Shown here one piece after another: positions 1-64,000 of a stretch of 64,000 nt of DNA. The notes beneath the pieces are model-generated. The model made no database searches. It had not been told where the DNA came from and saw nothing but the letters and a program-made list of their open reading frames with translations. The translations under genes were made by a program, and so were the position numbers. The stretch comes from Pseudomonadota bacterium (lineage in GTDB: Bacteria > Pseudomonadota > Gammaproteobacteria > Burkholderiales > Thiobacillaceae), in the NCBI GenBank assembly GCA_030691265.1, contig JAUYET010000014.1, forward strand, positions 1 through 64,000. Direction: 5' to 3'. The stretch's first letter is position 1. The number at the start of each line of letters is the position of its first letter.

Positions 1-21
1 GGTGGCCAGGCCCTTGGAGCG

Positions 22-1286
22 GTTTCAATCCGCGCCCGGCCTTTCGGCCGGGCGATGCGTTAAAAAATACTGGGCTTATGCGATGTTTAATAGTTTCAAT
101 CCGCGCCCGGCCTTTCGGCCGGGCGATGCACCCGTTCCAACATTTTCACCGGGTAAATCATGGCGTTTCAATCCGCGCCCGGCCTTTCGGCCGGGCGATG
201 CAGACTGACGGACAGAAGCTAAGCCTGACGGAAGACGTTTCAATCCGCGCCCGGCCTTTCGGCCGGGCGATGCGCTTTTGCGAGTCTCAGCCAGCGCCTT
301 GTTTATCCGTTTCAATCCGCGCCCGGCCTTTCGGCCGGGCGATGCATCATCAACAACACAACCGCGTAAAGGGACAAACATGTTTCAATCCGCGCCCGGC
401 CTTTCGGCCGGGCGATGCGCCATGCGGGTTCGACTCCCGCAGCGATCTAGTAGCGTTTCAATCCGCGCCCGGCCTTTCGGCCGGGCGATGCGCCGCCCGG
501 TAACAGGCTGCTGGATTTTAAATATGTTTCAATCCGCGCCCGGCCTTTCGGCCGGGCGATGCGACGATGAACCTGGCGGATCAAGGCTGGCGATTTGGTT
601 TCAATCCGCGCCCGGCCTTTCGGCCGGGCGATGCCCCGCGCAGGAAGGCGAGCTTCGCTATTTCCAGCCGTTTCAATCCGCGCCCGGCCTTTCGGCCGGG
701 CGATGCCCAGCTCGTGCCTTCCCTCGCAAGCAGCATCACCAGTTTCAATCCGCGCCCGGCCTTTCGGCCGGGCGATGCGCGAACGATGACCGCCTCTGCG
801 CTTGTTGATGCCGGTTTCAATCCGCGCCCGGCCTTTCGGCCGGGCGATGCAGCGAAGATTCGGTCAGGTGGCGCCAAGACCGAGTTGTTTCAATCCGCGC
901 CCGGCCTTTCGGCCGGGCGATGCAAGCGCGACGAAGCCGCAGCCGTGAGGCTCGAAGCCGTTTCAATCCGCGCCCGGCCTTTCGGCCGGGCGATGCTGGA
1001 GCAAGATCGACGGCTACCGGATGCGCAAGAGCGTTTCAATCCGCGCCCGGCCTTTCGGCCGGGCGATGCGCAATGCGGCATATCTCCCCTACAACCACAT
1101 GGATGTTTCAATCCGCGCCCGGCCTTTCGGCCGGGCGATGCTTCCACCGCCGTCCGTGTTCACGGCATCCTCAAGCGTTTCAATCCGCGCCCGGCCTTTC
1201 GGCCGGGCGATGCGCCATGCGGGTTCGACTCCCGCAGCGATCTAGTAGCGTTTCAATCCGCGCCCGGCCTTTCGGCCGGGCGATGC
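22..1286 (-). CRISPR. Type I-C CRISPR array, 18 repeats of 37 bp, 17 complete spacers of 34-36 bp (array continues beyond the window start)
   Basis: Repeat GTTTCAATCCGCGCCCGGCCTTTCGGCCGGGCGATGC recurs every ~72 bp. Its reverse complement ends ...GCGGATTGAAAC, as in I-C repeats, so transcription is on the minus strand with the leader at the right. Confidence 0.98.
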
Positions 1287-1464
1287 TCCACTTTCGCAAC
1301 TTGTTGTATTGAAAGCAGTGCGGGGCGAGCTTGCGCGAACCGGCTGCTGACGGCAAGCGCGAACGCCGATACACGTGCTTCATGCTTGTTCGAATTGTTA
1401 AAGAACAATGGGTTGTCGCCCGCGCGAAACCTTGGGCTTTTCATCGTTGCTTGGGGTTCGCGCG
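1287..1464 (-). promoter_or_regulatory. CRISPR leader region between array and cas2
   Basis: Non-coding interval between the cas-proximal repeat and the cas2 stop codon; position inferred from repeat orientation. Confidence 0.7.
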
Positions 1465-1755
1465 TCATACCAGCAGGGGGCCTTCGAAATCGATAGAGCG
1501 GAAGGTTCCGAACTGTTTGACCCGAACTTCCACCGGTTCGGTGATGCGATAGAAGCGCAGGTTGTCTTCTTTCTCGTCGATCTCCGCCAGCAGCGTGCGT
1601 TCCAGTTGCTCGAACTGCATTTCGTTGACCTGGCATTCGAAGACCGATTTCTGCACGCGCTGGCCCATGGCTTCGCAGGCTTTGGCGACGCGGCGCAGGC
1701 GTTTGCGGCCGGCGGGGGTTTCGGTGGAAACGTCGTAGGTGACGATGATCAGCAT
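1465..1755 (-). CDS. cas2: CRISPR-associated endonuclease Cas2 (type I-C)
   Basis: 96 aa, [11 protein letters not shown]...RVQKSVFEC; located between leader and cas1. Confidence 0.95.
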
Positions 1756-1758
1756 GGC

Positions 1759-2793
1759 TTACTTCGCAAAATACGGTAGATAGCCATCCATCTCGCCCCG
1801 GATGGCGCGGGCCATGAAACGCGCCTGGATCAGCGGCAGCAGGCCGATGGGCAGTTTGCTTTCCAGTAGCGGATGGGTGATTTCTTCCTGTTTGCGTTCT
1901 TGCCAGGCGGTGACGACGGCGCGGCGGCCTTTTTCGCCCAGCATGACCGCGCCGCCTTCGCGCAGGTCGAAATCCGCCGCCGATATCTGGCCCCGGTTGA
2001 TGAGGGTGAGGGCGAGGCGGTCGGCCAGGATCGAACGGAATTCTTCCTGCATATCCAGCGCCAACGCAGCGCGGCCGGGGCGCACGGCGTGGAGGAAGCC
2101 GAGTTGCGGGTCGAGGCCGACGGCTTCCAGCGCGGAGCGGCAATCGTTCATCAGCATGGCGTAGAGGAAGGAAATCAGCGCGTTGAAGCGGTCCAGCGGC
2201 GGCCGGCGGGTGCGGCCGTCGAGGGCGAACGATGCGCGCATCTGCGGTTTGACGATGAGATTGAGGGCGGCGAAGTAGCCGCGCGCGGCTTCGCCTTCGA
2301 CGCCGCGCAGTTCATCCAGATTTCCCGCCACCGCGGCCGCGCGCAATGAGGCGGCAAGATTGTCGGCGCTGCGGGTAAGTTGCGCGGCTTCCTCGGCATC
2401 GGCCGCTTCGCGTGCGCCGCGTTGCAAGGTGACGCGGCTGTTCTTCAGTTTGCCGGCGACGCAAGCGCGGGCATGTTCCAGCGTGGCAACCGGGTCGCCG
2501 GCGGCTTTGTGTTGCGCCTGGCGCAGCAGGATGTTGCCGGAAACCGGGCCTTCCATCCGCGCCTTGAAACGACCGTGTTCATCCAGCAACACCAGCGATT
2601 TGCCTTCGTCGGCCAGCCGATGCATCAGCGCGGGCGAGACCATGACGTTGCCGAAGGTGACCAGGCCAGACAGGTGATGCAGCGGCACTTGCAGGCGCTT
2701 TTCGTGATCCACGTCGATGCGCACGGTGGCGTTTTCCAGATGCGCGTAGGCCTGGGGCGTCATGACGTAGAGGGTGTTCTGAATGTTGTGCAT
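1759..2793 (-). CDS. cas1: CRISPR-associated endonuclease Cas1 (type I-C)
   Basis: 344 aa, Cas1 motifs (MNDCRSALEAVGLDPQLGFLH, LALDMQEEFR). Confidence 0.96.
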   Translation of the reverse strand: MHNIQNTLYVMTPQAYAHLENATVRIDVDHEKRLQVPLHHLSGLVTFGNVMVSPALMHRLADEGKSLVLLDEHGRFKARMEGPVSGNILLRQAQHKAAGDPVATLEHARACVAGKLKNSRVTLQRGAREAADAEEAAQLTRSADNLAASLRAAAVAGNLDELRGVEGEAARGYFAALNLIVKPQMRASFALDGRTRRPPLDRFNALISFLYAMLMNDCRSALEAVGLDPQLGFLHAVRPGRAALALDMQEEFRSILADRLALTLINRGQISAADFDLREGGAVMLGEKGRRAVVTAWQERKQEEITHPLLESKLPIGLLPLIQARFMARAIRGEMDGYLPYFAK

Positions 2794-2839
2794 TTTGTAT
2801 TACGATACGAAACACAATCTGTATTGAAGGAGTTTGGAC

Positions 2840-3157
2840 ATGTCTACCCTGACTTTGCGTTTACCGGACGAACTGGACGAACGGCTGAACCGCCTCGCCG
2901 CATTGGAAGATAAAAGCCGTTCTGAACTGGCCAGGACTGCGCTTGATGGCTTTTTGCGTGAGCTGGAAAAAAAGCGCTTCATGGACGAAATGGTTGCCGC
3001 TGCCCGCGTTCTGGCGACCAACCCGGAAGCGCGCGCTGAAAGCATTGCCATCGCGGAAGAATTTCTGCCTCTGGAAAACGAAGCCCTCGATATTGCAGAA
3101 GGTAGAAAGCCTGGCGATCCATGGCCGGAAGAACTGGGCGACGTGTGGTGGAAATGA
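2840..3157 (+). CDS. Ribbon-helix-helix (CopG/MetJ-type) antitoxin
   Basis: MSTLTLRLPDELDERLNRLAALEDKSRSELARTALDGFL; RBS AAGGAG upstream; stop overlaps the toxin start (ATGATG). Confidence 0.85.
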   Translation: MSTLTLRLPDELDERLNRLAALEDKSRSELARTALDGFLRELEKKRFMDEMVAAARVLATNPEARAESIAIAEEFLPLENEALDIAEGRKPGDPWPEELGDVWWK

Positions 3158-3519
3158 TGCGACGCGGAGAAATCTGGCTGGCCCGCTTGAACCCGAATGT
3201 CGGCGCAGAAGCCGGCAAGATCAGACCGGTATTGGTCATGCTCAACAATGATTTGTTGGCCACCGGCATGAGCCCTGTGGTCTGTATTCCACTGACCAGC
3301 AAATTGTTCAAAGGCATGGAAGGACTGCGCTTCGCCATCGCACCGCGCGACAGGTTGCTCAAACGCTGCTACCTCATGCCGGAACAGACGCGCGCACTGG
3401 ATCTGAACCGCTTTGGCGACGGCCCACTCACGACACTGACAACGCTCGAAATGGCCGAGGTGGAACGTAGCCTGATAGGTGTTTTCGGCTTGTTCAATCA
3501 AGTCAATCCAGTTCACTGA
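3154..3519 (+). CDS. MazF/PemK-family mRNA interferase toxin
   Basis: MRRGEIWLARLNPNVGAEAGKIRPVLVMLNND...VVCIPLTS, typical MazF/PemK N-terminus; coupled to the RHH ORF. Confidence 0.88.
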   Translation: MMRRGEIWLARLNPNVGAEAGKIRPVLVMLNNDLLATGMSPVVCIPLTSKLFKGMEGLRFAIAPRDRLLKRCYLMPEQTRALDLNRFGDGPLTTLTTLEMAEVERSLIGVFGLFNQVNPVH

Positions 3520-4123
3520 ACAGGCCCTCCCTCAAGCGACTGATCAGGCTTAGGCCAGCCAGCGCCTCCGGCTGGCAAATCTCTTTCAATGAACACTCCC
3601 GGCAGCGCGCATCGTTCACCGGCGGCGGCAACCGACCGGAAGCCAGCATGGCGCGGATGGCATCGGCGGTTTCAATAACCAACTCGCGCAAAGCGGGCGT
3701 AATGGCGACATCGCGCCGGCGGTGGCTGCTGGCGTGGTAGATGGCGCCATGTGGCACGGGACGGCCGAGCATATCTTCCAGACACAGCGCCTGGGCGGCG
3801 AGCTGGATGTCGTCGTAAATTTTCTGGCGCTTCGGGCCGTGTTTGAACTCGACCGGAAACACCGTGCCATCGGGGTGAAACTCGACCAGATCGGCCTTGC
3901 CGATCAAGCCCAGCCGGTCCGACCAGAGCGGCAACGCGCGTTCCACCTTCACCCCGGCCTTCATCTCGTAGCCGGGCGTATCCACCAGGTGATGCACCGC
4001 CTGGCCGCGCGCCGTATGGAGGTTGTCGGCGAACGCCTGTTCCAGATGAATCAGCCCGCACTGGCGCGGGCAGTAGGCCCAGTGCTGGAGCGCGGCGAGG
4101 GGGATGGGGTCGGCTTCGTTCAT
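3503..4123 (-). CDS. cas4: CRISPR-associated exonuclease Cas4
   Basis: 206 aa; YCPRQCGLIHLEQ, VEFKHG, CRECSLKEIC (Fe-S cysteines). Confidence 0.95.
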   Translation of the reverse strand: MNEADPIPLAALQHWAYCPRQCGLIHLEQAFADNLHTARGQAVHHLVDTPGYEMKAGVKVERALPLWSDRLGLIGKADLVEFHPDGTVFPVEFKHGPKRQKIYDDIQLAAQALCLEDMLGRPVPHGAIYHASSHRRRDVAITPALRELVIETADAIRAMLASGRLPPPVNDARCRECSLKEICQPEALAGLSLISRLREGLFSELD

Positions 4124-4186
4124 CAGGATCGATGACTATGCTGGAGGCGCGCTAAACTACCCAGAACGTATCTGCAGGAGCATCTC

Positions 4187-4423
4187 ATGGCGACCACATT
4201 CGAAGAAGCCAAAGTACTGGCCATGCAACTTACCTCAGAGCAACGTGCTGACCTTGCCGATTTACTTTGGGCAAGTGCAACCCCTCGTGAAGAGGTGCAA
4301 GCGGCTTGGGATACCGAGATCGCCCGGCGCGTTGCTGAAATCGATGCCGGTACGGTCAAGTTGATCCCCGGTGAAGAGGTACTGGCGCGGATCGAGCAGA
4401 AACTCCGCAAAGCTGGCGCGTGA
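4187..4423 (+). CDS. Putative addiction module component (antitoxin)
   Basis: MATTFEEAKVLAMQLTSEQRADLADLLWAS...EIARRVAEIDAGTVKLIPGEEVLARI; matches the addiction-module-component pattern; overlaps the downstream toxin. Confidence 0.85.
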   Translation: MATTFEEAKVLAMQLTSEQRADLADLLWASATPREEVQAAWDTEIARRVAEIDAGTVKLIPGEEVLARIEQKLRKAGA

Positions 4424-4713
4424 AGCACATTTGGCACCCGTTGGCCGAGGTGGAATTCGATGAGGCGGTGGATTACTACCTCCTTCACGCCGGGCCTACC
4501 GTAAGCCGGAATTTTACGAGGGCACTTCACAGCGCCCTGGCGTTGCTGGCTGAGCATCCTGCCATAGGCGCACAAACGCAAAACCAGGCCCGTCGAACAC
4601 TTCTGCATGGCTTTCCCTTCGACTTGGTCTATCGGTTGCAAGCCGACAAGATCGTCATCATCGCCGTAGCCAATCAAAGCCGCCGTCCAGGGTATTGGGC
4701 CAGACGGCGATAG
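4420..4713 (+). CDS. RelE/ParE-family toxin
   Basis: IWHPLAEVEFDEAVDYYLLHAGPTVSRNFTRALHSALALLAEHPAIG...FPFDLVYRLQADKIVIIAVAN. Confidence 0.88.
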   Translation: MKHIWHPLAEVEFDEAVDYYLLHAGPTVSRNFTRALHSALALLAEHPAIGAQTQNQARRTLLHGFPFDLVYRLQADKIVIIAVANQSRRPGYWARRR

Positions 4714-4723
4714 GCACATATTT

Positions 4724-4966
4724 TTACCCCAGAAGCCTTTTCAACAAGGCTTCACGAGTCAAGCCATGATGCGCCGCCACGCTGTCCAGAATCGCCGCCA
4801 AGGTGCCTATCCGCAACGGATCATGGTTGGGAATGGTGATGTGATGTTCGCCATGAGCTTGGCTGGTCAGGCGGATATGGCTCCCGGTTTGGCGCGTTTC
4901 CGCATAACCGAACCGACTTAGCCGCTTGATCAAATCCGCGCCGAAAAGATCGCGCGGAATCCTCAT
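4724..4966 (-). CDS. hicA: HicA-family toxin
   Basis: 80 aa; FGADLIKRLSRFGYAETRQTGSHIRLT...HHITIPNHDPLRIGTLAAIL. Confidence 0.88.
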   Translation of the reverse strand: MRIPRDLFGADLIKRLSRFGYAETRQTGSHIRLTSQAHGEHHITIPNHDPLRIGTLAAILDSVAAHHGLTREALLKRLLG

Positions 4967-5169
4967 GCCGCCAGCACTTCTTCACGAGTGATGTGCAAGC
5001 GAATAAGGCTGGGCCGCTGGCCCTCGTCGAAGTGGCAATGCACGGCATCGCGGATCTGCGTGTGCAAATCGTTGATGTTGTCCGCCTCGGTAAAAACATC
5101 GGCACCCATAGCGCGAGCGATAAAACCGCCCTCGGGGGCTTCTTCGACCAGGAAGTGGATTTCGGTCAT
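4963..5169 (-). CDS. HicB-like antitoxin (DUF1902-like)
   Basis: MTEIHFLVEEAPEGGFIARAMGADVFTEADNINDLHTQIRDAV; RBS AAGGAG; starts 14 bp after the cas7 stop; ATGA overlap with hicA. Confidence 0.8.
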   Translation of the reverse strand: MTEIHFLVEEAPEGGFIARAMGADVFTEADNINDLHTQIRDAVHCHFDEGQRPSLIRLHITREEVLAA

Positions 5170-5182
5170 GGTGCAGGGCTCC

Positions 5183-6031
5183 TTATGGGCAAAGATTTCG
5201 GATTTCGACGCCGGGAAAGGCTTCGAGTTTGCCATCTGGCGGGGCGATGACTTTGTAGTCGGAGAAGTCGCGCGGAGGCTTTGTTTTATCTACCAACTCG
5301 GGGCGGCGAATGAGTTCGAATAGTTTGTGGGCGGGGGCGTTGCCCTTCTTATTCTCGTGGGTAAAGACATATAGCCCGCGCACATTCATTTCGCCACGGG
5401 CGGCGGAACGGTCGAACTCGAATAGGTTCTGTAGCGCCTCCCAAAGCGCTTCCATATCTTCTTCAACCACCCCGGTTTTCTCTGCCAGGTAGGGGTTGAA
5501 ATAGCCGTGGGCGCGATAGAGTCCATAGGGAACGATGCCTTTTCGTGGCCCAAGCCCCATAGGGTCAGCATCATTTGCATGTGCCTGTCGAGAGATGGCC
5601 ACATCCAATGTATAGAGCGGGTCAATGCTGCGGCCAAAGGTGATTTGGACAGGCCCTCGCACTTGTCCAGCATTAAGCTTTCCTGTGGTCAAAACGGCAC
5701 CAAACATGCGGATGTCGTAATAGCGAGCGCACATTTCCAGGCGCACATCATCATTGGGTGCTTGTGCCTCTTGGATACCTCTGGCTACACCGGCTTCTTT
5801 GATAAGCGTGTTCAATGCGACCTTACTCTGGATGAAGATGGGCATATCCCGCGTCTGTTGCAGGTAGTCACGCACCTTGCGTTTCAGTGCGACATCCGTC
5901 ACCAAGCCATTCATGGTCTGAGGATCAACACGGGGCAGATTCCCAGCGTCTGGGTCACCGTTGGGATTGCCGCTCTTGACATCGAATAGCAGGACGAATT
6001 CGTGACGCTTGGTTGGGTCGATGTGGCTCAT
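5183..6031 (-). CDS. cas7: Type I-C Cascade subunit Cas7 (Csd2)
   Basis: 282 aa; RHEFVLLFDVKSGNPNGDPDAGNLPRVDPQT. Confidence 0.96.
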   Translation of the reverse strand: MSHIDPTKRHEFVLLFDVKSGNPNGDPDAGNLPRVDPQTMNGLVTDVALKRKVRDYLQQTRDMPIFIQSKVALNTLIKEAGVARGIQEAQAPNDDVRLEMCARYYDIRMFGAVLTTGKLNAGQVRGPVQITFGRSIDPLYTLDVAISRQAHANDADPMGLGPRKGIVPYGLYRAHGYFNPYLAEKTGVVEEDMEALWEALQNLFEFDRSAARGEMNVRGLYVFTHENKKGNAPAHKLFELIRRPELVDKTKPPRDFSDYKVIAPPDGKLEAFPGVEIRNLCP

Positions 6032-7866
6032 TGCTGATCTCCTTCAGTCTGTTTGTTCTTGACGGGGCGGCCAGCCCGGAATTTGGCGCGCTGGTGATAA
6101 AAGCCCAGGCCAAATTCAGCCTGTTGGGCAAGAGTGAGAATGTCGGGGAATCCGCCTACCTCATCCAGTTTAGTCATGACGTTCTCAACCAGAACGTTGA
6201 GCTCCTTGCCAGCATCCGGAAGGTGAGCCGTGGCCGCCAGTCGAATCAGACCGCCAAAGTTGACTCCTGGCGCCGTTGAGGTCGAACCATAAAAACGGTT
6301 GACGATGGTCGTATCTAACCGACTTTTGTGCTTGATGTAGTGCGATACCTGTTGGGCCTCCTCGAGGATCGCCAGCAGCGTGCCGCATAAATAGGCGGGG
6401 CTGCGATTATCTGGATCGTGTTCGCTCATTGCATCTACCTCCTTGGTTCCGAAATACAGGACGAGTTTGAAAAGGCTGGCGAGGGCATGCTGTCGCCAGG
6501 CCTCTTTGGGGTCTTGCAGGGTATTGGGGTTGCGGAAAGCATTGACTGCCGCCGCCAGCAGACCAGCCGGGGGCGGATGACCAAGATAGGCGGTGCGTAA
6601 TAGCCCTCGCGTGAAATTGGGATTCTTGGACTCGCTTGCCTGGAGCAGTGCAGCGATGGAGAACGGTCGTGAGGCATCACCCCACGGGGTGACGATGCGG
6701 GTGCTTTCCAGGAAAACACTCAGTCGGCCCTTGATCTTTTCCAGAGAGTCGGCAATCCACTCTCGTAGCGCAATCCGACCGACATTTGGGGATAGGACCG
6801 CCAGATAGAATCCGTAATCATCAAGTCTCAAAGCTGCGTCTTTGGGTACCCAAGGAAGCTTGAGCAAGTCGGCGAGTTGCGAGAGTGTGGCCTGGGGTGC
6901 CACATCCTTGCTATGGACCTCGGTCAGAATCGTGCCCAGCCTGGCGTCGAGGTCATCCAGCTTTATTTCCATCTCACCCACCATGACCGGCGCTGGGGCT
7001 TTCAGCCAGAACAAGGCGAACTGGTTGGCAAGGCTGTCGCGTTTGTCTTTGTCATAGGTCAGGGTCTTCCTATGCCGCTCGGACTGGCTCAGATAGTTAA
7101 ATGCCCGTGAAGCAGTGTCGCCACAGGTGAAGCAGAGACCGAGGTGGGCTTTCTTGAAGTTGCCGGCGCCAGACTGGAAAGAAGTGAAGGCATCTGCGTT
7201 CAATGAATGAAGTGGTGTTACGCCGGCCAACTTGACACCAAGAGGTATTTTTCCAATCAAGGGAAGATCGTTTCCGCCGCATGTGGCGCACTGGCCATTC
7301 ACTATCCGTTTGCTCTTTTTCTCCCCAGGAGCGCAGCGGGCTTGCATCACTTCGATCCAATAGGCCTTTGCCAACTCATGCTCGAATAGATGCTGTCCTG
7401 CGAGCGGACCCTCTTCTGGCTTAAAGGAAACCCAGTCCTTACTCAGAATTTCCCCAATGCGTGAATCTGTCGAGATGTCTGGTCGGTCGAGCGCGCTCAT
7501 TAACCAGCCAAGTGCTTCCCGTAAAGAAGGGTCTGTCAGGCCATCCCAGGCGAGAAAATCCTTAATCAGATTTTTGAACCGCTGGTGCTTGTCTCCCGCA
7601 CGCTTGTCTTCACCTCCGCCATTCGTTTTTTGAATACCAAGGGCATACCCTGCTTCGTCCGCGAGGAGGTGAGCCTCCATATCTGAAGTTCGACCACCAT
7701 AAGGCCGAGGAATGGACTGCTCTGTTCCGACTAGACATGCTCGGTCAGGCCAAAGAGCTACGTACCATTTAATTGGCTCGCCATACTCATAGAAACCGGC
7801 GGGTGGCAACTTGCCTTGTTGTTCAAGTTCTCTCCCAAGCCTGACTAACTCACTAAACATGACCAC
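6028..7866 (-). CDS. cas8c: Type I-C Cascade large subunit Cas8c (Csd1)
   Basis: 612 aa; Csd1-like with CATCGG and CFTCGD cysteine pairs; between cas5 and cas7. Confidence 0.94.
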   Translation of the reverse strand: MVMFSELVRLGRELEQQGKLPPAGFYEYGEPIKWYVALWPDRACLVGTEQSIPRPYGGRTSDMEAHLLADEAGYALGIQKTNGGGEDKRAGDKHQRFKNLIKDFLAWDGLTDPSLREALGWLMSALDRPDISTDSRIGEILSKDWVSFKPEEGPLAGQHLFEHELAKAYWIEVMQARCAPGEKKSKRIVNGQCATCGGNDLPLIGKIPLGVKLAGVTPLHSLNADAFTSFQSGAGNFKKAHLGLCFTCGDTASRAFNYLSQSERHRKTLTYDKDKRDSLANQFALFWLKAPAPVMVGEMEIKLDDLDARLGTILTEVHSKDVAPQATLSQLADLLKLPWVPKDAALRLDDYGFYLAVLSPNVGRIALREWIADSLEKIKGRLSVFLESTRIVTPWGDASRPFSIAALLQASESKNPNFTRGLLRTAYLGHPPPAGLLAAAVNAFRNPNTLQDPKEAWRQHALASLFKLVLYFGTKEVDAMSEHDPDNRSPAYLCGTLLAILEEAQQVSHYIKHKSRLDTTIVNRFYGSTSTAPGVNFGGLIRLAATAHLPDAGKELNVLVENVMTKLDEVGGFPDILTLAQQAEFGLGFYHQRAKFRAGRPVKNKQTEGDQQ

Positions 7867-8542
7867 CCTCCAAGCGGTAAAGCGCCCCGTATTTCTCGGG
7901 AGGCACTTCTAGCCATCCTTCCTTTACTGTTGCATCGAAGAACAACGCCTGTGCATACCCCTTTGCCGGCTCATTCCGTTTCGGGCGTTTGAATTCCATC
8001 TCGATACGGCTGGCATCCTCGACGAACGCAATATCGAACAACATGGAGCCGACAGGCAGATCAAGTGGCGGCGGGATTTCACCGTTGGCAGGCTCGAAGG
8101 CCGCAGCAAATTCGCGTGTACCCAGATAGGGCGTGTGGTGGCACTGGCCTTTTTCGGCCTTGCGGTTGAACTGGTCGAGGTATTTCCCTATGGGCTCAGT
8201 GGCGTGGGGGCGGAGTACCGCATCGGCCTCGATCAGGTACTCGACCTCCTTGAGGATGAGGCTGGAGCGCTGTTGTCGCTTGTCTTCAATAAAAATGGGG
8301 TTATCACCCTGACGATCTTTGAGTTCGTTGCGCAGGATGACAGTCTGCGATCCTAGCTTGAGGATGCCGATACGACGGATTTCATAGCGGAATTCAGGTT
8401 TCCAGAAAACCGCTTCCAGCACGCCTCGCGCAGCGCTGGGAGTGATTACCGGGTAGGACACCCGTTCCACCTTGAATTCAGGCCGGGAAAAGCAGGCGTA
8501 ATCGCCCCAAACCCTGAGTCGCACCTTGCCAGTTTGCTGCAT
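7853..8542 (-). CDS. cas5: Type I-C Cas5 (Cas5d/Cas5c)
   Basis: 229 aa; VRLRVWGDYACFSRPEFKVERVSYPVITPSAARGVLEAVFWKPEF. Confidence 0.95.
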   Translation of the reverse strand: MQQTGKVRLRVWGDYACFSRPEFKVERVSYPVITPSAARGVLEAVFWKPEFRYEIRRIGILKLGSQTVILRNELKDRQGDNPIFIEDKRQQRSSLILKEVEYLIEADAVLRPHATEPIGKYLDQFNRKAEKGQCHHTPYLGTREFAAAFEPANGEIPPPLDLPVGSMLFDIAFVEDASRIEMEFKRPKRNEPAKGYAQALFFDATVKEGWLEVPPEKYGALYRLEGGHV

Positions 8543-8550
8543 GTTGCCTC

Positions 8551-10653
8551 CTAAACCATCAGGTCGGCGGGGTCGCTGAAACCCTCGATCAGACCCAATG
8601 TGTTGTCATATCCCCCCGTCCAGACATACAGGTCGGGCGTAACGGGTTCAAGCCAATCCTGTTTTTCTCGGATTTCGTGCCGGAACAGGTTCACAAGATA
8701 AGGCTGGAGCCGCTGCCAGTTGCGCTGCGTGGGAACGGTCTTCCATTCTTCCAGCCGTTGCAACCCATCTCCGTAAGGTGCGACGACTGAAACGGTATCG
8801 GATTCGATGAGCCGGTAGCGTTTCGCAACTTCTGGGTAGTTTAGTTCCGCCCGGTAGGACTGAATTTCTTTCCTGTCTGTGTCGACGATGTCAAAAACTC
8901 GCTTGAAATATTCACGAAAAATATCGGGCTTGTGTAATTGGTCGATGGGCTGCGTTTCAAGAAGGAAACGCGCCTGCTCCGAGGCAACCATATACGGGCC
9001 GCGAGGGGTACCACCTTCGACCGGTTCGAAAATAACAACCTTGCCGCTGGCACGTAGTCCTTCACGGTTGCAGCGTCCAGCAGCTTGAACGATGCGGTCG
9101 AGCGGGCCGCTCGCCCGCCAAACTTCGGGAAAGTCCAGGTCCACACCCGCTTCCACGACTTGGGTGCTGATGAGACGAACCGGCTGAGGGTTATTCAAAT
9201 CAAGTCGATTCTTAATTTCCGCCAAGACGCTTTGCCGGTGGGCACCACAAAGCAAGGTGGATAGATGAAAAACATCCGGTGCTTTGCCGATGGCATCCAA
9301 CAAGGCCAGGGCGTTTTTGCGCGTGTTGAGGATGACAAGAATCTGTTCGCGTTGGCGGATTTCCTCAGCCAGTTCATGCCATTCAATTTTGTCAGGACGA
9401 CGGGAATAGGACACACGGCCAAGCTGTTCCAGCTCAGCAAAGTGGCGGCGATAGTCCAGGACGATTTCTCGTATCTCGGCTCCCTGAAAGGCGTCCAGCC
9501 AACGACTATCCTCAAAGGCCGGTTGGGTGGCGGTGCAGAGCACCACGGTTGATCCATAACCGCCGGCCTCGACGGGGGTGGTCAGCAATTTCAATACATC
9601 CAGAGTCGGCGAGAGCAATTCCGGCGGCAGGGTTTGCACTTCATCCAAGACGATCACGGCGCGAGCCAGTCGATGCAGCTTGCGCACCTTGCCGGGGTGA
9701 TTGCCAAACAGGCTCTCGAAGAGTTGAACCGTAGTGGTCACGATCAATGGGGCGTCCCAGTTTTCGCTGGCCAGTTTCCGCCGCATATAGTCCGTGTCCT
9801 GTCTGTCGCTAATGTCGTCAGGTAAAGGAATGGCGGAGTGATGCTCCAACAAAGCATCGTCGCCCAAGATTTCCCGGTAGGTTTGGGCCGTCTGGGTGGT
9901 AATGCTGGTGTAGGGGATGGCGACAACGACACGCCTCTGATCGTTTTCAAGAGCATGTCGCAAAGCAAAAGCTAAGCCGCTACGCGTCTTGCCGCCGCCT
10001 GTTGGAACGGTGAGCCGAAAAAGCCCGGGGGGCAAAGGGGCGGATTGGAGGCAGGCTTCGTAGACCTCACGGCGGATACGGTTGACCGGGGTGGTTTCAT
10101 TGATGATGCCCTGCTGGGCGGTTTGCAGCTTCTCCCAAAGAGTGTCCAGTGATGGGTATTGGGCCCGTCGTTCCGCTTGGACTGGATTGAAATGGGATTC
10201 CGTGTCGAGGTAATCGGCGTCCACCAAAGCAGAGAAAGTCATGCGAATGAAAAATTCACGCTGATGCGGTGTCTGGACTGGAAGCTTGAAGTTGGACGCT
10301 GGCGCATTCAGCTTTTTCAACGCATCGTTCATGGTCAGGAGGCAATTAGGCTGCTGCTGAAGAAACTGGCTCAGCTTGGCGCTGGCGTCTCCCATGTCGT
10401 GCAAGCCTGCATGATGACCAAGAATCGGCAAGGCAATTTCCTGCCACCGCCCTTGGTTCAATAGTCGGTACGCCAAGGCAGCTCCCCAAATTGCGTGCGG
10501 GACGGAAGGATGCTGCCTACCTTCGTGCTGGGCGATGAGATAGTCCTGAAATTCAGGATTCAGCTTGCCGAGGTCGTGCCAAAGACCCAAGAGATAAGCA
10601 ATTTCGGAAGCATTGAACACTCGGGCGAACTTGCTGGCTCTACCGGCAACTTG
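8551..10653 (-). pseudogene. cas3: cas3, 3' portion (partial HD plus complete helicase), separated from its 5' end by the Mu-like prophage
   Basis: Begins QVAGRASKFARVF...GLWHDLGK; helicase motifs VPTGGGKTRSG, VLDEVQ, CTATQPAFE, AAGRCNREG. The first 28 codons are missing here (Q29-V30-A31 fall in the duplicated 9 bp). Confidence 0.95.
10645..10653. repeat. Direct repeat / target-site duplication copy (GGCAACTTG)
   Basis: Identical to 47958-47966. Confidence 0.85.
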
Positions 10654-10663
10654 TAACGGCGCG

Positions 10664-10700
10664 CGCTTTTTGGCACTGTTTTGCACGCTTTTTGGCACTG
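10664..10700 (+). repeat. Prophage right-end repeats, two copies of CGCTTTTTGGCACTG (22-bp period), putative transposase sites
   Basis: Exact copies at 10664-10678 and 10686-10700; related GTGCCA motifs in opposite orientation near 47933 and 47851. Confidence 0.6.
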
Positions 10701-10703
10701 CAA

Positions 10704-11476
10704 TTAACCCCAATTACGGATAATTAACTCGCGGCTCTTGGTCGTGGGGCGACCGCCTCCACCAACGGTGTAATTGATGTCGACGTGGGTGATGTTCAGG
10801 CCTTTAAAAGCAGCCCGCATTTCGGGGATGTCGTTGACGCTGATCAGCATCTTTCCCTTGATCGTCTTGGCCAGGTCGGCGAGTAAATCGTAGTTCTCCA
10901 GACCGAATTTAACGCCGTAGCCTTCCGTGCCCCAATAGGGTGGGTCGCAATAGAACAGGGTGTGTGGTCGGTCGTAGCGGCGGATGCATTCTTCCCATGG
11001 CAAATGCTCGATGACCGTCCGTGACAGACGTAGGTGTGCCTGAGACAAATCCTCTTCGATTCTGAGAAGATTTATGCGCGGGGCGCTGGTGGTCGCGGTG
11101 CCGAAAGTGCGGCCGTCGACCTTGCCACCGAAGCCGAGCTTCTGGAGATAAAAAAAGCGCGCGGCGCGCTGGATATCGGTCAGGGTTTCCGGCGGGTGAT
11201 GTCCATCCATTCCCATATCTGGCGGCTTACCAAGGCATGTTTGAACTGGCGGATGAATTCCTCCAGGTGGTGCTTTACGACGCGATAGAGATTGACCAGG
11301 TCACCGTTGATGTCGTTCAAGACTTCGGCCCGGACTGGCTCTTTCATGAAATACATGGCGGCGGCGCCGGCAAATGGTTCGGCATAACACTCGTGGGCCG
11401 GGTACAGGGGCAGGATGTGCTTGGCGAGGCGGCGCTTGCCGCCGATCCAGGGAATGATGGGTTTTGAATGGTTCAT
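10704..11476 (-). pseudogene. D12-class DNA adenine (N6) methyltransferase, frameshifted
   Basis: N-terminal part MNHSKPIIPWIGGKRRLAKHI...FAGAAAMYF and C-terminal part ...PPETLTDIQRAARFFYLQ...FYCDPPYWGTEGYG lie in two frames meeting at ~11185-11195. Confidence 0.85.
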
Positions 11477-11621
11477 GCTGCAAGCCTTTCGTGTGTCGTG
11501 ATAGGCTGGCTCCGCCGTGTGCACGGTGGGGGAGCCTTGGCCGATGCTTGCAGGCAGCGTCTGCGGGCGGAGGGACCAAGCGGGTGTTAGCGCACTCGCA
11601 AGGTCGCTCCCTCTTTATTGC

Positions 11622-12128
11622 CTAAATTGTCTCCATGGCAGTAACGGCCGCCGCCAATGCCTGGCTGATGCCGGTGCTGTCCAGTGCTGCGTTGATCGCT
11701 GCCTCGCCATGATCGCTGGCGCCGCGAACGGCTTTTACCCAGTTCCACTGAGCCCGTATATCCAACCACTCAGCACCAGAGGTATCGCCGTCTGCCAGCA
11801 GCTCGACAGACCTGGCTGTGAGGTTGGCTTGTCGCCACTGAGGGAGACTGGCCAGGATGATGCTGCCAGCCTCGTTTTTGATTGATATGACAGCCTGGGC
11901 GCGAACATCTTCCAGCGCTGGCGCTGGCGATTCCGGGGGAACAGGGATGTCCTCCAGTTGCCAGATGCCGTCAATCCACACGGCCTGTTGGCCATTGGAT
12001 ACGACCGGCGGGACGGATTCCGTGGCATGAGCTGGGATGAGGAACTCCCCTTCTTCCCGCGGCGACTCGTCGGCCTGGGAGGTGCCCAGATGTATCCCCG
12101 TGACGGGGTGGTAGTGGTAGATGTCCAT
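11622..12128 (-). CDS. Tail fiber assembly-like protein
   Basis: 168 aa; MDIYHYHPVTGIHLGTSQADESPREEGEFLIPAHAT; directly after a tail-fiber/collar gene. Confidence 0.7.
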   Translation of the reverse strand: MDIYHYHPVTGIHLGTSQADESPREEGEFLIPAHATESVPPVVSNGQQAVWIDGIWQLEDIPVPPESPAPALEDVRAQAVISIKNEAGSIILASLPQWRQANLTARSVELLADGDTSGAEWLDIRAQWNWVKAVRGASDHGEAAINAALDSTGISQALAAAVTAMETI

Positions 12129-12140
12129 GGTTGTCTCCGA

Positions 12141-12794
12141 TCAGTACTTGATGCAGGCCAGCAGCGCGATGTTGCGGGGACGAGTTTCGGTGCCGCCTGT
12201 GGCGCCCGTCGACAGCCCGGTCGATCCGCTCGGATCGCCCGTGCCGGTGATGAAACCACCGCCGGTCGAGGCCTGCGGCAAAGTATGCGTGTGTGCTTTG
12301 ATGTCATCGGCCTGGGCGCTACCCAGCACCCGCCCACTATCCACCGCGCCATCATCGGCCCAGCCGCGCACGAACTCGCCGCGCAGGTCCGGCAAATTGA
12401 AGGTGGTGCTGCCGTCGCCGGCGCCGAAAACTGTCCCGATAGCCGCGAACAACGCGGCATAGGTGGTGCGTGATATCGCGGCGCCATTGGCCTTGAGGTA
12501 GCCCGTCGGAGCGGTAGATTTGGCGACATAAATGACCGATCCGACCGGTGTTATGCCAGAGATCAGCGCCGCGATCGCGGCGGACAGCTGCGTCAGATTG
12601 GTGTGATTCGGCGTCAGGCCGGCAGCGGAAACCACCGCGCGCAACTCTTCCGTAATCATGTGATACCACCACGGCCCCGGTGTGGTTGCCGGGATGCCGC
12701 CGACCGGACTGCCTGCGGTCGCGTAACCGGTCGAGGGAAAGGCGGGCGCGCTGGGCGGCGAAGCGGCGGCGCCGGAGGTAAAAACGCGGTCCAT
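12141..12794 (-). CDS. Phage tail fiber / collar-domain protein
   Basis: 217 aa; GYLKANGAAISRTTYAALFAAIGTVFGAGDGSTTFNLPDLRGEFVRGW. Confidence 0.9.
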   Translation of the reverse strand: MDRVFTSGAAASPPSAPAFPSTGYATAGSPVGGIPATTPGPWWYHMITEELRAVVSAAGLTPNHTNLTQLSAAIAALISGITPVGSVIYVAKSTAPTGYLKANGAAISRTTYAALFAAIGTVFGAGDGSTTFNLPDLRGEFVRGWADDGAVDSGRVLGSAQADDIKAHTHTLPQASTGGGFITGTGDPSGSTGLSTGATGGTETRPRNIALLACIKY

Positions 12795-12804
12795 GTTGGC
12801 TCCT

Positions 12805-13365
12805 TTACGAGTAGCTGAAAATCACGTGGGTATGAGCCGGCTTGAGCCGGGTGAGCATGCATTCGAGGGCCTGGTTGCCCCAGGCGGACAGTGGGTCGAT
12901 GACGGTGTCGTTGACCGTCAGCACGGTGACCGTGTCGAGCGCTGCGTTGATTTGCCAGGCGTAGCGCCAGGCAGCGTCAAACAGGGGGGCGTTGACATCC
13001 AAGTTGACGTCATGCGGCCGGAATTCGGTGATGGTGATGGCGTATCCCATCGCCGCGGCAAGGGCGACGAAATAGGCGCCGGTCTGTCCACCCTGGCCAG
13101 CCCACTTTGCCACCAGCGCGGCGCGGCGCTGGCCGGTGGTCTGGCCGCCGCCGATGCAGGCATCCGGCAGGCCGGCGGTGGTCTCCCAGTCTGCGAACAG
13201 GGCAGCCGTGGTGCGCGGATCGAACTCGATCTGCAGCGCCTGCGCACTGCCGTAGGCGGCGTCTAGCGCCGCACCATCGGCGGCGAGCAGGGAAACCAGC
13301 AGCGCGTTATCCGGCGCGTAGCTGGTCAGCGGCAACAGGTTGGCGAGAAGGTCGGCGTGCGACAT
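12805..13365 (-). CDS. Mu gp48-like tail protein (DUF2313)
   Basis: 186 aa; downstream of the baseplate J-like gene; LLPLTSYAP... motif. Confidence 0.75.
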   Translation of the reverse strand: MSHADLLANLLPLTSYAPDNALLVSLLAADGAALDAAYGSAQALQIEFDPRTTAALFADWETTAGLPDACIGGGQTTGQRRAALVAKWAGQGGQTGAYFVALAAAMGYAITITEFRPHDVNLDVNAPLFDAAWRYAWQINAALDTVTVLTVNDTVIDPLSAWGNQALECMLTRLKPAHTHVIFSYS

Positions 13366-13366
13366 A

Positions 13367-14428
13367 TCAGGTCACCGCGATCGCGCCGAGCGTCGCGAGT
13401 TGGACGTGGGTGGCATCGACCAGGGTGGTGGTGTTGCCGGCCGGGGCGGATAGGGTGACATCGGCCACGCCGGTCTGAGTGGCCAGGATGGCGAGGATCT
13501 GGCTGCGGTAGGCTGTGGCGCCAGGCGCCAGTCCGGCGAAATAGGCGGCCAGCTCGACCGTCGCAATGGCCTTGATGTCGGCCAGATCGACCGAGCCAGT
13601 CAGCACGAGCGCGGCGGTAATGGCGACCGGAACCGCCGTCGGCCCCATCACCAGCACATCGGCGGTAACGGGCCGTAGATCGGCGATGTAATCGCTCACC
13701 TCGGTGACCAGACTGGGCGCGGGAATGCCGCCACCTTCCGGCATGATCACCACATCGACCGTGCCGATGCCCCGGCGCAGCGGGTAGCACCAGGCCAGAT
13801 CGACCCCGGCCATCTCGCCAGCCCAGCGCACATAGTCATGCGCCGCGCCACCGCTGGGCGGATTGCGGATCAGATCGATCAATCGGGTGCGCAGCTCCGC
13901 ATCGGTCTCGATATCCGCGCCGCCGGTCATGGCGCTCCCGATTGCGGTGCCATTGACGCCCGATGGCGCGGACACCAGCGTCAGGCTGGCGCCCGTGACC
14001 AGATTGCCAGCCGCGCCGGGTTCAACGGCCTGGGCAGCCAGAGTGGCGGCGCCAGCCCCATCCAACGCAGCGGCGAGGGTGGTCGCGTAAACCACGCCAG
14101 CCACGGTGCGCGCCTGGGTGCCGATGGGGATGCTGGCCCCGGGCGTGCCGGAGAACGTCAGCGTTCCAGCGGCATAGGCAGCTGGCTTGCGCGTCATGCC
14201 GCGCAGGCTGGCATGGCGTTCCAGCCAATCCGCATCGGCCAGGTCGGGCAGAATCTGTCGGCTCAGCCAGTCCTGATGCATGTACAGGCCTTCGACCGCC
14301 GCCGCGATGCCGGCTGCGCGGATGTACAGGTCGGAGTCTGGGCCGACGGCCGCATCCGGTTGCTGGTTGGCTACATCGCGCAGGATGGCGTCGCGGATTG
14401 CCGGGTAGGCTGGTGTGGCGTAGGGCAT
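13367..14428 (-). CDS. Mu gp47-like baseplate J protein
   Basis: MPYATPAYPAIRDAILRDVANQQPDAAVGPDSDLYIRAAGIAAAVEGLYMHQDW; ORF track extends upstream, ATG at 14428 preferred. Confidence 0.88.
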   Translation of the reverse strand: MPYATPAYPAIRDAILRDVANQQPDAAVGPDSDLYIRAAGIAAAVEGLYMHQDWLSRQILPDLADADWLERHASLRGMTRKPAAYAAGTLTFSGTPGASIPIGTQARTVAGVVYATTLAAALDGAGAATLAAQAVEPGAAGNLVTGASLTLVSAPSGVNGTAIGSAMTGGADIETDAELRTRLIDLIRNPPSGGAAHDYVRWAGEMAGVDLAWCYPLRRGIGTVDVVIMPEGGGIPAPSLVTEVSDYIADLRPVTADVLVMGPTAVPVAITAALVLTGSVDLADIKAIATVELAAYFAGLAPGATAYRSQILAILATQTGVADVTLSAPAGNTTTLVDATHVQLATLGAIAVT

Positions 14429-14802
14429 CAGATCACCTGGACGGGATGTTGAAAAGTGAGTTGCCGGCCGCTGGCGGCAGTGATCTGGATGGCCAGCAGC
14501 AGGCGGCCGTTGTGGGGCCGCTCGGTGGCGATCTCGATGGCGGTGGCGCGGCCATCGTCCAGGATGGGCTGCAGCGCCTGCGCAGCGTATTGCCGGGCGA
14601 GCAACTCGATACGCGCCAGGTCTTTTTCTCGCGCCAGCTCGTGCAATCGAGAACCCAGGGTAGGGTTGGCCCAAAACGAGCCCAGATGCGTCATCAGGCG
14701 CATATACACCGCGTTGGCCAGGCCATCGGCAGGGTCGCGCACGGGTGCGCCATTGCTGATTTCATAACCGCCGGTTTGCGGATTGATCCAGATATCCATC
14801 AC
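14428..14802 (-). CDS. Mu gp46-like baseplate protein (GPW/gp25 type)
   Basis: 124 aa; synteny and composition. Confidence 0.75.
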   Translation of the reverse strand: MMDIWINPQTGGYEISNGAPVRDPADGLANAVYMRLMTHLGSFWANPTLGSRLHELAREKDLARIELLARQYAAQALQPILDDGRATAIEIATERPHNGRLLLAIQITAASGRQLTFQHPVQVI

Positions 14803-15371
14803 ATCGTCCCGATGGGTGTGCTCACGCTGCCGCCCTGCGGGTCGGTGTGCGTGTGGGCGTTGTAGATGGTGCGCATGCCGGCCAGGGTCTTCGGGATCGT
14901 CGCCTGGTGCTCGGTAATGCCCAGATCGACCTTCAACTCACCGCCAGTGACGCGCACCAACGGAGAATTCAGCGTTATCTGAGCGGATGCATTGACGATC
15001 AGTGTCTGGGTATTGATCTCCACCACCCGGCCGCGCTTGAGGTGGATGTGATCGCCCTCATCGGTGTAGAGCGCGACCTCGCCGGATGCCAGTCCCTTGA
15101 GTCGGTACGCGCCGTGTTCGGTGGCGATCACGATGCCATGGGCGGTGCGCCCGCCGATGGGCAACAGCACCGCCATCGTGCCGGCAGGCGGGTTGCTGGT
15201 GAGGCCGTAGTGCTGCATCAGCTCCGCTGCCTGGAGGGTTTCGCCGTCGAGGCCATCCACCTGGACGAGCTGCACGGCGGGGGCGGAGTTGACGGTTTTC
15301 ACCACGCCTCGGAAGGCCTGGCGCACGCGGGCCAGGGCGCGGTCGATACGGAGTTGGAGGTCGCGGATCAT
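14799..15371 (-). CDS. Mu gp45-like baseplate assembly protein V (spike)
   Basis: MIRDLQLRIDRALARVRQAFRGVVKTVNSAPAVQLVQVDGLDGETLQAAELMQHYGLTSNPPAG. Confidence 0.88.
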   Translation of the reverse strand: MIRDLQLRIDRALARVRQAFRGVVKTVNSAPAVQLVQVDGLDGETLQAAELMQHYGLTSNPPAGTMAVLLPIGGRTAHGIVIATEHGAYRLKGLASGEVALYTDEGDHIHLKRGRVVEINTQTLIVNASAQITLNSPLVRVTGGELKVDLGITEHQATIPKTLAGMRTIYNAHTHTDPQGGSVSTPIGTM

Positions 15372-16489
15372 GGCTTCAGCGGAACAATCTGCCCCGGTAC
15401 ATCGTTCTTGCCGCGCCGGTGCTTGCGTTGATGCGGGTGGGCGTCCAGGGTCCAGACGCCGTCCTCTTTCAGGGTGAGCGTGGTGATGCTCGGCTGGCCA
15501 CGGCCGCCGGTGAAGGTGCGCGCGATCAAAAAATAAGTGCCGTCCAGGTTGTGCGGCTCGCTCTTGAGCGCGATGCGCATGCCTGGCGTCCACAGCTTGC
15601 CGTGACCTGGCAGGCCGGGGGCGTCGATGCGGTGACCGGAAACCTCGGCAGTCAGGGTCAGGGCATCCAGGCGGCTATCGGCCAAGAGCTTGTTTGCGCG
15701 CGCGGCGGCAATGGCTGGGTTGTTGGCCTCATGGTCGGTGACGATGCGCGGCCGGTGGTAGCCGACACCGCTGTCCCTGACCACGCCAGTTACACGATGC
15801 TGGCCCTGGGCGGTCTCGGTACCGTGGGTTTGCCCCAGCACGGTCAACTCGGAAAAACGGCGTGCCATCGAGCGGCTGCGCGCCAGTCGGCGCAGGTTGT
15901 TGCCGTTGCCATCGCGGCGCATGAGCAGATGCGCCTGCACTGGCGTGGTGTAGTCCGGGCCGCCCACCACCAGGGTGCCGTCCGGCTCCATCCAGGGCCA
16001 CAGGCCATTGGCCTCGGCGGCATGCGCCAGCACGTTCCATGCGGTATCGCCCGGTTCCACGCCGACCTTTTCCCGGCGCTCGGTTGCATCGGCGTCGATA
16101 CGGATTTTGCTCAGGCCATAGGGCGCTGCGATGGCTGCGACGATTTCGTCCAGCGTGGCCTGGCGCTTAGTGAACAAGGGTGCGGCGCAATCGAGCAGCG
16201 CCCCGGCCAGGTCGCGGCCGGAGATGTTGAGCGAGCTGCCGCCCGGCCCGACCTCGTCGTGTATATCGTCGATGCGACCCACCATCACCGGCGTATCGCC
16301 GACGCGCAACTCAAACAGCGCGCCCTCCACCACCGAGGCGGGCAGGCCGCCGATCTGGCCCAGGCTGGCCTGCCAGGCATCGGCAGGCGTGAGTAGATCG
16401 CTATCGACCCGGTAGCGCTCCCAATCGGCATGCGCTTTCCCTGCGATGAGGAGATTGATCCGATCAGTTGGCATAGGCATGGAGCACAT
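15368..16489 (-). CDS. Mu gp44-like tail/baseplate hub protein
   Basis: 373 aa; VNLLIAGK-type start, synteny. Confidence 0.82.
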   Translation of the reverse strand: MCSMPMPTDRINLLIAGKAHADWERYRVDSDLLTPADAWQASLGQIGGLPASVVEGALFELRVGDTPVMVGRIDDIHDEVGPGGSSLNISGRDLAGALLDCAAPLFTKRQATLDEIVAAIAAPYGLSKIRIDADATERREKVGVEPGDTAWNVLAHAAEANGLWPWMEPDGTLVVGGPDYTTPVQAHLLMRRDGNGNNLRRLARSRSMARRFSELTVLGQTHGTETAQGQHRVTGVVRDSGVGYHRPRIVTDHEANNPAIAAARANKLLADSRLDALTLTAEVSGHRIDAPGLPGHGKLWTPGMRIALKSEPHNLDGTYFLIARTFTGGRGQPSITTLTLKEDGVWTLDAHPHQRKHRRGKNDVPGQIVPLKP

Positions 16490-17636
16490 CGCCGCGCGCG
16501 ATGAAATTGGGCATGGCCAGGTTGTTCAGGCGTTGCAGCTCGATGGCGCGCGCGTGATCTCCGTACCATTTATGCGCCAGCAAACGCAGGCAGGCGGGGG
16601 CGTCCGCCACCCGGTCGATCATAGGGGGACGGGCTTCGATTACGGCGCGCGCGGCGGCCTGTATCGCCAACGCGGCAGCGCGCAACGGCTCGACAATGGC
16701 GGCCAGATCGGCCGGTGCGTAGGCCAGCCGCGCGGTCTCGATAGCCTCGTCGATAGCCGCTCTGGCCAGGTTCGAGACGACCTCTATTTCGGCGGGGCTC
16801 ATGGTCGGCGCATCCGCCTCGACACTGAACACATTGGCGGCGCCATCGGCCAGCAGGCCAGCGTAAACCACCGACAGGTGCGAATTAACCGAGGCATCGG
16901 CGGGGAATTTAGGCCGACCGAAACCGAACAAATCGGCCAACCGGGTTAACGCCATGAAACTCTGCCGCACCTCGCCGATGCCCCACGACCTGAGCGATAA
17001 AAACCCGTCTGCGATGCCGACGATATCGCTGGCCCAGGCGCTGGGGTAGGCAATGATATCCAGCCCGGACTGGATGAATCCCTTGACCTTGGCCTGCAGC
17101 TTTGCGGAGAGGGCGTTCATCTTGTCGCGCAACTGTGCCAGCTTGCTTTTCTTTTTCTCGCCCTTGACTGCTTTATCGACCGCATCGGTCGAAGCCGCCC
17201 GCGCCGCATCGGCCAACGGGCCGATTTCGGCAGCCTTCTGGACCGTCAGTTTATGGCTGAAAAACCCGGCATCGGCAACGTGCTCGACGAACTGGACCGA
17301 TATCGTGCAGGCATCCCGGTTATCCGCATCGTGGTGGACTTTGTAGGCGCGCACGCGAACAAACAGGCTGCCCCATATCGGGTGCGATAGATCGCCCTCA
17401 TCGGATCGATCCAGCGCGATCAGCAGATCGCGCAGCCGGAACTCGTAGTCGTCGCCCCAAAGAAAAACCTCCAGGGAGAACTGGCGCGGTCCCCGGCCCA
17501 AATCCTCGAAACTGGCGCCATCCCGGTACGGGTAGGCGTGCGCCGCCAGATCGCGCGTGACATCGTCGTCAGTTGCGCGGCAGTCGAATTGGACGCCCCT
17601 GAACGCGGCGTCCTGGAGGTTATTTTCCCAGGTCAT
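16464..17636 (-). CDS. DNA circularisation protein N-terminal domain family (Mu gp43-like)
   Basis: 390 aa; WENNLQDAAFRGVQFDC... followed by tail-length synteny. Confidence 0.82.
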   Translation of the reverse strand: MTWENNLQDAAFRGVQFDCRATDDDVTRDLAAHAYPYRDGASFEDLGRGPRQFSLEVFLWGDDYEFRLRDLLIALDRSDEGDLSHPIWGSLFVRVRAYKVHHDADNRDACTISVQFVEHVADAGFFSHKLTVQKAAEIGPLADAARAASTDAVDKAVKGEKKKSKLAQLRDKMNALSAKLQAKVKGFIQSGLDIIAYPSAWASDIVGIADGFLSLRSWGIGEVRQSFMALTRLADLFGFGRPKFPADASVNSHLSVVYAGLLADGAANVFSVEADAPTMSPAEIEVVSNLARAAIDEAIETARLAYAPADLAAIVEPLRAAALAIQAAARAVIEARPPMIDRVADAPACLRLLAHKWYGDHARAIELQRLNNLAMPNFIARGDVLHAYAN

Positions 17637-17698
17637 GGGACGCCATCCTCCGCGCGCGCGGGAGGGGGGTTAAGGCGGAAACGTTTCCGCTGGAGCGG

Positions 17699-19591
17699 TT
17701 ATTGACGCCGGCCGTCTTTTGAATTTGTCTCGTTGACGGATTTGGCCACCTCGCGGCCGTCGATCTGGACGCTGATCTTCAGCTTGGCGATCTCCTCGGC
17801 CAGGCGCTTGACCAGGGCGTCTTGTTCGCCCTTTGACTTGACCTGGTCGTAGCCATCGAACAACCAGCCATCCGACCTGGCCATACCTTTTCGCGCCATG
17901 GCCAGATCGCTTTTCAACACATTTAGCTTGCGTTCAAGGTCGGATTTTGGTGCCTGACGACTGTCACCGGAAAGCATCATAGGTGCCACAACAGCAGTCA
18001 ATGCCCCGCCACCAAGTCCGGCTGAAGACATGGCGGCGGTTGTTACGGTAGCCAAGCCCTTGGCCTTACCCAGTGCTGCGCCGGGCTTTTTCAGAAGGTC
18101 GGCCGGGTTGACCTTGCCGGTCAGAATACCGACCAGCCCGGCGGCGCCGGCGATGGCCGCCAGCGCGGTCAGGGCCGTAGCGGCGGCTGTGGCGCCGGCG
18201 GTCAGGTTGGGGTAGGTGCGAGCAAACTCGGTCAGGCCCTCCGTGGCCTTGCCGAGCAGGCCACCGTAGGCATCGAAGCCTTTGCTTTCGGCAAACTGTT
18301 TTTCTGCGGTGAGTTGGCTGGCCTTGTAGCTCTGGGTACCTGAGATCAGATCGAAGTTGCGGCCGGTGGCGCCGGTGGCGCTGGACATCTTGCCCTCCAC
18401 ACCGGCCATGTATTCGCGGTTGTTCATCAGCCCGACCAGGGCCATCAACGCTTGGCGGTCCTGCACCAGTTTTCCGATGGCGCTGCCTTGCAAAATATCG
18501 GCTTGCGCAGCGTAGGTCTCCGCAGTGCCACCCCCCTTGGCCGCTTTTGCGCGCAGGGCCTGGAATTGGGCATCCTTGCCAGAAACCGAATCCACCAGGC
18601 CAATGAATGCGCTGAGGCTGTCCACCCCCTTGCCGCGCGCGGCGGCCAGGGAGCCGGTGAGGTCGATGCCCAGTTTCTTCGCGTCGATTGCCGTATCGCG
18701 GCTATTGATCTTGGCCAGCAAGTTGACCAGGTTGTTTCCGGCTTCATCCTTGGTGCCGGCAGTGATTGCCGCAGCTTGGTTGGCCGAGAGCAGCTTGGCC
18801 AGACCAGACTTTCCGGACAGGCCGGAGAGTTTCGCGGCGGCCATCTGCTGAGGCAGCCAGCGCGCCATATCCTTGAGCTCGAAGCCGCCGGCCTGGCCGG
18901 CCACCAGTGCCATGTCCAGCACGCCGCCGACGTCGCCAGACTTGAGGCCGAACGACTGCATGGAGCGGATGGCGATGTTGGCCAACTGGGTGGGATCGGC
19001 ATTGGCGGCGGTGCCGGCGCGCATCAGCGCCGGCAGCATGGCCCTGGCATCTTTAGTGTTGACGGCGCCGCTGGCGATGAGGGCGTCCAGGGTATCGGCC
19101 GCCGCTTCCCGGGTGCCGCCGCCGTAGCGCACGGCGCCCTGAATGGTGGTATCCAGGGCCTTGGTCCCGGCCTGACGCGCGGCCAGGCTCTGGCCGGCAT
19201 AAGCAGTATTGGCCAGGTTCGCCAGGCGCAGATCGTAATCCATCGCCCGGCCTACGGGCGCGCCCAGGACATACTTTCCAGCCTCGAAAGCGGCCACACC
19301 CTGGCCCCACATCTTCACGCCCTGGGCGGCGGTCTGTCCGGCCTTGTTGACCAACTCCATGGCCCGCTGCATGCGGGTGGCCTGTTTCTCGACTTTATCC
19401 GCGACCTGCTCGACCGATCTGCCCAGGCTGTCCAGGCCCTGGGCAGATTTTTTGGTTGCCTTGCCGAAGGCGGGATCGAGCAGCGCAGCGGTCTCGGACA
19501 GCTTTCTGGTTTCGCGCTCGACCTGCTGAATGGCCTGGGTCATCGGGCCGGACAGCTCGTTCTTGAACAGGAGGCGGAGAGAGAGTTCCAT
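17699..19591 (-). CDS. Phage tail tape measure protein
   Basis: 630 aa, coiled-coil N-terminus and hydrophobic segments; between chaperone and gp43. Confidence 0.85.
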   Translation of the reverse strand: MELSLRLLFKNELSGPMTQAIQQVERETRKLSETAALLDPAFGKATKKSAQGLDSLGRSVEQVADKVEKQATRMQRAMELVNKAGQTAAQGVKMWGQGVAAFEAGKYVLGAPVGRAMDYDLRLANLANTAYAGQSLAARQAGTKALDTTIQGAVRYGGGTREAAADTLDALIASGAVNTKDARAMLPALMRAGTAANADPTQLANIAIRSMQSFGLKSGDVGGVLDMALVAGQAGGFELKDMARWLPQQMAAAKLSGLSGKSGLAKLLSANQAAAITAGTKDEAGNNLVNLLAKINSRDTAIDAKKLGIDLTGSLAAARGKGVDSLSAFIGLVDSVSGKDAQFQALRAKAAKGGGTAETYAAQADILQGSAIGKLVQDRQALMALVGLMNNREYMAGVEGKMSSATGATGRNFDLISGTQSYKASQLTAEKQFAESKGFDAYGGLLGKATEGLTEFARTYPNLTAGATAAATALTALAAIAGAAGLVGILTGKVNPADLLKKPGAALGKAKGLATVTTAAMSSAGLGGGALTAVVAPMMLSGDSRQAPKSDLERKLNVLKSDLAMARKGMARSDGWLFDGYDQVKSKGEQDALVKRLAEEIAKLKISVQIDGREVAKSVNETNSKDGRRQ

Positions 19592-19593
19592 GT

Positions 19594-19788
19594 TTATTCC
19601 CTGGCGGGTTTACGCCGCGTGTTGACGTAGCGTTGACGGACCTTGCCGTCCGCATCCGGCTCGCCGCCGGCGGGGCGCTTGCCGGACAGCTCGCTGAGCA
19701 CGTCCAGGGTGGCGAGCAGTGCCTCTTCGGTCATGGCGCTGGCCTGGTCGGGCGGGATGCCGTTCTTGGCCAGGATGGCCAGCGCCAT
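19594..19788 (-). CDS. Tail assembly chaperone, frameshift extension ORF
   Basis: 64 aa; in the -1 frame relative to 19800-20177 with an A8 slippery run upstream. Confidence 0.7.
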   Translation of the reverse strand: MALAILAKNGIPPDQASAMTEEALLATLDVLSELSGKRPAGGEPDADGKVRQRYVNTRRKPARE

Positions 19789-19799
19789 GGTGTAGGGTT

Positions 19800-20177
19800 T
19801 TAGCCGGCGCTCGCGGGCAGCAGCTTTTTTTTGACGCGATCTGCCGCGTCGGTAAGGGCCTGGTAGTCGGGCTCGGTCAATGCCTTGAGCATGGCCATGG
19901 TGAGTGCGGGCGCCTCTTCTATTTTGATGATTTCGGTCTGGTCGCCTTCAATCTTGGCCGTGATCAGGGGCGGGATTTCGCGCCCGTCGATCTTCACAAC
20001 CTGGCAGCACCAGCGCGCCATGTCCACGTCCATGATGGTGGGATCATCGCCTTGCAGTTCGGCGATGCGCAGAAAATCACCCACCACCACGGGGCGGAGG
20101 GTTAATTCCTTGATTTTTTTCCCACCTATATCCAGGCCGACCGGGAGCTCGAACGTTTCTTGCAGGTCCGCGTACAT
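19800..20177 (-). CDS. Tail assembly chaperone (Mu gp41-like)
   Basis: 125 aa; ...LPVGLDIGGKKIKELTLRPVVVGDFL; between tube and tape measure. Confidence 0.82.
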   Translation of the reverse strand: MYADLQETFELPVGLDIGGKKIKELTLRPVVVGDFLRIAELQGDDPTIMDVDMARWCCQVVKIDGREIPPLITAKIEGDQTEIIKIEEAPALTMAMLKALTEPDYQALTDAADRVKKKLLPASAG

Positions 20178-20180
20178 GGC

Positions 20181-20555
20181 TTACTCCTCATACCGGTTGA
20201 GGGCCACCATGCCGAGATCGCGCATGGCTTCACGGTCGACCTGGTACTTGTCACCGACGCTGGTAGTGAAACAGTCCACGTAGCTGACGCGCTTGCCGCC
20301 GGCAGTGGTCGGGTAGATCGTAATCTTCGAGCCTTTTATCGCGCCCCAGTTGAGGTCGCCCGTGGCGGGAATCGGCACGGTGACGCGCAGGGAAAACTCC
20401 TGGATGCCCTGCGCAAATCCGGCGACCTTGCCGGTTTTGTTCATGGTTTTCACCGGTTTTCTTCCGGTGCTGTGCGAGGCATCCACGCTTTCGACCTCGA
20501 TATCTTTGCCATCGATTTCCATCACGATCGCGCCCAAATATTCTTTCAGTGCCAT
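20181..20555 (-). CDS. Phage tail tube protein
   Basis: 124 aa; downstream of the sheath gene. Confidence 0.82.
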   Translation of the reverse strand: MALKEYLGAIVMEIDGKDIEVESVDASHSTGRKPVKTMNKTGKVAGFAQGIQEFSLRVTVPIPATGDLNWGAIKGSKITIYPTTAGGKRVSYVDCFTTSVGDKYQVDREAMRDLGMVALNRYEE

Positions 20556-20615
20556 GGTTGGCTCCTTTGTTCAGTCTGTAGGAGGCCCGCTTGCGGACCG
20601 AATGACGGTGACGGG

Positions 20616-22037
20616 TTACAGCAACAGGTCGATGCGGCCGGCGAACACGTGCAGGCCGTTGACCACGTCGGTGGGGATGCGCGCATCGAGGCGGTTGGGG
20701 TCTTGCAGATCCCGCTCGACGATGAGGCCGTCCTGGTTGGCCTCCACCTCCTCGACGATCTCCAGCTCCTCGAGCTTGTAGAGCACGTCGAGCAGCTCGC
20801 CGCGCACCTTGGCGGGCGTGCGGGCGCTGAGTTTGTCGCGCGGGAATCTGAGGCTGATGCGCTCGCGGCAGGCCTTGCGGACATAGTCGAGGGTACGGAT
20901 GGTGGTCAGATCGAGCAGGCTGATATCCGGCACGCTCTGCGGGTCCAGCGTGTAGGTCGTCACGGCCCGGACGATCTGCACCTTGTCGCCGGGGCCGACC
21001 TCGCTCGGAGTGGTGCCGTTGTAGAGCGCGTTTTCCTGCTCGGTGCGACTGAGGCGATTGGCCAGAGGCGGCGCGGTGATGCCGGTCAGCGCCAGGGTGT
21101 TGAGCGGCCGGGCGGGGTCTTCCTCGCTGGCCACCACGGCGCCGTAGGCGGCGGCGACCTCGTAGGCCATGTGGTAGGCGCTGGGCACCAGGATGCCGCT
21201 GATGCGGCCGGAGTTGACACCGCTGGCCAGCGTGGTGGCGTTGGCCAGGCTGCCGGTGTGGCCGTAGATGCCAATGGCGCCGCGCTGCTCCAAGGGGCCG
21301 GAGACGGCGTCCAGGTGAGTGCGCAGGGCGGTGAGGCTGGTGGCGTCGTTCCAGGGGCTGATGACGATGTCATGGCCGCTGGCGAATACCACCGCCAGGC
21401 CGGTGGCCACGGTGGGGTCGGTGGCGCCGCTGGCCATGGCGGTGGCGGCCGCCGTGGCGCCCGCCGCAGTGCTGACCACGCTGGTCTTGATGCCGTTGCC
21501 CTGAGTGCCCTTGTGCTTGGCGGTGAGGGTGACCACGCCGGAGAGCACCGTGGCGGTCACCGGCAGATCCGGCTGCTTGGCGATCTGGGCATTGAGTGCA
21601 GCGGCCACCGCCGTGTTGAGATCGCCGACGGCGATGGCGATCTGCACCTGCTGGCCGCCCACGTTGAGGGTGAGCACGCCGGCCGACGTGGCGGTACCGG
21701 TAAGGGTCACCGTGGAGGTGGCCGCCACACCGGCGCCGGCATCGTCCATCGCCAGCACGGTGAGCGCCAGGTAGGGGTTAGCGATCAGCGCCGCACGCAC
21801 CATCAGGTGGGCCATGGAGCCGCGCCCGAAATAGGTGGCGGCCTCGGCGTCGCTAAACACGTTCACTGGCGTATTGGCAGCCACCGTGCCGGCAGCCAGG
21901 CGCTGGGCCAGGATCAGCGTTTTCTGCAGGTTGCCCGGCAGGGTGCGCACCGCCAGGGCGGTATTGAACTCGAAGTACTTGCCCGGCTTGCGGATGCTGG
22001 CCGGGATGGAACTGAAGCTGATGTTGGGGCTGGCCAT
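20616..22037 (-). CDS. Phage contractile tail sheath protein
   Basis: 473 aa; MASPNISFSSIPASIRKPGKYFEFNTALAVRTLPGN. Confidence 0.92.
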   Translation of the reverse strand: MASPNISFSSIPASIRKPGKYFEFNTALAVRTLPGNLQKTLILAQRLAAGTVAANTPVNVFSDAEAATYFGRGSMAHLMVRAALIANPYLALTVLAMDDAGAGVAATSTVTLTGTATSAGVLTLNVGGQQVQIAIAVGDLNTAVAAALNAQIAKQPDLPVTATVLSGVVTLTAKHKGTQGNGIKTSVVSTAAGATAAATAMASGATDPTVATGLAVVFASGHDIVISPWNDATSLTALRTHLDAVSGPLEQRGAIGIYGHTGSLANATTLASGVNSGRISGILVPSAYHMAYEVAAAYGAVVASEEDPARPLNTLALTGITAPPLANRLSRTEQENALYNGTTPSEVGPGDKVQIVRAVTTYTLDPQSVPDISLLDLTTIRTLDYVRKACRERISLRFPRDKLSARTPAKVRGELLDVLYKLEELEIVEEVEANQDGLIVERDLQDPNRLDARIPTDVVNGLHVFAGRIDLLL

Positions 22038-22070
22038 GTCGGGGGCTCCTGGTGGCGTTAAACGGGCGGG

Positions 22071-22250
22071 TTACTTCTTGGCTTTTACGGGGGCGGCCGA
22101 AGCCTCGACCTCGACCAGGTCGCCATCGGCGAGACGGCGCAGGGTGTAGGCAGATTCCGGCACCTCGACGGCCTCGGCATCGGTGATGTAATCGTGGGGT
22201 TTGTCTTCCATCGGGACTTTCAGGCCGGGTGCGGCTTTGACGCGCAGCAT
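22071..22250 (-). CDS. DUF2635-like small tail protein (Mu gp38-like)
   Basis: MLRVKAAPGLKVPMEDKPHDYITDAEAVEVPESAYTLRRLADGDLVEVE; missed in the ORF track because it is short. Confidence 0.7.
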   Translation of the reverse strand: MLRVKAAPGLKVPMEDKPHDYITDAEAVEVPESAYTLRRLADGDLVEVEASAAPVKAKK

Positions 22251-22259
22251 GTGTGGCTC

Positions 22260-22871
22260 CTAAACGGACAGGGAGATATTGTCGACGGCATCTTCCAGGC
22301 CGTCGTCGGGGGTGAGGTGGTAATGGATGCCCAGGGCGGTCCACAGCGCATCCGGGTTGAGCGGGTCAAGCGGCTGGGCGGGCAGAGTCAGCACCCAAGC
22401 GGTGTGCCACTCCTGCGCGAACACCGCCATGGCCTGGTTGGCCAGGCGTGTGTTGTAGAGGGTGGTGATCTTGCCGGGGGACAGAGGCTCGATCTCCAGG
22501 CCGCTGGCCGCGAAGTCCTGGCGCAGCAGCAGCGCGCCCACGTCCTGGAGGATGCGATAGGCGCCCACCTCGGTGATTTGGCCGCCGACCTCCAGGCTGT
22601 GGCGGGTGAACTTCTCGCCGCGCGGATTGCGGGCGCCGTGCATCACCGCAAACGTCGCGTCGACGCGGAACCGGGTCTTGCTGGTGCCCACCGGCTTGGG
22701 CCGGGCGGCGCCGGCAAAGGCCACCCACACCGCCGGCATGCGGCGGATGACCTGGTCGAGCTGCTCGTCGAGCTGGCCGGCATAGCTGTCCATCTCCACG
22801 ATCTTGTAGGGCAGCGACGGCCGCGCGGCGGCCAGATGGGCCAGGATGGCGTCTTCGATGGCGGCGATCAC
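22260..22871 (-). CDS. Mu gp37-like protein (DUF1834)
   Basis: 203 aa; IAAIEDAILAHLAAA... start, synteny. Confidence 0.78.
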   Translation of the reverse strand: MIAAIEDAILAHLAAARPSLPYKIVEMDSYAGQLDEQLDQVIRRMPAVWVAFAGAARPKPVGTSKTRFRVDATFAVMHGARNPRGEKFTRHSLEVGGQITEVGAYRILQDVGALLLRQDFAASGLEIEPLSPGKITTLYNTRLANQAMAVFAQEWHTAWVLTLPAQPLDPLNPDALWTALGIHYHLTPDDGLEDAVDNISLSV

Positions 22872-23305
22872 AGGTAATCCCCATCGAGCGTGCCGGCCAC
22901 GAACTTGCGATTTCCGCCGGTGACACGGATGGCGCTGGCTTGGGCCGGCTGGTCGCCGGCCGGGTCCGGCCCCAGGTGGATATTGCCGTCGCGGATCGCC
23001 TCCAGCAGTTTGATGGCGTCCCGGTAGCGGTCGCGCGTCGGGTCGGTCTCAGTCACCCCGGCGCCGGAGAGCTGGTAGCGCACCAGGGTGCCGGCCAGGG
23101 TGACCAGCAGCTTGGGCACATCGGCCAGCGGCAGCGCATAGCGCCGGCCGATATAGCTGTCGATCAGGCTGTCGGCGGCGGCCAGGGCATCGTCCAGCAC
23201 GGCCTGGTCTGGCACGCCATCCATATCGCGGTCGGTGAGCGCGACGACTTCACGGGCGCCGAACTGGGCATTGAGGGTGGTTAGGGTGGCGTAGGTCATA
23301 GCCAA
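22868..23305 (-). CDS. Mu gp36-like protein (DUF1320)
   Basis: 145 aa; MTYATLTTLNAQFGAREVVALTDRD...AADSLIDSYIGRRYALPL. Confidence 0.85.
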   Translation of the reverse strand: MAMTYATLTTLNAQFGAREVVALTDRDMDGVPDQAVLDDALAAADSLIDSYIGRRYALPLADVPKLLVTLAGTLVRYQLSGAGVTETDPTRDRYRDAIKLLEAIRDGNIHLGPDPAGDQPAQASAIRVTGGNRKFVAGTLDGDYL

Positions 23306-23547
23306 TACGCCCCCGGCATCTGCGCCCGCTTGAACTCGCCTAGCCAGGCGTAACAGTGCGCGGGTTGCCAGAAAAACAGCGCATCGATGGCGCGATACAG
23401 ACGATCTGAGATCAGCCCTTGCAGATGACAGCGCCAGGCGCGGGCTGACAGCAACTCGTCGGCCATGCCCCAGCCGGCGTTATCGTCGCCGTCGATGCGG
23501 ATCATGCAGTTGGCCGCTTGGTCCAAAGCCATCAGCAATTGCCTCAC
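23296..23547 (-). CDS. Hypothetical prophage protein
   Basis: 83 aa, overlaps neighbours in the operon. Confidence 0.5.
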   Translation of the reverse strand: MRQLLMALDQAANCMIRIDGDDNAGWGMADELLSARAWRCHLQGLISDRLYRAIDALFFWQPAHCYAWLGEFKRAQMPGAYWL

Positions 23548-23942
23548 GCCAGAATCTCCGCCTTGCGCCCTGCGGTCAGCTTGCCCTTGGCGATCAGGTA
23601 ATCCAGACCGCCTATGGTCTCGGCGGAATCCAGATTGATGCCCTCGCTCGCCGTGGCGATTTTGAGCAACATGACCTGCGCGGTGGCATCCCCTAGACCA
23701 CCGTAGGCCAGGCCGGTGATTCCGGCGAGTTCTGCCCCGGTGAACCGGTCTCTAAACAGGTAGGCGGGAATGCGGCGCTCCATCGGGCCGCCTGGTTGCG
23801 GCGGGTTGGTTGCGGTCAAATCCGCGCCAGTACCACGCGGCACGCACAACATCCCTGGGTTGAGCGCCTGCGCGGTGGCGAGTTCGGCGACGATGATGCC
23901 GTGCCGGGTAAGTCCGTCGAGGGAGAGGATAGCGATGTCCAT
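23544..23942 (-). CDS. Hypothetical prophage protein
   Basis: 132 aa, coupled in the operon. Confidence 0.6.
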   Translation of the reverse strand: MDIAILSLDGLTRHGIIVAELATAQALNPGMLCVPRGTGADLTATNPPQPGGPMERRIPAYLFRDRFTGAELAGITGLAYGGLGDATAQVMLLKIATASEGINLDSAETIGGLDYLIAKGKLTAGRKAEILA

Positions 23943-23947
23943 GGCGA

Positions 23948-24883
23948 TTACTTCTGATAGCGGATGATGATTGCACCGTTAGCACCGTTGCCGCCAGCCC
24001 CGCCTGTCGTGCCGCCCGCGCCACCGCCACCGCCTGCGCCGAACGAGGTAGTTGCGGGTGCTATGCCAGCACCGCCCGGGAGGGCCGCCACTGCACTGCC
24101 ACCGATACCGCCGTGTTTATCCCCGCGCGTAAACAGTGACGGCCCGCCTACTCCGCCGCCGCCGTAGGTGCCGGCACCTAATGGTATGACCACTGGGAAC
24201 CATACTAATGACATCGTAGCCAGCGCCAATGTGCTGACCCCCCCGTTGCTGCCCACATTAGCTGTGCTGACGCCACCGCCCGCGCAGCCTCCGCACGCAA
24301 CCAGCCCACCCCATCCACGCTGTACGTTGAAAAATGTAGGAGACCCACCCCCAGCGCTGCCGCCCGTGCCGCCACTGGCAAGATAAAACGGTGACCCCGC
24401 GCCATTGCCGCCGTTCGCAGCCACGCCCGCTATCGCAGTCAGCCCAGGTTGGGCAAAGCTCTGCCCGCTGCCTGCTGCAAACAGCGAGTTGAGCGTCGTT
24501 CCCGCCGCGTTTTTGAAGATCAACGAAGTGTTGCCGCCACTCGTAGAGGTGGCTAAACCCGCAGCAGCGCCCGTACCCCCAGCGCCGATGCTGATGTCCA
24601 TCGTGGTAGACCCCGGCGGGACTTGCACCAACACGCCGAGATAAAACATGCCGCTATTTCCGCCCCCGCCGCCGCCTGCGTTATTGGCGTGGCTGCCCCC
24701 GCCTGCACCACCACCCCCGCCTGAGCACATATCCAGCATCAGCGAGGTAGCGTTGGCTGGGATAGGGACGCCGGTGGCGGATTCGCTGAAGATGCCGGAT
24801 TCGATGGCCTGGCCAACGGCGTGGGTCAGGGTTTTCCAGCGGCCGGAGGCGGCTTGACTACGCCAGGCGCCGCTCACCGACAC
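23948..24883 (-). CDS. Glycine-rich phage protein
   Basis: 311 aa with repeated GGGGGAGG tracts (e.g. FGAGGGGGAGGTTGGAGGNGANGAIIIRYQK). Confidence 0.75.
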   Translation of the reverse strand: MSVSGAWRSQAASGRWKTLTHAVGQAIESGIFSESATGVPIPANATSLMLDMCSGGGGGAGGGSHANNAGGGGGGNSGMFYLGVLVQVPPGSTTMDISIGAGGTGAAAGLATSTSGGNTSLIFKNAAGTTLNSLFAAGSGQSFAQPGLTAIAGVAANGGNGAGSPFYLASGGTGGSAGGGSPTFFNVQRGWGGLVACGGCAGGGVSTANVGSNGGVSTLALATMSLVWFPVVIPLGAGTYGGGGVGGPSLFTRGDKHGGIGGSAVAALPGGAGIAPATTSFGAGGGGGAGGTTGGAGGNGANGAIIIRYQK

Positions 24884-25182
24884 ACCTCGATATAACCGGC
24901 AACACCACCCGACTGTTTAGCCTTGATCGCGTTGATGCGGCCGTCCACCACATCTTCAACCGCGACGGTGACGGAATTGAACAAGGGGGCCACGTACCAG
25001 ATGGCAGTGCCGGCATCGATTTCGGCCAAGGGGCTCAGGGTATAGAGCACGCTGACGGTGCCGCCGCTGCCTGGGTTGACGCGCACGGTGCTGCCGACGG
25101 TAACCTGGATGGGCTCCTGGTAGGCGTTGTCAGCCGGCAGCGTCTGGCGCAGGCTGTGCGTGTACATGTCGTAGGGGATCAT
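24874..25182 (-). CDS. Hypothetical prophage structural protein
   Basis: 102 aa; in the operon. Confidence 0.55.
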   Translation of the reverse strand: MIPYDMYTHSLRQTLPADNAYQEPIQVTVGSTVRVNPGSGGTVSVLYTLSPLAEIDAGTAIWYVAPLFNSVTVAVEDVVDGRINAIKAKQSGGVAGYIEVCR

Positions 25183-25589
25183 TTAAGCGCACCAGTGCTT
25201 GGCACGCCGGCTGCGTAAGGCGGCATAGCCGCCAACGCATCCGCTGGCTCCACTACACCGGCCGGCAGGACTTTGGCTTGGGCTTGGGTGAGCTTGATTT
25301 CCGCGCCGATCTCGTAGCGGATGTTGTCGTGATCCAGCGGGCCCAGTACCGTGTATTTATCCCCCTCGATGGGGGGCTTCTCGGCCTCGTGGATGAGGGA
25401 GTTGCCGGGGGCTGAGGAAGTGAGCGACTCGCCCGCCAGCGGGATGTTCTCCGCCAGCGGGGTGGCCGACACGTCAGCGGGGATCACCGGACTTTCGGTC
25501 GCTGAAGTATTGGGGGTGGAGGCGGCAACGCTCGCCGCCTCCTGGGAGTTAGCCAGTTTCTTCGCGGGGGGGTTCTTCTGTGCAGCCAT
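25179..25589 (-). CDS. Hypothetical prophage protein
   Basis: 136 aa from MAAQKNPPAKK; longer ORF-track start is unlikely. Confidence 0.6.
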   Translation of the reverse strand: MAAQKNPPAKKLANSQEAASVAASTPNTSATESPVIPADVSATPLAENIPLAGESLTSSAPGNSLIHEAEKPPIEGDKYTVLGPLDHDNIRYEIGAEIKLTQAQAKVLPAGVVEPADALAAMPPYAAGVPSTGALK

Positions 25590-25663
25590 GTCGATCTCCT
25601 GGTTGGGTCGGGCCTTCGCCAAAGCCCCCTCCCTCTCGGGAAGGGGCTTGACGCGAAGACGAA

Positions 25664-26764
25664 TCAGGCGGTGGCGTTCTGGAAGAAATAGCCAGCATCG
25701 GGGGCGCTGATCACCTCTTTGAGGCTCTCGCCGGAGCGGACGATCACGCCGCCGCGCAGGCCGGCCTTGGGGTCGGCGATATCGCCGGCGACCTTGGAGC
25801 CGAAACGTGCCGTAAATCCATAAGTAGGCATGCCGAGCTGGGCGCTCTGCGGGGCGCTGTGGATCAGGCTGCAATGCTTGCCCCAGGCGCGGCCATAGAC
25901 CGGGATCTGGCCGGGCTTGGCGGTGTTGTACATGGTGCCGCCGATCAGTACATCCTCAAGTTCAAACAGATCGGCCACGGCCTGGCGGGCGACGATGCCC
26001 TGGGCATTGACGCCGCCGGCGCCGCTGGCCTTGATGGACTCAACCACTTTCGGATGCTGGCGGAACTTGGTCCAGGCCAGGCGGCCGATGACCATCTTGT
26101 TCGGCCGCACCAGGCACACGTCCAGGGCGGCCATGATGGCAGACACCGGGTTGCTGTTGGTGTAGTCGCTCCACTGGCTGGTGCCGGACAGCGTGGCCGC
26201 GTTGGCGGCGGGGTAGTTGGCCAGGGCAAAAACTTTGTTGGCCACGCGGATCTCGCGGTCGATCTGCACCAGGTGAGTCAACAACATGGCGGAGATGGCG
26301 CGTGGATCGAGCGGGCCGCCGCTGGCCGGCTTGGCCATCGCCATCCATGCCTCGACATCACTGTTGGGGATCAGATCATCCAGCCCGTAGTCGAGCACCT
26401 CGTCCTGCACCAGGGTGCCACCGAACTCGACTCGATTCGGCTCACTCTTACGGCCGACGGCGGTGTCCGGAACGGTAAACGCCTGGGCGGCGCCATAGAC
26501 GGTGTAGCTGAACTTCTGCGCGACCGGCACTTCCGGCAGCACCCGCTCGGCGATCATGTCCGCCTCCGGGTTTTTGTAGCCGATGGCGATGGCGGTGAGG
26601 GTGGGGTTGACCGGGAACGGCGAGGTCGAGAGGCCGAAGCCCATCAACGGCAGGCCATATTCGGCGCCGCCCAGGCTGGGCAGGTGGCCGGCGAGGGCCA
26701 GGCCGATGGCCAGGGTGATCAGGGCAAACAAGGCCCAGTTGCGGGTGGTGAGGCGGAATTTCAT
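25664..26764 (-). CDS. Major capsid protein
   Basis: 366 aa; downstream of protease and decoration genes; phage capsid-like ...GYKNPEADMIAERVLPEVPVAQKFSYTVYG. Confidence 0.82.
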   Translation of the reverse strand: MKFRLTTRNWALFALITLAIGLALAGHLPSLGGAEYGLPLMGFGLSTSPFPVNPTLTAIAIGYKNPEADMIAERVLPEVPVAQKFSYTVYGAAQAFTVPDTAVGRKSEPNRVEFGGTLVQDEVLDYGLDDLIPNSDVEAWMAMAKPASGGPLDPRAISAMLLTHLVQIDREIRVANKVFALANYPAANAATLSGTSQWSDYTNSNPVSAIMAALDVCLVRPNKMVIGRLAWTKFRQHPKVVESIKASGAGGVNAQGIVARQAVADLFELEDVLIGGTMYNTAKPGQIPVYGRAWGKHCSLIHSAPQSAQLGMPTYGFTARFGSKVAGDIADPKAGLRGGVIVRSGESLKEVISAPDAGYFFQNATA

Positions 26765-26816
26765 GGGTGGCTCCTGGAGGGCGAAAGGGGTATCTGCTGG
26801 GGGGTTAAAAAACGGG

Positions 26817-27191
26817 TCAGCCCTGCATCAGGCCGGGCGCGATAAGCACCGGGGCGATGTCGCCGGACACGGCGGAGATTTCCGCGAAACCGATGATTCG
26901 CACGTTGCTTCCGGCGACCGGGGCAGCGGCGACAGCTTTGCCGCTGGCGTCCGAGGTAACCGGACCGCCCCGAGTGACGGTGCCGCCGAATTCGATGTTG
27001 GCGACGCCGCTCTTGACGATGTCGCAGCGCTCGCCGGAGGCGGGAGCGACCAGCTCGACGGATACGCCCATCAGCAGATCGGCGGCGGCGGCGGCCTGGA
27101 CCACCTGACCATCGGCAGTGTGGGGTTTGACGATGCGGCAGGGCGCGATGGCGCCGCCGGCGGTGTAGTTTTTGATCAGTCCGTTGTTCAT
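26817..27191 (-). CDS. Capsid cement/decoration protein (DUF2190-like)
   Basis: 124 aa; NNGLIKNYTAGGAIAPCRIVKPHTADGQVVQAAAAADLLMGVSVE. Confidence 0.78.
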   Translation of the reverse strand: MNNGLIKNYTAGGAIAPCRIVKPHTADGQVVQAAAAADLLMGVSVELVAPASGERCDIVKSGVANIEFGGTVTRGGPVTSDASGKAVAAAPVAGSNVRIIGFAEISAVSGDIAPVLIAPGLMQG

Positions 27192-27239
27192 GGGGGTCTC
27201 CGGTGTTGAGTGGGGTAAGGAACGCGGCGCCGGTTGGCG

Positions 27240-28379
27240 TTAAACCGCGCCGCCCTGGACGTGAGCCACGGCCTGGGCGATGTTGATAGAGCGACCGGCG
27301 GCGGCCTCGGACTCCTGGAATTCGACCGCTTTGGCGGCGACGGCGGCGGGATCGGCATCGCCAGCGCCGGGCGGCTTGCCGCCGGCCACCTCGGAAAACT
27401 CCACCCGCTTGGGCAGGCCTTCCAACATGGCCTTGACGCGGGCCAGCGGGGCCTCGGTGGTCTTGCCGTCGCCCTCGCCGAATTCGACCGGGGCGGAGCC
27501 GGCGGCGGCCTCGTAGGCAAACACGGCCGCCTCTTTCTCTGCGGGCAGCAGCTTGCCGGCCTGGATCAGACCTTCGCAGAACTGCACGGCTTCGGAGTGG
27601 CGGGCCTTGATGGCGGCGGCCTTGTCGGCGGCGTCGCGGTCGGCCAGGTCGGCCTTGAGTTGGGCGTTCTCCGCCTCGATGGCGGCAGCTTGTTCAGGTG
27701 TCACAGATGTCTCCTGGTGGTGGGACGGCTCGGAAAAAGCGGGGATGGGGGTGGGTTCGGCCTGCTGCCTGGCCATTTCGGCGGCGCGTTCGGTGGCAAC
27801 CTCATCGGCCAGGCTGTCAACGTCGTAACCGGGGAGCGCCCGGTCGGCTTCGTCCTGGCCGTGTTTGGCCAGGAACCAGTCGCGCAGGCTGCGGAACAGG
27901 CGCGAGACGGAGCGCTCGCTCCATTCGCTGAATTCGATTTCGACCAGGTCGGCGCCATCGCGGAACTGAACTGGGTTCAGGCCCTTGATCGCCGGCGGCA
28001 TAGCGCCCAGGAATCCGATGTGACGGGGATACCAGACGCCGGGCACGGGATTGGCGGCATCACTGGGGCGATACCAGGCCACGGAGATTTTTTTGAACGC
28101 GCCGGACTGAACCATCTCGGCGAATTGCGGATTGACCTGGCCAGGCGCGACATGCAGCCCGGCGGCATCGGCCGTCATCCCCTCGGCCCAGCCGAATGCC
28201 GGGTCGTCGGTCTTCGGGTGACCGATCACCAGCGGCGCTTCGTGGATCGCCCGGCTGTAAGCGGCGGCAGTCGCGGCCAGATCGGCCTGGCTGAACTCGA
28301 TGGTCTCCCCGGCGGCGGTGACATGCTTGCCGGCGCGGAAAACGTGGATGGGGGGAGTGGGCTTGTCCATGGCGCCCAT
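27240..28379 (-). CDS. Mu gpI-like prohead protease/scaffold
   Basis: 379 aa; VFRAGKHVTAAGETIEFSQADLAATAAAYSRAIHEAPLVIGHPKTDDPAFGW. Confidence 0.88.
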   Translation of the reverse strand: MGAMDKPTPPIHVFRAGKHVTAAGETIEFSQADLAATAAAYSRAIHEAPLVIGHPKTDDPAFGWAEGMTADAAGLHVAPGQVNPQFAEMVQSGAFKKISVAWYRPSDAANPVPGVWYPRHIGFLGAMPPAIKGLNPVQFRDGADLVEIEFSEWSERSVSRLFRSLRDWFLAKHGQDEADRALPGYDVDSLADEVATERAAEMARQQAEPTPIPAFSEPSHHQETSVTPEQAAAIEAENAQLKADLADRDAADKAAAIKARHSEAVQFCEGLIQAGKLLPAEKEAAVFAYEAAAGSAPVEFGEGDGKTTEAPLARVKAMLEGLPKRVEFSEVAGGKPPGAGDADPAAVAAKAVEFQESEAAAGRSINIAQAVAHVQGGAV

Positions 28380-28498
28380 CTTCGTGAGCGCCGGGCGGGC
28401 CGTTAAGGCGGAAAGACTTCCGCAGGGCCGCTGTTCTTGCGCGCTTACCCTAGCGCCAAACTGGCTACACTGTCGAGCATCAAAAAACGGAGGCCATC

Positions 28499-28732
28499 AT
28501 GAGCGAAACCAGAAAAACACCCCGCGAAGCCGCGCTGGCCAAACCCAAGTCTTCCTTGTTGGCCATCGCCGCGTTTTGCTATGACTGCATGGGCGGCGCA
28601 AATAGTGAAAATCCATCAATCACAAAGGCGGCTGTACGTGACTGTAAAGCGGCCGATTGCCCACTGCATCTGCATCGCGGTTGGAGAAAAATCACAACGC
28701 GCACCCGCTCCAATAAAACACCCAATGTTTAA
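28499..28732 (+). CDS. Small Cys-rich protein on the strand opposite the late operon (putative moron)
   Basis: 77 aa; FCYDCMGG...VRDCKAADCPLHLHRGWR; followed by a + strand terminator. Confidence 0.65.
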   Translation: MSETRKTPREAALAKPKSSLLAIAAFCYDCMGGANSENPSITKAAVRDCKAADCPLHLHRGWRKITTRTRSNKTPNV

Positions 28733-28843
28733 CGCTGTTTGACGCCGGCTAATTTCGTCGGGAATCGCTTCAAAGCCTACGGCCTATATCTCGGCCTCAC
28801 TTCTTGATTTGAACGCAGCCAGCGCCCTCTGCTGCGTTTTACG

Positions 28844-28869
28844 CCCCGGCCTTTGAGCCGGGGTTTTTT
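28844..28869 (+). terminator. Rho-independent terminator
   Basis: CCCCGGC-CTTTGA-GCCGGGG followed by TTTTTT. Confidence 0.85.
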
Positions 28870-29428
28870 ATGTCTGGATCAGGCTGCGCAGGTAGTTGCT
28901 CACGATAGATACCACCGCCGCCGTGTCCTCATCGCTCAAGCCCAGGAACGGCCGGGCCGGAATATCGCCCCACAGGTGCGGGAATTTGCTCTTGCTACCG
29001 CCGAATTGCTGCATGGCGGCGTATTCCATGGCGCTACCGATCTCCAGCGAGTCCGCGCTGACCCGGTAATTGATCGTCGTACCCAGGGCGCGGCTCTCTC
29101 CGATCAGGGGCTTTTTCCCCATGATCGTAGTCACGCCCTTGGCACCCAGGCGGCCGTTCTGGCGCAGATAGCCTTTCCTGGTTCCAACCCGCTTGCCCTG
29201 GTGATCCCACACCCCGGATCGGCTACCCAGATGCGCCAGCAGCGTCGCCTGGCTATTCGGCGCCCAGCGGCTGCCATCCGGCGCGGTTCCTGTCTCAAAA
29301 CGGCGTTTGGTGGTCACCAGCAGATGCTCGCCGACATCGTGCAGTGCGGGACTGAGATTACTGGCCCGCGCCGCCAGGCGGTTCAGCGCGGCAATGGCCA
29401 GGCCATCTTCTATTTTGATTTCGATCAT
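28868..29428 (-). CDS. Mu gpG-like virion morphogenesis protein
   Basis: 186 aa; IEIKIEDGLAIAALNRLAARASNLSPALHDVGEHLLVTTKRRFETGTAPDGSRWAPNSQAT. Confidence 0.85.
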   Translation of the reverse strand: MIEIKIEDGLAIAALNRLAARASNLSPALHDVGEHLLVTTKRRFETGTAPDGSRWAPNSQATLLAHLGSRSGVWDHQGKRVGTRKGYLRQNGRLGAKGVTTIMGKKPLIGESRALGTTINYRVSADSLEIGSAMEYAAMQQFGGSKSKFPHLWGDIPARPFLGLSDEDTAAVVSIVSNYLRSLIQT

Positions 29429-29509
29429 GTGCTAATCTCGTAGTGCAGGCGAATCGTGGCACAGGCCGTCCGGCTCATACCCGGAAGCGTCTTGGACGTA
29501 GGGATAAGG

Positions 29510-30769
29510 TCACGGTTGCGCGGCATGTCTTTGGTAATACGTCTCCAGGGTGAGCATTTTTCGACCGGTTCGCACCTCGAATATCACAACGTATTCCACC
29601 CCGTCGATGAGCTTGATCGCCTTGATCAGCGGCCTTTTCGCCCTCTTCGACAGTCCTGCATAAACCATAGAGTCCGGCGCGTTCAGCAGTTCAGGCAAGC
29701 GCGCGTAATCTTCCGCCGTCACTGCCCGTTGCCCGCGTAGCGCCTCGACCAAGGCGTTGCCGTGTCCATCTTGCACATGCCGGATGCCCGAGGCATCCAG
29801 CGCGTAATCATAGCCGGCCACCGTCTCGCCCGACTTCAGGAGATCATCGACGCGCGCCACATCGTTAGAGGTCAGCAGCCCCAGCGTCCGGTAAGGTTTT
29901 GGATCAGGATTGCCCGCCAGCGCCCGCGCCGCGAAGCGACGGGCATCGTCCGCAACCGAAGGCAATGCGCGGTAAGCACGCGCCAGGGCATCGCGCTGCG
30001 TCAGCGGAACAGACTGCATGTAGGCCTTGGCCAGGGTGTAATCCCATTGCTGGGTTTTCGCTGCCATCTGGCGCACCGTGTTTGCCACTGTCGCGCCGGG
30101 CGAATACCCCCAGCCCTTGCCGATCCCGACTTGTTCGCCGGTTTTCGGGTCGATCTTGTCCCAGCCGGCGGGCGGCTTATCGCCCCAGCGGCCGCCCAGG
30201 CGTTTCGCCGCCGCCTCGTCGCGGATACCGACCACCGTGCAGTGGCAGCCAAACGCATTCACGGGGGTGTGCGCATCCCAGAAACCATCGCCGACCGGTA
30301 GCGTCAACCCATGCCAGCTCAAGTGCGACTGGCGCGGGTTCCGCGCATGGTTGTGCTGATACATCTTGTAGCCGTAGCCACCCTCCTGGATCTGAGCCTC
30401 TCGGCCGGCGGCATAGCTGGTGCTCATGTTGGTCTGATAAATCACCTTGGTGCGCCAGTTGCGTTCGCCCCGATAATTCCAACCGGCACGATCCACGCTG
30501 GCGTCGAAATCCTTGCGGAACGCTTGCAGGCTCTTGCCTTCGCTGATCGTGCGCTCCACGGCAGCGACCAGGTCGGTCAGCAGGTCGGCCTTCTGGGCGC
30601 CAGCCACCATGAATCCAGTATCGTGGGCAGATTTCTTGATATCGGTCCATTTCTCGGTAGGGATCAGATTCCCCATTTTCCCCCGGAAAAATGCCACCTG
30701 CTCGGCAAACGGCTGGCGAAATACCGCCTTGATAGCCGGGTCAGGCATTGCTTTCAGTGTGGCAGTCAT
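29510..30769 (-). CDS. Mu gp30/F-like head morphogenesis protein
   Basis: 419 aa; FRQPFAEQVAFFRGKM...NWRTKVIYQTNMSTSYAAGR...FGCHCTV. Confidence 0.87.
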   Translation of the reverse strand: MTATLKAMPDPAIKAVFRQPFAEQVAFFRGKMGNLIPTEKWTDIKKSAHDTGFMVAGAQKADLLTDLVAAVERTISEGKSLQAFRKDFDASVDRAGWNYRGERNWRTKVIYQTNMSTSYAAGREAQIQEGGYGYKMYQHNHARNPRQSHLSWHGLTLPVGDGFWDAHTPVNAFGCHCTVVGIRDEAAAKRLGGRWGDKPPAGWDKIDPKTGEQVGIGKGWGYSPGATVANTVRQMAAKTQQWDYTLAKAYMQSVPLTQRDALARAYRALPSVADDARRFAARALAGNPDPKPYRTLGLLTSNDVARVDDLLKSGETVAGYDYALDASGIRHVQDGHGNALVEALRGQRAVTAEDYARLPELLNAPDSMVYAGLSKRAKRPLIKAIKLIDGVEYVVIFEVRTGRKMLTLETYYQRHAAQP

Positions 30770-32249
30770 AACGCCCGGCTAGGTCGGCCACACTGAAACC
30801 CAACGCCATCACCCGCGCAAGCTCAGTGGCGTCGAGATCGCCATAAGCGGCCAGCAGGTCATCGCGCAGGCCTTCCAGGCTCTCCGCCCGATCCACAATC
30901 GCGCGCACCTGGTCGAGCACCGCTGCCCAGGCCGGAGCAGCCTGTTCGCTCATGGCTTGAGTAAGCGGGTCGATGGGCGTGGCATCGGCAGCGGCGGCCT
31001 CGGCGAATTCGGCGGATAGATCGGCGTTGGGTTCGGCGGAAGGCGCTGCGCTTTTCCGCCCTACGGGGTCTATGGGGGGCGGCGGTGCGGAAAGCTCCCA
31101 CTCGCCGCCGTAATGCTCTTGGATATACGCCAGCGTCGGCTTGAAGCCCATATCCACCAGAATCTTGTCGCGCTCGGCGCGGATTTTCAGGTCTTCCGGC
31201 TCGGCGATGGTGCGGGTGATGCGCGGCGGGTTGGCGCTGGGGTCGTTGTAGTAGGTGATCCAGCGCGCCAGGTCGGCCAGGGTGATGCTGAGCAGGTCGC
31301 TATCGGCCTGCACCAGCTCCAGCCGCACTTCATTGCGCAGGATCGCGGAGCTGGCCAGCTCGCCGCCGCTGCCCTTGGCGCCGCCGTCGTTGAGGATGGC
31401 CGCGCCGATCTGCTCGTCCATGTAGCGGATGAGCTGCTCTTGCGTGCCGGTACCGGATCGCTGGGCCTCGATCAGCTCAATGGCCGCGCCCTCCGGGATG
31501 GCGACACCGGCATCGTGCGCGATGCGGGCCAGCGCCGCCTCCAGCTCATCGACATTGGTGCCGGGCTGGTATTTGCCCAGCACCGTCGGCGCGCCGAATT
31601 TCTCCAGGAACTGCAACCAGAACGAGATCCCGCTGCGCTTGAAATACACCGGCCACCACAGCTTTTGACCGAGGCCCAGGCCGTGCGGGTTGCCATCCTT
31701 GGCGCCGAAGCGGTGGGCCAGAAACTTGCGATCCGGTACCGGCTCGCCCTGGAAGGTGTTCGAGGGCGTCTTGAGGCGCAGTCCACCCTGGTCGTCGAAC
31801 AGGAAGCGGTGGGCATTCTTGGGGCGAATCTCGCGGGCGACGATCTCGCCGCCCTTCACCGCCCACATGATCTCCGCCACCGCATAGCCCTTGAGCGTAG
31901 CGTCCAGCAGGTGGTAACAGGCGTCGTCAAAGTCCAGGGCGGCGAGCTGATTGTTGACGCGCTCGGCGGCCTTTTTGTCGCGGGGTTTCTCGCTGGCCGG
32001 CTCCACCGTCCACGGGCGGCTGATGACCGCCATTTTTCTTTTCTGCATGCAGGCGTAAAGCCAAGCATCACGCTCCAGGTCGTCGTAAATCACCAGGCCG
32101 CGCCCGGCGCCCTTGGCCGCCAGCACCTCGTCGCTGCTGCGCATGATGCCGCCATAGGCGGGCATCGTTATGTCCTTGGCGACGGTGGCGATTTCTCCGA
32201 TGGGCGGTGTTTTGCTGGCAACTGCGGTGGTGTCGTTGGCGTCTGCCAT
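30741..32249 (-). CDS. Portal protein (DUF935, Mu gp29-like)
   Basis: 502 aa; MRSSDEVLAAKGAGRGLVIYDDLERDAWLYACMQKRKMAVISRPWTVEP. Confidence 0.9.
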   Translation of the reverse strand: MADANDTTAVASKTPPIGEIATVAKDITMPAYGGIMRSSDEVLAAKGAGRGLVIYDDLERDAWLYACMQKRKMAVISRPWTVEPASEKPRDKKAAERVNNQLAALDFDDACYHLLDATLKGYAVAEIMWAVKGGEIVAREIRPKNAHRFLFDDQGGLRLKTPSNTFQGEPVPDRKFLAHRFGAKDGNPHGLGLGQKLWWPVYFKRSGISFWLQFLEKFGAPTVLGKYQPGTNVDELEAALARIAHDAGVAIPEGAAIELIEAQRSGTGTQEQLIRYMDEQIGAAILNDGGAKGSGGELASSAILRNEVRLELVQADSDLLSITLADLARWITYYNDPSANPPRITRTIAEPEDLKIRAERDKILVDMGFKPTLAYIQEHYGGEWELSAPPPPIDPVGRKSAAPSAEPNADLSAEFAEAAAADATPIDPLTQAMSEQAAPAWAAVLDQVRAIVDRAESLEGLRDDLLAAYGDLDATELARVMALGFSVADLAGRYDCHTESNA

Positions 32250-32252
32250 GAT

Positions 32253-33881
32253 TTACCCCATGAATCCGGTGAGCCCGCCGCCGTTACCGACGCCAGGGCG
32301 AGAAAGGTGGCGGATGTCTTTGAGCGTGACGGAGCCGGTGGTCGCAGCCATCCACAGCATATGCAGCGCGTCCGGGCCGTCGTCGTGGTCGGCTTTCGGG
32401 AAGTGGCGGAGCTGGTCGATCAGCGTGACCTGGCTGGCGTGCAGGCGGATCAGGCCGTTGGCCATGTGCGGTTGCAGGCTCTCGATGCGCAGCAGCTTGT
32501 CGGCGTGCGGGGTGACGGCGCGGGCCGGTACCGGGATGCCGCGCGCGGCGGCGCGCTTGACCAGCTCGGTGCGGAGAAATTCCTGAAACTGAACCGTCTC
32601 GATGATCCACAGCAGGCAGCGGTATTCCGCTTGCAAGCTGATCACATCTTCGATGATGCGGTCCGGCAGGCGCTTCTTGATCAGCGCCTCGACCACGTCG
32701 AGGATGCCAGTGACGCGGTTGAAGCCGCCCACCAACAGCGCCGACGGGTCGCGGCTGGCGCCGGCCTTGCCCAAGGAGGGGTCGCACGCGCCGAAGAAAA
32801 TCCACTCGGCCAGGCGGTTGACCCAGAACTGAATCGCCTTGGCGAAGGGGGCGTCATCGTCGGAGAGCGGGTCGTTCTGCAGTTCGGAATCGAACGAGGC
32901 ATGGCCGTCACGGGCGCGGATTTTCATCAACTCGTAGAGCGAGCGGCCGGCGGGCCAGCTCACCTCGGCGCCGGCTTCCATTTCCAGCGCGTGCAGCTCG
33001 TAATAGGCCCGCGCCAGCGCCTCGCCCTGGGAGTGGATCAGGTTTTCCCATTCGTCCCAGCGCTGCATGTTGTCCGGCCAGCGGATCACCGCCTTGAACT
33101 TGATCGAGCGCCACATGGGGTTCTTCATGAACCGGGCCAGCATCGAGTCGTAGTGCAGGATGGTGCCGATCAGCAATGCATCAAACTTCTCCCCGGCGCC
33201 GCCCAGTTTCAGCACCGCCTTGGTCACCCAGGAGACATTCTTGTCGCGCTGTTCAGGACTTTTGACGTTCTCGTCGTTCTCCAGGTCGTCGCCAATGAAC
33301 AGGTCGGGCCGGTGCGGGCCATGGCGGCGGCCACGGATGCGCTGGCCGCTGCCCACGGCCTCGATCTTGCGGTCGTTCTTGGTCACGATGACGCCGGCCT
33401 GCCAGACCCGCCCCTGGCCGGTGGCCTCCGGGAAGTCCATCAGCAGGCGCGGGTTGCCTTCCAGCTCGGCCTTGATCGCCTCCAGCATGATGGCCGACTG
33501 GCCGAAGGCGTCCATGCCGATGATCTGATACCACTTGCGTTCTGTGACATTGCACCAGATGACATAAATCTGGCTGACGATGGTGGACTTGGCCTCGCCG
33601 CGTGGCGCAGCAATGGCGTCGGTTTCAGATTGCGCGCTGTCGGCGATCTCCGGCAAGCGCTGGTACAGGTAGTCGTGCAGCTGGCTGTTGGCCTTCTTCA
33701 CGTAGTGCGGGAAGTAGGTGCGGGCGAAGAATTCCAGGTCGTTCCAGGCCCGTTCCCGCCGGGCCTGTAGGGCGGCCGGGTCGGGGTCGAAGCCGTCTAC
33801 CTCCGCCTCGATCTGGCGGCGGAACTCGCCGGCGAACTGGGCGATCTGGTCGAGGAAGGCGCGGCGGGAGGTGGCGGCCAT
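32253..33881 (-). CDS. Terminase large subunit (Mu gp28-like)
   Basis: 542 aa; FFARTYFPHYVKKANSQLHDYLYQ...APRGEAKSTIVSQIYVIW. Confidence 0.92.
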   Translation of the reverse strand: MAATSRRAFLDQIAQFAGEFRRQIEAEVDGFDPDPAALQARRERAWNDLEFFARTYFPHYVKKANSQLHDYLYQRLPEIADSAQSETDAIAAPRGEAKSTIVSQIYVIWCNVTERKWYQIIGMDAFGQSAIMLEAIKAELEGNPRLLMDFPEATGQGRVWQAGVIVTKNDRKIEAVGSGQRIRGRRHGPHRPDLFIGDDLENDENVKSPEQRDKNVSWVTKAVLKLGGAGEKFDALLIGTILHYDSMLARFMKNPMWRSIKFKAVIRWPDNMQRWDEWENLIHSQGEALARAYYELHALEMEAGAEVSWPAGRSLYELMKIRARDGHASFDSELQNDPLSDDDAPFAKAIQFWVNRLAEWIFFGACDPSLGKAGASRDPSALLVGGFNRVTGILDVVEALIKKRLPDRIIEDVISLQAEYRCLLWIIETVQFQEFLRTELVKRAAARGIPVPARAVTPHADKLLRIESLQPHMANGLIRLHASQVTLIDQLRHFPKADHDDGPDALHMLWMAATTGSVTLKDIRHLSRPGVGNGGGLTGFMG

Positions 33882-33890
33882 CAGCTCACC

Positions 33891-33972
33891 CGTAGGGCGG
33901 ATGAGCCGCAGGCGTTATCCGCCGAATGCCCGGCACATGCGGCGGAAGGCGCTGCGCTTTTCCGCCCTACGC
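33891..33972. repeat. REP/BIME-like palindromic repeat (GTAGGGCGGA...TTTTCCGCCCTACG)
   Basis: Inverted repeat; 31-mer GGCGGAAGGCGCTGCGCTTTTCCGCCCTACG repeated exactly at 31035-31065. Confidence 0.75.
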
Positions 33973-34073
33973 GTTGCTCATTACAATCACCCGGCCAGCC
34001 GATACATACCTGCACGTCGATGACTCCTGCGATGCCGAGAGCCCACACCGCAATAGCTAGACAGCCAAATATC

Positions 34074-34568
34074 TCAGCCATGCGCCAACTCCGCAGCGAA
34101 CGGCTCCAGCACCTCGGCAAACGCATTGAGGTGGCGCGGATGCTTGGAGCGGATGAACTCACCCAGGCGCTTGATGGTGTCCAGGCGAATCGCCATCGCG
34201 TCGGTCTCCGGCATCAGCCGCCGACTGGCCGCCATCAGCTTGTTGTAGGCGTCTGCGAGCGACGCCAGCATCTGCACCTTGGTGGCCGGGTCCATGTCCG
34301 CCGATTGCTGGATGGCATCGACCGTTGCCTGCACTTGCTGCACCACCACGGCCAGGGTTTGCCGCACCACGTCCTCGATGCCGCCGCCGGCGATCATCTG
34401 GGCGGAGCGCGCCCGCTCCCAGTCGTCACCCGCCGCGCGCGCCTCGCGTATCCAGCGCCGCGCGGTGGCCACCGGAACGCCGACCTTGACCGCCGCGACC
34501 TCAAGGCCGAGCTGGTCAAAAACGAACGACGCGCGGACGGCGCGGCGGGTGTCTTCACCGTGGGCCAT
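34074..34568 (-). CDS. Small terminase / DUF3486 protein (Mu gp27-like)
   Basis: 164 aa; VFDQLGLEVAAVKVGVPVATARRWIREARAAGDDWERARSAQMIAGGG. Confidence 0.85.
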   Translation of the reverse strand: MAHGEDTRRAVRASFVFDQLGLEVAAVKVGVPVATARRWIREARAAGDDWERARSAQMIAGGGIEDVVRQTLAVVVQQVQATVDAIQQSADMDPATKVQMLASLADAYNKLMAASRRLMPETDAMAIRLDTIKRLGEFIRSKHPRHLNAFAEVLEPFAAELAHG

Positions 34569-34569
34569 G

Positions 34570-34860
34570 CTAGCCCTCCCCCGGTTCCGGCCGCTTCACC
34601 CCCGGCACTTGCGCCCGCCCCATCACCACGTCAGAGCCGCGATCGGTCAGCGTGGCGACGATGCCGGTCCAGTCGGCCAAGCCTTGTTCGGCGAGCCAGG
34701 CGCAATCGGTTGAGAGGCGGTCCAGGCTGGTGTTGTAGCCGACCAGACTGAGCTGCTCGCGCAGGGCGCGCACCGGCATCATGTAGGCTGGGGCGACCAT
34801 CAGCGCGGCCAGGATGGCGCGGCGGCGGTCGAGTTCGGCCATGCGTTCGGCGGTGTTCAT
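34570..34860 (-). CDS. Mu gp26-like hypothetical protein
   Basis: 96 aa; operon position. Confidence 0.6.
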   Translation of the reverse strand: MNTAERMAELDRRRAILAALMVAPAYMMPVRALREQLSLVGYNTSLDRLSTDCAWLAEQGLADWTGIVATLTDRGSDVVMGRAQVPGVKRPEPGEG

Positions 34861-35210
34861 TGCATGCCCCTTTCGGCGATCCTGGACAGGATCAAGCGCA
34901 GGTTTTCATTGATGCCCTTCATCTCGCCGGACATCTGGCTGACCGCCTGGGCGGTGGTGTTGACCTTGTCGTAGAGCTTGGAGAGATCGTTGTGCGTGGG
35001 GGCGCGCTCGATCATGCCGGTGAGGCGGGCGATCACCCTGTCCTGCTCGTCTAGGCGGCTGTCAAACTTGCCCTCGACCGCCTCGAACTTGCGATCGATC
35101 TGCTGGTTTCGGTCGCCGTAGCGCACGTACAACCAGAGGCCGCTGCTGGCGATGGCATTGACAACCTGGAAGCCGACCACCAACCAGAATTTCAGCTCAT
35201 CCAGATTCAT
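34857..35210 (-). CDS. DUF2730-like prophage protein (Mu gp25-like)
   Basis: 117 aa; N-terminal TM plus coiled coil. Confidence 0.7.
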   Translation of the reverse strand: MNLDELKFWLVVGFQVVNAIASSGLWLYVRYGDRNQQIDRKFEAVEGKFDSRLDEQDRVIARLTGMIERAPTHNDLSKLYDKVNTTAQAVSQMSGEMKGINENLRLILSRIAERGMQ

Positions 35211-35211
35211 T

Positions 35212-35430
35212 TCATTTCACTCCCCGCATCATTCTCAAGTCCTGCTCGTGCTGCCAGGCATTGCGGCAGTCGGCATTGCACCAGCGCAGACCAATACCCA
35301 GCGGCGTGTCGCAAAACAGGCAACAACCCATGGCCAGCGGGCCGGATTGGCTGCGGCGCACCTCTTCCAGCGCATCTTCCAGCGCATGCTCGATGAGGTC
35401 TTCGGCGCGGTCGGCATCATCCATGCTCAA
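35212..35430 (-). CDS. DksA/TraR-like or Cys4 zinc-finger prophage protein
   Basis: 72 aa; CLFCDTPLGIGLRWCNADCRNAWQHEQD. Confidence 0.6.
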   Translation of the reverse strand: MSMDDADRAEDLIEHALEDALEEVRRSQSGPLAMGCCLFCDTPLGIGLRWCNADCRNAWQHEQDLRMMRGVK

Positions 35431-35972
35431 TCCCTCACGGCGGCGCCGGGGCTGAACGCGCCCACTCCGACAGGCTGCGATGCCGCTCCCGGCACAACTG
35501 ATAGGCCTGCGCCACCTCGATATGATTCTCCAGCAGCGCCATCAACACGCCCGAGCTGGGCTGTTCCAGCTCCGAGCAGTGCAGCGTAAGGTGCGGCGGC
35601 GGCAGGCGCAGCAAAGGTGCCGGCATTGGCTGCGGTCCAGAGGCGCAGGCCGTCAGCATCGAGGCCGCAAGGATCATCATCATGGTGAGTTTGCTGATAA
35701 CCGAGCGCATAGCGGCTGGCCTCCTGTTTGAGCGTGCGGTAGACGACGTGGATCGACTCGACCCGCGCCTCGTGGGTGTTGAGGATTTCGGCATCCTGCC
35801 GAGCGATCTCCGCCGCCTGAGAGATGGCGCGGCGCAAGCTGACTGCCTGGGCGGCTTCGGCGGTCAGGCGCTCATCGGCGCGGCCGTCATGCTGGCCGAG
35901 CAGATAGAGGCCGATGGGAATGGCAATGACGGCAAGCAGACCGACCAGGCGCGGCCAGAGGCTAGGCGGCAT
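35427..35972 (-). CDS. i-spanin (Rz-like)
   Basis: N-terminal TM segment (LVGLLAVIAIPIGLYLLGQ) then helical region; next to holin and endolysin candidates. Confidence 0.65.
   Translation of the reverse strand: MPPSLWPRLVGLLAVIAIPIGLYLLGQHDGRADERLTAEAAQAVSLRRAISQAAEIARQDAEILNTHEARVESIHVVYRTLKQEASRYALGYQQTHHDDDPCGLDADGLRLWTAANAGTFAAPAAAAPYAALLGAGTAQLGRVDGAAGESYRGGAGLSVVPGAASQPVGVGAFSPGAAVRD
35435..35710 (-). CDS. o-spanin (Rz1-like lipoprotein), nested out of frame within the Rz-like gene
   Basis: MRSVISKLTMMMILAASMLTACASGPQPMPAP, signal peptide plus lipobox LTAC. Confidence 0.7.
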   Translation of the reverse strand: MRSVISKLTMMMILAASMLTACASGPQPMPAPLLRLPPPHLTLHCSELEQPSSGVLMALLENHIEVAQAYQLCRERHRSLSEWARSAPAPP

Positions 35973-36201
35973 CGGTCTTCTCCTCCGGTTTGACGCCGTA
36001 GCGCAGGGACAAGAACTTGCTGGCGGTGGCCGATGCCCCCACCACACCCAGGTAGATCAGCCAGATATCGGCGGTCGCCGAACCCTTGTAGACCTGCCAA
36101 ACGAAGGCGGCGGTGCCCACGGCATAGGCCGCATTGGCCCAGGCCTTGGTGTGGGATAGCTGGCCGGTGCCGGCGTCGCGAATCAGATCGGCGAGTTTCA
36201 T
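35962..36201 (-). CDS. Putative holin
   Basis: 79 aa, TM segments, between Rz-like gene and endolysin. Confidence 0.55.
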   Translation of the reverse strand: MKLADLIRDAGTGQLSHTKAWANAAYAVGTAAFVWQVYKGSATADIWLIYLGVVGASATASKFLSLRYGVKPEEKTDAA

Positions 36202-36629
36202 GGGTAAAAAATCCGTGTCCCGCTACGCGGCGGCACTGTTTGGATATGGCACCAGCCCTTGGTCGCGGAGGCGTGCTCCAACCACAGGCCGATAAAAGCG
36301 AGTCGCTGCTGGTTTTGCATGCACCAGGCGTCCAGCTCACCCTCGGGGTCGAACAGGTCGCATGCCTGCGCGGTAAGGTGTTTGCTGCGCACGGCAGCGC
36401 CAGGCACGCGGGCATTGACAGTGGACGGTCGCCAACCCGAGCTGACCAGGCTACCGGCCGCGTCGACTTCCGGAACGACGCCGTCATCGGCCATCGCCGC
36501 CAGCAGCGAGTTGACCCGGCGCACCGTCTCCGCCGCGTTGCGCTGGATTTCCAGCGTCAGCTCACCGCGGAACTTGCTGTCGCGGCCCTGGTAGTAATCA
36601 TGGAGTGCAATCACAGCTTGATCTCCCAA
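36198..36629 (-). CDS. Endolysin-like peptidase M15 family protein
   Basis: 143 aa; SKHLTAQACDLFDPEGELDAW and TKGWCHIQ, M15-like. Confidence 0.75.
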   Translation of the reverse strand: MGDQAVIALHDYYQGRDSKFRGELTLEIQRNAAETVRRVNSLLAAMADDGVVPEVDAAGSLVSSGWRPSTVNARVPGAAVRSKHLTAQACDLFDPEGELDAWCMQNQQRLAFIGLWLEHASATKGWCHIQTVPPRSGTRIFYP

Positions 36630-36796
36630 CGGATAGGCCGGAACACGCAGGACTTTTTAGGCTCGTGATAACGCCAGGGCTCTTTCAGCAGCGCGCATTG
36701 CACAAACCCGCGCATGGCAGGTTCGGCGGGCTCTCTGGCGTGGATGCAGGTTTCGCAGTACATGGCGCCCAGTGTCGCCACGCGCGCGCGATGCAA
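36611..36796 (-). CDS. Hypothetical prophage protein, Cys-rich
   Basis: 61 aa; MYCETCIHAREPAEPAMRGFVQCALLKE. Confidence 0.5.
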   Translation of the reverse strand: MHRARVATLGAMYCETCIHAREPAEPAMRGFVQCALLKEPWRYHEPKKSCVFRPIRWEIKL

Positions 36797-36872
36797 TAAG
36801 GCGGAAGCGTTTCCGCCGGAGCAAAGAAAAGGCCCCGAGTTTCCTGGGGGCCTGGTCTGGTGCTAGAGGTGG

Positions 36873-37154
36873 TCAGGCTGGCGGTTTGAGCTTCGACTTA
36901 CGGCACTGCGCACGCTCTTGCACGTCCTTGATACGGCTCTTCCTTTCCGTCTGCCACTGCATGTTCTCCACGCTATCCGGACCGCCAGCACAGAGCGGGA
37001 CAATATGGTCGCCGATCCAACCTGGGCAAGGACCGCGCCGTGCGTCATTTGAAGGGCACGGATTTAGGCGCTGGAAGTCGGCGCGGATGGTGCGATCTCT
37101 GGATTCGGCATTCGAGCAAAGGCATAAAACAGCCAAAGCCAGCCATGGTCTCAT
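36873..37154 (-). CDS. HNH-like small protein with signal peptide-like N-terminus
   Basis: 93 aa; GWIGDHIVPLCAGGPDSVENMQWQT resembles an HNH core. Confidence 0.6.
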   Translation of the reverse strand: MRPWLALAVLCLCSNAESRDRTIRADFQRLNPCPSNDARRGPCPGWIGDHIVPLCAGGPDSVENMQWQTERKSRIKDVQERAQCRKSKLKPPA

Positions 37155-37588
37155 TTAAAACTGCCCATCGTTGTTTTCGCTATGTACTTCAGAATCAACA
37201 GACCGTGAACAGTTTGGTGATGGGTTTTCCTTGTCTCGGCTCTGGTGGCGATGTAGAGAGAAATGAAACTCGCCAAATCCGCTTTGGTGCATGTGACATC
37301 ACAGGCCACCAGCGACCAGTCCAATAATTCAGCCATCGTTGCGTTTAAGCCTTTTTCATTGGCCAGGTTCTTGCCCATCGCCGCCATGTCTGCCGCTTGT
37401 TGTTGATTGACGCGATACACCTTTGATACAGCGGAGAGCAGGGACTTTGCCCGTTCCACTGAGGTATCAGTTTTGGGGACATAGGCACCGGCATCGATCA
37501 CTGCCATCCCATATTCCAGTGATTCGCTGGCAGCGTTTGCGCAGCCGAAAAACCCCATCAAAGCGATGGTCAGAAAAAATCGTTTCAT
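37151..37588 (-). CDS. Hypothetical secreted prophage protein
   Basis: MKRFFLTIALMGFFGCANAASE signal peptide-like start. Confidence 0.55.
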   Translation of the reverse strand: MKRFFLTIALMGFFGCANAASESLEYGMAVIDAGAYVPKTDTSVERAKSLLSAVSKVYRVNQQQAADMAAMGKNLANEKGLNATMAELLDWSLVACDVTCTKADLASFISLYIATRAETRKTHHQTVHGLLILKYIAKTTMGSFK

Positions 37589-37644
37589 GATTACCTCCCT
37601 ATCGTGGTTAAAAAGACCAGCCAATAGCATCAACACCGTTTTTT

Positions 37645-37881
37645 TCATGATTTCCTCCGTTTAGGCTGACTATTTCGCTCCGGGGACATGCACGTCTTCT
37701 TGCTCTGGCTGACGGTTCCGTCATTGCAAATGAACCGCCCTGACTCGCAGTGGGATATGCCCCCTTTCTTGCCGGAACACGGGGTGTTTGCTGCATGGGT
37801 GGCCATGGATACAGCAAAAAGTAGCGCGGCGCCGAGGATGATGGTCCAGTTCATGATTCCCTCCCTTTTTTGAGCGACCAT
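37645..37881 (-). CDS. Hypothetical prophage protein with signal-like N-terminus
   Basis: 78 aa; [30 protein letters not shown]. Confidence 0.55.
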
Positions 37882-38264
37882 TAAAACAGGCTCTCTTGTC
37901 CGCTGTCAGCCTTCGCCGCGCTCTGGATATTCCGAATCTGCCGCACGGTCAGCCGGTGCCCCAGGGCCAGGGCGCGCTGGCTCTGGCCGCTCTGGGCGAT
38001 GAGGGCGTTGCGCATGGCCAGGCGCCATTTCAAGGCGACGGGCAGGTCCAGGCCCTCGCCGGGGTAGGTCTCGCATAGCGTGCGGGCATCCTCCAGGCCG
38101 AGCAGCTCGGCCAGGGGGTGATCCGGCCCCACCGCCTTGGGGATGTAGATGCGCACACCGGGCCACTTCTCCACCAGCCGAAGTGCACCTTCCACGCCGA
38201 TCCGCTCGCCGATGTAGCGCAGCTCGCCGGGCAGTAGGTCGAGGAGGTCCGTGGGCGTGGGCAT
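37881..38264 (-). CDS. Mor transcription activator family protein
   Basis: 127 aa from [43 protein letters not shown]. Confidence 0.85.
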
Positions 38265-38266
38265 GA

Positions 38267-38926
38267 TCAGTCCACCACCTCGACCATATTGCCGGCGTCG
38301 GCAATATGGTTGCGCTTGCTGGACAGCGTGCGGTTGAGCGGGCCGATCAGCGCTTGCAGCTCGTCGGCGCGCATCATGCGCAGGTGGCGCTCGTGCCCGC
38401 TGATGCGCTTGGCCACACCCTCCGCATAGGCCACCTGGCCACCGCGCTGGATGCCGATCTCCATCACCAGGCGGCGAATCTTCCACAGCGCCGGGCGCTT
38501 GGCTTCGGGTGCGTCGTTGACCCAGTGCCATTCATCCTCGCCGGTCAGCTTGTTGAGGTGGTTGAGCACCGCACGCCAGTCGGCCGGCGTTAAGTCCTTG
38601 CTGCTGGCCTTGCCGGTTATCGCGTGCAGCATGGCGTGGCGGGCGTCGTCGTCGAAGCCGAGGCGCTTGCAGGCGGCGAACATCGCCTTACGGGCGTCCA
38701 TGGCTTGCCCCGGTAAAACCTGCCGGTAGTACCAAACATCGCCCTGCCGCCGGCAGACGACCTCGAAGCCGTTAACCCGCAGCTCCGCCACCACCGAGTT
38801 GACGGCGCAGACGCGGGCGGCATGGATGATTTCCATCGTGGTGTGCTCCAGGCCGTCGGCGAGCAGCTCGGCCACGCGCTGAAGGCGTGGTGAGGTGTTG
38901 AGGGTGGCGGCGTGCATGGCAGGCAT
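38267..38926 (-). CDS. GemA-like regulatory protein (DUF1018)
   Basis: 219 aa; DARKAMFAACKRLGFDDDARHAMLHAITGKASSKDLTPADWRAVLNHL. Confidence 0.8.
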   Translation of the reverse strand: MPAMHAATLNTSPRLQRVAELLADGLEHTTMEIIHAARVCAVNSVVAELRVNGFEVVCRRQGDVWYYRQVLPGQAMDARKAMFAACKRLGFDDDARHAMLHAITGKASSKDLTPADWRAVLNHLNKLTGEDEWHWVNDAPEAKRPALWKIRRLVMEIGIQRGGQVAYAEGVAKRISGHERHLRMMRADELQALIGPLNRTLSSKRNHIADAGNMVEVVD

Positions 38927-39007
38927 GTTTGGTTCTCCTGGTGGGCTCCGGAGAAAGGCCGAAAGGCCCCTCTCCCCAGCCCTCCCCCGCTTGCGGGGGA
39001 GGGGGCA

Positions 39008-39304
39008 TTACGCCAGCGCGTCCAGCAGCGCCTTGGCCGGCACAAACTTGGCGGAACGCTTGGAGGGAATGACGATGGCCGCGCCGGTGGCTGGGTTGGT
39101 GCCGTTGCGCTGCTGGCGATAGACGAACTTGAGCTTGCCGAGGCCGGGCAACGGGATCTCGCCCCCCTTTCTCAGCTCTTTGGTGGATACGGCGGCCAGC
39201 GCGGCCAAAATATTATCGATTTGCCAGATCGGTACGGTGTCTCCCAGCCCGCTGTAGCTCAGCGGGCTGGCTTGTATGGCATGGATCAATTCGATTTTCG
39301 TCAT
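39008..39304 (-). CDS. HU-family DNA-binding protein
   Basis: 98 aa; GEIPLPGLGKLKFVYRQQRNGTNPATGAAIVIPSKRSAKFVPAKALLDAL. Confidence 0.82.
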   Translation of the reverse strand: MTKIELIHAIQASPLSYSGLGDTVPIWQIDNILAALAAVSTKELRKGGEIPLPGLGKLKFVYRQQRNGTNPATGAAIVIPSKRSAKFVPAKALLDALA

Positions 39305-39429
39305 GGTCTGCTCCTGTTAGGTGTAGGGGTGTCGGTTCCTGGCGCGCTTTTGTGCTGCTGGAGGTGCGTCTTTGCTTTTTCCATGCCGACTGGGTCCGTT
39401 TGCCCACGGTTTCCTGGGGTGCGAAGTCG

Positions 39430-40020
39430 TTAAGCGGGCTCTTTGGCCTTGGCCTTGCCTTTCTTCTTCTTGGGCGTTTCGTCTTCGCCCTGGCGGCGCT
39501 GGGCGTCGGACAGGATGGCCTTGACCATCTTGTCGACGTCGCTGTCGCCCAGAGTGATGAAGGGTTGGTCGGCGCCGGCGATGCGGCGGATGCCGAGGCG
39601 GCGGTGGTCAATGGCGCCGAGCTGCTCGATGGCGTCGATGACCAGGCTCGCCTGGGTGCGGATGCAGAGGTCGGCTTGCTCGGGGTTGAGCACGATGAGG
39701 CGGTCGATCAGGGCAGCGTCGTCGTCCCAGTCGAGCGTGTCGGCCTCTTTGCGGTAGCCGCAGCGCACGCCGTCGATGACCAGACTGCGCGGCTTGGAAA
39801 ACAGGTGCGGCGCGCCGGCCACCATAGCTGCGAGCACGGCATAGGCATGCGCTTCTTCTTCTGCCGTGTGGTCGAGCTGGGCTTGATGGCGCGTGTAGAT
39901 CGGCTGGATGGCAGCGCGGACTTCTTCTTGCAGCAATGCGGCGCTGGCGGTGCTGGCGTGGTGGGCCTGGGCCAGGCGCTCGGCGGCGGCGCGGATTTCG
40001 GTGAGGGTGATTTCAGTCAT
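39430..40020 (-). CDS. Mu Gam-like host-nuclease inhibitor (tentative)
   Basis: 196 aa; GVRCGYRKEADTLDWDDDAALIDRL...; early-region position. Confidence 0.5.
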   Translation of the reverse strand: MTEITLTEIRAAAERLAQAHHASTASAALLQEEVRAAIQPIYTRHQAQLDHTAEEEAHAYAVLAAMVAGAPHLFSKPRSLVIDGVRCGYRKEADTLDWDDDAALIDRLIVLNPEQADLCIRTQASLVIDAIEQLGAIDHRRLGIRRIAGADQPFITLGDSDVDKMVKAILSDAQRRQGEDETPKKKKGKAKAKEPA

Positions 40021-40580
40021 TACGCGGTTCCTTTCAGGGTGGACTTCATGGTGGCCAGCGCATCGGCGGCGACGGCGGGGTTATGTGCCGGCTTTAACTC
40101 GGCCGGCGTGGTTGCAAACGGTTTGTGGGCGTTGCTGATGCCGACCGGGGTAGAGCCGGTTCCGCGCTGGTGGCGGCCGCGTTCCTGGGCGGCGTCGGCG
40201 CGGTCGGAAAGGCCGGCGAGGATGGCCAGCAGCAGACCGTGGCTCTTGAGCGGCAGGCGCAACGTGGGCAGTGCGATGAGCGTGTCGATGGCTTGCAGCC
40301 AGTAATCCAGCGGGGCGGGCCAGACGCGCTTTTCGTGCGTGATCTGGCCGGCTTCGAGCCACGGAATCACCTCGCCCAGCAGCCGCTCGGTGCGCGACGG
40401 CGTCAGGCGCTTCGCGGCGAACAGGCCGACGTATCTCAGCACGGCCAGGCGCAGCGCCGGCGGGCCGGGCATGCGGGCGATCTGCCCGGCCACCCCGCGC
40501 GCGGCGATCCGCTCCAGGCCGGCAACGATATCGACGTCGCCCTGGCAGTGGTCGCAGGCGATGAGGGGGAGGCCGGTCAT
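40020..40580 (-). CDS. Hypothetical prophage early protein
   Basis: 186 aa from MTGLPLIACDHCQGDVD; longer ORF-track start unlikely. Confidence 0.6.
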   Translation of the reverse strand: MTGLPLIACDHCQGDVDIVAGLERIAARGVAGQIARMPGPPALRLAVLRYVGLFAAKRLTPSRTERLLGEVIPWLEAGQITHEKRVWPAPLDYWLQAIDTLIALPTLRLPLKSHGLLLAILAGLSDRADAAQERGRHQRGTGSTPVGISNAHKPFATTPAELKPAHNPAVAADALATMKSTLKGTA

Positions 40581-40777
40581 TTCTGCGGCTCGTGCTTGAT
40601 GCAGACGGACCCGGCGCTGGTCATGAAGCCGCCCAGCTTGCAGCGCCAACTCACGCTGTCGTAGGGCGGCATGCGGTCGGCGCGGCATTCGTCGCCGTGC
40701 GTGCAGTTGCGGCAGGCCTGGCGCTTGCTGGCTGAGACAAATCCCATGAGGGCCTTGACGTTGGCGATGGTGCTCAT
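40577..40777 (-). CDS. Hypothetical Cys-rich prophage protein
   Basis: 66 aa; CRNCTHGDECRADRMPPYDSVSWRCKLGGF. Confidence 0.55.
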   Translation of the reverse strand: MSTIANVKALMGFVSASKRQACRNCTHGDECRADRMPPYDSVSWRCKLGGFMTSAGSVCIKHEPQK

Positions 40778-40779
40778 GA

Positions 40780-41073
40780 TCAGCCCCGCAGCCGGTGGAC
40801 AGTCGAGCCACCATCCACGATCTTGGTGCCGGTCGGCGTGGCGGTGACGCTGGATTTTGCGGGATTCTCGACAAGCTGCACGAATCCGGTTTCTGAGCGG
40901 GCGCCAGTGGCTTTGATAAATTCCACTTCGAGCTTGGCACTGTTGATGATGGTCTGGCCTGTTTCGTTGATGGCCCTGGCTTTTTCCGGGCTTACGGAAT
41001 CATCCTTCAGCCCGCGCAGGGTTTCGAACAGCACGTCGCGCAGGGCCGAGATATCATTGATTTGCGTGGTCAT
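40780..41073 (-). CDS. Hypothetical prophage early protein
   Basis: 97 aa; ALRDVLFETLRGLKDDSVSPEKARAINETGQTIINSAKLEVEFIKATG. Confidence 0.6.
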   Translation of the reverse strand: MTTQINDISALRDVLFETLRGLKDDSVSPEKARAINETGQTIINSAKLEVEFIKATGARSETGFVQLVENPAKSSVTATPTGTKIVDGGSTVHRLRG

Positions 41074-41692
41074 CGAGCGTCCTTTTCAATCTGGCGTTTA
41101 GGCGGATTAGGTCGCGCACTTCGCGCGGGTAGCGGTGAATCGAGTTGCGGCGGGTCAGCTCGGCGCGGGTGATGAGATCGAGGTTTGCGTCGCTGAAATC
41201 GTGGCGGTCGGCGCTGCGGAACACCACGACATGGCCTGGCGGGATCGGCCCATGCCGCGCGATCCATTCGATGCGATGCACGGCCTGCCAGCGCCGATAG
41301 AACGGCATATCGTCATTGACCTTGCGCTCCAGGTAGCCTTCCTTGCTGACGCGCTCGGCGCCGATCGGCTGATAGACCTGTTCGGCCCGGCCGCCCCGGT
41401 GGCCGGGCTTGAACTGGGTTGCCTTGCCGCCTATCTGCAAACCCTTCATGCCGCTGTTCCAGGTTTTGTGGCCCTTGACGAAACGCGTTCCCGCGCCCTT
41501 CAGGCCGTCCAGCCGGTGGGCCTGTGCGGACGCGTAAAACGCGGCGGTTTTGCTCAGGCCCAGCCGTGCCGCTTGCTGGTAGACCTGGCCGACCGGCCGC
41601 CCCATCGCGCGGGCGATGTCCGCGGTCAGGCTGTCTGGGTATGCAGCGCGGAGTACTTGCAACTCGATTTCTGTCCAGATTCGACGGCTCAT
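41054..41692 (-). CDS. HNH endonuclease domain protein
   Basis: 212 aa; VHRIEWIARHGPIPPGHVVVFRSADRHDFSDANLDLITRAELTRRNS. Confidence 0.75.
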   Translation of the reverse strand: MSRRIWTEIELQVLRAAYPDSLTADIARAMGRPVGQVYQQAARLGLSKTAAFYASAQAHRLDGLKGAGTRFVKGHKTWNSGMKGLQIGGKATQFKPGHRGGRAEQVYQPIGAERVSKEGYLERKVNDDMPFYRRWQAVHRIEWIARHGPIPPGHVVVFRSADRHDFSDANLDLITRAELTRRNSIHRYPREVRDLIRLNARLKRTLDDHANQ

Positions 41693-41937
41693 GGCTGTGC
41701 CCCACCAATCGCCTGCGCCAGCACCGCCACCAGTTCACTTTCAGGCACCCACCATGCGGCGGTGGTGTTGATGCTGTCGTCGACCTCGTCATGCCAGTCG
41801 CCATCGCGCCAGTCGTGGACCGAGTATTCCAGCGTCACGACGCCATATTCATCGTTTGCCAGGATGGCAGAGACGATTGCGTCCGCCGCAGGCGGTTCGC
41901 TGATCGGCCGCCAGTGGATGGTCGTTGGGATGCTCAT
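41689..41937 (-). CDS. Hypothetical prophage protein
   Basis: 82 aa. Confidence 0.5.
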   Translation of the reverse strand: MSIPTTIHWRPISEPPAADAIVSAILANDEYGVVTLEYSVHDWRDGDWHDEVDDSINTTAAWWVPESELVAVLAQAIGGAQP

Positions 41938-42117
41938 GGCTGGCCCTCCCGCAGCGATTGCGCCAATTGGCAGTAGCCGACAGCGGCTTTGAGGCGGGCG
42001 TTTTCATGTTCAAGCGCATCGGCGTAGTCACCGCTGCCGACCGCGCAAAAAGCCAGGACGATGATCAGCAACACGAGGCCGGTCTGGGTACGGGATTTGA
42101 GGGTTTCCGGGGTCATA

Positions 42118-42465
42118 TCAGCACTCCTTTTCGGGTTTGTGGGCGCAGGTCTGGCAGGCGCGCCGATGTGTCATGGCATTCGGGTCCCACGTCGGGGCGG
42201 GTCCGGTGCTGGTCTCGGCGCAACGAGCGGGTTCTATTTCCATGCCCAGGTAGGGACAGGCGACGCGGTCGAGCTGTGCGAGTGCTACGGTCAGCACAGC
42301 ATCCGATTGGGCCGGGTAAGTGCCGTCCATGACCATGCTGACCGCGCTGCGGCCGAGGCCGATGCGATCCGCGACCAGGGATTTCTTACCCAAACGCTCT
42401 TTTTCCGCCCACAGCAACACCAGCGCGCGCTCGCGTTGCTCTGGGGTCAGGCTGGCGCGGCTCAT
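42118..42465 (-). CDS. HTH-type prophage regulator
   Basis: 115 aa; GKKSLVADRIGLGRSAVSMVMDGTYPA. Confidence 0.65.
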   Translation of the reverse strand: MSRASLTPEQRERALVLLWAEKERLGKKSLVADRIGLGRSAVSMVMDGTYPAQSDAVLTVALAQLDRVACPYLGMEIEPARCAETSTGPAPTWDPNAMTHRRACQTCAHKPEKEC

Positions 42466-43064
42466 TCCAGCACCTCGTCGGCCAATTCGTCTGCACCCTG
42501 CATCCAGACCACCTGGTGCAGGTTCGGGTCATAGACGGCTTTGATACGGGTGATCATCGGGGCACGCGGCCCGCTGATGCGCGTCCTGACTGTGCGATAG
42601 AGCGTGGGGCCTCCACCCTTGCCGACTAGGGCAATCGACAGATACCCGGCGCGCTCCAGGAACATGCAGTAGGTTTTCGCGGTGGAGGTCGAAACGCCCG
42701 CCAGGTCGGCAATCTGGCGGGCGGTGAAGGTGTCGAGCACGCTGATCGCCCCCCACAACCCTTCGTTGCCTTGGCCCTGGCTGACTTCCGTTCCGTCAGC
42801 CCGCACGCGCGGCGCTTCAATGCCGTTATCACGCGTCAACCAGTAGCGGATTTTTACGCCGCGCCGGTCTGCTTTGGTTTGTGCCAAATATCCTGCACAA
42901 ACCAGCCCGGACAGGTATTCCCGCGCCGTTCCAGCAGGCACGTCGCCGGGGGTGACTTCGGCGCCAGTGAACTCGCCGCTCTGGTGCATGCGGATGAGTT
43001 CCCAGATGCGCTGGCGCGGACTTCTGCCGCCGGCGAGGGAGGTGATGGGGCTACGCGGCATCAC
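42462..43064 (-). CDS. HTH-containing prophage early protein
   Basis: 200 aa; FTARQIADLAGVSTSTAKTYCMFLERAGYL. Confidence 0.65.
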   Translation of the reverse strand: MMPRSPITSLAGGRSPRQRIWELIRMHQSGEFTGAEVTPGDVPAGTAREYLSGLVCAGYLAQTKADRRGVKIRYWLTRDNGIEAPRVRADGTEVSQGQGNEGLWGAISVLDTFTARQIADLAGVSTSTAKTYCMFLERAGYLSIALVGKGGGPTLYRTVRTRISGPRAPMITRIKAVYDPNLHQVVWMQGADELADEVLE

Positions 43065-43837
43065 ACTCCCCTCCTCGGTGCCTTGTTGCTCTGCAACGCC
43101 CGCCCGCCCCAGGTGGCCAGGTCAACCCGGCTCCAACCTTCTTCCCGTGCCGATTCGGCGATCAGCGCCAGGTTGTTGCCCAGGCGGCGCACGCTGCCGG
43201 CGGCCAGGTCCACCAGGTGTTCCAGCAGGTCGTCGGCCACGTGCAGGCCGGGGCAGCGGGACTGCGCCAGGATGCGGGCATCCGCCAGCTTGGCCATTTC
43301 GGCCGGAAACCAGTCCAGCATGCGGCCGTGGAAGCGCTCCCAGGCTTCCAGCTTCTGCGGCAACATCTCTTCGCCAATCAGCAGAATCGCGGCCTTGCTG
43401 CCCTCGTAGAGGCTGCGCACGGACTCCACCAGGCCCTTGGCGACGCAGTAGTCGAATTCGTCGATGATCAGCAGCCGCTGGCTGCATTCCAGTTGCGCCT
43501 TGACCGCCTCGGCCATGGTGTAGATGTCTGGCGTGTAAGTCTTTGCGCTGTCGCCCTTGCCGCGCGTGTAGTTCAGCCCGAGCGCCTTGGAGATGGCGAT
43601 CAGCATGGTCTTGCGCGTCCAGAAATCATCCGCCTGGACGTAGTAAGCCCGATGCCGCGAGGTGATCCAGGCCGCCGCCGTGCTTTTGCCTGTGCCGGAG
43701 GGGCCGTGCATGATGCCCAGGCCGGGATCGGTTGGCCCGCGTTTCATCAGTCGGGTATGTGCCCGCTCGGCGACGGCGATGTTGGAGAGCGGGAGAATTC
43801 CGCTTCCGGCTTGCGTGGGTTGATGCAAATTGCTCAT
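43061..43837 (-). CDS. MuB-like AAA ATPase (transposition target protein)
   Basis: 258 aa; GIMHGPSGTGKSTAAAWITSRHRAYYVQADDFWT...LLIIDEFDY. Confidence 0.9.
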   Translation of the reverse strand: MSNLHQPTQAGSGILPLSNIAVAERAHTRLMKRGPTDPGLGIMHGPSGTGKSTAAAWITSRHRAYYVQADDFWTRKTMLIAISKALGLNYTRGKGDSAKTYTPDIYTMAEAVKAQLECSQRLLIIDEFDYCVAKGLVESVRSLYEGSKAAILLIGEEMLPQKLEAWERFHGRMLDWFPAEMAKLADARILAQSRCPGLHVADDLLEHLVDLAAGSVRRLGNNLALIAESAREEGWSRVDLATWGGRALQSNKAPRRGV

Positions 43838-43900
43838 ACTGACTCCGTAGTGATGTGCTTCAAATCGGTTCGATGGCGGTTGCCGCCGCTGTCGAACCCC

Positions 43901-46186
43901 TCAACTACCGCCACCGAAGGCCTCTTTCATGGCCGTCATCGCAGCAAACTTGCTGGTCTTGCAAAACCCTGCGTGGAAGCGCCGTTGCCAGTCGTGGGTT
44001 AGGCTGTTGACACCCTCGCCGCCCTGGCTGACCACCGCATCCAACTCGAACCACAACGTGTATTTCTCTTCATCCGAGAAGCCGGATAGCGGGTTGTCCG
44101 CGCCCATCCGGTCGGCCTTGCTGGGCATCTGCAGCACGTCTGCCTTCGGGTTGAACTGATTCATCAGCGCCTTCGCTTCGGCGATCAGTTGTTCCGCCTT
44201 CGCGCTGAAGGCCGGCTGCGTGTCCTGCGCCGCCAGCACGCGTGCTGCATCGTCCAGGCCGGCGGAGGTGTGCGTCTCGCCGCGCGGCTTAAGCACCGCC
44301 AACTTGCCGGCGCGGGCGGCGCGTTCCATGACAATCTCGCGCACCAACTGATCGGGGCTGACCAAGCCTTTCTTGGCTTTTTTGAACATGGCGCGGGTGT
44401 CGCGCATCCAGTCTTGCTGCTTGGCGTGGCCCTTGGCGGCGATCTCGGCGCGCGGCACACCGGCCAGGCTGGCATTCACCGCCACGCAGAGAAATTTCCC
44501 GTCCACCCGCACGATGATCTTGCCCATGTCCATCGGGTCGAGCCGGATGTCGGCCAGCTTGCCGGCGTGCAACGGCAACTCTTCATGGATGTAGTCCACC
44601 CGCTCGTAGCGGATGCCCTTTGCGCTGATCGTCGGCGGATTTTTCACCGGCTTCATCAGCAGCATGTCCAGCGCGCGCTCGTTTTCAATCCGCTTGATCG
44701 GCGTGGTGGAGCTGGCCACCCGCGCAAACGGCGTCATGCCCAGGGTGCGGTGCTCGCGCTGCATATAGGTGCCCTCAACCCAGGCGTCAGACAGGGCTTG
44801 CAGCTCTTCCACCGTCAAATCGACGCTCACCGCGCCGCCTTTTTTAAACAGGTGCTCGGCAAAGGTTTTCTTGGCGTCGATGGCGCTGCGTTCAGTCACG
44901 TTGTGGCCGACAAACGCATCCAGCACTTCCAGCAAGGAATGCAGGTAAGTGCCGATGAAGCGTTCCACATGCGGCTTTTTCTGCGGGCTGAACGGCGGGC
45001 AAAACACCTGCTCGACGCCGATTTCTTCCAGAAACAAACGGAATTCATGGCTCTTGTAGTCGCTGCCGTTGTCTGTTTTGACCTTGCCGTCCGGCACGCC
45101 CCAGGCCAGCACCGCGTCGCGCATCAACTGCTTGTTGGTCTCGGTCTTGGCGGTGCGGCTGAAGCGGATCATCGGCCGACGGCTCCAGACATCAATCACC
45201 ACGCTGGCCGTATAGCGCGACTTGCCGGAGCCGTGGTTGAGCAGCCAGTCCGCCGGGGTGCCGTCCATCTCCCATAACTGGTTCATCCGGTGCACATCGG
45301 CATCCGCCTGGCCCAGGCTGGACAGATAGCGGCTCTTGAATTGGTCCGGGTTGGTGGTGAGCATCAGCGCGGCGGCGTTCTGCTGGCTCCACTTGGCGCG
45401 GTAGCGCGTCACCTGGTCGTAGCGTAGCGGCTCAAACAGCACCTCGCCGGTTTCGCGGTCGTAACGGCACTTGTTCAGCATCGCCAGCAGGTCGATGCTC
45501 TGGATGTGCGGTTTTTCGCTCAGGATTCCGATGAATACGTCATGCAGCAGCGGCGTCGTCTCGAACACGCTCTTCTTGCGCTTGATGCCGCTGCAGCGCA
45601 TGTCCGCCACCGGGGCCAGGCCATTCTTTTCGTTGGCCAATACCCAGCGTTGAATCGTGCGCATGGAGATCGCCGGGTATTTGGCGCGCGCGGTGTCGCT
45701 GGACGGCACATGTCCCGCATTCCAGGCTTCGGCAAACTGGCCAAATGCCGTGTTGCGGCCGAGTTTCGGAGTTTGTGCCATCTGTTGCGCAAACCAGTCG
45801 CGCCAGGCCAGCAGCACGTCGTAATGCGCGCCGAATTTCTCCTGACCCTTGGGCGTCAACAAGCCCATCAACTGGTCGGCGGTCACTGCCTGTTTGCGCG
45901 CCTGCTCAGCCACCACTTCTGCATGCGCCATATTCCGCGCCGCCAGCGTGTGGCGGGCATCGGCACCCTGTGTGCGGGCGTGGGTGAGATGGGCAATCTG
46001 TTTTAAGAGTCGCTCGGGCGGGAGATATTCCCGGCGCACGCCACCCCGGCCGCCGCGTGCCTTCACCTCGCTGTATTCCCACGTCTCGCGCTCGACCAGG
46101 TCGCGCCAAGCGCGCTCAGTGCCGGGATACCCCGGCAGCTTCAACGCCGCCAGCTCGGCACAGGTGTAGTGGGTCTTGCCGCTCAC
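43901..46186 (-). CDS. MuA-like DDE transposase
   Basis: 761 aa; Mu N-terminal DNA-binding domain (ELAALKLPGYPGTERAW) and rve-type core (VVIDVWSRRPMI, VKTDNGSDYKS, VERFIGTYLHSLLE). Confidence 0.95.
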   Translation of the reverse strand: MSGKTHYTCAELAALKLPGYPGTERAWRDLVERETWEYSEVKARGGRGGVRREYLPPERLLKQIAHLTHARTQGADARHTLAARNMAHAEVVAEQARKQAVTADQLMGLLTPKGQEKFGAHYDVLLAWRDWFAQQMAQTPKLGRNTAFGQFAEAWNAGHVPSSDTARAKYPAISMRTIQRWVLANEKNGLAPVADMRCSGIKRKKSVFETTPLLHDVFIGILSEKPHIQSIDLLAMLNKCRYDRETGEVLFEPLRYDQVTRYRAKWSQQNAAALMLTTNPDQFKSRYLSSLGQADADVHRMNQLWEMDGTPADWLLNHGSGKSRYTASVVIDVWSRRPMIRFSRTAKTETNKQLMRDAVLAWGVPDGKVKTDNGSDYKSHEFRLFLEEIGVEQVFCPPFSPQKKPHVERFIGTYLHSLLEVLDAFVGHNVTERSAIDAKKTFAEHLFKKGGAVSVDLTVEELQALSDAWVEGTYMQREHRTLGMTPFARVASSTTPIKRIENERALDMLLMKPVKNPPTISAKGIRYERVDYIHEELPLHAGKLADIRLDPMDMGKIIVRVDGKFLCVAVNASLAGVPRAEIAAKGHAKQQDWMRDTRAMFKKAKKGLVSPDQLVREIVMERAARAGKLAVLKPRGETHTSAGLDDAARVLAAQDTQPAFSAKAEQLIAEAKALMNQFNPKADVLQMPSKADRMGADNPLSGFSDEEKYTLWFELDAVVSQGGEGVNSLTHDWQRRFHAGFCKTSKFAAMTAMKEAFGGGS

Positions 46187-46752
46187 TTCATCCCCCGGAC
46201 CTTCAAAGCCGCTTCCAGCACCTTGCGGCGCTCAGCCAACTCACGTTCCTGGTGATGCAGCCGCGCCCATTCCAGCAGCGCCGCATCGTCCTGGTTGATC
46301 ACGGCACGTTCGCCGCGCTTCCTGGCGTACAGCCTCAGCAGCGTGTCGCACTGCGGTGTGCCTTCCAGCGCGGCATCCAGCGCCATCGCCCGGCGCAGGC
46401 TGATCTCATGCTGTCCATGCGCCTGGCTGACATAGTTGTTCAGCATGTTTTCCGACAGTTTCTCACCCAGGTGAAAGCTCATCCGCTCCGCCACCTGCTC
46501 GCGCGTCATCCCGCGTTCCTTGCGCACCCGCTCCAGGGCCTCGCCAATGCTGGCCGCAATCTCGATCGCGCAGCCCAGCGCACCGGGTCGGTTCGGCGCA
46601 TCGGCAAATAAATCGGAAGTTCGGACGTCAACGTCGGAAGCCATGTCAAATACCACTTCCGTTGTTGTCAATGCGCCCATTGGGCGCTTTGCTACACTTG
46701 GCCTTGTAGCGGCCAAGTCCGCGCTCACCTCGGCCAGATCGCGGCGATCCAT
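46183..46752 (-). CDS. HTH-containing prophage early protein
   Basis: 189 aa; GEALERVRKERGMTREQVAERMSFHLGEKLSENMLNNYVSQ. Confidence 0.65.
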   Translation of the reverse strand: MDRRDLAEVSADLAATRPSVAKRPMGALTTTEVVFDMASDVDVRTSDLFADAPNRPGALGCAIEIAASIGEALERVRKERGMTREQVAERMSFHLGEKLSENMLNNYVSQAHGQHEISLRRAMALDAALEGTPQCDTLLRLYARKRGERAVINQDDAALLEWARLHHQERELAERRKVLEAALKVRGMK

Positions 46753-46975
46753 CCAGGTTGTAACGGCTTGGCCATATATCTTTAGGCATAGCGCTTAAGG
46801 CTTCTGAAATCAGCCGCTCCGCCTTCGGATACGGTCGAACCAGCGCCGGGCGGAGTACGTCGATATCGTGGTAGCCGTGGGCGATGGCGATGCTGCGCAG
46901 GGTGATATTTTTACTGTGCAGCGCGTACTTGATCGCGGCGGGCGTCCAGTCTTGCGAGGCTGGTTTTTTTGGCAT
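46646..46975 (-). CDS. Ner/Nlp-like DNA-binding protein
   Basis: 109 aa; DWTPAAIKYALHSKNITLRSIAIAHGY...VLRPALVRPYPKAERLISEAL. Confidence 0.85.
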   Translation of the reverse strand: MPKKPASQDWTPAAIKYALHSKNITLRSIAIAHGYHDIDVLRPALVRPYPKAERLISEALSAMPKDIWPSRYNLDGSPRSGRGERGLGRYKAKCSKAPNGRIDNNGSGI

Positions 46976-47100
46976 GTCTGGTTACTCGTTCGTGTTTGAC
47001 GTGTCCGAAGTATAGAAGCTGTTCTTTTCTGTACGCAAGACATCCGAACTTGTTTTTTTAACTATTTTTCTATTTACATAAAAATCAATGGCTTACTGGT

Positions 47101-47820
47101 ATGGAAAGCACTAAAAATAGTACGGAAGAAGCTTCCGAACTATTTTCCGCGCGTGAGTTGGCGGCTTTGAAGCTGCCTGGCTACCCCGAAACTGAGCGTG
47201 GATGGTTGGGATTGGTCGGTCGTGAAAGATGGGAATGCCGCGCCGTCAAAGGGAAAGGAGGTCGTGGCGGAGTCCGCCGCGAATACCAGCCACCCGCCCA
47301 GGTCATGGCCTTGATCGAGCAACGTCGCAAAGGGGAAATCGCCCCAGGCGATGAGCGCGGCGGCTACCGCGTGAGCGATGTTGGCCGCAAGCCGTACCTT
47401 TCCGTACCGCCAGCAGTTGAGATTTCCGAAGAGGAAGACATCGACATCGTGCCGCCAAAGATCGGCGGCGCTGCCCTGAAATACCCGCACTGCGGCGGTT
47501 TCCTGGGCCTGATCAAGATCGAGGGCCGGGTCTCGCTGGAATTTGATTCGCCTGGCAGCCTGGCCTTCGGGAAAGTCCTGCTATCCGTCGCGCCAGAGCT
47601 GCTCAGAACCGACCGTGATGCAGCAATAGCCTTGGCAATGCGCGCGTATTCTGTCATTGCACTGCTCACGGCCGGAGACGAAAAAGCCATTGATCGCCAT
47701 CTAGACAATCCCAGGCTAGTTGATGCTCTTAAAACTATTTCCGAAGAACTCAATAACACCAAGCCCCACGATCACAATCCTCAAGATGCTAGTGTTTTGT
47801 GCCACTTCTCGCGCAAATAA
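47101..47820 (+). CDS. Mu-type repressor (c-like)
   Basis: 239 aa; shares the Mu DNA-binding domain with the transposase (ELAALKLPGYPETERGW...KGGRGGVRREYQPP); divergent from ner. Confidence 0.82.
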   Translation: MESTKNSTEEASELFSARELAALKLPGYPETERGWLGLVGRERWECRAVKGKGGRGGVRREYQPPAQVMALIEQRRKGEIAPGDERGGYRVSDVGRKPYLSVPPAVEISEEEDIDIVPPKIGGAALKYPHCGGFLGLIKIEGRVSLEFDSPGSLAFGKVLLSVAPELLRTDRDAAIALAMRAYSVIALLTAGDEKAIDRHLDNPRLVDALKTISEELNNTKPHDHNPQDASVLCHFSRK

Positions 47821-47957
47821 TGGCGCTTTCATGCCGTTTTTGCGCGTTTTCTGTGCCACTGCCGTTAATCGGCTAAATCGGTTGAATCCCGCGCTGTCAC
47901 TGGCTTCCCGCGTTTTTTTCTTTTTTTTCGTTCTGTGCCAATTCAATCACTCCCCCT

Positions 47958-47966
47958 GGCAACTTG
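47958..47966. repeat. Direct repeat / target-site duplication copy (GGCAACTTG)
   Basis: Identical to 10645-10653. Confidence 0.85.
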
Positions 47967-48050
47967 AAGCAAATGCTCGTCAAGCAAGTGCCACTGGATC
48001 GAACCTTTAGGCGGTGTGTGTGCATAGATGGGGCGACCCTGGTTCGTCAT
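47958..48050 (-). pseudogene. cas3: cas3, 5' portion (31 codons), separated from the rest by the prophage
   Basis: MTNQGRPIYAHTPPKGSIQWHLLDEHLLQVA, then prophage sequence RGSD*; joins QVAGRASKFARVF of the 3' portion in frame. Confidence 0.93.
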
Positions 48051-48664
48051 GCCTTCTCTCCATTCACCGGATTAACCCCCGCCAGCACTGCCCCCACCCC
48101 ATACCCCGCCGGCACCCACTCGCGATATTCCGGCAGTTCCAGAAGCAGCCGGGCGATGGCCCAATCCCAGGTTTCCTTGTTGAAATCGTGGCGCATGAAT
48201 CCGAAGAAACTTGTGTCCGCTTCGCCCTTGGCTTCGCGTTCCTGCCATTTGGCATAGTCACGCAGCAGACCGCTGACCCGATCCAGGGCGCGTTGCCGGG
48301 TGGTCAGCGCTTGATAGTGCGCGCGAGCGTGGCGTTGGAAGGCTTCCGCCTGGCGTTCGGGGGATTGCCACAGTTTCGCCATGACATCTGCTGCGTTGCG
48401 CGCTTCGGCTTCGTCGCTGGCGACGTAGGCATCGAGAAAACAGCCTTCGATCAGGAGCAGGACGATCCATTCGGTCGGGCAGGCGAGATCGCTCCAGTCC
48501 TGCTTGTGGTCTTCGATGCAGGTCTGCACACCTCGCGGCGCGGTGGTTTCGTATTCGACGAAATCACCCCGCCGGTAGTCACCGAGCATGCGGGCGAATT
48601 GCTTGCTCTGGACGGCAAGGCGCCTGCCTTGATCCTGGATGTGGAAGGTGTCGAACATGCCCAT
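48047..48664 (-). CDS. Protein of unknown function, overlapping the cas3 start by 4 nt
   Basis: 205 aa from MGMFDTFHIQDQGRRLAVQSKQFARML; RBS AGGAG; TGA stop overlaps the cas3 ATG. Confidence 0.8.
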   Translation of the reverse strand: MGMFDTFHIQDQGRRLAVQSKQFARMLGDYRRGDFVEYETTAPRGVQTCIEDHKQDWSDLACPTEWIVLLLIEGCFLDAYVASDEAEARNAADVMAKLWQSPERQAEAFQRHARAHYQALTTRQRALDRVSGLLRDYAKWQEREAKGEADTSFFGFMRHDFNKETWDWAIARLLLELPEYREWVPAGYGVGAVLAGVNPVNGEKA

Positions 48665-48971
48665 TTGGTTGGCTCCTGCTGAGGGTTTTCGTCGCTTCTT
48701 TGGCGGCGTAGTCTGGTTTGTAAACGATTCAGGCACAGGGTGCCTGGAATGCGCGTCGATATTGCCATGCCTACTGGCTCACCAGATGCGCCTGGGCTAA
48801 TGCGGGTGTGGCAGCGGCATGGCGGGGAATCGGTACAAATTCGTGCTGCATTTCGCCCGCTTGCTGGCAGACGCAATCGGTTTCCAGTCCGAGAAGACGT
48901 AGGTCTTTAGTCTCATACGCAACAGCCGCATCGGCGCGCTAACATGGCCGCGCTCTCCACCTGGAACTGCC

Positions 48972-51614
48972 ATGCCCGCCCGTATCGCTCACTTGCCACG
49001 CAAACTCGTCACCACCGTCAGCGCCGGTTTCGGCCTGGCGCTGGCCTTGATCGTGGCGCTGACCATGCTGGGCTTGCACCAGTTGGCGGCAACCAATGCG
49101 CATCTGGAGTCCATCGTCCAGGAAAACAGCGTGAAAAGCCGGCTGGCCAATCAGATGCGCGACATCCTGCGTGACCGGGCGATTTCCATGTTGACCATCG
49201 TGGTGACCGGCGACGCATTCGAAAGAGACCAGGAAATGCTGCATTTTTACGGCTTCGGTTCGGCCTACCAGCAAGTCCGCCTCGAACTCGAAAAGCTGAT
49301 CCGACGACCACGCGAGAAAGAGGTGCTCGTGCGCATCGACCGCCTCACCCGCGCCAACCAGCCGGTGATGGTGCGTACCGTCGATCTGGCGGTTGAGGGC
49401 TACACCTTCCTGGCCTTTGAAGAACTGCAACGCGAGGGCATTCCGCTGCAACGTGCGCTGGTCAAGGAGCTGGATGCGCTGATCCAGATTCAACGTGAAA
49501 TGACGCAACTGGCTGCGGCGGAGGCGCGCGCCGACTACGAGCAAACCCGCTGGCTGATGATCACGCTGGGCACGCTGGCGGTCTTGGTGGCCGGGCTGGT
49601 AGCGGTCACGGTGATCCGCCGCTCCACCCGGTTGGTGGCCGCTACCGAACGCGAGCGCACCAAATTCCAGACCCTGTTCGAGACCAATACCGACGGCATC
49701 GTCATTCTCGACCGCAAGGGTTTTTCCGACTGCAATCCGGCGACGTTGGACATGTTCCACATGAACCGGGTCGAGGATTTCCTGAAACGCCGGCCGGAAG
49801 ATTTGGGCGTCGAAAACCAGCCCTGCGGCACGCCGCCTTTCCTGCTGGCCGAACGCCATATCAGCGAGGCGGTGGAAAAGGGCCATGCCTTCTTCCAGTG
49901 GACCGCGCGCCGCCCGGATGGCAGCACCTTCCCGGCCGAGATCGCACTGCATGCGATGAACCTGGATGGCGAGCCGGTGATCCAGGCCATCATGCGCGAC
50001 GTCTCCGCCCAGAAGGAGGTGGAAGCCGCGCTGGAGGCCGCGCGCGACGCGGCGCTTGCAGCCACTGAAATGAAGTCGCAGTTCGTCGCCAACGTCAGCC
50101 ATGAAATTCGCACGCCGATGAACGGCATCCTCGGCATGACGCAATTGCTGCTTGGCAGCGATCTCAACACACGCCAACGGGATTACGCCGAAACCATCGC
50201 CCGCTCGGGCGAAGCGTTGATGGGCGTGATCAACGACCTGCTCGATTTCTCCAAGATCGAGGCCGGACGCCTGAGCGTGGAAAACATCGACTTCGATCTC
50301 AACGCGCTGCTCAAGGATGTGCTGGATTTGTCTGTGCCGCGCGCCGACGCCAAGAACCTGGCGCTGCGCCTGGAAGGCGACCTGAAGCAACCCAATAACC
50401 TGCCCGGCTGGGTGCGCGGCGATCCGCTGCGGGTGCGCCAGATTCTGCTCAACCTGCTCGATAACGCGATCAAATTCACGCATGCAGGCGAGGTTCGGCT
50501 CAGCGTGAGCTACCTCGAAAGCGCGCCGAACCCCTTGCATTTCGCGGTAAGCGATAGCGGCATCGGCATGAGCGAAGAAGTGCAAAGCCGGGTTTTTCAG
50601 GCCTTTGCCCAGGCCGATGGTTCGGTCAGCCGCAAGTACGGCGGCACCGGACTCGGGTTGACCATCTGCCGGCAACTGGCTGAACTGATGGGCGGCAATC
50701 TGACGCTGGAAAGCACGCCGGGCCAGGGCAGCACCTTCCATCTGCACCTGCCCCTGCCGGCCTGCCAGTCGCCGCATGCGGACGCCAAGGCAAACGCAGA
50801 CGACCTGCGCTTCCCAGGCGTCAGCGTGCTGGTGGCGGAAGACAATCCGATCAATCAGAAACTGCTGCGCTTCATGCTGGAAAACCTGGGCGTGTCGGTG
50901 CAGGTGGCCGACGATGGCAAGGCTGCCTTCGACTTGCTCGACAGCGCCCGCGTCGATCTGGTGCTGATGGATTGCCAGATGCCGGAATGGGACGGTCTCA
51001 CCGCCACCCGCGCGGTGCGTGAGCGCGAGGAGAAACAGGGCCGCGAACGTCTTCCCATCATCGCCCTCTCCGCCAATGCCATGGCTGGCTACGCCGAGGT
51101 TTGCCAGCAAGCCGGCATGGACGACTATCTGTCCAAGCCGCTCAAGGAAGAGGACCTGGCAAAAACGCTGGCGCACTGGTTGCCGGAGCGCATGCAGCAG
51201 GTCAACCGTAGGTGCGAATTCATTCGCACAGGAGCGGAGAGTCGTGCGCATGAATTAGCGCCGACAGGAGGCTTCGACATCGACAAGCTGCGCCGCATTT
51301 GCCGCAACGACGAACGCCAGATCAACGAAATGCTGCGTCTGTTCGTCAGCAGCACGGAAAGCCTGCTGGACGATCTCGCGCACGCGGTGGACAGTCTCGA
51401 CGCGGCGCAAACCGCGCGCCTGGCGCATCAAATCAAGGGCGCAGCGGCCTATCTGGGCGTCGAGGCGATGACCGAACTGGCCAGCGAAAGTGAAATTCAG
51501 GCCAAAGCGGCCGACTGGCCCGCCTGCATCGCCGCCCAGGAAGACCTGGAGGCCGCCTTCATCGCCGTGCGACTCGGCATAGAAGCGCAGGTTCTGGAGA
51601 AAACGGGCGGTTAG
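48972..51614 (+). CDS. Hybrid sensor histidine kinase (sensor, PAS, HisKA, HATPase, REC, HPt)
   Basis: 880 aa; FVANVSHEIRTPMNGILGMTQLL, DLVLMDCQMPEWDG, C-terminal HPt (ARLAHQIKGAAAYLG). Confidence 0.93.
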   Translation: MPARIAHLPRKLVTTVSAGFGLALALIVALTMLGLHQLAATNAHLESIVQENSVKSRLANQMRDILRDRAISMLTIVVTGDAFERDQEMLHFYGFGSAYQQVRLELEKLIRRPREKEVLVRIDRLTRANQPVMVRTVDLAVEGYTFLAFEELQREGIPLQRALVKELDALIQIQREMTQLAAAEARADYEQTRWLMITLGTLAVLVAGLVAVTVIRRSTRLVAATERERTKFQTLFETNTDGIVILDRKGFSDCNPATLDMFHMNRVEDFLKRRPEDLGVENQPCGTPPFLLAERHISEAVEKGHAFFQWTARRPDGSTFPAEIALHAMNLDGEPVIQAIMRDVSAQKEVEAALEAARDAALAATEMKSQFVANVSHEIRTPMNGILGMTQLLLGSDLNTRQRDYAETIARSGEALMGVINDLLDFSKIEAGRLSVENIDFDLNALLKDVLDLSVPRADAKNLALRLEGDLKQPNNLPGWVRGDPLRVRQILLNLLDNAIKFTHAGEVRLSVSYLESAPNPLHFAVSDSGIGMSEEVQSRVFQAFAQADGSVSRKYGGTGLGLTICRQLAELMGGNLTLESTPGQGSTFHLHLPLPACQSPHADAKANADDLRFPGVSVLVAEDNPINQKLLRFMLENLGVSVQVADDGKAAFDLLDSARVDLVLMDCQMPEWDGLTATRAVREREEKQGRERLPIIALSANAMAGYAEVCQQAGMDDYLSKPLKEEDLAKTLAHWLPERMQQVNRRCEFIRTGAESRAHELAPTGGFDIDKLRRICRNDERQINEMLRLFVSSTESLLDDLAHAVDSLDAAQTARLAHQIKGAAAYLGVEAMTELASESEIQAKAADWPACIAAQEDLEAAFIAVRLGIEAQVLEKTGG

Positions 51615-52931
<1,317 letters not shown>

Positions 52932-52990
52932 GGCAGCTTCAACATGAACGCCGCTTCGACATGAAGAACGTAGTGGCCGGCGAACCTGGT

Positions 52991-53044
52991 AGGTGCGAAT
53001 TTATTCGCACGGTTGCGCGCGTTTGTGCGAATAAATTCGCACCT
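52991..53044. repeat. Palindromic intergenic repeat (AGGTGCGAATTTATTCGCAC...GTGCGAATAAATTCGCACCT)
   Basis: Perfect 20-nt inverted arms; related copy within the histidine kinase gene at 51211-51262. Confidence 0.85.
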
Positions 53045-53071
53045 GCCACACCCGGTTAAACAGCACCCCGC

Positions 53072-54328
53072 GTGAAATTCATCCACGCCGCCGACATCCA
53101 CCTGGATAGTCCGTTATCCGGCCTCGCCGCGTACAAGGACGCGCCCAGCGAAGTGCTGCGCACGGCCACCCGCGACGCCTTCACCCGGCTGGTCGATGCG
53201 GCGATAGATGAAGCGGTGGATTTCCTGGTCATCGCCGGCGATCTCTACGACGGCAACTGGAAGGACTACAACACCGGGCATTACTTCTGCCGCGAGATGG
53301 GCCGCTTGAACAAGGCCGGCATCCCGGTCTATCTGCTGTTCGGCAATCACGATGCCGAAAGCGAGATGACGAAAAAGCTGGCCTTGCCGCCGAACGTGCA
53401 TCTTTTCGATGCACGTAAAGCCAGCACCTTTCGCATCGAATCGCTGCGCGTCGCCCTGCACGGGCGCAGCTTCAAGGAAGCCGCCACCACCGAAAATCTC
53501 GCCGTCGGCTACCCGCCGCCGGAACCCGGCTGGCTCAATATCGGCGTGCTCCACACCGCGCTGGAAGGCAACGCCGCGCATGCCAACTATGCGCCCTGCT
53601 CGCTCGCCGAACTGACCGCCAAGGGCTACGACTATTGGGCGCTGGGCCATGTCCACGAATACGCCGTGCTGCAGCGCGAGCCCTGGATCGTCTTCCCGGG
53701 CAACCTACAGGGCCGCCACATCCGCGAAACCGGCCCGCGCGGCGCGCTGATGGTCACCGCCGACGAAGCCGGCATCCAGTCTGTAGAGCGACTGCTGGTG
53801 GATGTGCTGCGCTGGCACGTCGTCGAACTGGACGCCAGCGCGGCGCAAACGCTGGATGACGTGGTGCGTCTCGCCGGGCAAGCCTTTGAAACGCTGATCG
53901 GCGCCACCCCCGGCGACCTTTACCTGTCGGTGCGGGTGCGCATTAGCGGCAAGACCGCCGCGCATGGCGAACTGTTCGGCCTGGAGCCCCACTTGCGGGC
54001 GGAAATCCTCGGCCAGGCGGCGGCGGTCGGCATCGACCGGCTATGGGTCGAGAAGGTGCGCATCGAAACCGAACCGCCGGGCGACGCCGAAGACATCCGC
54101 GCCCGCTCGGATGCCATCGCCGACCTGCAAATGCTGCTGGAGGAAGCGCCGCTGGATGCAGCGCTGCTGGCATCTCTGGTCGACGACCTGCGCCAACTGG
54201 TGGATAAGGCGCCGCTCGAACTGATGCAATCGATCCCCGAATTCAGGGCGATCCGCAATGGCGACGTGGCCGCCATCGTGCAGGCGGTTGCACCCGGCCT
54301 GCTCGCCCACCTGGCGAAAGCCGGCTGA
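53072..54328 (+). CDS. SbcD/Mre11-like DNA repair exonuclease (YhaO-like)
   Basis: 418 aa; KFIHAADIHLDSPLSGL...LFGNHDAES...ALGHVHE. Confidence 0.92.
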   Translation: MKFIHAADIHLDSPLSGLAAYKDAPSEVLRTATRDAFTRLVDAAIDEAVDFLVIAGDLYDGNWKDYNTGHYFCREMGRLNKAGIPVYLLFGNHDAESEMTKKLALPPNVHLFDARKASTFRIESLRVALHGRSFKEAATTENLAVGYPPPEPGWLNIGVLHTALEGNAAHANYAPCSLAELTAKGYDYWALGHVHEYAVLQREPWIVFPGNLQGRHIRETGPRGALMVTADEAGIQSVERLLVDVLRWHVVELDASAAQTLDDVVRLAGQAFETLIGATPGDLYLSVRVRISGKTAAHGELFGLEPHLRAEILGQAAAVGIDRLWVEKVRIETEPPGDAEDIRARSDAIADLQMLLEEAPLDAALLASLVDDLRQLVDKAPLELMQSIPEFRAIRNGDVAAIVQAVAPGLLAHLAKAG

Positions 54329-54330
54329 AC

Positions 54331-57300
54331 ATGCGCATCGCCCGACTCGACCTTTTGCGCTATGGCAAGTTCACCGACCGCTCGCTCGTCCTGCCGCAGA
54401 CCGCACGCGATTTCCACCTGATCGTCGGCCCCAACGAGGCCGGAAAATCGACCTTGCGCAGCGCCATCCTGGACTTGCTGTTCGGCATCGAAACCCGCTC
54501 GCGCTTCAACTTTGTGCATGCCTACAGCGATATGCGCCTGGCTGCGCAACTGGAACACGGCGATCAGATGCTCGATTTCGTCCGCACCAAAGCCCGCGTA
54601 AAAACCCTGCAAAGCCCGACCGGCGCAATCTTGCCCGACACCGCGCTAGTCCCCTTTCTGGGCGCGGTGGATCGCAGTTTCTTCGGCCAGATGTTCAGCC
54701 TCGACCATGAACAGTTGGTGGCTGGCGGTCGCGAAATCCTCAGCGCCTCGAATGACGTCGGCCAGATCCTGTTCCAGTCCGCCGCCGGCATCGGCAGCCT
54801 GGGCGCCGTGCGCGATGCACTGGAAACCGAGGCCAATTCGCTCTGGGCCCGACGGCGTTCGAGTGACCGCGAGTATTACCAGGCCAGCGATGAACTGGAA
54901 CAAGCCGAAGCCGCCTTGAAACTGGCGACCGTGCGCACCAAGGACTGGGTGGCGGCGCGCGCCGAAGTGGAAAAGCTGGCAGCGGAAATCGACGCCGCCC
55001 GCCAGCAGTACCGGCTTCTGGAACAGGAGCGGGTGCGACTCGATCGGGTGCGGCGGGTAGCGCCATTGCTGACCACGCTCCAGGCGCGGGAACAGGCGCT
55101 GGCGCAATTGGGCGCGGTCATCGTGCTGCCGCCGGAAGCAGGCGCACAGCTTGCCCGGGCGGAACTGGCGATTGCCACCGCCAGCCAGGCGCGCACGATG
55201 TTCGACGAGCAGGCGGGAAAGCTTGCCGCGAGGCTGGGCGAACTTCTGGGTGAACTTCTTGGCGAACTGCATCCCGATAGCGCGGTGCTGGATCGACAGG
55301 CCGACATCCAGGCGCTGGCCGAGCAGCGCCAGCAGTTGCGCAATCACCCGAGCGACATCGGCAAACGCCAGGAAGAAGTCCGGGCGCACTGGAAATCCAT
55401 CGAGCGACTTGCGCACGAACTGGGCTGGCCGGTCGAGGCGGAAGACGCACTGGAAAGACGTATTCCCTCGCATCTCATCCGCGCCGCCATCGCTGCGCTC
55501 ATTCGCCGCCATGATCTGACCATGCAGACCCTGGCGACCGCGCAGGAAGCGCAAGCCGGCAAGCAAGCCGAAATCCGCGCCATCGACAGCGAACTGCAAG
55601 CGCTGCCGACGACCCAAATTGCGCCGTCCCTGCAAGCCGCGCTGGCTGCCGCGCGCGCGCTGGGCGACGTGGCCGCGCAGGAAAAGCGGCTGGCCACCCA
55701 GGCCGACCGCGCCGCGCGTGAACTGGAAACGGCGAACCTGCAACTTGGACCATGGCCTGCACTGCGCCAACAGCAATTGCCCAGCGACGAAGAACTGAGC
55801 GCATTGCTGCGGCGTCAGGCCGAACTGGAAACCACCGCCACCAGCCTGGCGAACCGGATTGCCGAACAGCAATCCGCGCTGAATGGGCTGGCGCTAGAGA
55901 TCACCCAATATCAGGCCGCCCATCGCCCGGTCAGCCTGAGCGAACTCACGCAACTGCGCGGCCAGCGCGATGACCTCTGGCAGCGCATCAAAACCGGGTC
56001 GGCGGAACTCGCCGCTGAATATGAAACGCGGGTAAGCGGCGCCGACACGCTCTCCGACCAGCGCCACGACAAGGCGCAAGAAGCCAGCGAACTCCAGGCC
56101 AAGCTGGATCTGCGGGAACGTCTGAAGCTGCAACTCGCCGATCTACAGTCGCGCCAGCAAGACCATACCCAGACGCTGGACGCTTTTACCGCAGCCTGGC
56201 AGGCCCGCACGACGAGCAGCGGCCTCGCCGGCATGGCGCTTACCCAGGTCAACGCCTGGCGAGCGGCGCGGGAACGCACACTGCTGGCAGCAGAAGGCGT
56301 GACAGTTGCCCAGCAGGCGCTGGACGAGTTGCGCGAACAAGCGGCCAGTGCGCGCGCCGCGCTGGCCGATGAGTTGCGCGCGACGCAAGTTTGTCATTCC
56401 GGCGCAGGCCGGAATCCAGCAACGGCAACGCTCTGGACACCGGCGCAGTCCGGTGTGACGGGCTCTCGGGAAGTCGCTGAACTGTCACTTTCCGGCCTCG
56501 TTTTGCAGGCCGGCGAGACCATCGACGCCGCCAACCGGGCCGCGGAAAAGCGCACGCTGCTGGCGAGCCAGAAAGCCCGCGCCGAAATCGCCCTGGAAGA
56601 CAGCGCCCATAAACTGGCGCAGGCCCAGAGTACGCTTGAACTCTGGCGGGCGGATTGGCGCAAAAACCTGACTGCGGCACACCTGCCGGCCGACGCCGAC
56701 ACCAGCGTGGTCGAAGGCGCGCTGACGCTGTTCGAGCGGATAGACGACCATCTGCGCCAGATACGCGAACTGCGCACGGCCCGCATCGACGCCATGCAAC
56801 GCGATCTGGACCACTTCGCCAGCCATGCCGGCGAGCTCGCCCGGGCGATTGCGCCGGCGCTTCTCGACCAGGCAGCCGACCAGGTCGCGCGGGAACTGAC
56901 GCAACGCCTGGCCGCGGCCAGCGAAGCAGACAAGGAACGCCGTCGGCTACAGCAGGAACTGGAGCAAACCCGCAAACAACTGGCCGGCGCCGTCACCCGC
57001 ATCCAGGCAGCCGAGGCGGAATTGTCTCCGCTGCTGCATCTCGCCGGGGTCACGCATAACGACGTTACCAATAACGACGTCACAAATAACGACGAACTGC
57101 GCCGCGCCATCGAACGTTCCGACCTCGCCCGCGGGCTGAAATCGGAAATCCAGGCGGCATTGCATGCGCTGAATGAAGCCGGTGATGGCCTGTCTCGCGA
57201 GGCGCTGGCGGCGGAGTTTGCGGCCACCGATCTGAGCCGGGTAGCAGGCGAACTGGGCGAGCTGAAATCGCGGGTGGATGATCTCCTGGAGCGGCAGAAT

Positions 57301-57903
57301 CAGACCGCGGCGGCGCTGAATTCCGCCCAGGAAGCGCTCGCCAAAATCGCCGGCCAGGACGCGGCCGCGCGCGCCGAATCGCAACGCCAGGAAGCGCTCG
57401 CCCGCATGGCCAACGCCGCCGAGCGTTACATCAAGGTGTACACCGCGGCACGCCTGCTGCGCTGGGCCATCGAGCGTTACCGGGAAACCCGGCAAGGCCC
57501 GATGTTGAGCCGGGCCGGCGACATCTTTTCGGCGCTGACGCTGGCGGCGTTTACCCGACTGGTGGTCGACTACGACAGCGAGCCCCTCACCCTGTACGGC
57601 CAGCGCGCCAGCGGCGAACACGTCGCCATCGAAGGCCTCAGCGACGGCACCCGCGACCAGCTCTACCTCGCGCTGCGCCTCGCCGCGCTGGAACTCCACT
57701 TGCAGCAGGCCCCGGCCATGCCGTTCATCGCCGACGACCTGTTCATCAACTACGACGACGCCCGCTCAAAAGCCGGCCTGGAAGCGTTACTCGGCCTGTC
57801 GGAAATGACCCAGGTGATCTTGCTGACCCACCACGACCACCTCGTCCCGGTGGCCGAAGCGGTATTCGGTGCAAGACTCAATGTCATTCGGATGAATACA
57901 TGA
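54331..57903 (+). CDS. SbcC/YhaN-like AAA ATPase
   Basis: 1190 aa; VGPNEAGKSTLRSAILDLLFGIETR at N-terminus; C-terminal LSDGTRDQLYLALRLAALEL...PFIADDLFINYDD. Confidence 0.93.
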   Translation: MRIARLDLLRYGKFTDRSLVLPQTARDFHLIVGPNEAGKSTLRSAILDLLFGIETRSRFNFVHAYSDMRLAAQLEHGDQMLDFVRTKARVKTLQSPTGAILPDTALVPFLGAVDRSFFGQMFSLDHEQLVAGGREILSASNDVGQILFQSAAGIGSLGAVRDALETEANSLWARRRSSDREYYQASDELEQAEAALKLATVRTKDWVAARAEVEKLAAEIDAARQQYRLLEQERVRLDRVRRVAPLLTTLQAREQALAQLGAVIVLPPEAGAQLARAELAIATASQARTMFDEQAGKLAARLGELLGELLGELHPDSAVLDRQADIQALAEQRQQLRNHPSDIGKRQEEVRAHWKSIERLAHELGWPVEAEDALERRIPSHLIRAAIAALIRRHDLTMQTLATAQEAQAGKQAEIRAIDSELQALPTTQIAPSLQAALAAARALGDVAAQEKRLATQADRAARELETANLQLGPWPALRQQQLPSDEELSALLRRQAELETTATSLANRIAEQQSALNGLALEITQYQAAHRPVSLSELTQLRGQRDDLWQRIKTGSAELAAEYETRVSGADTLSDQRHDKAQEASELQAKLDLRERLKLQLADLQSRQQDHTQTLDAFTAAWQARTTSSGLAGMALTQVNAWRAARERTLLAAEGVTVAQQALDELREQAASARAALADELRATQVCHSGAGRNPATATLWTPAQSGVTGSREVAELSLSGLVLQAGETIDAANRAAEKRTLLASQKARAEIALEDSAHKLAQAQSTLELWRADWRKNLTAAHLPADADTSVVEGALTLFERIDDHLRQIRELRTARIDAMQRDLDHFASHAGELARAIAPALLDQAADQVARELTQRLAAASEADKERRRLQQELEQTRKQLAGAVTRIQAAEAELSPLLHLAGVTHNDVTNNDVTNNDELRRAIERSDLARGLKSEIQAALHALNEAGDGLSREALAAEFAATDLSRVAGELGELKSRVDDLLERQNQTAAALNSAQEALAKIAGQDAAARAESQRQEALARMANAAERYIKVYTAARLLRWAIERYRETRQGPMLSRAGDIFSALTLAAFTRLVVDYDSEPLTLYGQRASGEHVAIEGLSDGTRDQLYLALRLAALELHLQQAPAMPFIADDLFINYDDARSKAGLEALLGLSEMTQVILLTHHDHLVPVAEAVFGARLNVIRMNT

Positions 57904-57928
57904 AGAAAACAAAGAGGATTGAATAGAC

Positions 57929-58294
57929 ATGGCACAGACAAACGACCGGCTGGACAAGCTAGTTCTTGAAGCGAGACGCAACGCCGAAAATCGGGATCGA
58001 GGGTATCGAGAACAGGCGCTGAAGCTGTTTCCGTGGGTATGTGGCCGCTGCGCTCGAACTTTCGACCGGAGCAATCTGCAACTGCTGGAAGTTCACCACA
58101 AGAACAGCAACCACAATGACAACCCGGCAGACGGCAGCAACTGGGAACTCCTCTGCACCTATTGTCATGAGAACGAGCACTCCAAGCTGAAGGACATGGC
58201 AGGCCGCACCGATACAGGAAGCGCACCCGCTGCCTCCACGTTCAACCCCTTCGCAGACCTGAAAGCCAAGATGGAGGCCAAGAAAGGCGGCTAA
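57929..58294 (+). CDS. HNH nuclease (YajD-like)
   Basis: 121 aa; CGRCARTF...LEVHHKNSNHNDNPADGSNWELLCTYCHENEH. Confidence 0.88.
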   Translation: MAQTNDRLDKLVLEARRNAENRDRGYREQALKLFPWVCGRCARTFDRSNLQLLEVHHKNSNHNDNPADGSNWELLCTYCHENEHSKLKDMAGRTDTGSAPAASTFNPFADLKAKMEAKKGG

Positions 58295-58335
58295 ACGCCT
58301 AGCCCAAAACGGGTTTGCGTACGGCTAGCATGCAA

Positions 58336-58519
58336 CCGTGCTTATCGGGTTAACACACCCACCCACTACCGGTAGTAACGTAGGTTGGGCAAAGCGAAGC
58401 GTGCCCAACGAACCGCCGCGATGTTGGGCACGCTTCGCTTTGCCCAACCTACGGCGCCCTGCCGCGAAATCACGCGCCACTACATCTAGTGGGTGGGTGT
58501 GACAACCCGATAAGCACGG
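58336..58519. repeat. 184-bp nested inverted-repeat element (33-bp outer arms, 31-bp inner palindrome)
   Basis: Outer arms 58336-58368 and 58487-58519 (31/33 match); inner arms 58379-58409 and 58423-58453. Confidence 0.85.
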
Positions 58520-58560
58520 ACCGGACTAAGCTACACGCCTAATCCACCAGGAACACGGCC

Positions 58561-58803
58561 ATGCAAACAGTCAACATCCACGAAGCCAAGACCCATCTCT
58601 CCCGCTTTATCGACCAGGCGGCTGCCGGCGAGGAAATCCTCATCGCCCGAGCGGGAAAACCGATCGCACGGCTGGTTCCGCTGGTGCCGGAAGTCATCAA
58701 GCCCCGCGTCCTGGGACTGGGAAGAGGGCGATTCACACTGCCTGACAATTTTTCGCGTCTACACGAAGACGCCATCAAGAGCATGTTCGAAACCGGTGAA
58801 TGA
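58561..58803 (+). CDS. Phd/YefM-type antitoxin
   Basis: MQTVNIHEAKTHLSRFIDQAAAGEEILIARAGKPIARLVPL. Confidence 0.9.
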   Translation: MQTVNIHEAKTHLSRFIDQAAAGEEILIARAGKPIARLVPLVPEVIKPRVLGLGRGRFTLPDNFSRLHEDAIKSMFETGE

Positions 58804-59210
58804 CCATGCCCGCACAGAAACTCCTGCTGGACACCAACATCCTCCTGGCCGTACTGATCAATCCAGACGCCCTGCCGATGGATGTCCAGGCACAACTCCA
58901 GGACCCGAAAAACAGCGTGTTGTTCAGCGCCGCAAGCATTTGGGAAATCGCCATCAAGCGCTCGCTGGGACGGGAAGACTTCGACTTCCTTCCCGATGAC
59001 ATCGAGAAACTTGCTCTCGAAACTGGCTTCATCGAACTGCCGATCCAGTCCAACCACTGCCATCGGGTGGCTGATATGCCTTGGCATCACCGCGACCCAT
59101 TCGACCGCCTGCTTATCTCCCAAGCGCAATCAATTCCGGCATACCTGCTGACCAGCGAAGCGCTGTTAGCGAAATACTCAGAATTGGTCAGGGTGGTAGC
59201 GATCAAATAG
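58800..59210 (+). CDS. PIN-domain toxin (VapC-like)
   Basis: LLLDTNILLAVLINPDALP...WHHRDPFDRLLISQA; overlaps antitoxin stop. Confidence 0.9.
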   Translation: MTMPAQKLLLDTNILLAVLINPDALPMDVQAQLQDPKNSVLFSAASIWEIAIKRSLGREDFDFLPDDIEKLALETGFIELPIQSNHCHRVADMPWHHRDPFDRLLISQAQSIPAYLLTSEALLAKYSELVRVVAIK

Positions 59211-59430
59211 CCAAGGCGCTAGCGCCCCCGGAAGTTGGCTGGCACTGCGAAGCGGCTCTGTTGTTCTGGCAGCGAGCTTCCATTGACAGCCGCATCAGCG
59301 CCCCCTTCCGCATGCCGGCTCAGACCAACCATGACCGCTTGGCCGACCTGAGACAACGTTGCTGATCCGGGTTCGCACCCGGATTTCAGCTTACGCCGCT
59401 GGGTGACAGATCGAGACGAGAAAACCTTGC

Positions 59431-59997
59431 TTAACTGGTGGGGCAGGTGGCTATTGCCTCTACTCTAGGTTTACCTGTACTGGAAATAACAATATTCCTT
59501 CCATTACCGGAAGGGGCTGGAGAAGGGGGGCAGAGTTCAAATGTACCTGCTTGCATGGCACCGCTGACTGTCTTGGAAACACCCTCGGAACTGTAAGAGA
59601 CGTAACTTGCGATATATTCATTACCGGTCAATGAATAGTTGTTTTCCAGCGCGCCCGATTTCTGGACGATAACCTCGCCACTGGATACCGTCGCGTCATT
59701 ATTCGTGTCCACGAACACAATCCAGCCTTGGCCCCAGTTACCGGTGCAACTTTCACCATCTGAACTTTTGCAAACCACAACCCGCTTATTGCGTTTAATA
59801 GCCTCACTTCTGGCCAGGATGAGCGATGAAAACAAGGCATTGGAGTAAGTGCCCAGTCGGTTATTGACAATAGAAGTCTGAAACGATGGCACCGCCACCG
59901 TCAATAGTATTGCCAGGATCGAAATGGAAATCAGAAGTTCGATTAGCGTGACGCCGGAAGAATATGTCGTTCGCATGACCATGTTTTCTCTCATCAC
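59431..59997 (-). CDS. Type IV minor pilin, GspH/FimT-like
   Basis: SSGVTLIELLISISILAILLTVAVPSF prepilin N-terminus. Confidence 0.88.
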   Translation of the reverse strand: MMRENMVMRTTYSSGVTLIELLISISILAILLTVAVPSFQTSIVNNRLGTYSNALFSSLILARSEAIKRNKRVVVCKSSDGESCTGNWGQGWIVFVDTNNDATVSSGEVIVQKSGALENNYSLTGNEYIASYVSYSSEGVSKTVSGAMQAGTFELCPPSPAPSGNGRNIVISSTGKPRVEAIATCPTS

Positions 59998-62900
59998 TTC
60001 TCAAGATACCAGTAGATACGGGTGCGTTTAGTTGAGATGGGAATTGAGGGGGGGTGCACTTGCAGGGGAGAAACCGGCGCATTACCGGGGCCAGCACCTC
60101 CAATGATGAAGGGGAGGCTTTTTGGACTCGTTGTCGTTGTGCCATCGCTGTTCGTGATTGGAACATTGACTTCAACTATGCCCGCTACCGGCGATGGAGG
60201 TAATCCACCACCGATGAAAGTATCAAAGCGTGTTTCGTTTGCTGGCGCAGTTGCATCCAGGAAGTTCACAGAATAGGCGCGCGCCGTTCCGAGGTTGGCG
60301 CCACATGTAACAGCCGCTGTAGGTGTATAGGTACTGAAGTAAACATACCCCCCTACAACCACGGATGAAGTGACCGCAGCCTCTTTGGTATCGGCAAAAT
60401 CCAGATACCAGCCCTTCTTGTTAGTCAAAACAGTTGCAGTTGCCGCATTTGAATTGTTGACCAGGGCCAAGGAATCCCTGCCGATGAGGCTGTTGTTTAT
60501 ATTGTCCTGAATCATGAAAAACGCGTTATTCCCGTTGGATGTATTGGTACTCAACGGATGCTCGCGATCGCCGCTGCCGACAAGAACCGCTGTGTAGCCG
60601 CTGGTTGCACTGTAGCCGCCGTTGACGGAAACCACCTCTGGCGCATATAGGAACTTGCTTTTTGTACAGGTCGCACCTGTTGTGTCGCACCCCAGGGATG
60701 CAATCTTTGTGATGCTCGTATTGTCCCAATTATGGGTGGTATCAAAAGCCAAGTTGATTCTATAAATATTGCCACCGGTATCCACTGCGTAGGCCAACTC
60801 CGTTGTTCCGTCGTAGTTGCTGTCCACCAGGGTCAAATCGGCCGCAACGGCGCGATCCGTGGAGAGTTCCTTGAGCATGCCACCGGTTTCCGCATCTATC
60901 ACGAATACGCGGTTGCCTTTGGTACTGGAACAGGTCGCGGGGTCAACATCCTCGCAGGTGTCGTAGCCACCGCCCATGATGAGAACGGGTTTCGGATTGT
61001 TTGAGCCATCGACATAAGCACTGACCAAAGCAGCCTTGGGTTCCGACCAGGTTTGGCCGATGGCGGACGACCATCCGCTCGTGCAGTTCGTATCGACTGG
61101 AGCCGGACTTCCCAGCGCTGAAAGGTTATCGGTACAGCCGCGCCGCCACATGAGCACCGGCGAGCCGGGGGTGCTGACATTGAAGGCGTACAGCGTCCTC
61201 CCCCCCCGGCGCATGGTCGGGAATATCCAGGTTGTGCTGCCGCTCTTGTAATGACCGATCGGGCCGTCGAAGAAGTAGTCCTTGGGCGTGCCGGTAAAGG
61301 TAGGAAAACTGATCAGCGACGTGTTGAGTTTGAGGCGGTCGAGTTTTGCCCATCTTTCAGGCGCCACAAAAGCCCAAAGTTCAGCGCCTTCTGTATTCGC
61401 AGTGTCGGCATTGATTGCACGCAACATGCCGTCGTTGGCGCCATAGAACACCTTTACGTCTGGAATGTGTTTGTTATTTGCATCGACGGTTGTACCGAAA
61501 TCGATTGCCAGAGGGCGTGAATGGACGACATCCCCATGCACTGAGCGCCGGATTTCGGTCGTGTTGCTATCTCCATCCTCATCGAGCACATCCCTTCCTT
61601 TCGCCCAATCCACGAGATCCGAACTCAGGCCTGTATTCGTGGTATTGAAATCCAGCAAGCCAGAGCATAAGGCCAATGCACAGGTGTTGACAGTGCGTGA
61701 AGAAATAGAGGAAAGCATGCGCAGGTGCTGCCCCGCCCCCCCTTTCTCGACCACTTCACCATCTGGCAGATCATAAGTGACTGGGTTCGGCGGGTTGATG
61801 CAAGTGCCGAATGCCGTTGTAGTTCCAGGATAGGTCGTAGGCCAATAGGCGCCGAGCGTATCGGTAGTCCAGAAACTGGTCGCACAGGGCCTGATGAAGC
61901 CTGTGCTCGCGCTGATGGCAGAGGCGCCATTCTTGTCGCCCATTTGTAGAACATAACTATTGGATGTGCTGTCGTAAGTGGCGACAAACTGGTATTGCTT
62001 CAGATTGCCCATCCAACGCGGCTTGGCCTCTGGGTCAGGACGGAACATGCCGATGAATATCTGATTCAGGTAGGTACCCTGGGTATTCACGCTTACCGGA
62101 AGACTGGCGGAAGCAAAAGCACTGTTGACCGCCTGGATTTCAGAAAAGACCGTCTGCAAATGCCCGGCAATCTGATTGGTGTTCGTTGCGGCGAAATACT
62201 CCCCTTTGCCCTGAGTCGCCATGCTCTTGAGGAGTGCCGTCCAACCGGGGCCTTGGCCTGTTGATTTCGGAAGCACATCGATGGTGAAGGTGCGCACAAT
62301 TTGCGTACCGGTCAAACTGGTATTCACATCAGCTCTCTCAGCAAGAAAACGGGCCCACTCATCTGCCAAATTGGCCTGACTACCGCTAGGACTAAGGACA
62401 ATCTGAGCCGTGTCACCGTCTGCATGGGAGAGTAGGTCTGTAGCGCCACCATTATCGTTATCACCTTGATCACCATTGCTGATATAGATGATGTAATTAT
62501 TGGAGCAGGCGGACGTAACCGGGCTGACGTAAGTTGTACTGGCAGACGAGGTAAACGCATTGCCGGAGGCGGCGACTGTTGAGGAGATGCCGCCGGCGGT
62601 GTTAGTCAAATAATCGCGTTTGGCCTGGGTACCACCGGAGTAGGCCGTACCTGCCTTGAAGTACAAGTAAGCCTCGTTCATGGATGTGGCAAGATAGCCC
62701 GCGCTCCCTTTGTCACCGTTTTCACTCAAGCCGTTGACCAAATTGGCCAATGCGGTTTTGTTGGTCGTTGTCATATTGCGAACGGCAAAGCGGACGTAGC
62801 CCCCCTGCCCACTAGGTTCTGCAAACATCATCAGACCGACGTTGAAGCGCTCGTCCAGGCTATTGACCAGAGTCACCAGCGCCGCTTTCTCGGCAGTGAA

Positions 62901-63083
62901 CGGCGGACTCCAGTTCGCCGTGTTGTCGAGCACGATCAGCACATTGGGTTTGTCTGTACCGCCAGATGAAGCACCGACGAAAAGGTCGATATCCTCGGCC
63001 TGGCCAGGCGAGAAAAAAAGACTTGCCATAAGCGTGACCAGAACTGCTGCCGCGCGCCGCCATTGAATCAGTACGAGTTTCAT
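59994..63083 (-). CDS. pilY1: PilY1-like type IV pilus tip-associated protein
   Basis: ~1029 aa from MKLVLIQWRRAAAV; vWA-like NVLIVLDNTANW, C-terminal PilY1 beta-propeller-like (FYGANDGMLRAINADT). Confidence 0.9.
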   Translation of the reverse strand: MKLVLIQWRRAAAVLVTLMASLFFSPGQAEDIDLFVGASSGGTDKPNVLIVLDNTANWSPPFTAEKAALVTLVNSLDERFNVGLMMFAEPSGQGGYVRFAVRNMTTTNKTALANLVNGLSENGDKGSAGYLATSMNEAYLYFKAGTAYSGGTQAKRDYLTNTAGGISSTVAASGNAFTSSASTTYVSPVTSACSNNYIIYISNGDQGDNDNGGATDLLSHADGDTAQIVLSPSGSQANLADEWARFLAERADVNTSLTGTQIVRTFTIDVLPKSTGQGPGWTALLKSMATQGKGEYFAATNTNQIAGHLQTVFSEIQAVNSAFASASLPVSVNTQGTYLNQIFIGMFRPDPEAKPRWMGNLKQYQFVATYDSTSNSYVLQMGDKNGASAISASTGFIRPCATSFWTTDTLGAYWPTTYPGTTTAFGTCINPPNPVTYDLPDGEVVEKGGAGQHLRMLSSISSRTVNTCALALCSGLLDFNTTNTGLSSDLVDWAKGRDVLDEDGDSNTTEIRRSVHGDVVHSRPLAIDFGTTVDANNKHIPDVKVFYGANDGMLRAINADTANTEGAELWAFVAPERWAKLDRLKLNTSLISFPTFTGTPKDYFFDGPIGHYKSGSTTWIFPTMRRGGRTLYAFNVSTPGSPVLMWRRGCTDNLSALGSPAPVDTNCTSGWSSAIGQTWSEPKAALVSAYVDGSNNPKPVLIMGGGYDTCEDVDPATCSSTKGNRVFVIDAETGGMLKELSTDRAVAADLTLVDSNYDGTTELAYAVDTGGNIYRINLAFDTTHNWDNTSITKIASLGCDTTGATCTKSKFLYAPEVVSVNGGYSATSGYTAVLVGSGDREHPLSTNTSNGNNAFFMIQDNINNSLIGRDSLALVNNSNAATATVLTNKKGWYLDFADTKEAAVTSSVVVGGYVYFSTYTPTAAVTCGANLGTARAYSVNFLDATAPANETRFDTFIGGGLPPSPVAGIVEVNVPITNSDGTTTTSPKSLPFIIGGAGPGNAPVSPLQVHPPSIPISTKRTRIYWYLEK

Positions 63084-63096
63084 CTTGACCTCCTGA

Positions 63097-63612
63097 TCAA
63101 CCACACTGACTTTGCGCCAAGGTGGATTCCATGCGCTTGCTGACGCCCTGACGCAGAGTGACCACGCCACCACTATTTGCATCCTGCACCGTGGCAATGA
63201 CCTCCCAACGGGTTTCCGCGCAAAGGGATTGGGCGCCTATTCCCATACCAATTCCGGCCACACAAGCCAAATCGGCGGGCAGGGTAAGTTCACTGTTGTT
63301 CAACACTCTAATTTTGATGCACGTGGGCTGTGCGATATTCACGGTGTAGTCGGTGACGTTGTCCCGGCTAATGTCCACGGTGATCACCTGCGCTTGGGGA
63401 TTAATGGTGAAGTCAGCGCCGATCACCTGCTCCATCGCCAGGTTGGCGGCGGCCATCGCCTCGGAGCGATACTGCATATTGCCGGCCACTTTCAGATTGG
63501 TCAGGCTAAGAGACATCGTGCCGACTACCAGCAGCGTAACCATGACCAACATGACCAGAGAGATGATCAAGGTTGCGCCTTGTTGGCGGTGGCGGTTAAT
63601 GCGCGGGCTCAT
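63097..63612 (-). CDS. PilX-like minor pilin
   Basis: RQQGATLIISLVMLVMVTLLVVGTMSLSLTNLKVAGNMQ. Confidence 0.85.
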   Translation of the reverse strand: MSPRINRHRQQGATLIISLVMLVMVTLLVVGTMSLSLTNLKVAGNMQYRSEAMAAANLAMEQVIGADFTINPQAQVITVDISRDNVTDYTVNIAQPTCIKIRVLNNSELTLPADLACVAGIGMGIGAQSLCAETRWEVIATVQDANSGGVVTLRQGVSKRMESTLAQSQCG

Positions 63613-64000
63613 GGTGCGTTGGGCTTTCTGGTGGCCGGATTAACCAGCCTGACCACCAGGCTGTAGACGTGGCGCTTGTAACCTGCAACGAGAACCTTAT
63701 TCGTGCAGGTACCGTTAGTGCTGCAGATAGGGTCAGCGCTGCCCAGCGTATAACTCTTTGTGTCGACGGCGGCGTAGCCGGGCGAGGTGCTCGAACTCCG
63801 CGCCAGCACCGACACGCGCACGGCCACCACCTGGTTCCATTGCGCCGCCGTGCAGGCCGAACACGTGGTGTAAGCGCCATCTGCGATACCGTCATCACCG
63901 CTTGTGTCCAGTGCATATTCCACTTGAAAGTTTTCGATGTCTTCGACCAGCGTTTCGGCGGTACGGGCGATGACCACGCCGCTTTCATTGTCGAATTCTG
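63609..64000 (-). CDS. PilW-like minor pilin, C-terminal part (gene runs off the window)
   Basis: ESGVVIARTAETLVEDIENFQVEYALDTSGDDG...; frame open to the window end. Confidence 0.78.
   Translation of the reverse strand, partial: EFDNESGVVIARTAETLVEDIENFQVEYALDTSGDDGIADGAYTTCSACTAAQWNQVVAVRVSVLARSSSTSPGYAAVDTKSYTLGSADPICSTNGTCTNKVLVAGYKRHVYSLVVRLVNPATRKPNAP

Follow-up and report, generated by a model that had tools for sequence, protein, structure and literature searches.

Type I-C CRISPR-Cas loci of Thiobacillaceae and other Betaproteobacteria recurrently carry toxin-antitoxin (TA) genes at two junctions flanking cas4, and the locus studied here holds three predicted modules in these slots, each of which we regard as a bona fide type II TA module. 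As judged by comparative sequence analysis, modules of this kind are intact, under selection and fixed in place; they are replaced by unrelated types, and they are retained with the adaptation genes when effector genes are exchanged. Our leading interpretation, held tentatively, is that they are self-maintaining addiction modules with a stabilising effect on the adaptation module.

A type I-C operon with three embedded TA modules

The window (the whole 64,000-nucleotide stretch that we analysed) derives from a metagenome-assembled genome that is 58% complete. Its cas genes have the type I-C order cas3-cas5c-cas8c-cas7-cas4-cas1-cas2, with Csd1, Csd2 and Cas5c; the NCBIfam profiles match Csd2 at 8e-89 and Cas5c at 2e-33, and the Csd1 match (1e-63) scores 215.8 bits, slightly below the curated cut-off of 218.65. 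An initial sequence-only reading had placed an RHH/MazF pair between cas1 and cas4, and a RelB-like/ParE pair and HicBA between cas4 and cas7, the first two antisense to the cas genes and HicBA in line with cas7. Open reading frames and Pfam matches confirm the first placement, and the second and the orientations hold as well; all six TA genes are present. We refer to the boundary between effector and adaptation genes (last effector gene to cas4) as J1, and to the cas4/cas1 boundary as J2. The features are as follows.

1-1289, minus strand: CRISPR array of 18 exact 37-nt repeats and 17 complete spacers, running off the contig start
1465-1755, minus strand: cas2 (open reading frame and tblastn orthologues)
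1759-2793, minus strand: cas1 (Pfam, 3e-95), with an ATG start and no Shine-Dalgarno sequence
2794-2839: 46-bp divergent region shared by cas1 and rhhA, with a conserved CGTATCGTAATACAAA adjoining the cas1 ATG (cas1 strand)
2840-3157, plus strand: RHH (CopG-type) antitoxin in slot J2, cas4-cas1 (Pfam RHH_1, 2e-7)
3121-3519, plus strand: MazF/PemK toxin (Pfam PemK_toxin, 1e-16; MazF structures matched)
3503-4123, minus strand: cas4 (TIGR00372, 3e-33)
4124-4186: 63-bp divergent region shared by cas4 and the relB-like antitoxin gene
4187-4423, plus strand: RelB-like antitoxin in slot J1, cas7-cas4 (TIGR02574/PF09720, Unstab_antitox, 2e-15)
4420-4713, plus strand: ParE-family toxin (Pfam ParE_toxin, 2e-11)
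4724-4966, minus strand: HicA toxin, in line with cas7 (Pfam, 2e-12)
4963-5169, minus strand: short HicB antitoxin, 68 aa, without a DNA-binding domain (conserved family and structure model)
5183-6031, minus strand: cas7 (Csd2; NCBIfam)
6028-7866, minus strand: cas8c (divergent Csd1; profile just under the curated cut-off)
7853-8542, minus strand: cas5c (NCBIfam)
8551-10656, minus strand: cas3, 3' part
10654-47957: prophage within cas3
47958-48098, minus strand: cas3, 5' part

The 3' end of mazF overlaps that of cas4 by 17 bp, and 13 nt separate the cas7 stop (5183) from the hicB start (5169), with the ribosome-binding site overlapping the stop (TAAGGAG). The true mazF start is probably at 3151, because relatives have a stop upstream of this position. 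As the sequence-only reading had observed, cas3 is disrupted and all three TA modules remain: the gene is split by a 37.3-kb prophage that is bounded on each side by the 9-bp direct repeat GGCAACTTG; 10656-8554 holds the codons from about the 47th onward, and the N-terminal part is found beyond the prophage at 48098-47958. From this one may infer, as that reading did, a guard acting against deletion but not against insertion.

Each pair has the hallmarks of an established TA class. RHH/MazF is MazEF-like, with a MazF fold, the catalytic Arg and Thr (R35 and T59, kept in all eight sequences) and a DNA-binding antitoxin encoded upstream; RelB-like/ParE is ParDE/RelBE-like, with a ParE toxin whose gene is overlapped by 4 bp by that of the upstream antitoxin. 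HicBA belongs to class 2, with hicB first, 68 codons long (class range 63-103) and lacking a DNA-binding domain, and with the HicA active-site histidine (H30) kept in 32/32 sequences. HicB has no Pfam match, although its family has 22 invariant positions, and its predicted structure (pLDDT 86) follows a partial RNase-H order of strand-strand-strand-helix-strand. Foldseek aligns this model to the HicB-like TTHA1013 (1wv8) and the antitoxin 3k6q with probabilities of 0.89 and 0.98, respectively, at E-values that are weak because the protein is short. Searches of PDB sequences returned no matches for HicA or ParE, and those for HicB were spurious and were set aside.

Chance does not account for three TA pairs in a single cas locus. 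Across 16 genomes of the same genus (55 Mb), a member of the three toxin families is encountered every 260 kb or so, which gives an expectation of 0.04 toxins per 10.7-kb locus; against this Poisson background, three toxins have a probability of about 1e-5.

TA genes recurrently occupy two slots flanking cas4

To place the locus among its relatives we scanned one genome per species with Cas4, yielding 80 loci, most of them from Thiobacillaceae and other Betaproteobacteria. TA genes were detected by similarity to a seed set, so that rare types are undercounted, and the loci share ancestry, such that raw counts and p-values overstate independence and parsimony counts are safer. With the window included, TA genes occupy 58 of 73 cas7-cas4 junctions (J1), and they also precede cas4 in five of the six loci where the preceding gene is cas3. 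J2 is occupied in 11 of 75 loci (10/74, plus L033 with its fragmentary cas1). No TA genes were found at three junctions of comparable tightness, cas5-cas8 (0/69), cas8-cas7 (0/72) and cas1-cas2 (0/71; 0/212 together), and only one of 65 cas3-cas5 junctions has them; the difference between J2 and uninvaded junctions is significant (Fisher p 2e-7, for loci that are not independent). Lack of conservation of TA positions in related loci, named by the sequence-only reading as an outcome that would count against a guard, is not what we see: the association of TA genes with the slots is real and recurrent.

The occupants are diverse. J1 holds HicBA (in line), RelB-like/ParE (antisense), DUF433/DUF5615, DUF2281/PIN, another PIN pair or MNT/HEPN, and J2 holds RHH/MazF or Phd/PIN, both antisense, for a total of at least six unrelated TA types. 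The RHH antitoxin is in the same J2 slot in L033, L035, L036, L062, L068, L083 and L104, and the culturable Thiomonas delicata DSM 16361 (L050) has hicBA in an intact slot. On the Cas4+Cas1 tree, parsimony requires at least 23 changes of occupant type at J1 and at least eight at J2. A class-wide sample adds RelE-type, MNT/HEPN-type and YgiT-like zinc-finger genes at J1 and J2, as well as non-TA genes of the RhuM, BRO and KilA-N types, all labelled from sequence and not by profile. We considered whether the pattern is an effect of one dedicated subtype, and rejected this, as the slots are filled in at least three I-C effector lineages, one of them ordered cas5-cas8-cas7-cas3. A plasmid or mobile origin of the locus was likewise discarded, since the plasmid blastn matches are weak cas4 pieces and plasmid Cas4 relatives have less than 60% identity. 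TA genes are absent from the nine I-C loci at the greatest distance (Cas4 below 57% identity), and about a dozen seemingly intact I-C loci are TA-free, among them L071, L073, L090, L091 and the outgroup (L103, L105-L112).

The arrangement extends to a second subtype. The three MazF matches outside type I-C (L223, L224, L225) all lie in type I-G loci, typed by Csb1, Csb2 and Cas4g/Cas1g in L223 and L224 and by Cas3g in L225, and in each the RHH/MazF pair is divergently upstream of, and head-to-head with, the Cas4-Cas1 fusion gene. Three further loci of I-G type have Phd in the same place, with a PIN-like partner downstream in two. The I-G occurrence ties the arrangement to the adaptation genes rather than to type I-C.

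The TA genes are selected, and HicBA is inherited with cas4-cas1

Purifying selection acts on the TA genes: most dN/dS values, for toxins and antitoxins alike, lie at 0.02-0.2, comparable to those of cas4 and cas1, and some distant ParE and MazF pairs, close to saturation at synonymous sites, reach 0.4-0.6. Broken or missing genes are more frequent among toxins than among antitoxins (11 of about 67 versus 2 of 74; p 0.007). Broken toxins include ParE in five of 30 loci and HicA in one of 32, with the toxin absent beside the antitoxin in about five more; broken antitoxins are confined to the RelB-like family (2/33; HicB 0/33, RHH 0/8). The mazF genes of L033, L035, L036 and L068 at first look broken but are not counted, as their internal stops precede the real start. 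Loss of the toxin first is the order expected of currently or recently active toxins, and lends indirect support to TA function.

HicBA is inherited together with cas4-cas1 and not with the effector genes, which are exchangeable. HicBA distances correlate with those of Cas4+Cas1 (r 0.84) as closely as Cas4 does with Cas1 (r 0.82), versus r 0.26 with Cas7. The locus with the nearest adaptation genes, L034, has Cas4 at 93%, Cas1 at 96% and HicB at 100% identity, and its Cas7 is just 47-54% identical. RelB/ParE is only weakly correlated with the adaptation genes (r 0.22), from which we conclude that this pair is often swapped in place. Among 149 relatives, all 20 ParE matches above 67 bits are neighbours of cas4, which in one case is a stub; of the 11 MazF matches above 100 bits, six are at J2 and three beside a Cas4-Cas1 gene.

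Three relic loci show what happens as cas genes are lost. In two Tepidimonas species (L099 and L100), one deletion joins the 5' end of cas3 to the 3' end of cas7 and a second removes the cas4-cas1 boundary, and the HicBA between them is intact, with one difference in 447 nt versus ten in the cas4 remnant (p 0.005). L226 retains a relB/parE pair next to what is left of cas4, a stub of 45 codons, and no cas1 was recognised in the vicinity. The relics are best read as supporting self-addiction of the TA modules, with protection of the cas genes at best partial; any guard must be imperfect, because all three loci keep TA genes after losing most cas genes.

Addiction modules or hitch-hikers

We suggest that loss of a segment running through a slot would stop the antitoxin supply and leave a stable toxin, such that one-step deletions through mid-operon would be penalised and the adaptation module would be stabilised, either as a side-effect or as a selected benefit. 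HicBA, with an antitoxin lacking a DNA-binding domain, is probably transcribed together with cas7, and RelB/ParE and RHH/MazF would have their own promoters, shared head-to-head with cas4 and cas1. This addiction reading, to which we give somewhat less than even weight, draws on the junction counts, the unrelated types and their turnover, dN/dS, the catalytic residues, the order of decay, HicBA co-inheritance, the confinement of ParE, the I-G loci and the Tepidimonas relics. Counting against a stabilising role are L099, L100 and L226, which lost cas genes and kept TA genes, the HicA homologues at six unrelated sites, the weak tracking by RelB/ParE and the TA-free intact I-C loci. The proposal in the sequence-only reading of a protein guard that penalises loss of the locus is plausible in part: placement, purifying selection and relic deletions that stop at the TA genes speak for it, but the relics also lost the cas genes around an intact TA module.

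A different account, which we consider unlikely but credible, is that the modules are selfish: the gaps flanking cas4 would tolerate insertion and recombine often, and an addictive TA module landing there would persist with no benefit to CRISPR. The relics that retain TA genes after cas loss fit this well, as does the distribution of close HicA homologues, seven of 13 of which are at cas4 and the rest at six unrelated sites, at one of which (L120) the end of the flanking gene is duplicated. TA cassettes also move between loci, with rhhA-mazF nearly identical in L036 and L068 (dS 0.1, versus 0.6 for cas4), and the slots of distant relatives also hold genes of mobile type, labelled RhuM-, BRO- and KilA-N-like on the basis of sequence alone. 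However, the empty cas4-cas1 junction is as tight as uninvaded ones (median gap 1 nt), so that J2 occupancy does not simply reflect a wide gap, and tolerance of insertion alone does not explain it. Moreover, type I-G loci have these TA families upstream of Cas4-Cas1, no close ParE homologue was seen away from cas4, and the occupied slots of close relatives nearly always hold TA genes and not general cargo.

Head-to-head arrangement with adaptation genes

The antisense pairs share a head-to-head geometry. RelB/ParE and cas4 diverge in each of the 33 loci mapped, with starts usually 41-70 bp apart; RHH/MazF is head-to-head with an adaptation gene in 8/8 mapped loci; and Phd/PIN, whether at J2 or upstream of the I-G Cas4-Cas1, always is. 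Where J2 holds a TA module, the start codon of cas1 is invariably ATG, with no Shine-Dalgarno sequence ahead of it, and the median cas1 duplex energy is +0.6 kcal/mol versus -6.0 kcal/mol in loci without one (p 2e-6, the loci not being independent); no clear difference in the cas4 Shine-Dalgarno was seen among loci with divergent relB, in-line hicA or no TA. The CGTATCGTAATACAAA element by the cas1 ATG does not vary among the window, L033, L035 and L036 and can still be recognised in L062, L068, L083 and L104, despite a surrounding synonymous divergence of about 1-2. In L068 and L083, what comes after RHH/MazF is a cas1 5' end that has been truncated, then a second insertion (a gene or TA pair) and finally an intact cas1; the RHH/MazF module thus carries a cas1 start of its own, perhaps because its promoter extends into it.

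Since the antisense pairs are head-to-head with cas4, cas1 or a Cas4-Cas1 fusion, shared regulation is, for them, equally serious as the guard reading, and it is compatible with addiction rather than exclusive of it. The antitoxins would share an operator with the adaptation genes, giving the latter a stress-responsive promoter. Degradation of the antitoxin, for example on infection, would free the operator and co-induce the toxin with cas4 or cas1-cas2, and spacer uptake would coincide with growth arrest. The invariable head-to-head orientation of the three pair types, the cas1 start without a Shine-Dalgarno sequence and the conserved element are consistent with such coupling, as is the finding that the creTA region of Haloarcula hispanica is a promoter for downstream cas genes (PMC9458426). 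We nevertheless think it improbable as a full account: a sigma-70 promoter scan found nothing above chance and no promoter consensus, the element in L068 and L083 stays with rhhA and the intact cas1 is further off, such that it may serve the TA module alone, and slot occupants of the HicBA, MNT/HEPN and VapBC types run in line and not divergently. Shared regulation was not among the possibilities raised in the sequence-only reading.

What suggests control of the TA promoters by Cascade is their location within the operon and the resemblance to CreTA (PMC10097628, PMC9458426), in which Cascade and an ectopic crRNA repress the toxin. Such control is largely refuted and most improbable here: the best repeat-like match outside the array is 22/37, a level that shuffled sequence also reaches; spacers match TA promoters over chance-length stretches at most; and toxins and antitoxins are both proteins.

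More broadly, protein TA modules could form a dedicated layer of I-C and I-G adaptation, with conserved head-to-head slots, antitoxin-controlled spacer acquisition, loss of the adaptation module tied to toxicity, and interchangeable unrelated families; we put this forward as a speculation with perhaps a one-in-several prospect of being right. A slot refilled in two subtypes makes both the persistence of CRISPR-Cas despite its cost and a link between adaptation and growth arrest directly testable, and loci in which effector genes are swapped and the TA module stays provide a natural experiment. Annotation pipelines, like searches for cas operons, will break up such loci if they expect the cas genes to be contiguous.

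Relationship to known systems

HicB genes were noticed in cas neighbourhoods by Makarova et al. in 2006, whose Table 3 lists HicB as 'loosely associated' with cas (MCA0653, MTH321; PMC1462988), although as an uncertain association in two genomes, with no analysis of position, conservation or partner. The HicBA described here resembles class 2 (PMC10865869) in its reversed hicB-hicA order, small HicB without a DNA-binding domain and HicA active-site histidine, but the class 2 survey mentions CRISPR in passing and reports no hicBA within cas operons (PMC10865869). A 2025 review of links between TA systems and CRISPR does not mention HicA, ParE or MazF (PMC12737573), and among open-access papers we found none that describes fixed slots on either side of cas4.

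The closest functional parallel is CreTA, the RNA toxin-antitoxin guards of type I CRISPR-Cas (PMC9458426, PMC10097628, PMC8501985). In both, a TA unit lies within a cas operon and could penalise loss of the locus, and the H. hispanica creTA region also drives downstream cas genes. However, CreTA consists of RNA only and is repressed by Cascade via ectopic repeats, whereas the partners here are proteins, the slots flank cas4, and the window has no ectopic repeat that would yield a CreA guide against a toxin promoter. Protein TA pairs are already known from archaeal cas cassettes: those of Sulfolobales have interspersed vapBC pairs, up to four per cassette, with a suggested role in CRISPR-Cas maintenance (PMC4390879), so that the maintenance idea, too, is known for that order. 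The Sulfolobales pairs are archaeal VapBC, with type III-D as the cited example; the modules described here instead occupy two fixed junctions of bacterial type I-C (and I-G) loci, and belong to many unrelated TA families with measured turnover.

Occupants of the cas4-cas1 junction

In two related loci, the slot between cas4 and cas1 (J2) holds stacked modules, with a truncated 5′ end of cas1 ahead of a second insert and an intact cas1 beyond it:

L068, 8608-11593: RHH/MazF, a truncated cas1 5′ end, then Phd/PIN and intact cas1
L083, 8002-10337: RHH/MazF, a truncated cas1 5′ end, then an MNT gene and intact cas1

J2 also has a non-TA occupant, an aspartic-protease-like gene (clan AA) lying between cas4 and cas1 in L084 (8643-9023).

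Toxin-antitoxin genes at decayed loci and a prophage in cas3

Two Tepidimonas I-C loci (L099 and L100) are decayed but retain an intact HicBA, which sits between two deletions, one cas3-cas7 and the other cas4-cas1. Another related locus has an orphan pair beside a cas4 remnant:

L226, 8524-9430: relB/parE pair adjoining a 45-codon cas4 stub

Outside cas loci, a hicBA pair (L120, 238-2172) is inserted where a ROK-family-like gene ends, and the 3′ end of that gene is apparently duplicated on the far side of hicBA.

In the window, cas3 is interrupted:

10654-47957: 37.3-kb prophage inserted in cas3

The 9-bp direct repeat GGCAACTTG is present at either end of this prophage, whose D12 methyltransferase gene is located on the cas3 side. 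Spacers 6 and 17 of the window's CRISPR array (419-454 and 1214-1249) are identical.

Divergent I-C and I-G loci

A divergent I-C effector lineage with the order cas5-cas8-cas7-cas3 (L077, L085, and L091) is joined to the same cas4-cas1-cas2 clade. At more distant I-C loci (L173, L175, L176, L177, and L181), genes labeled from sequence as RhuM-like, KilA-N-like, and BRO-like adjoin cas4.

RHH/MazF or Phd lies divergently upstream of a Cas4-Cas1 fusion-type gene at six loci (L223, L224, L225, L230, L233, and L234), with I-G markers confirmed for four (L223, L224, L225, and L233). A Uma2-like gene, so named from its sequence alone, is possibly a further type of occupant of the slot upstream of Cas4-Cas1, being found there at two I-G-like loci:

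L231, 7075-7680, antisense: Uma2-like gene
L232, 7245-7850, antisense: Uma2-like gene
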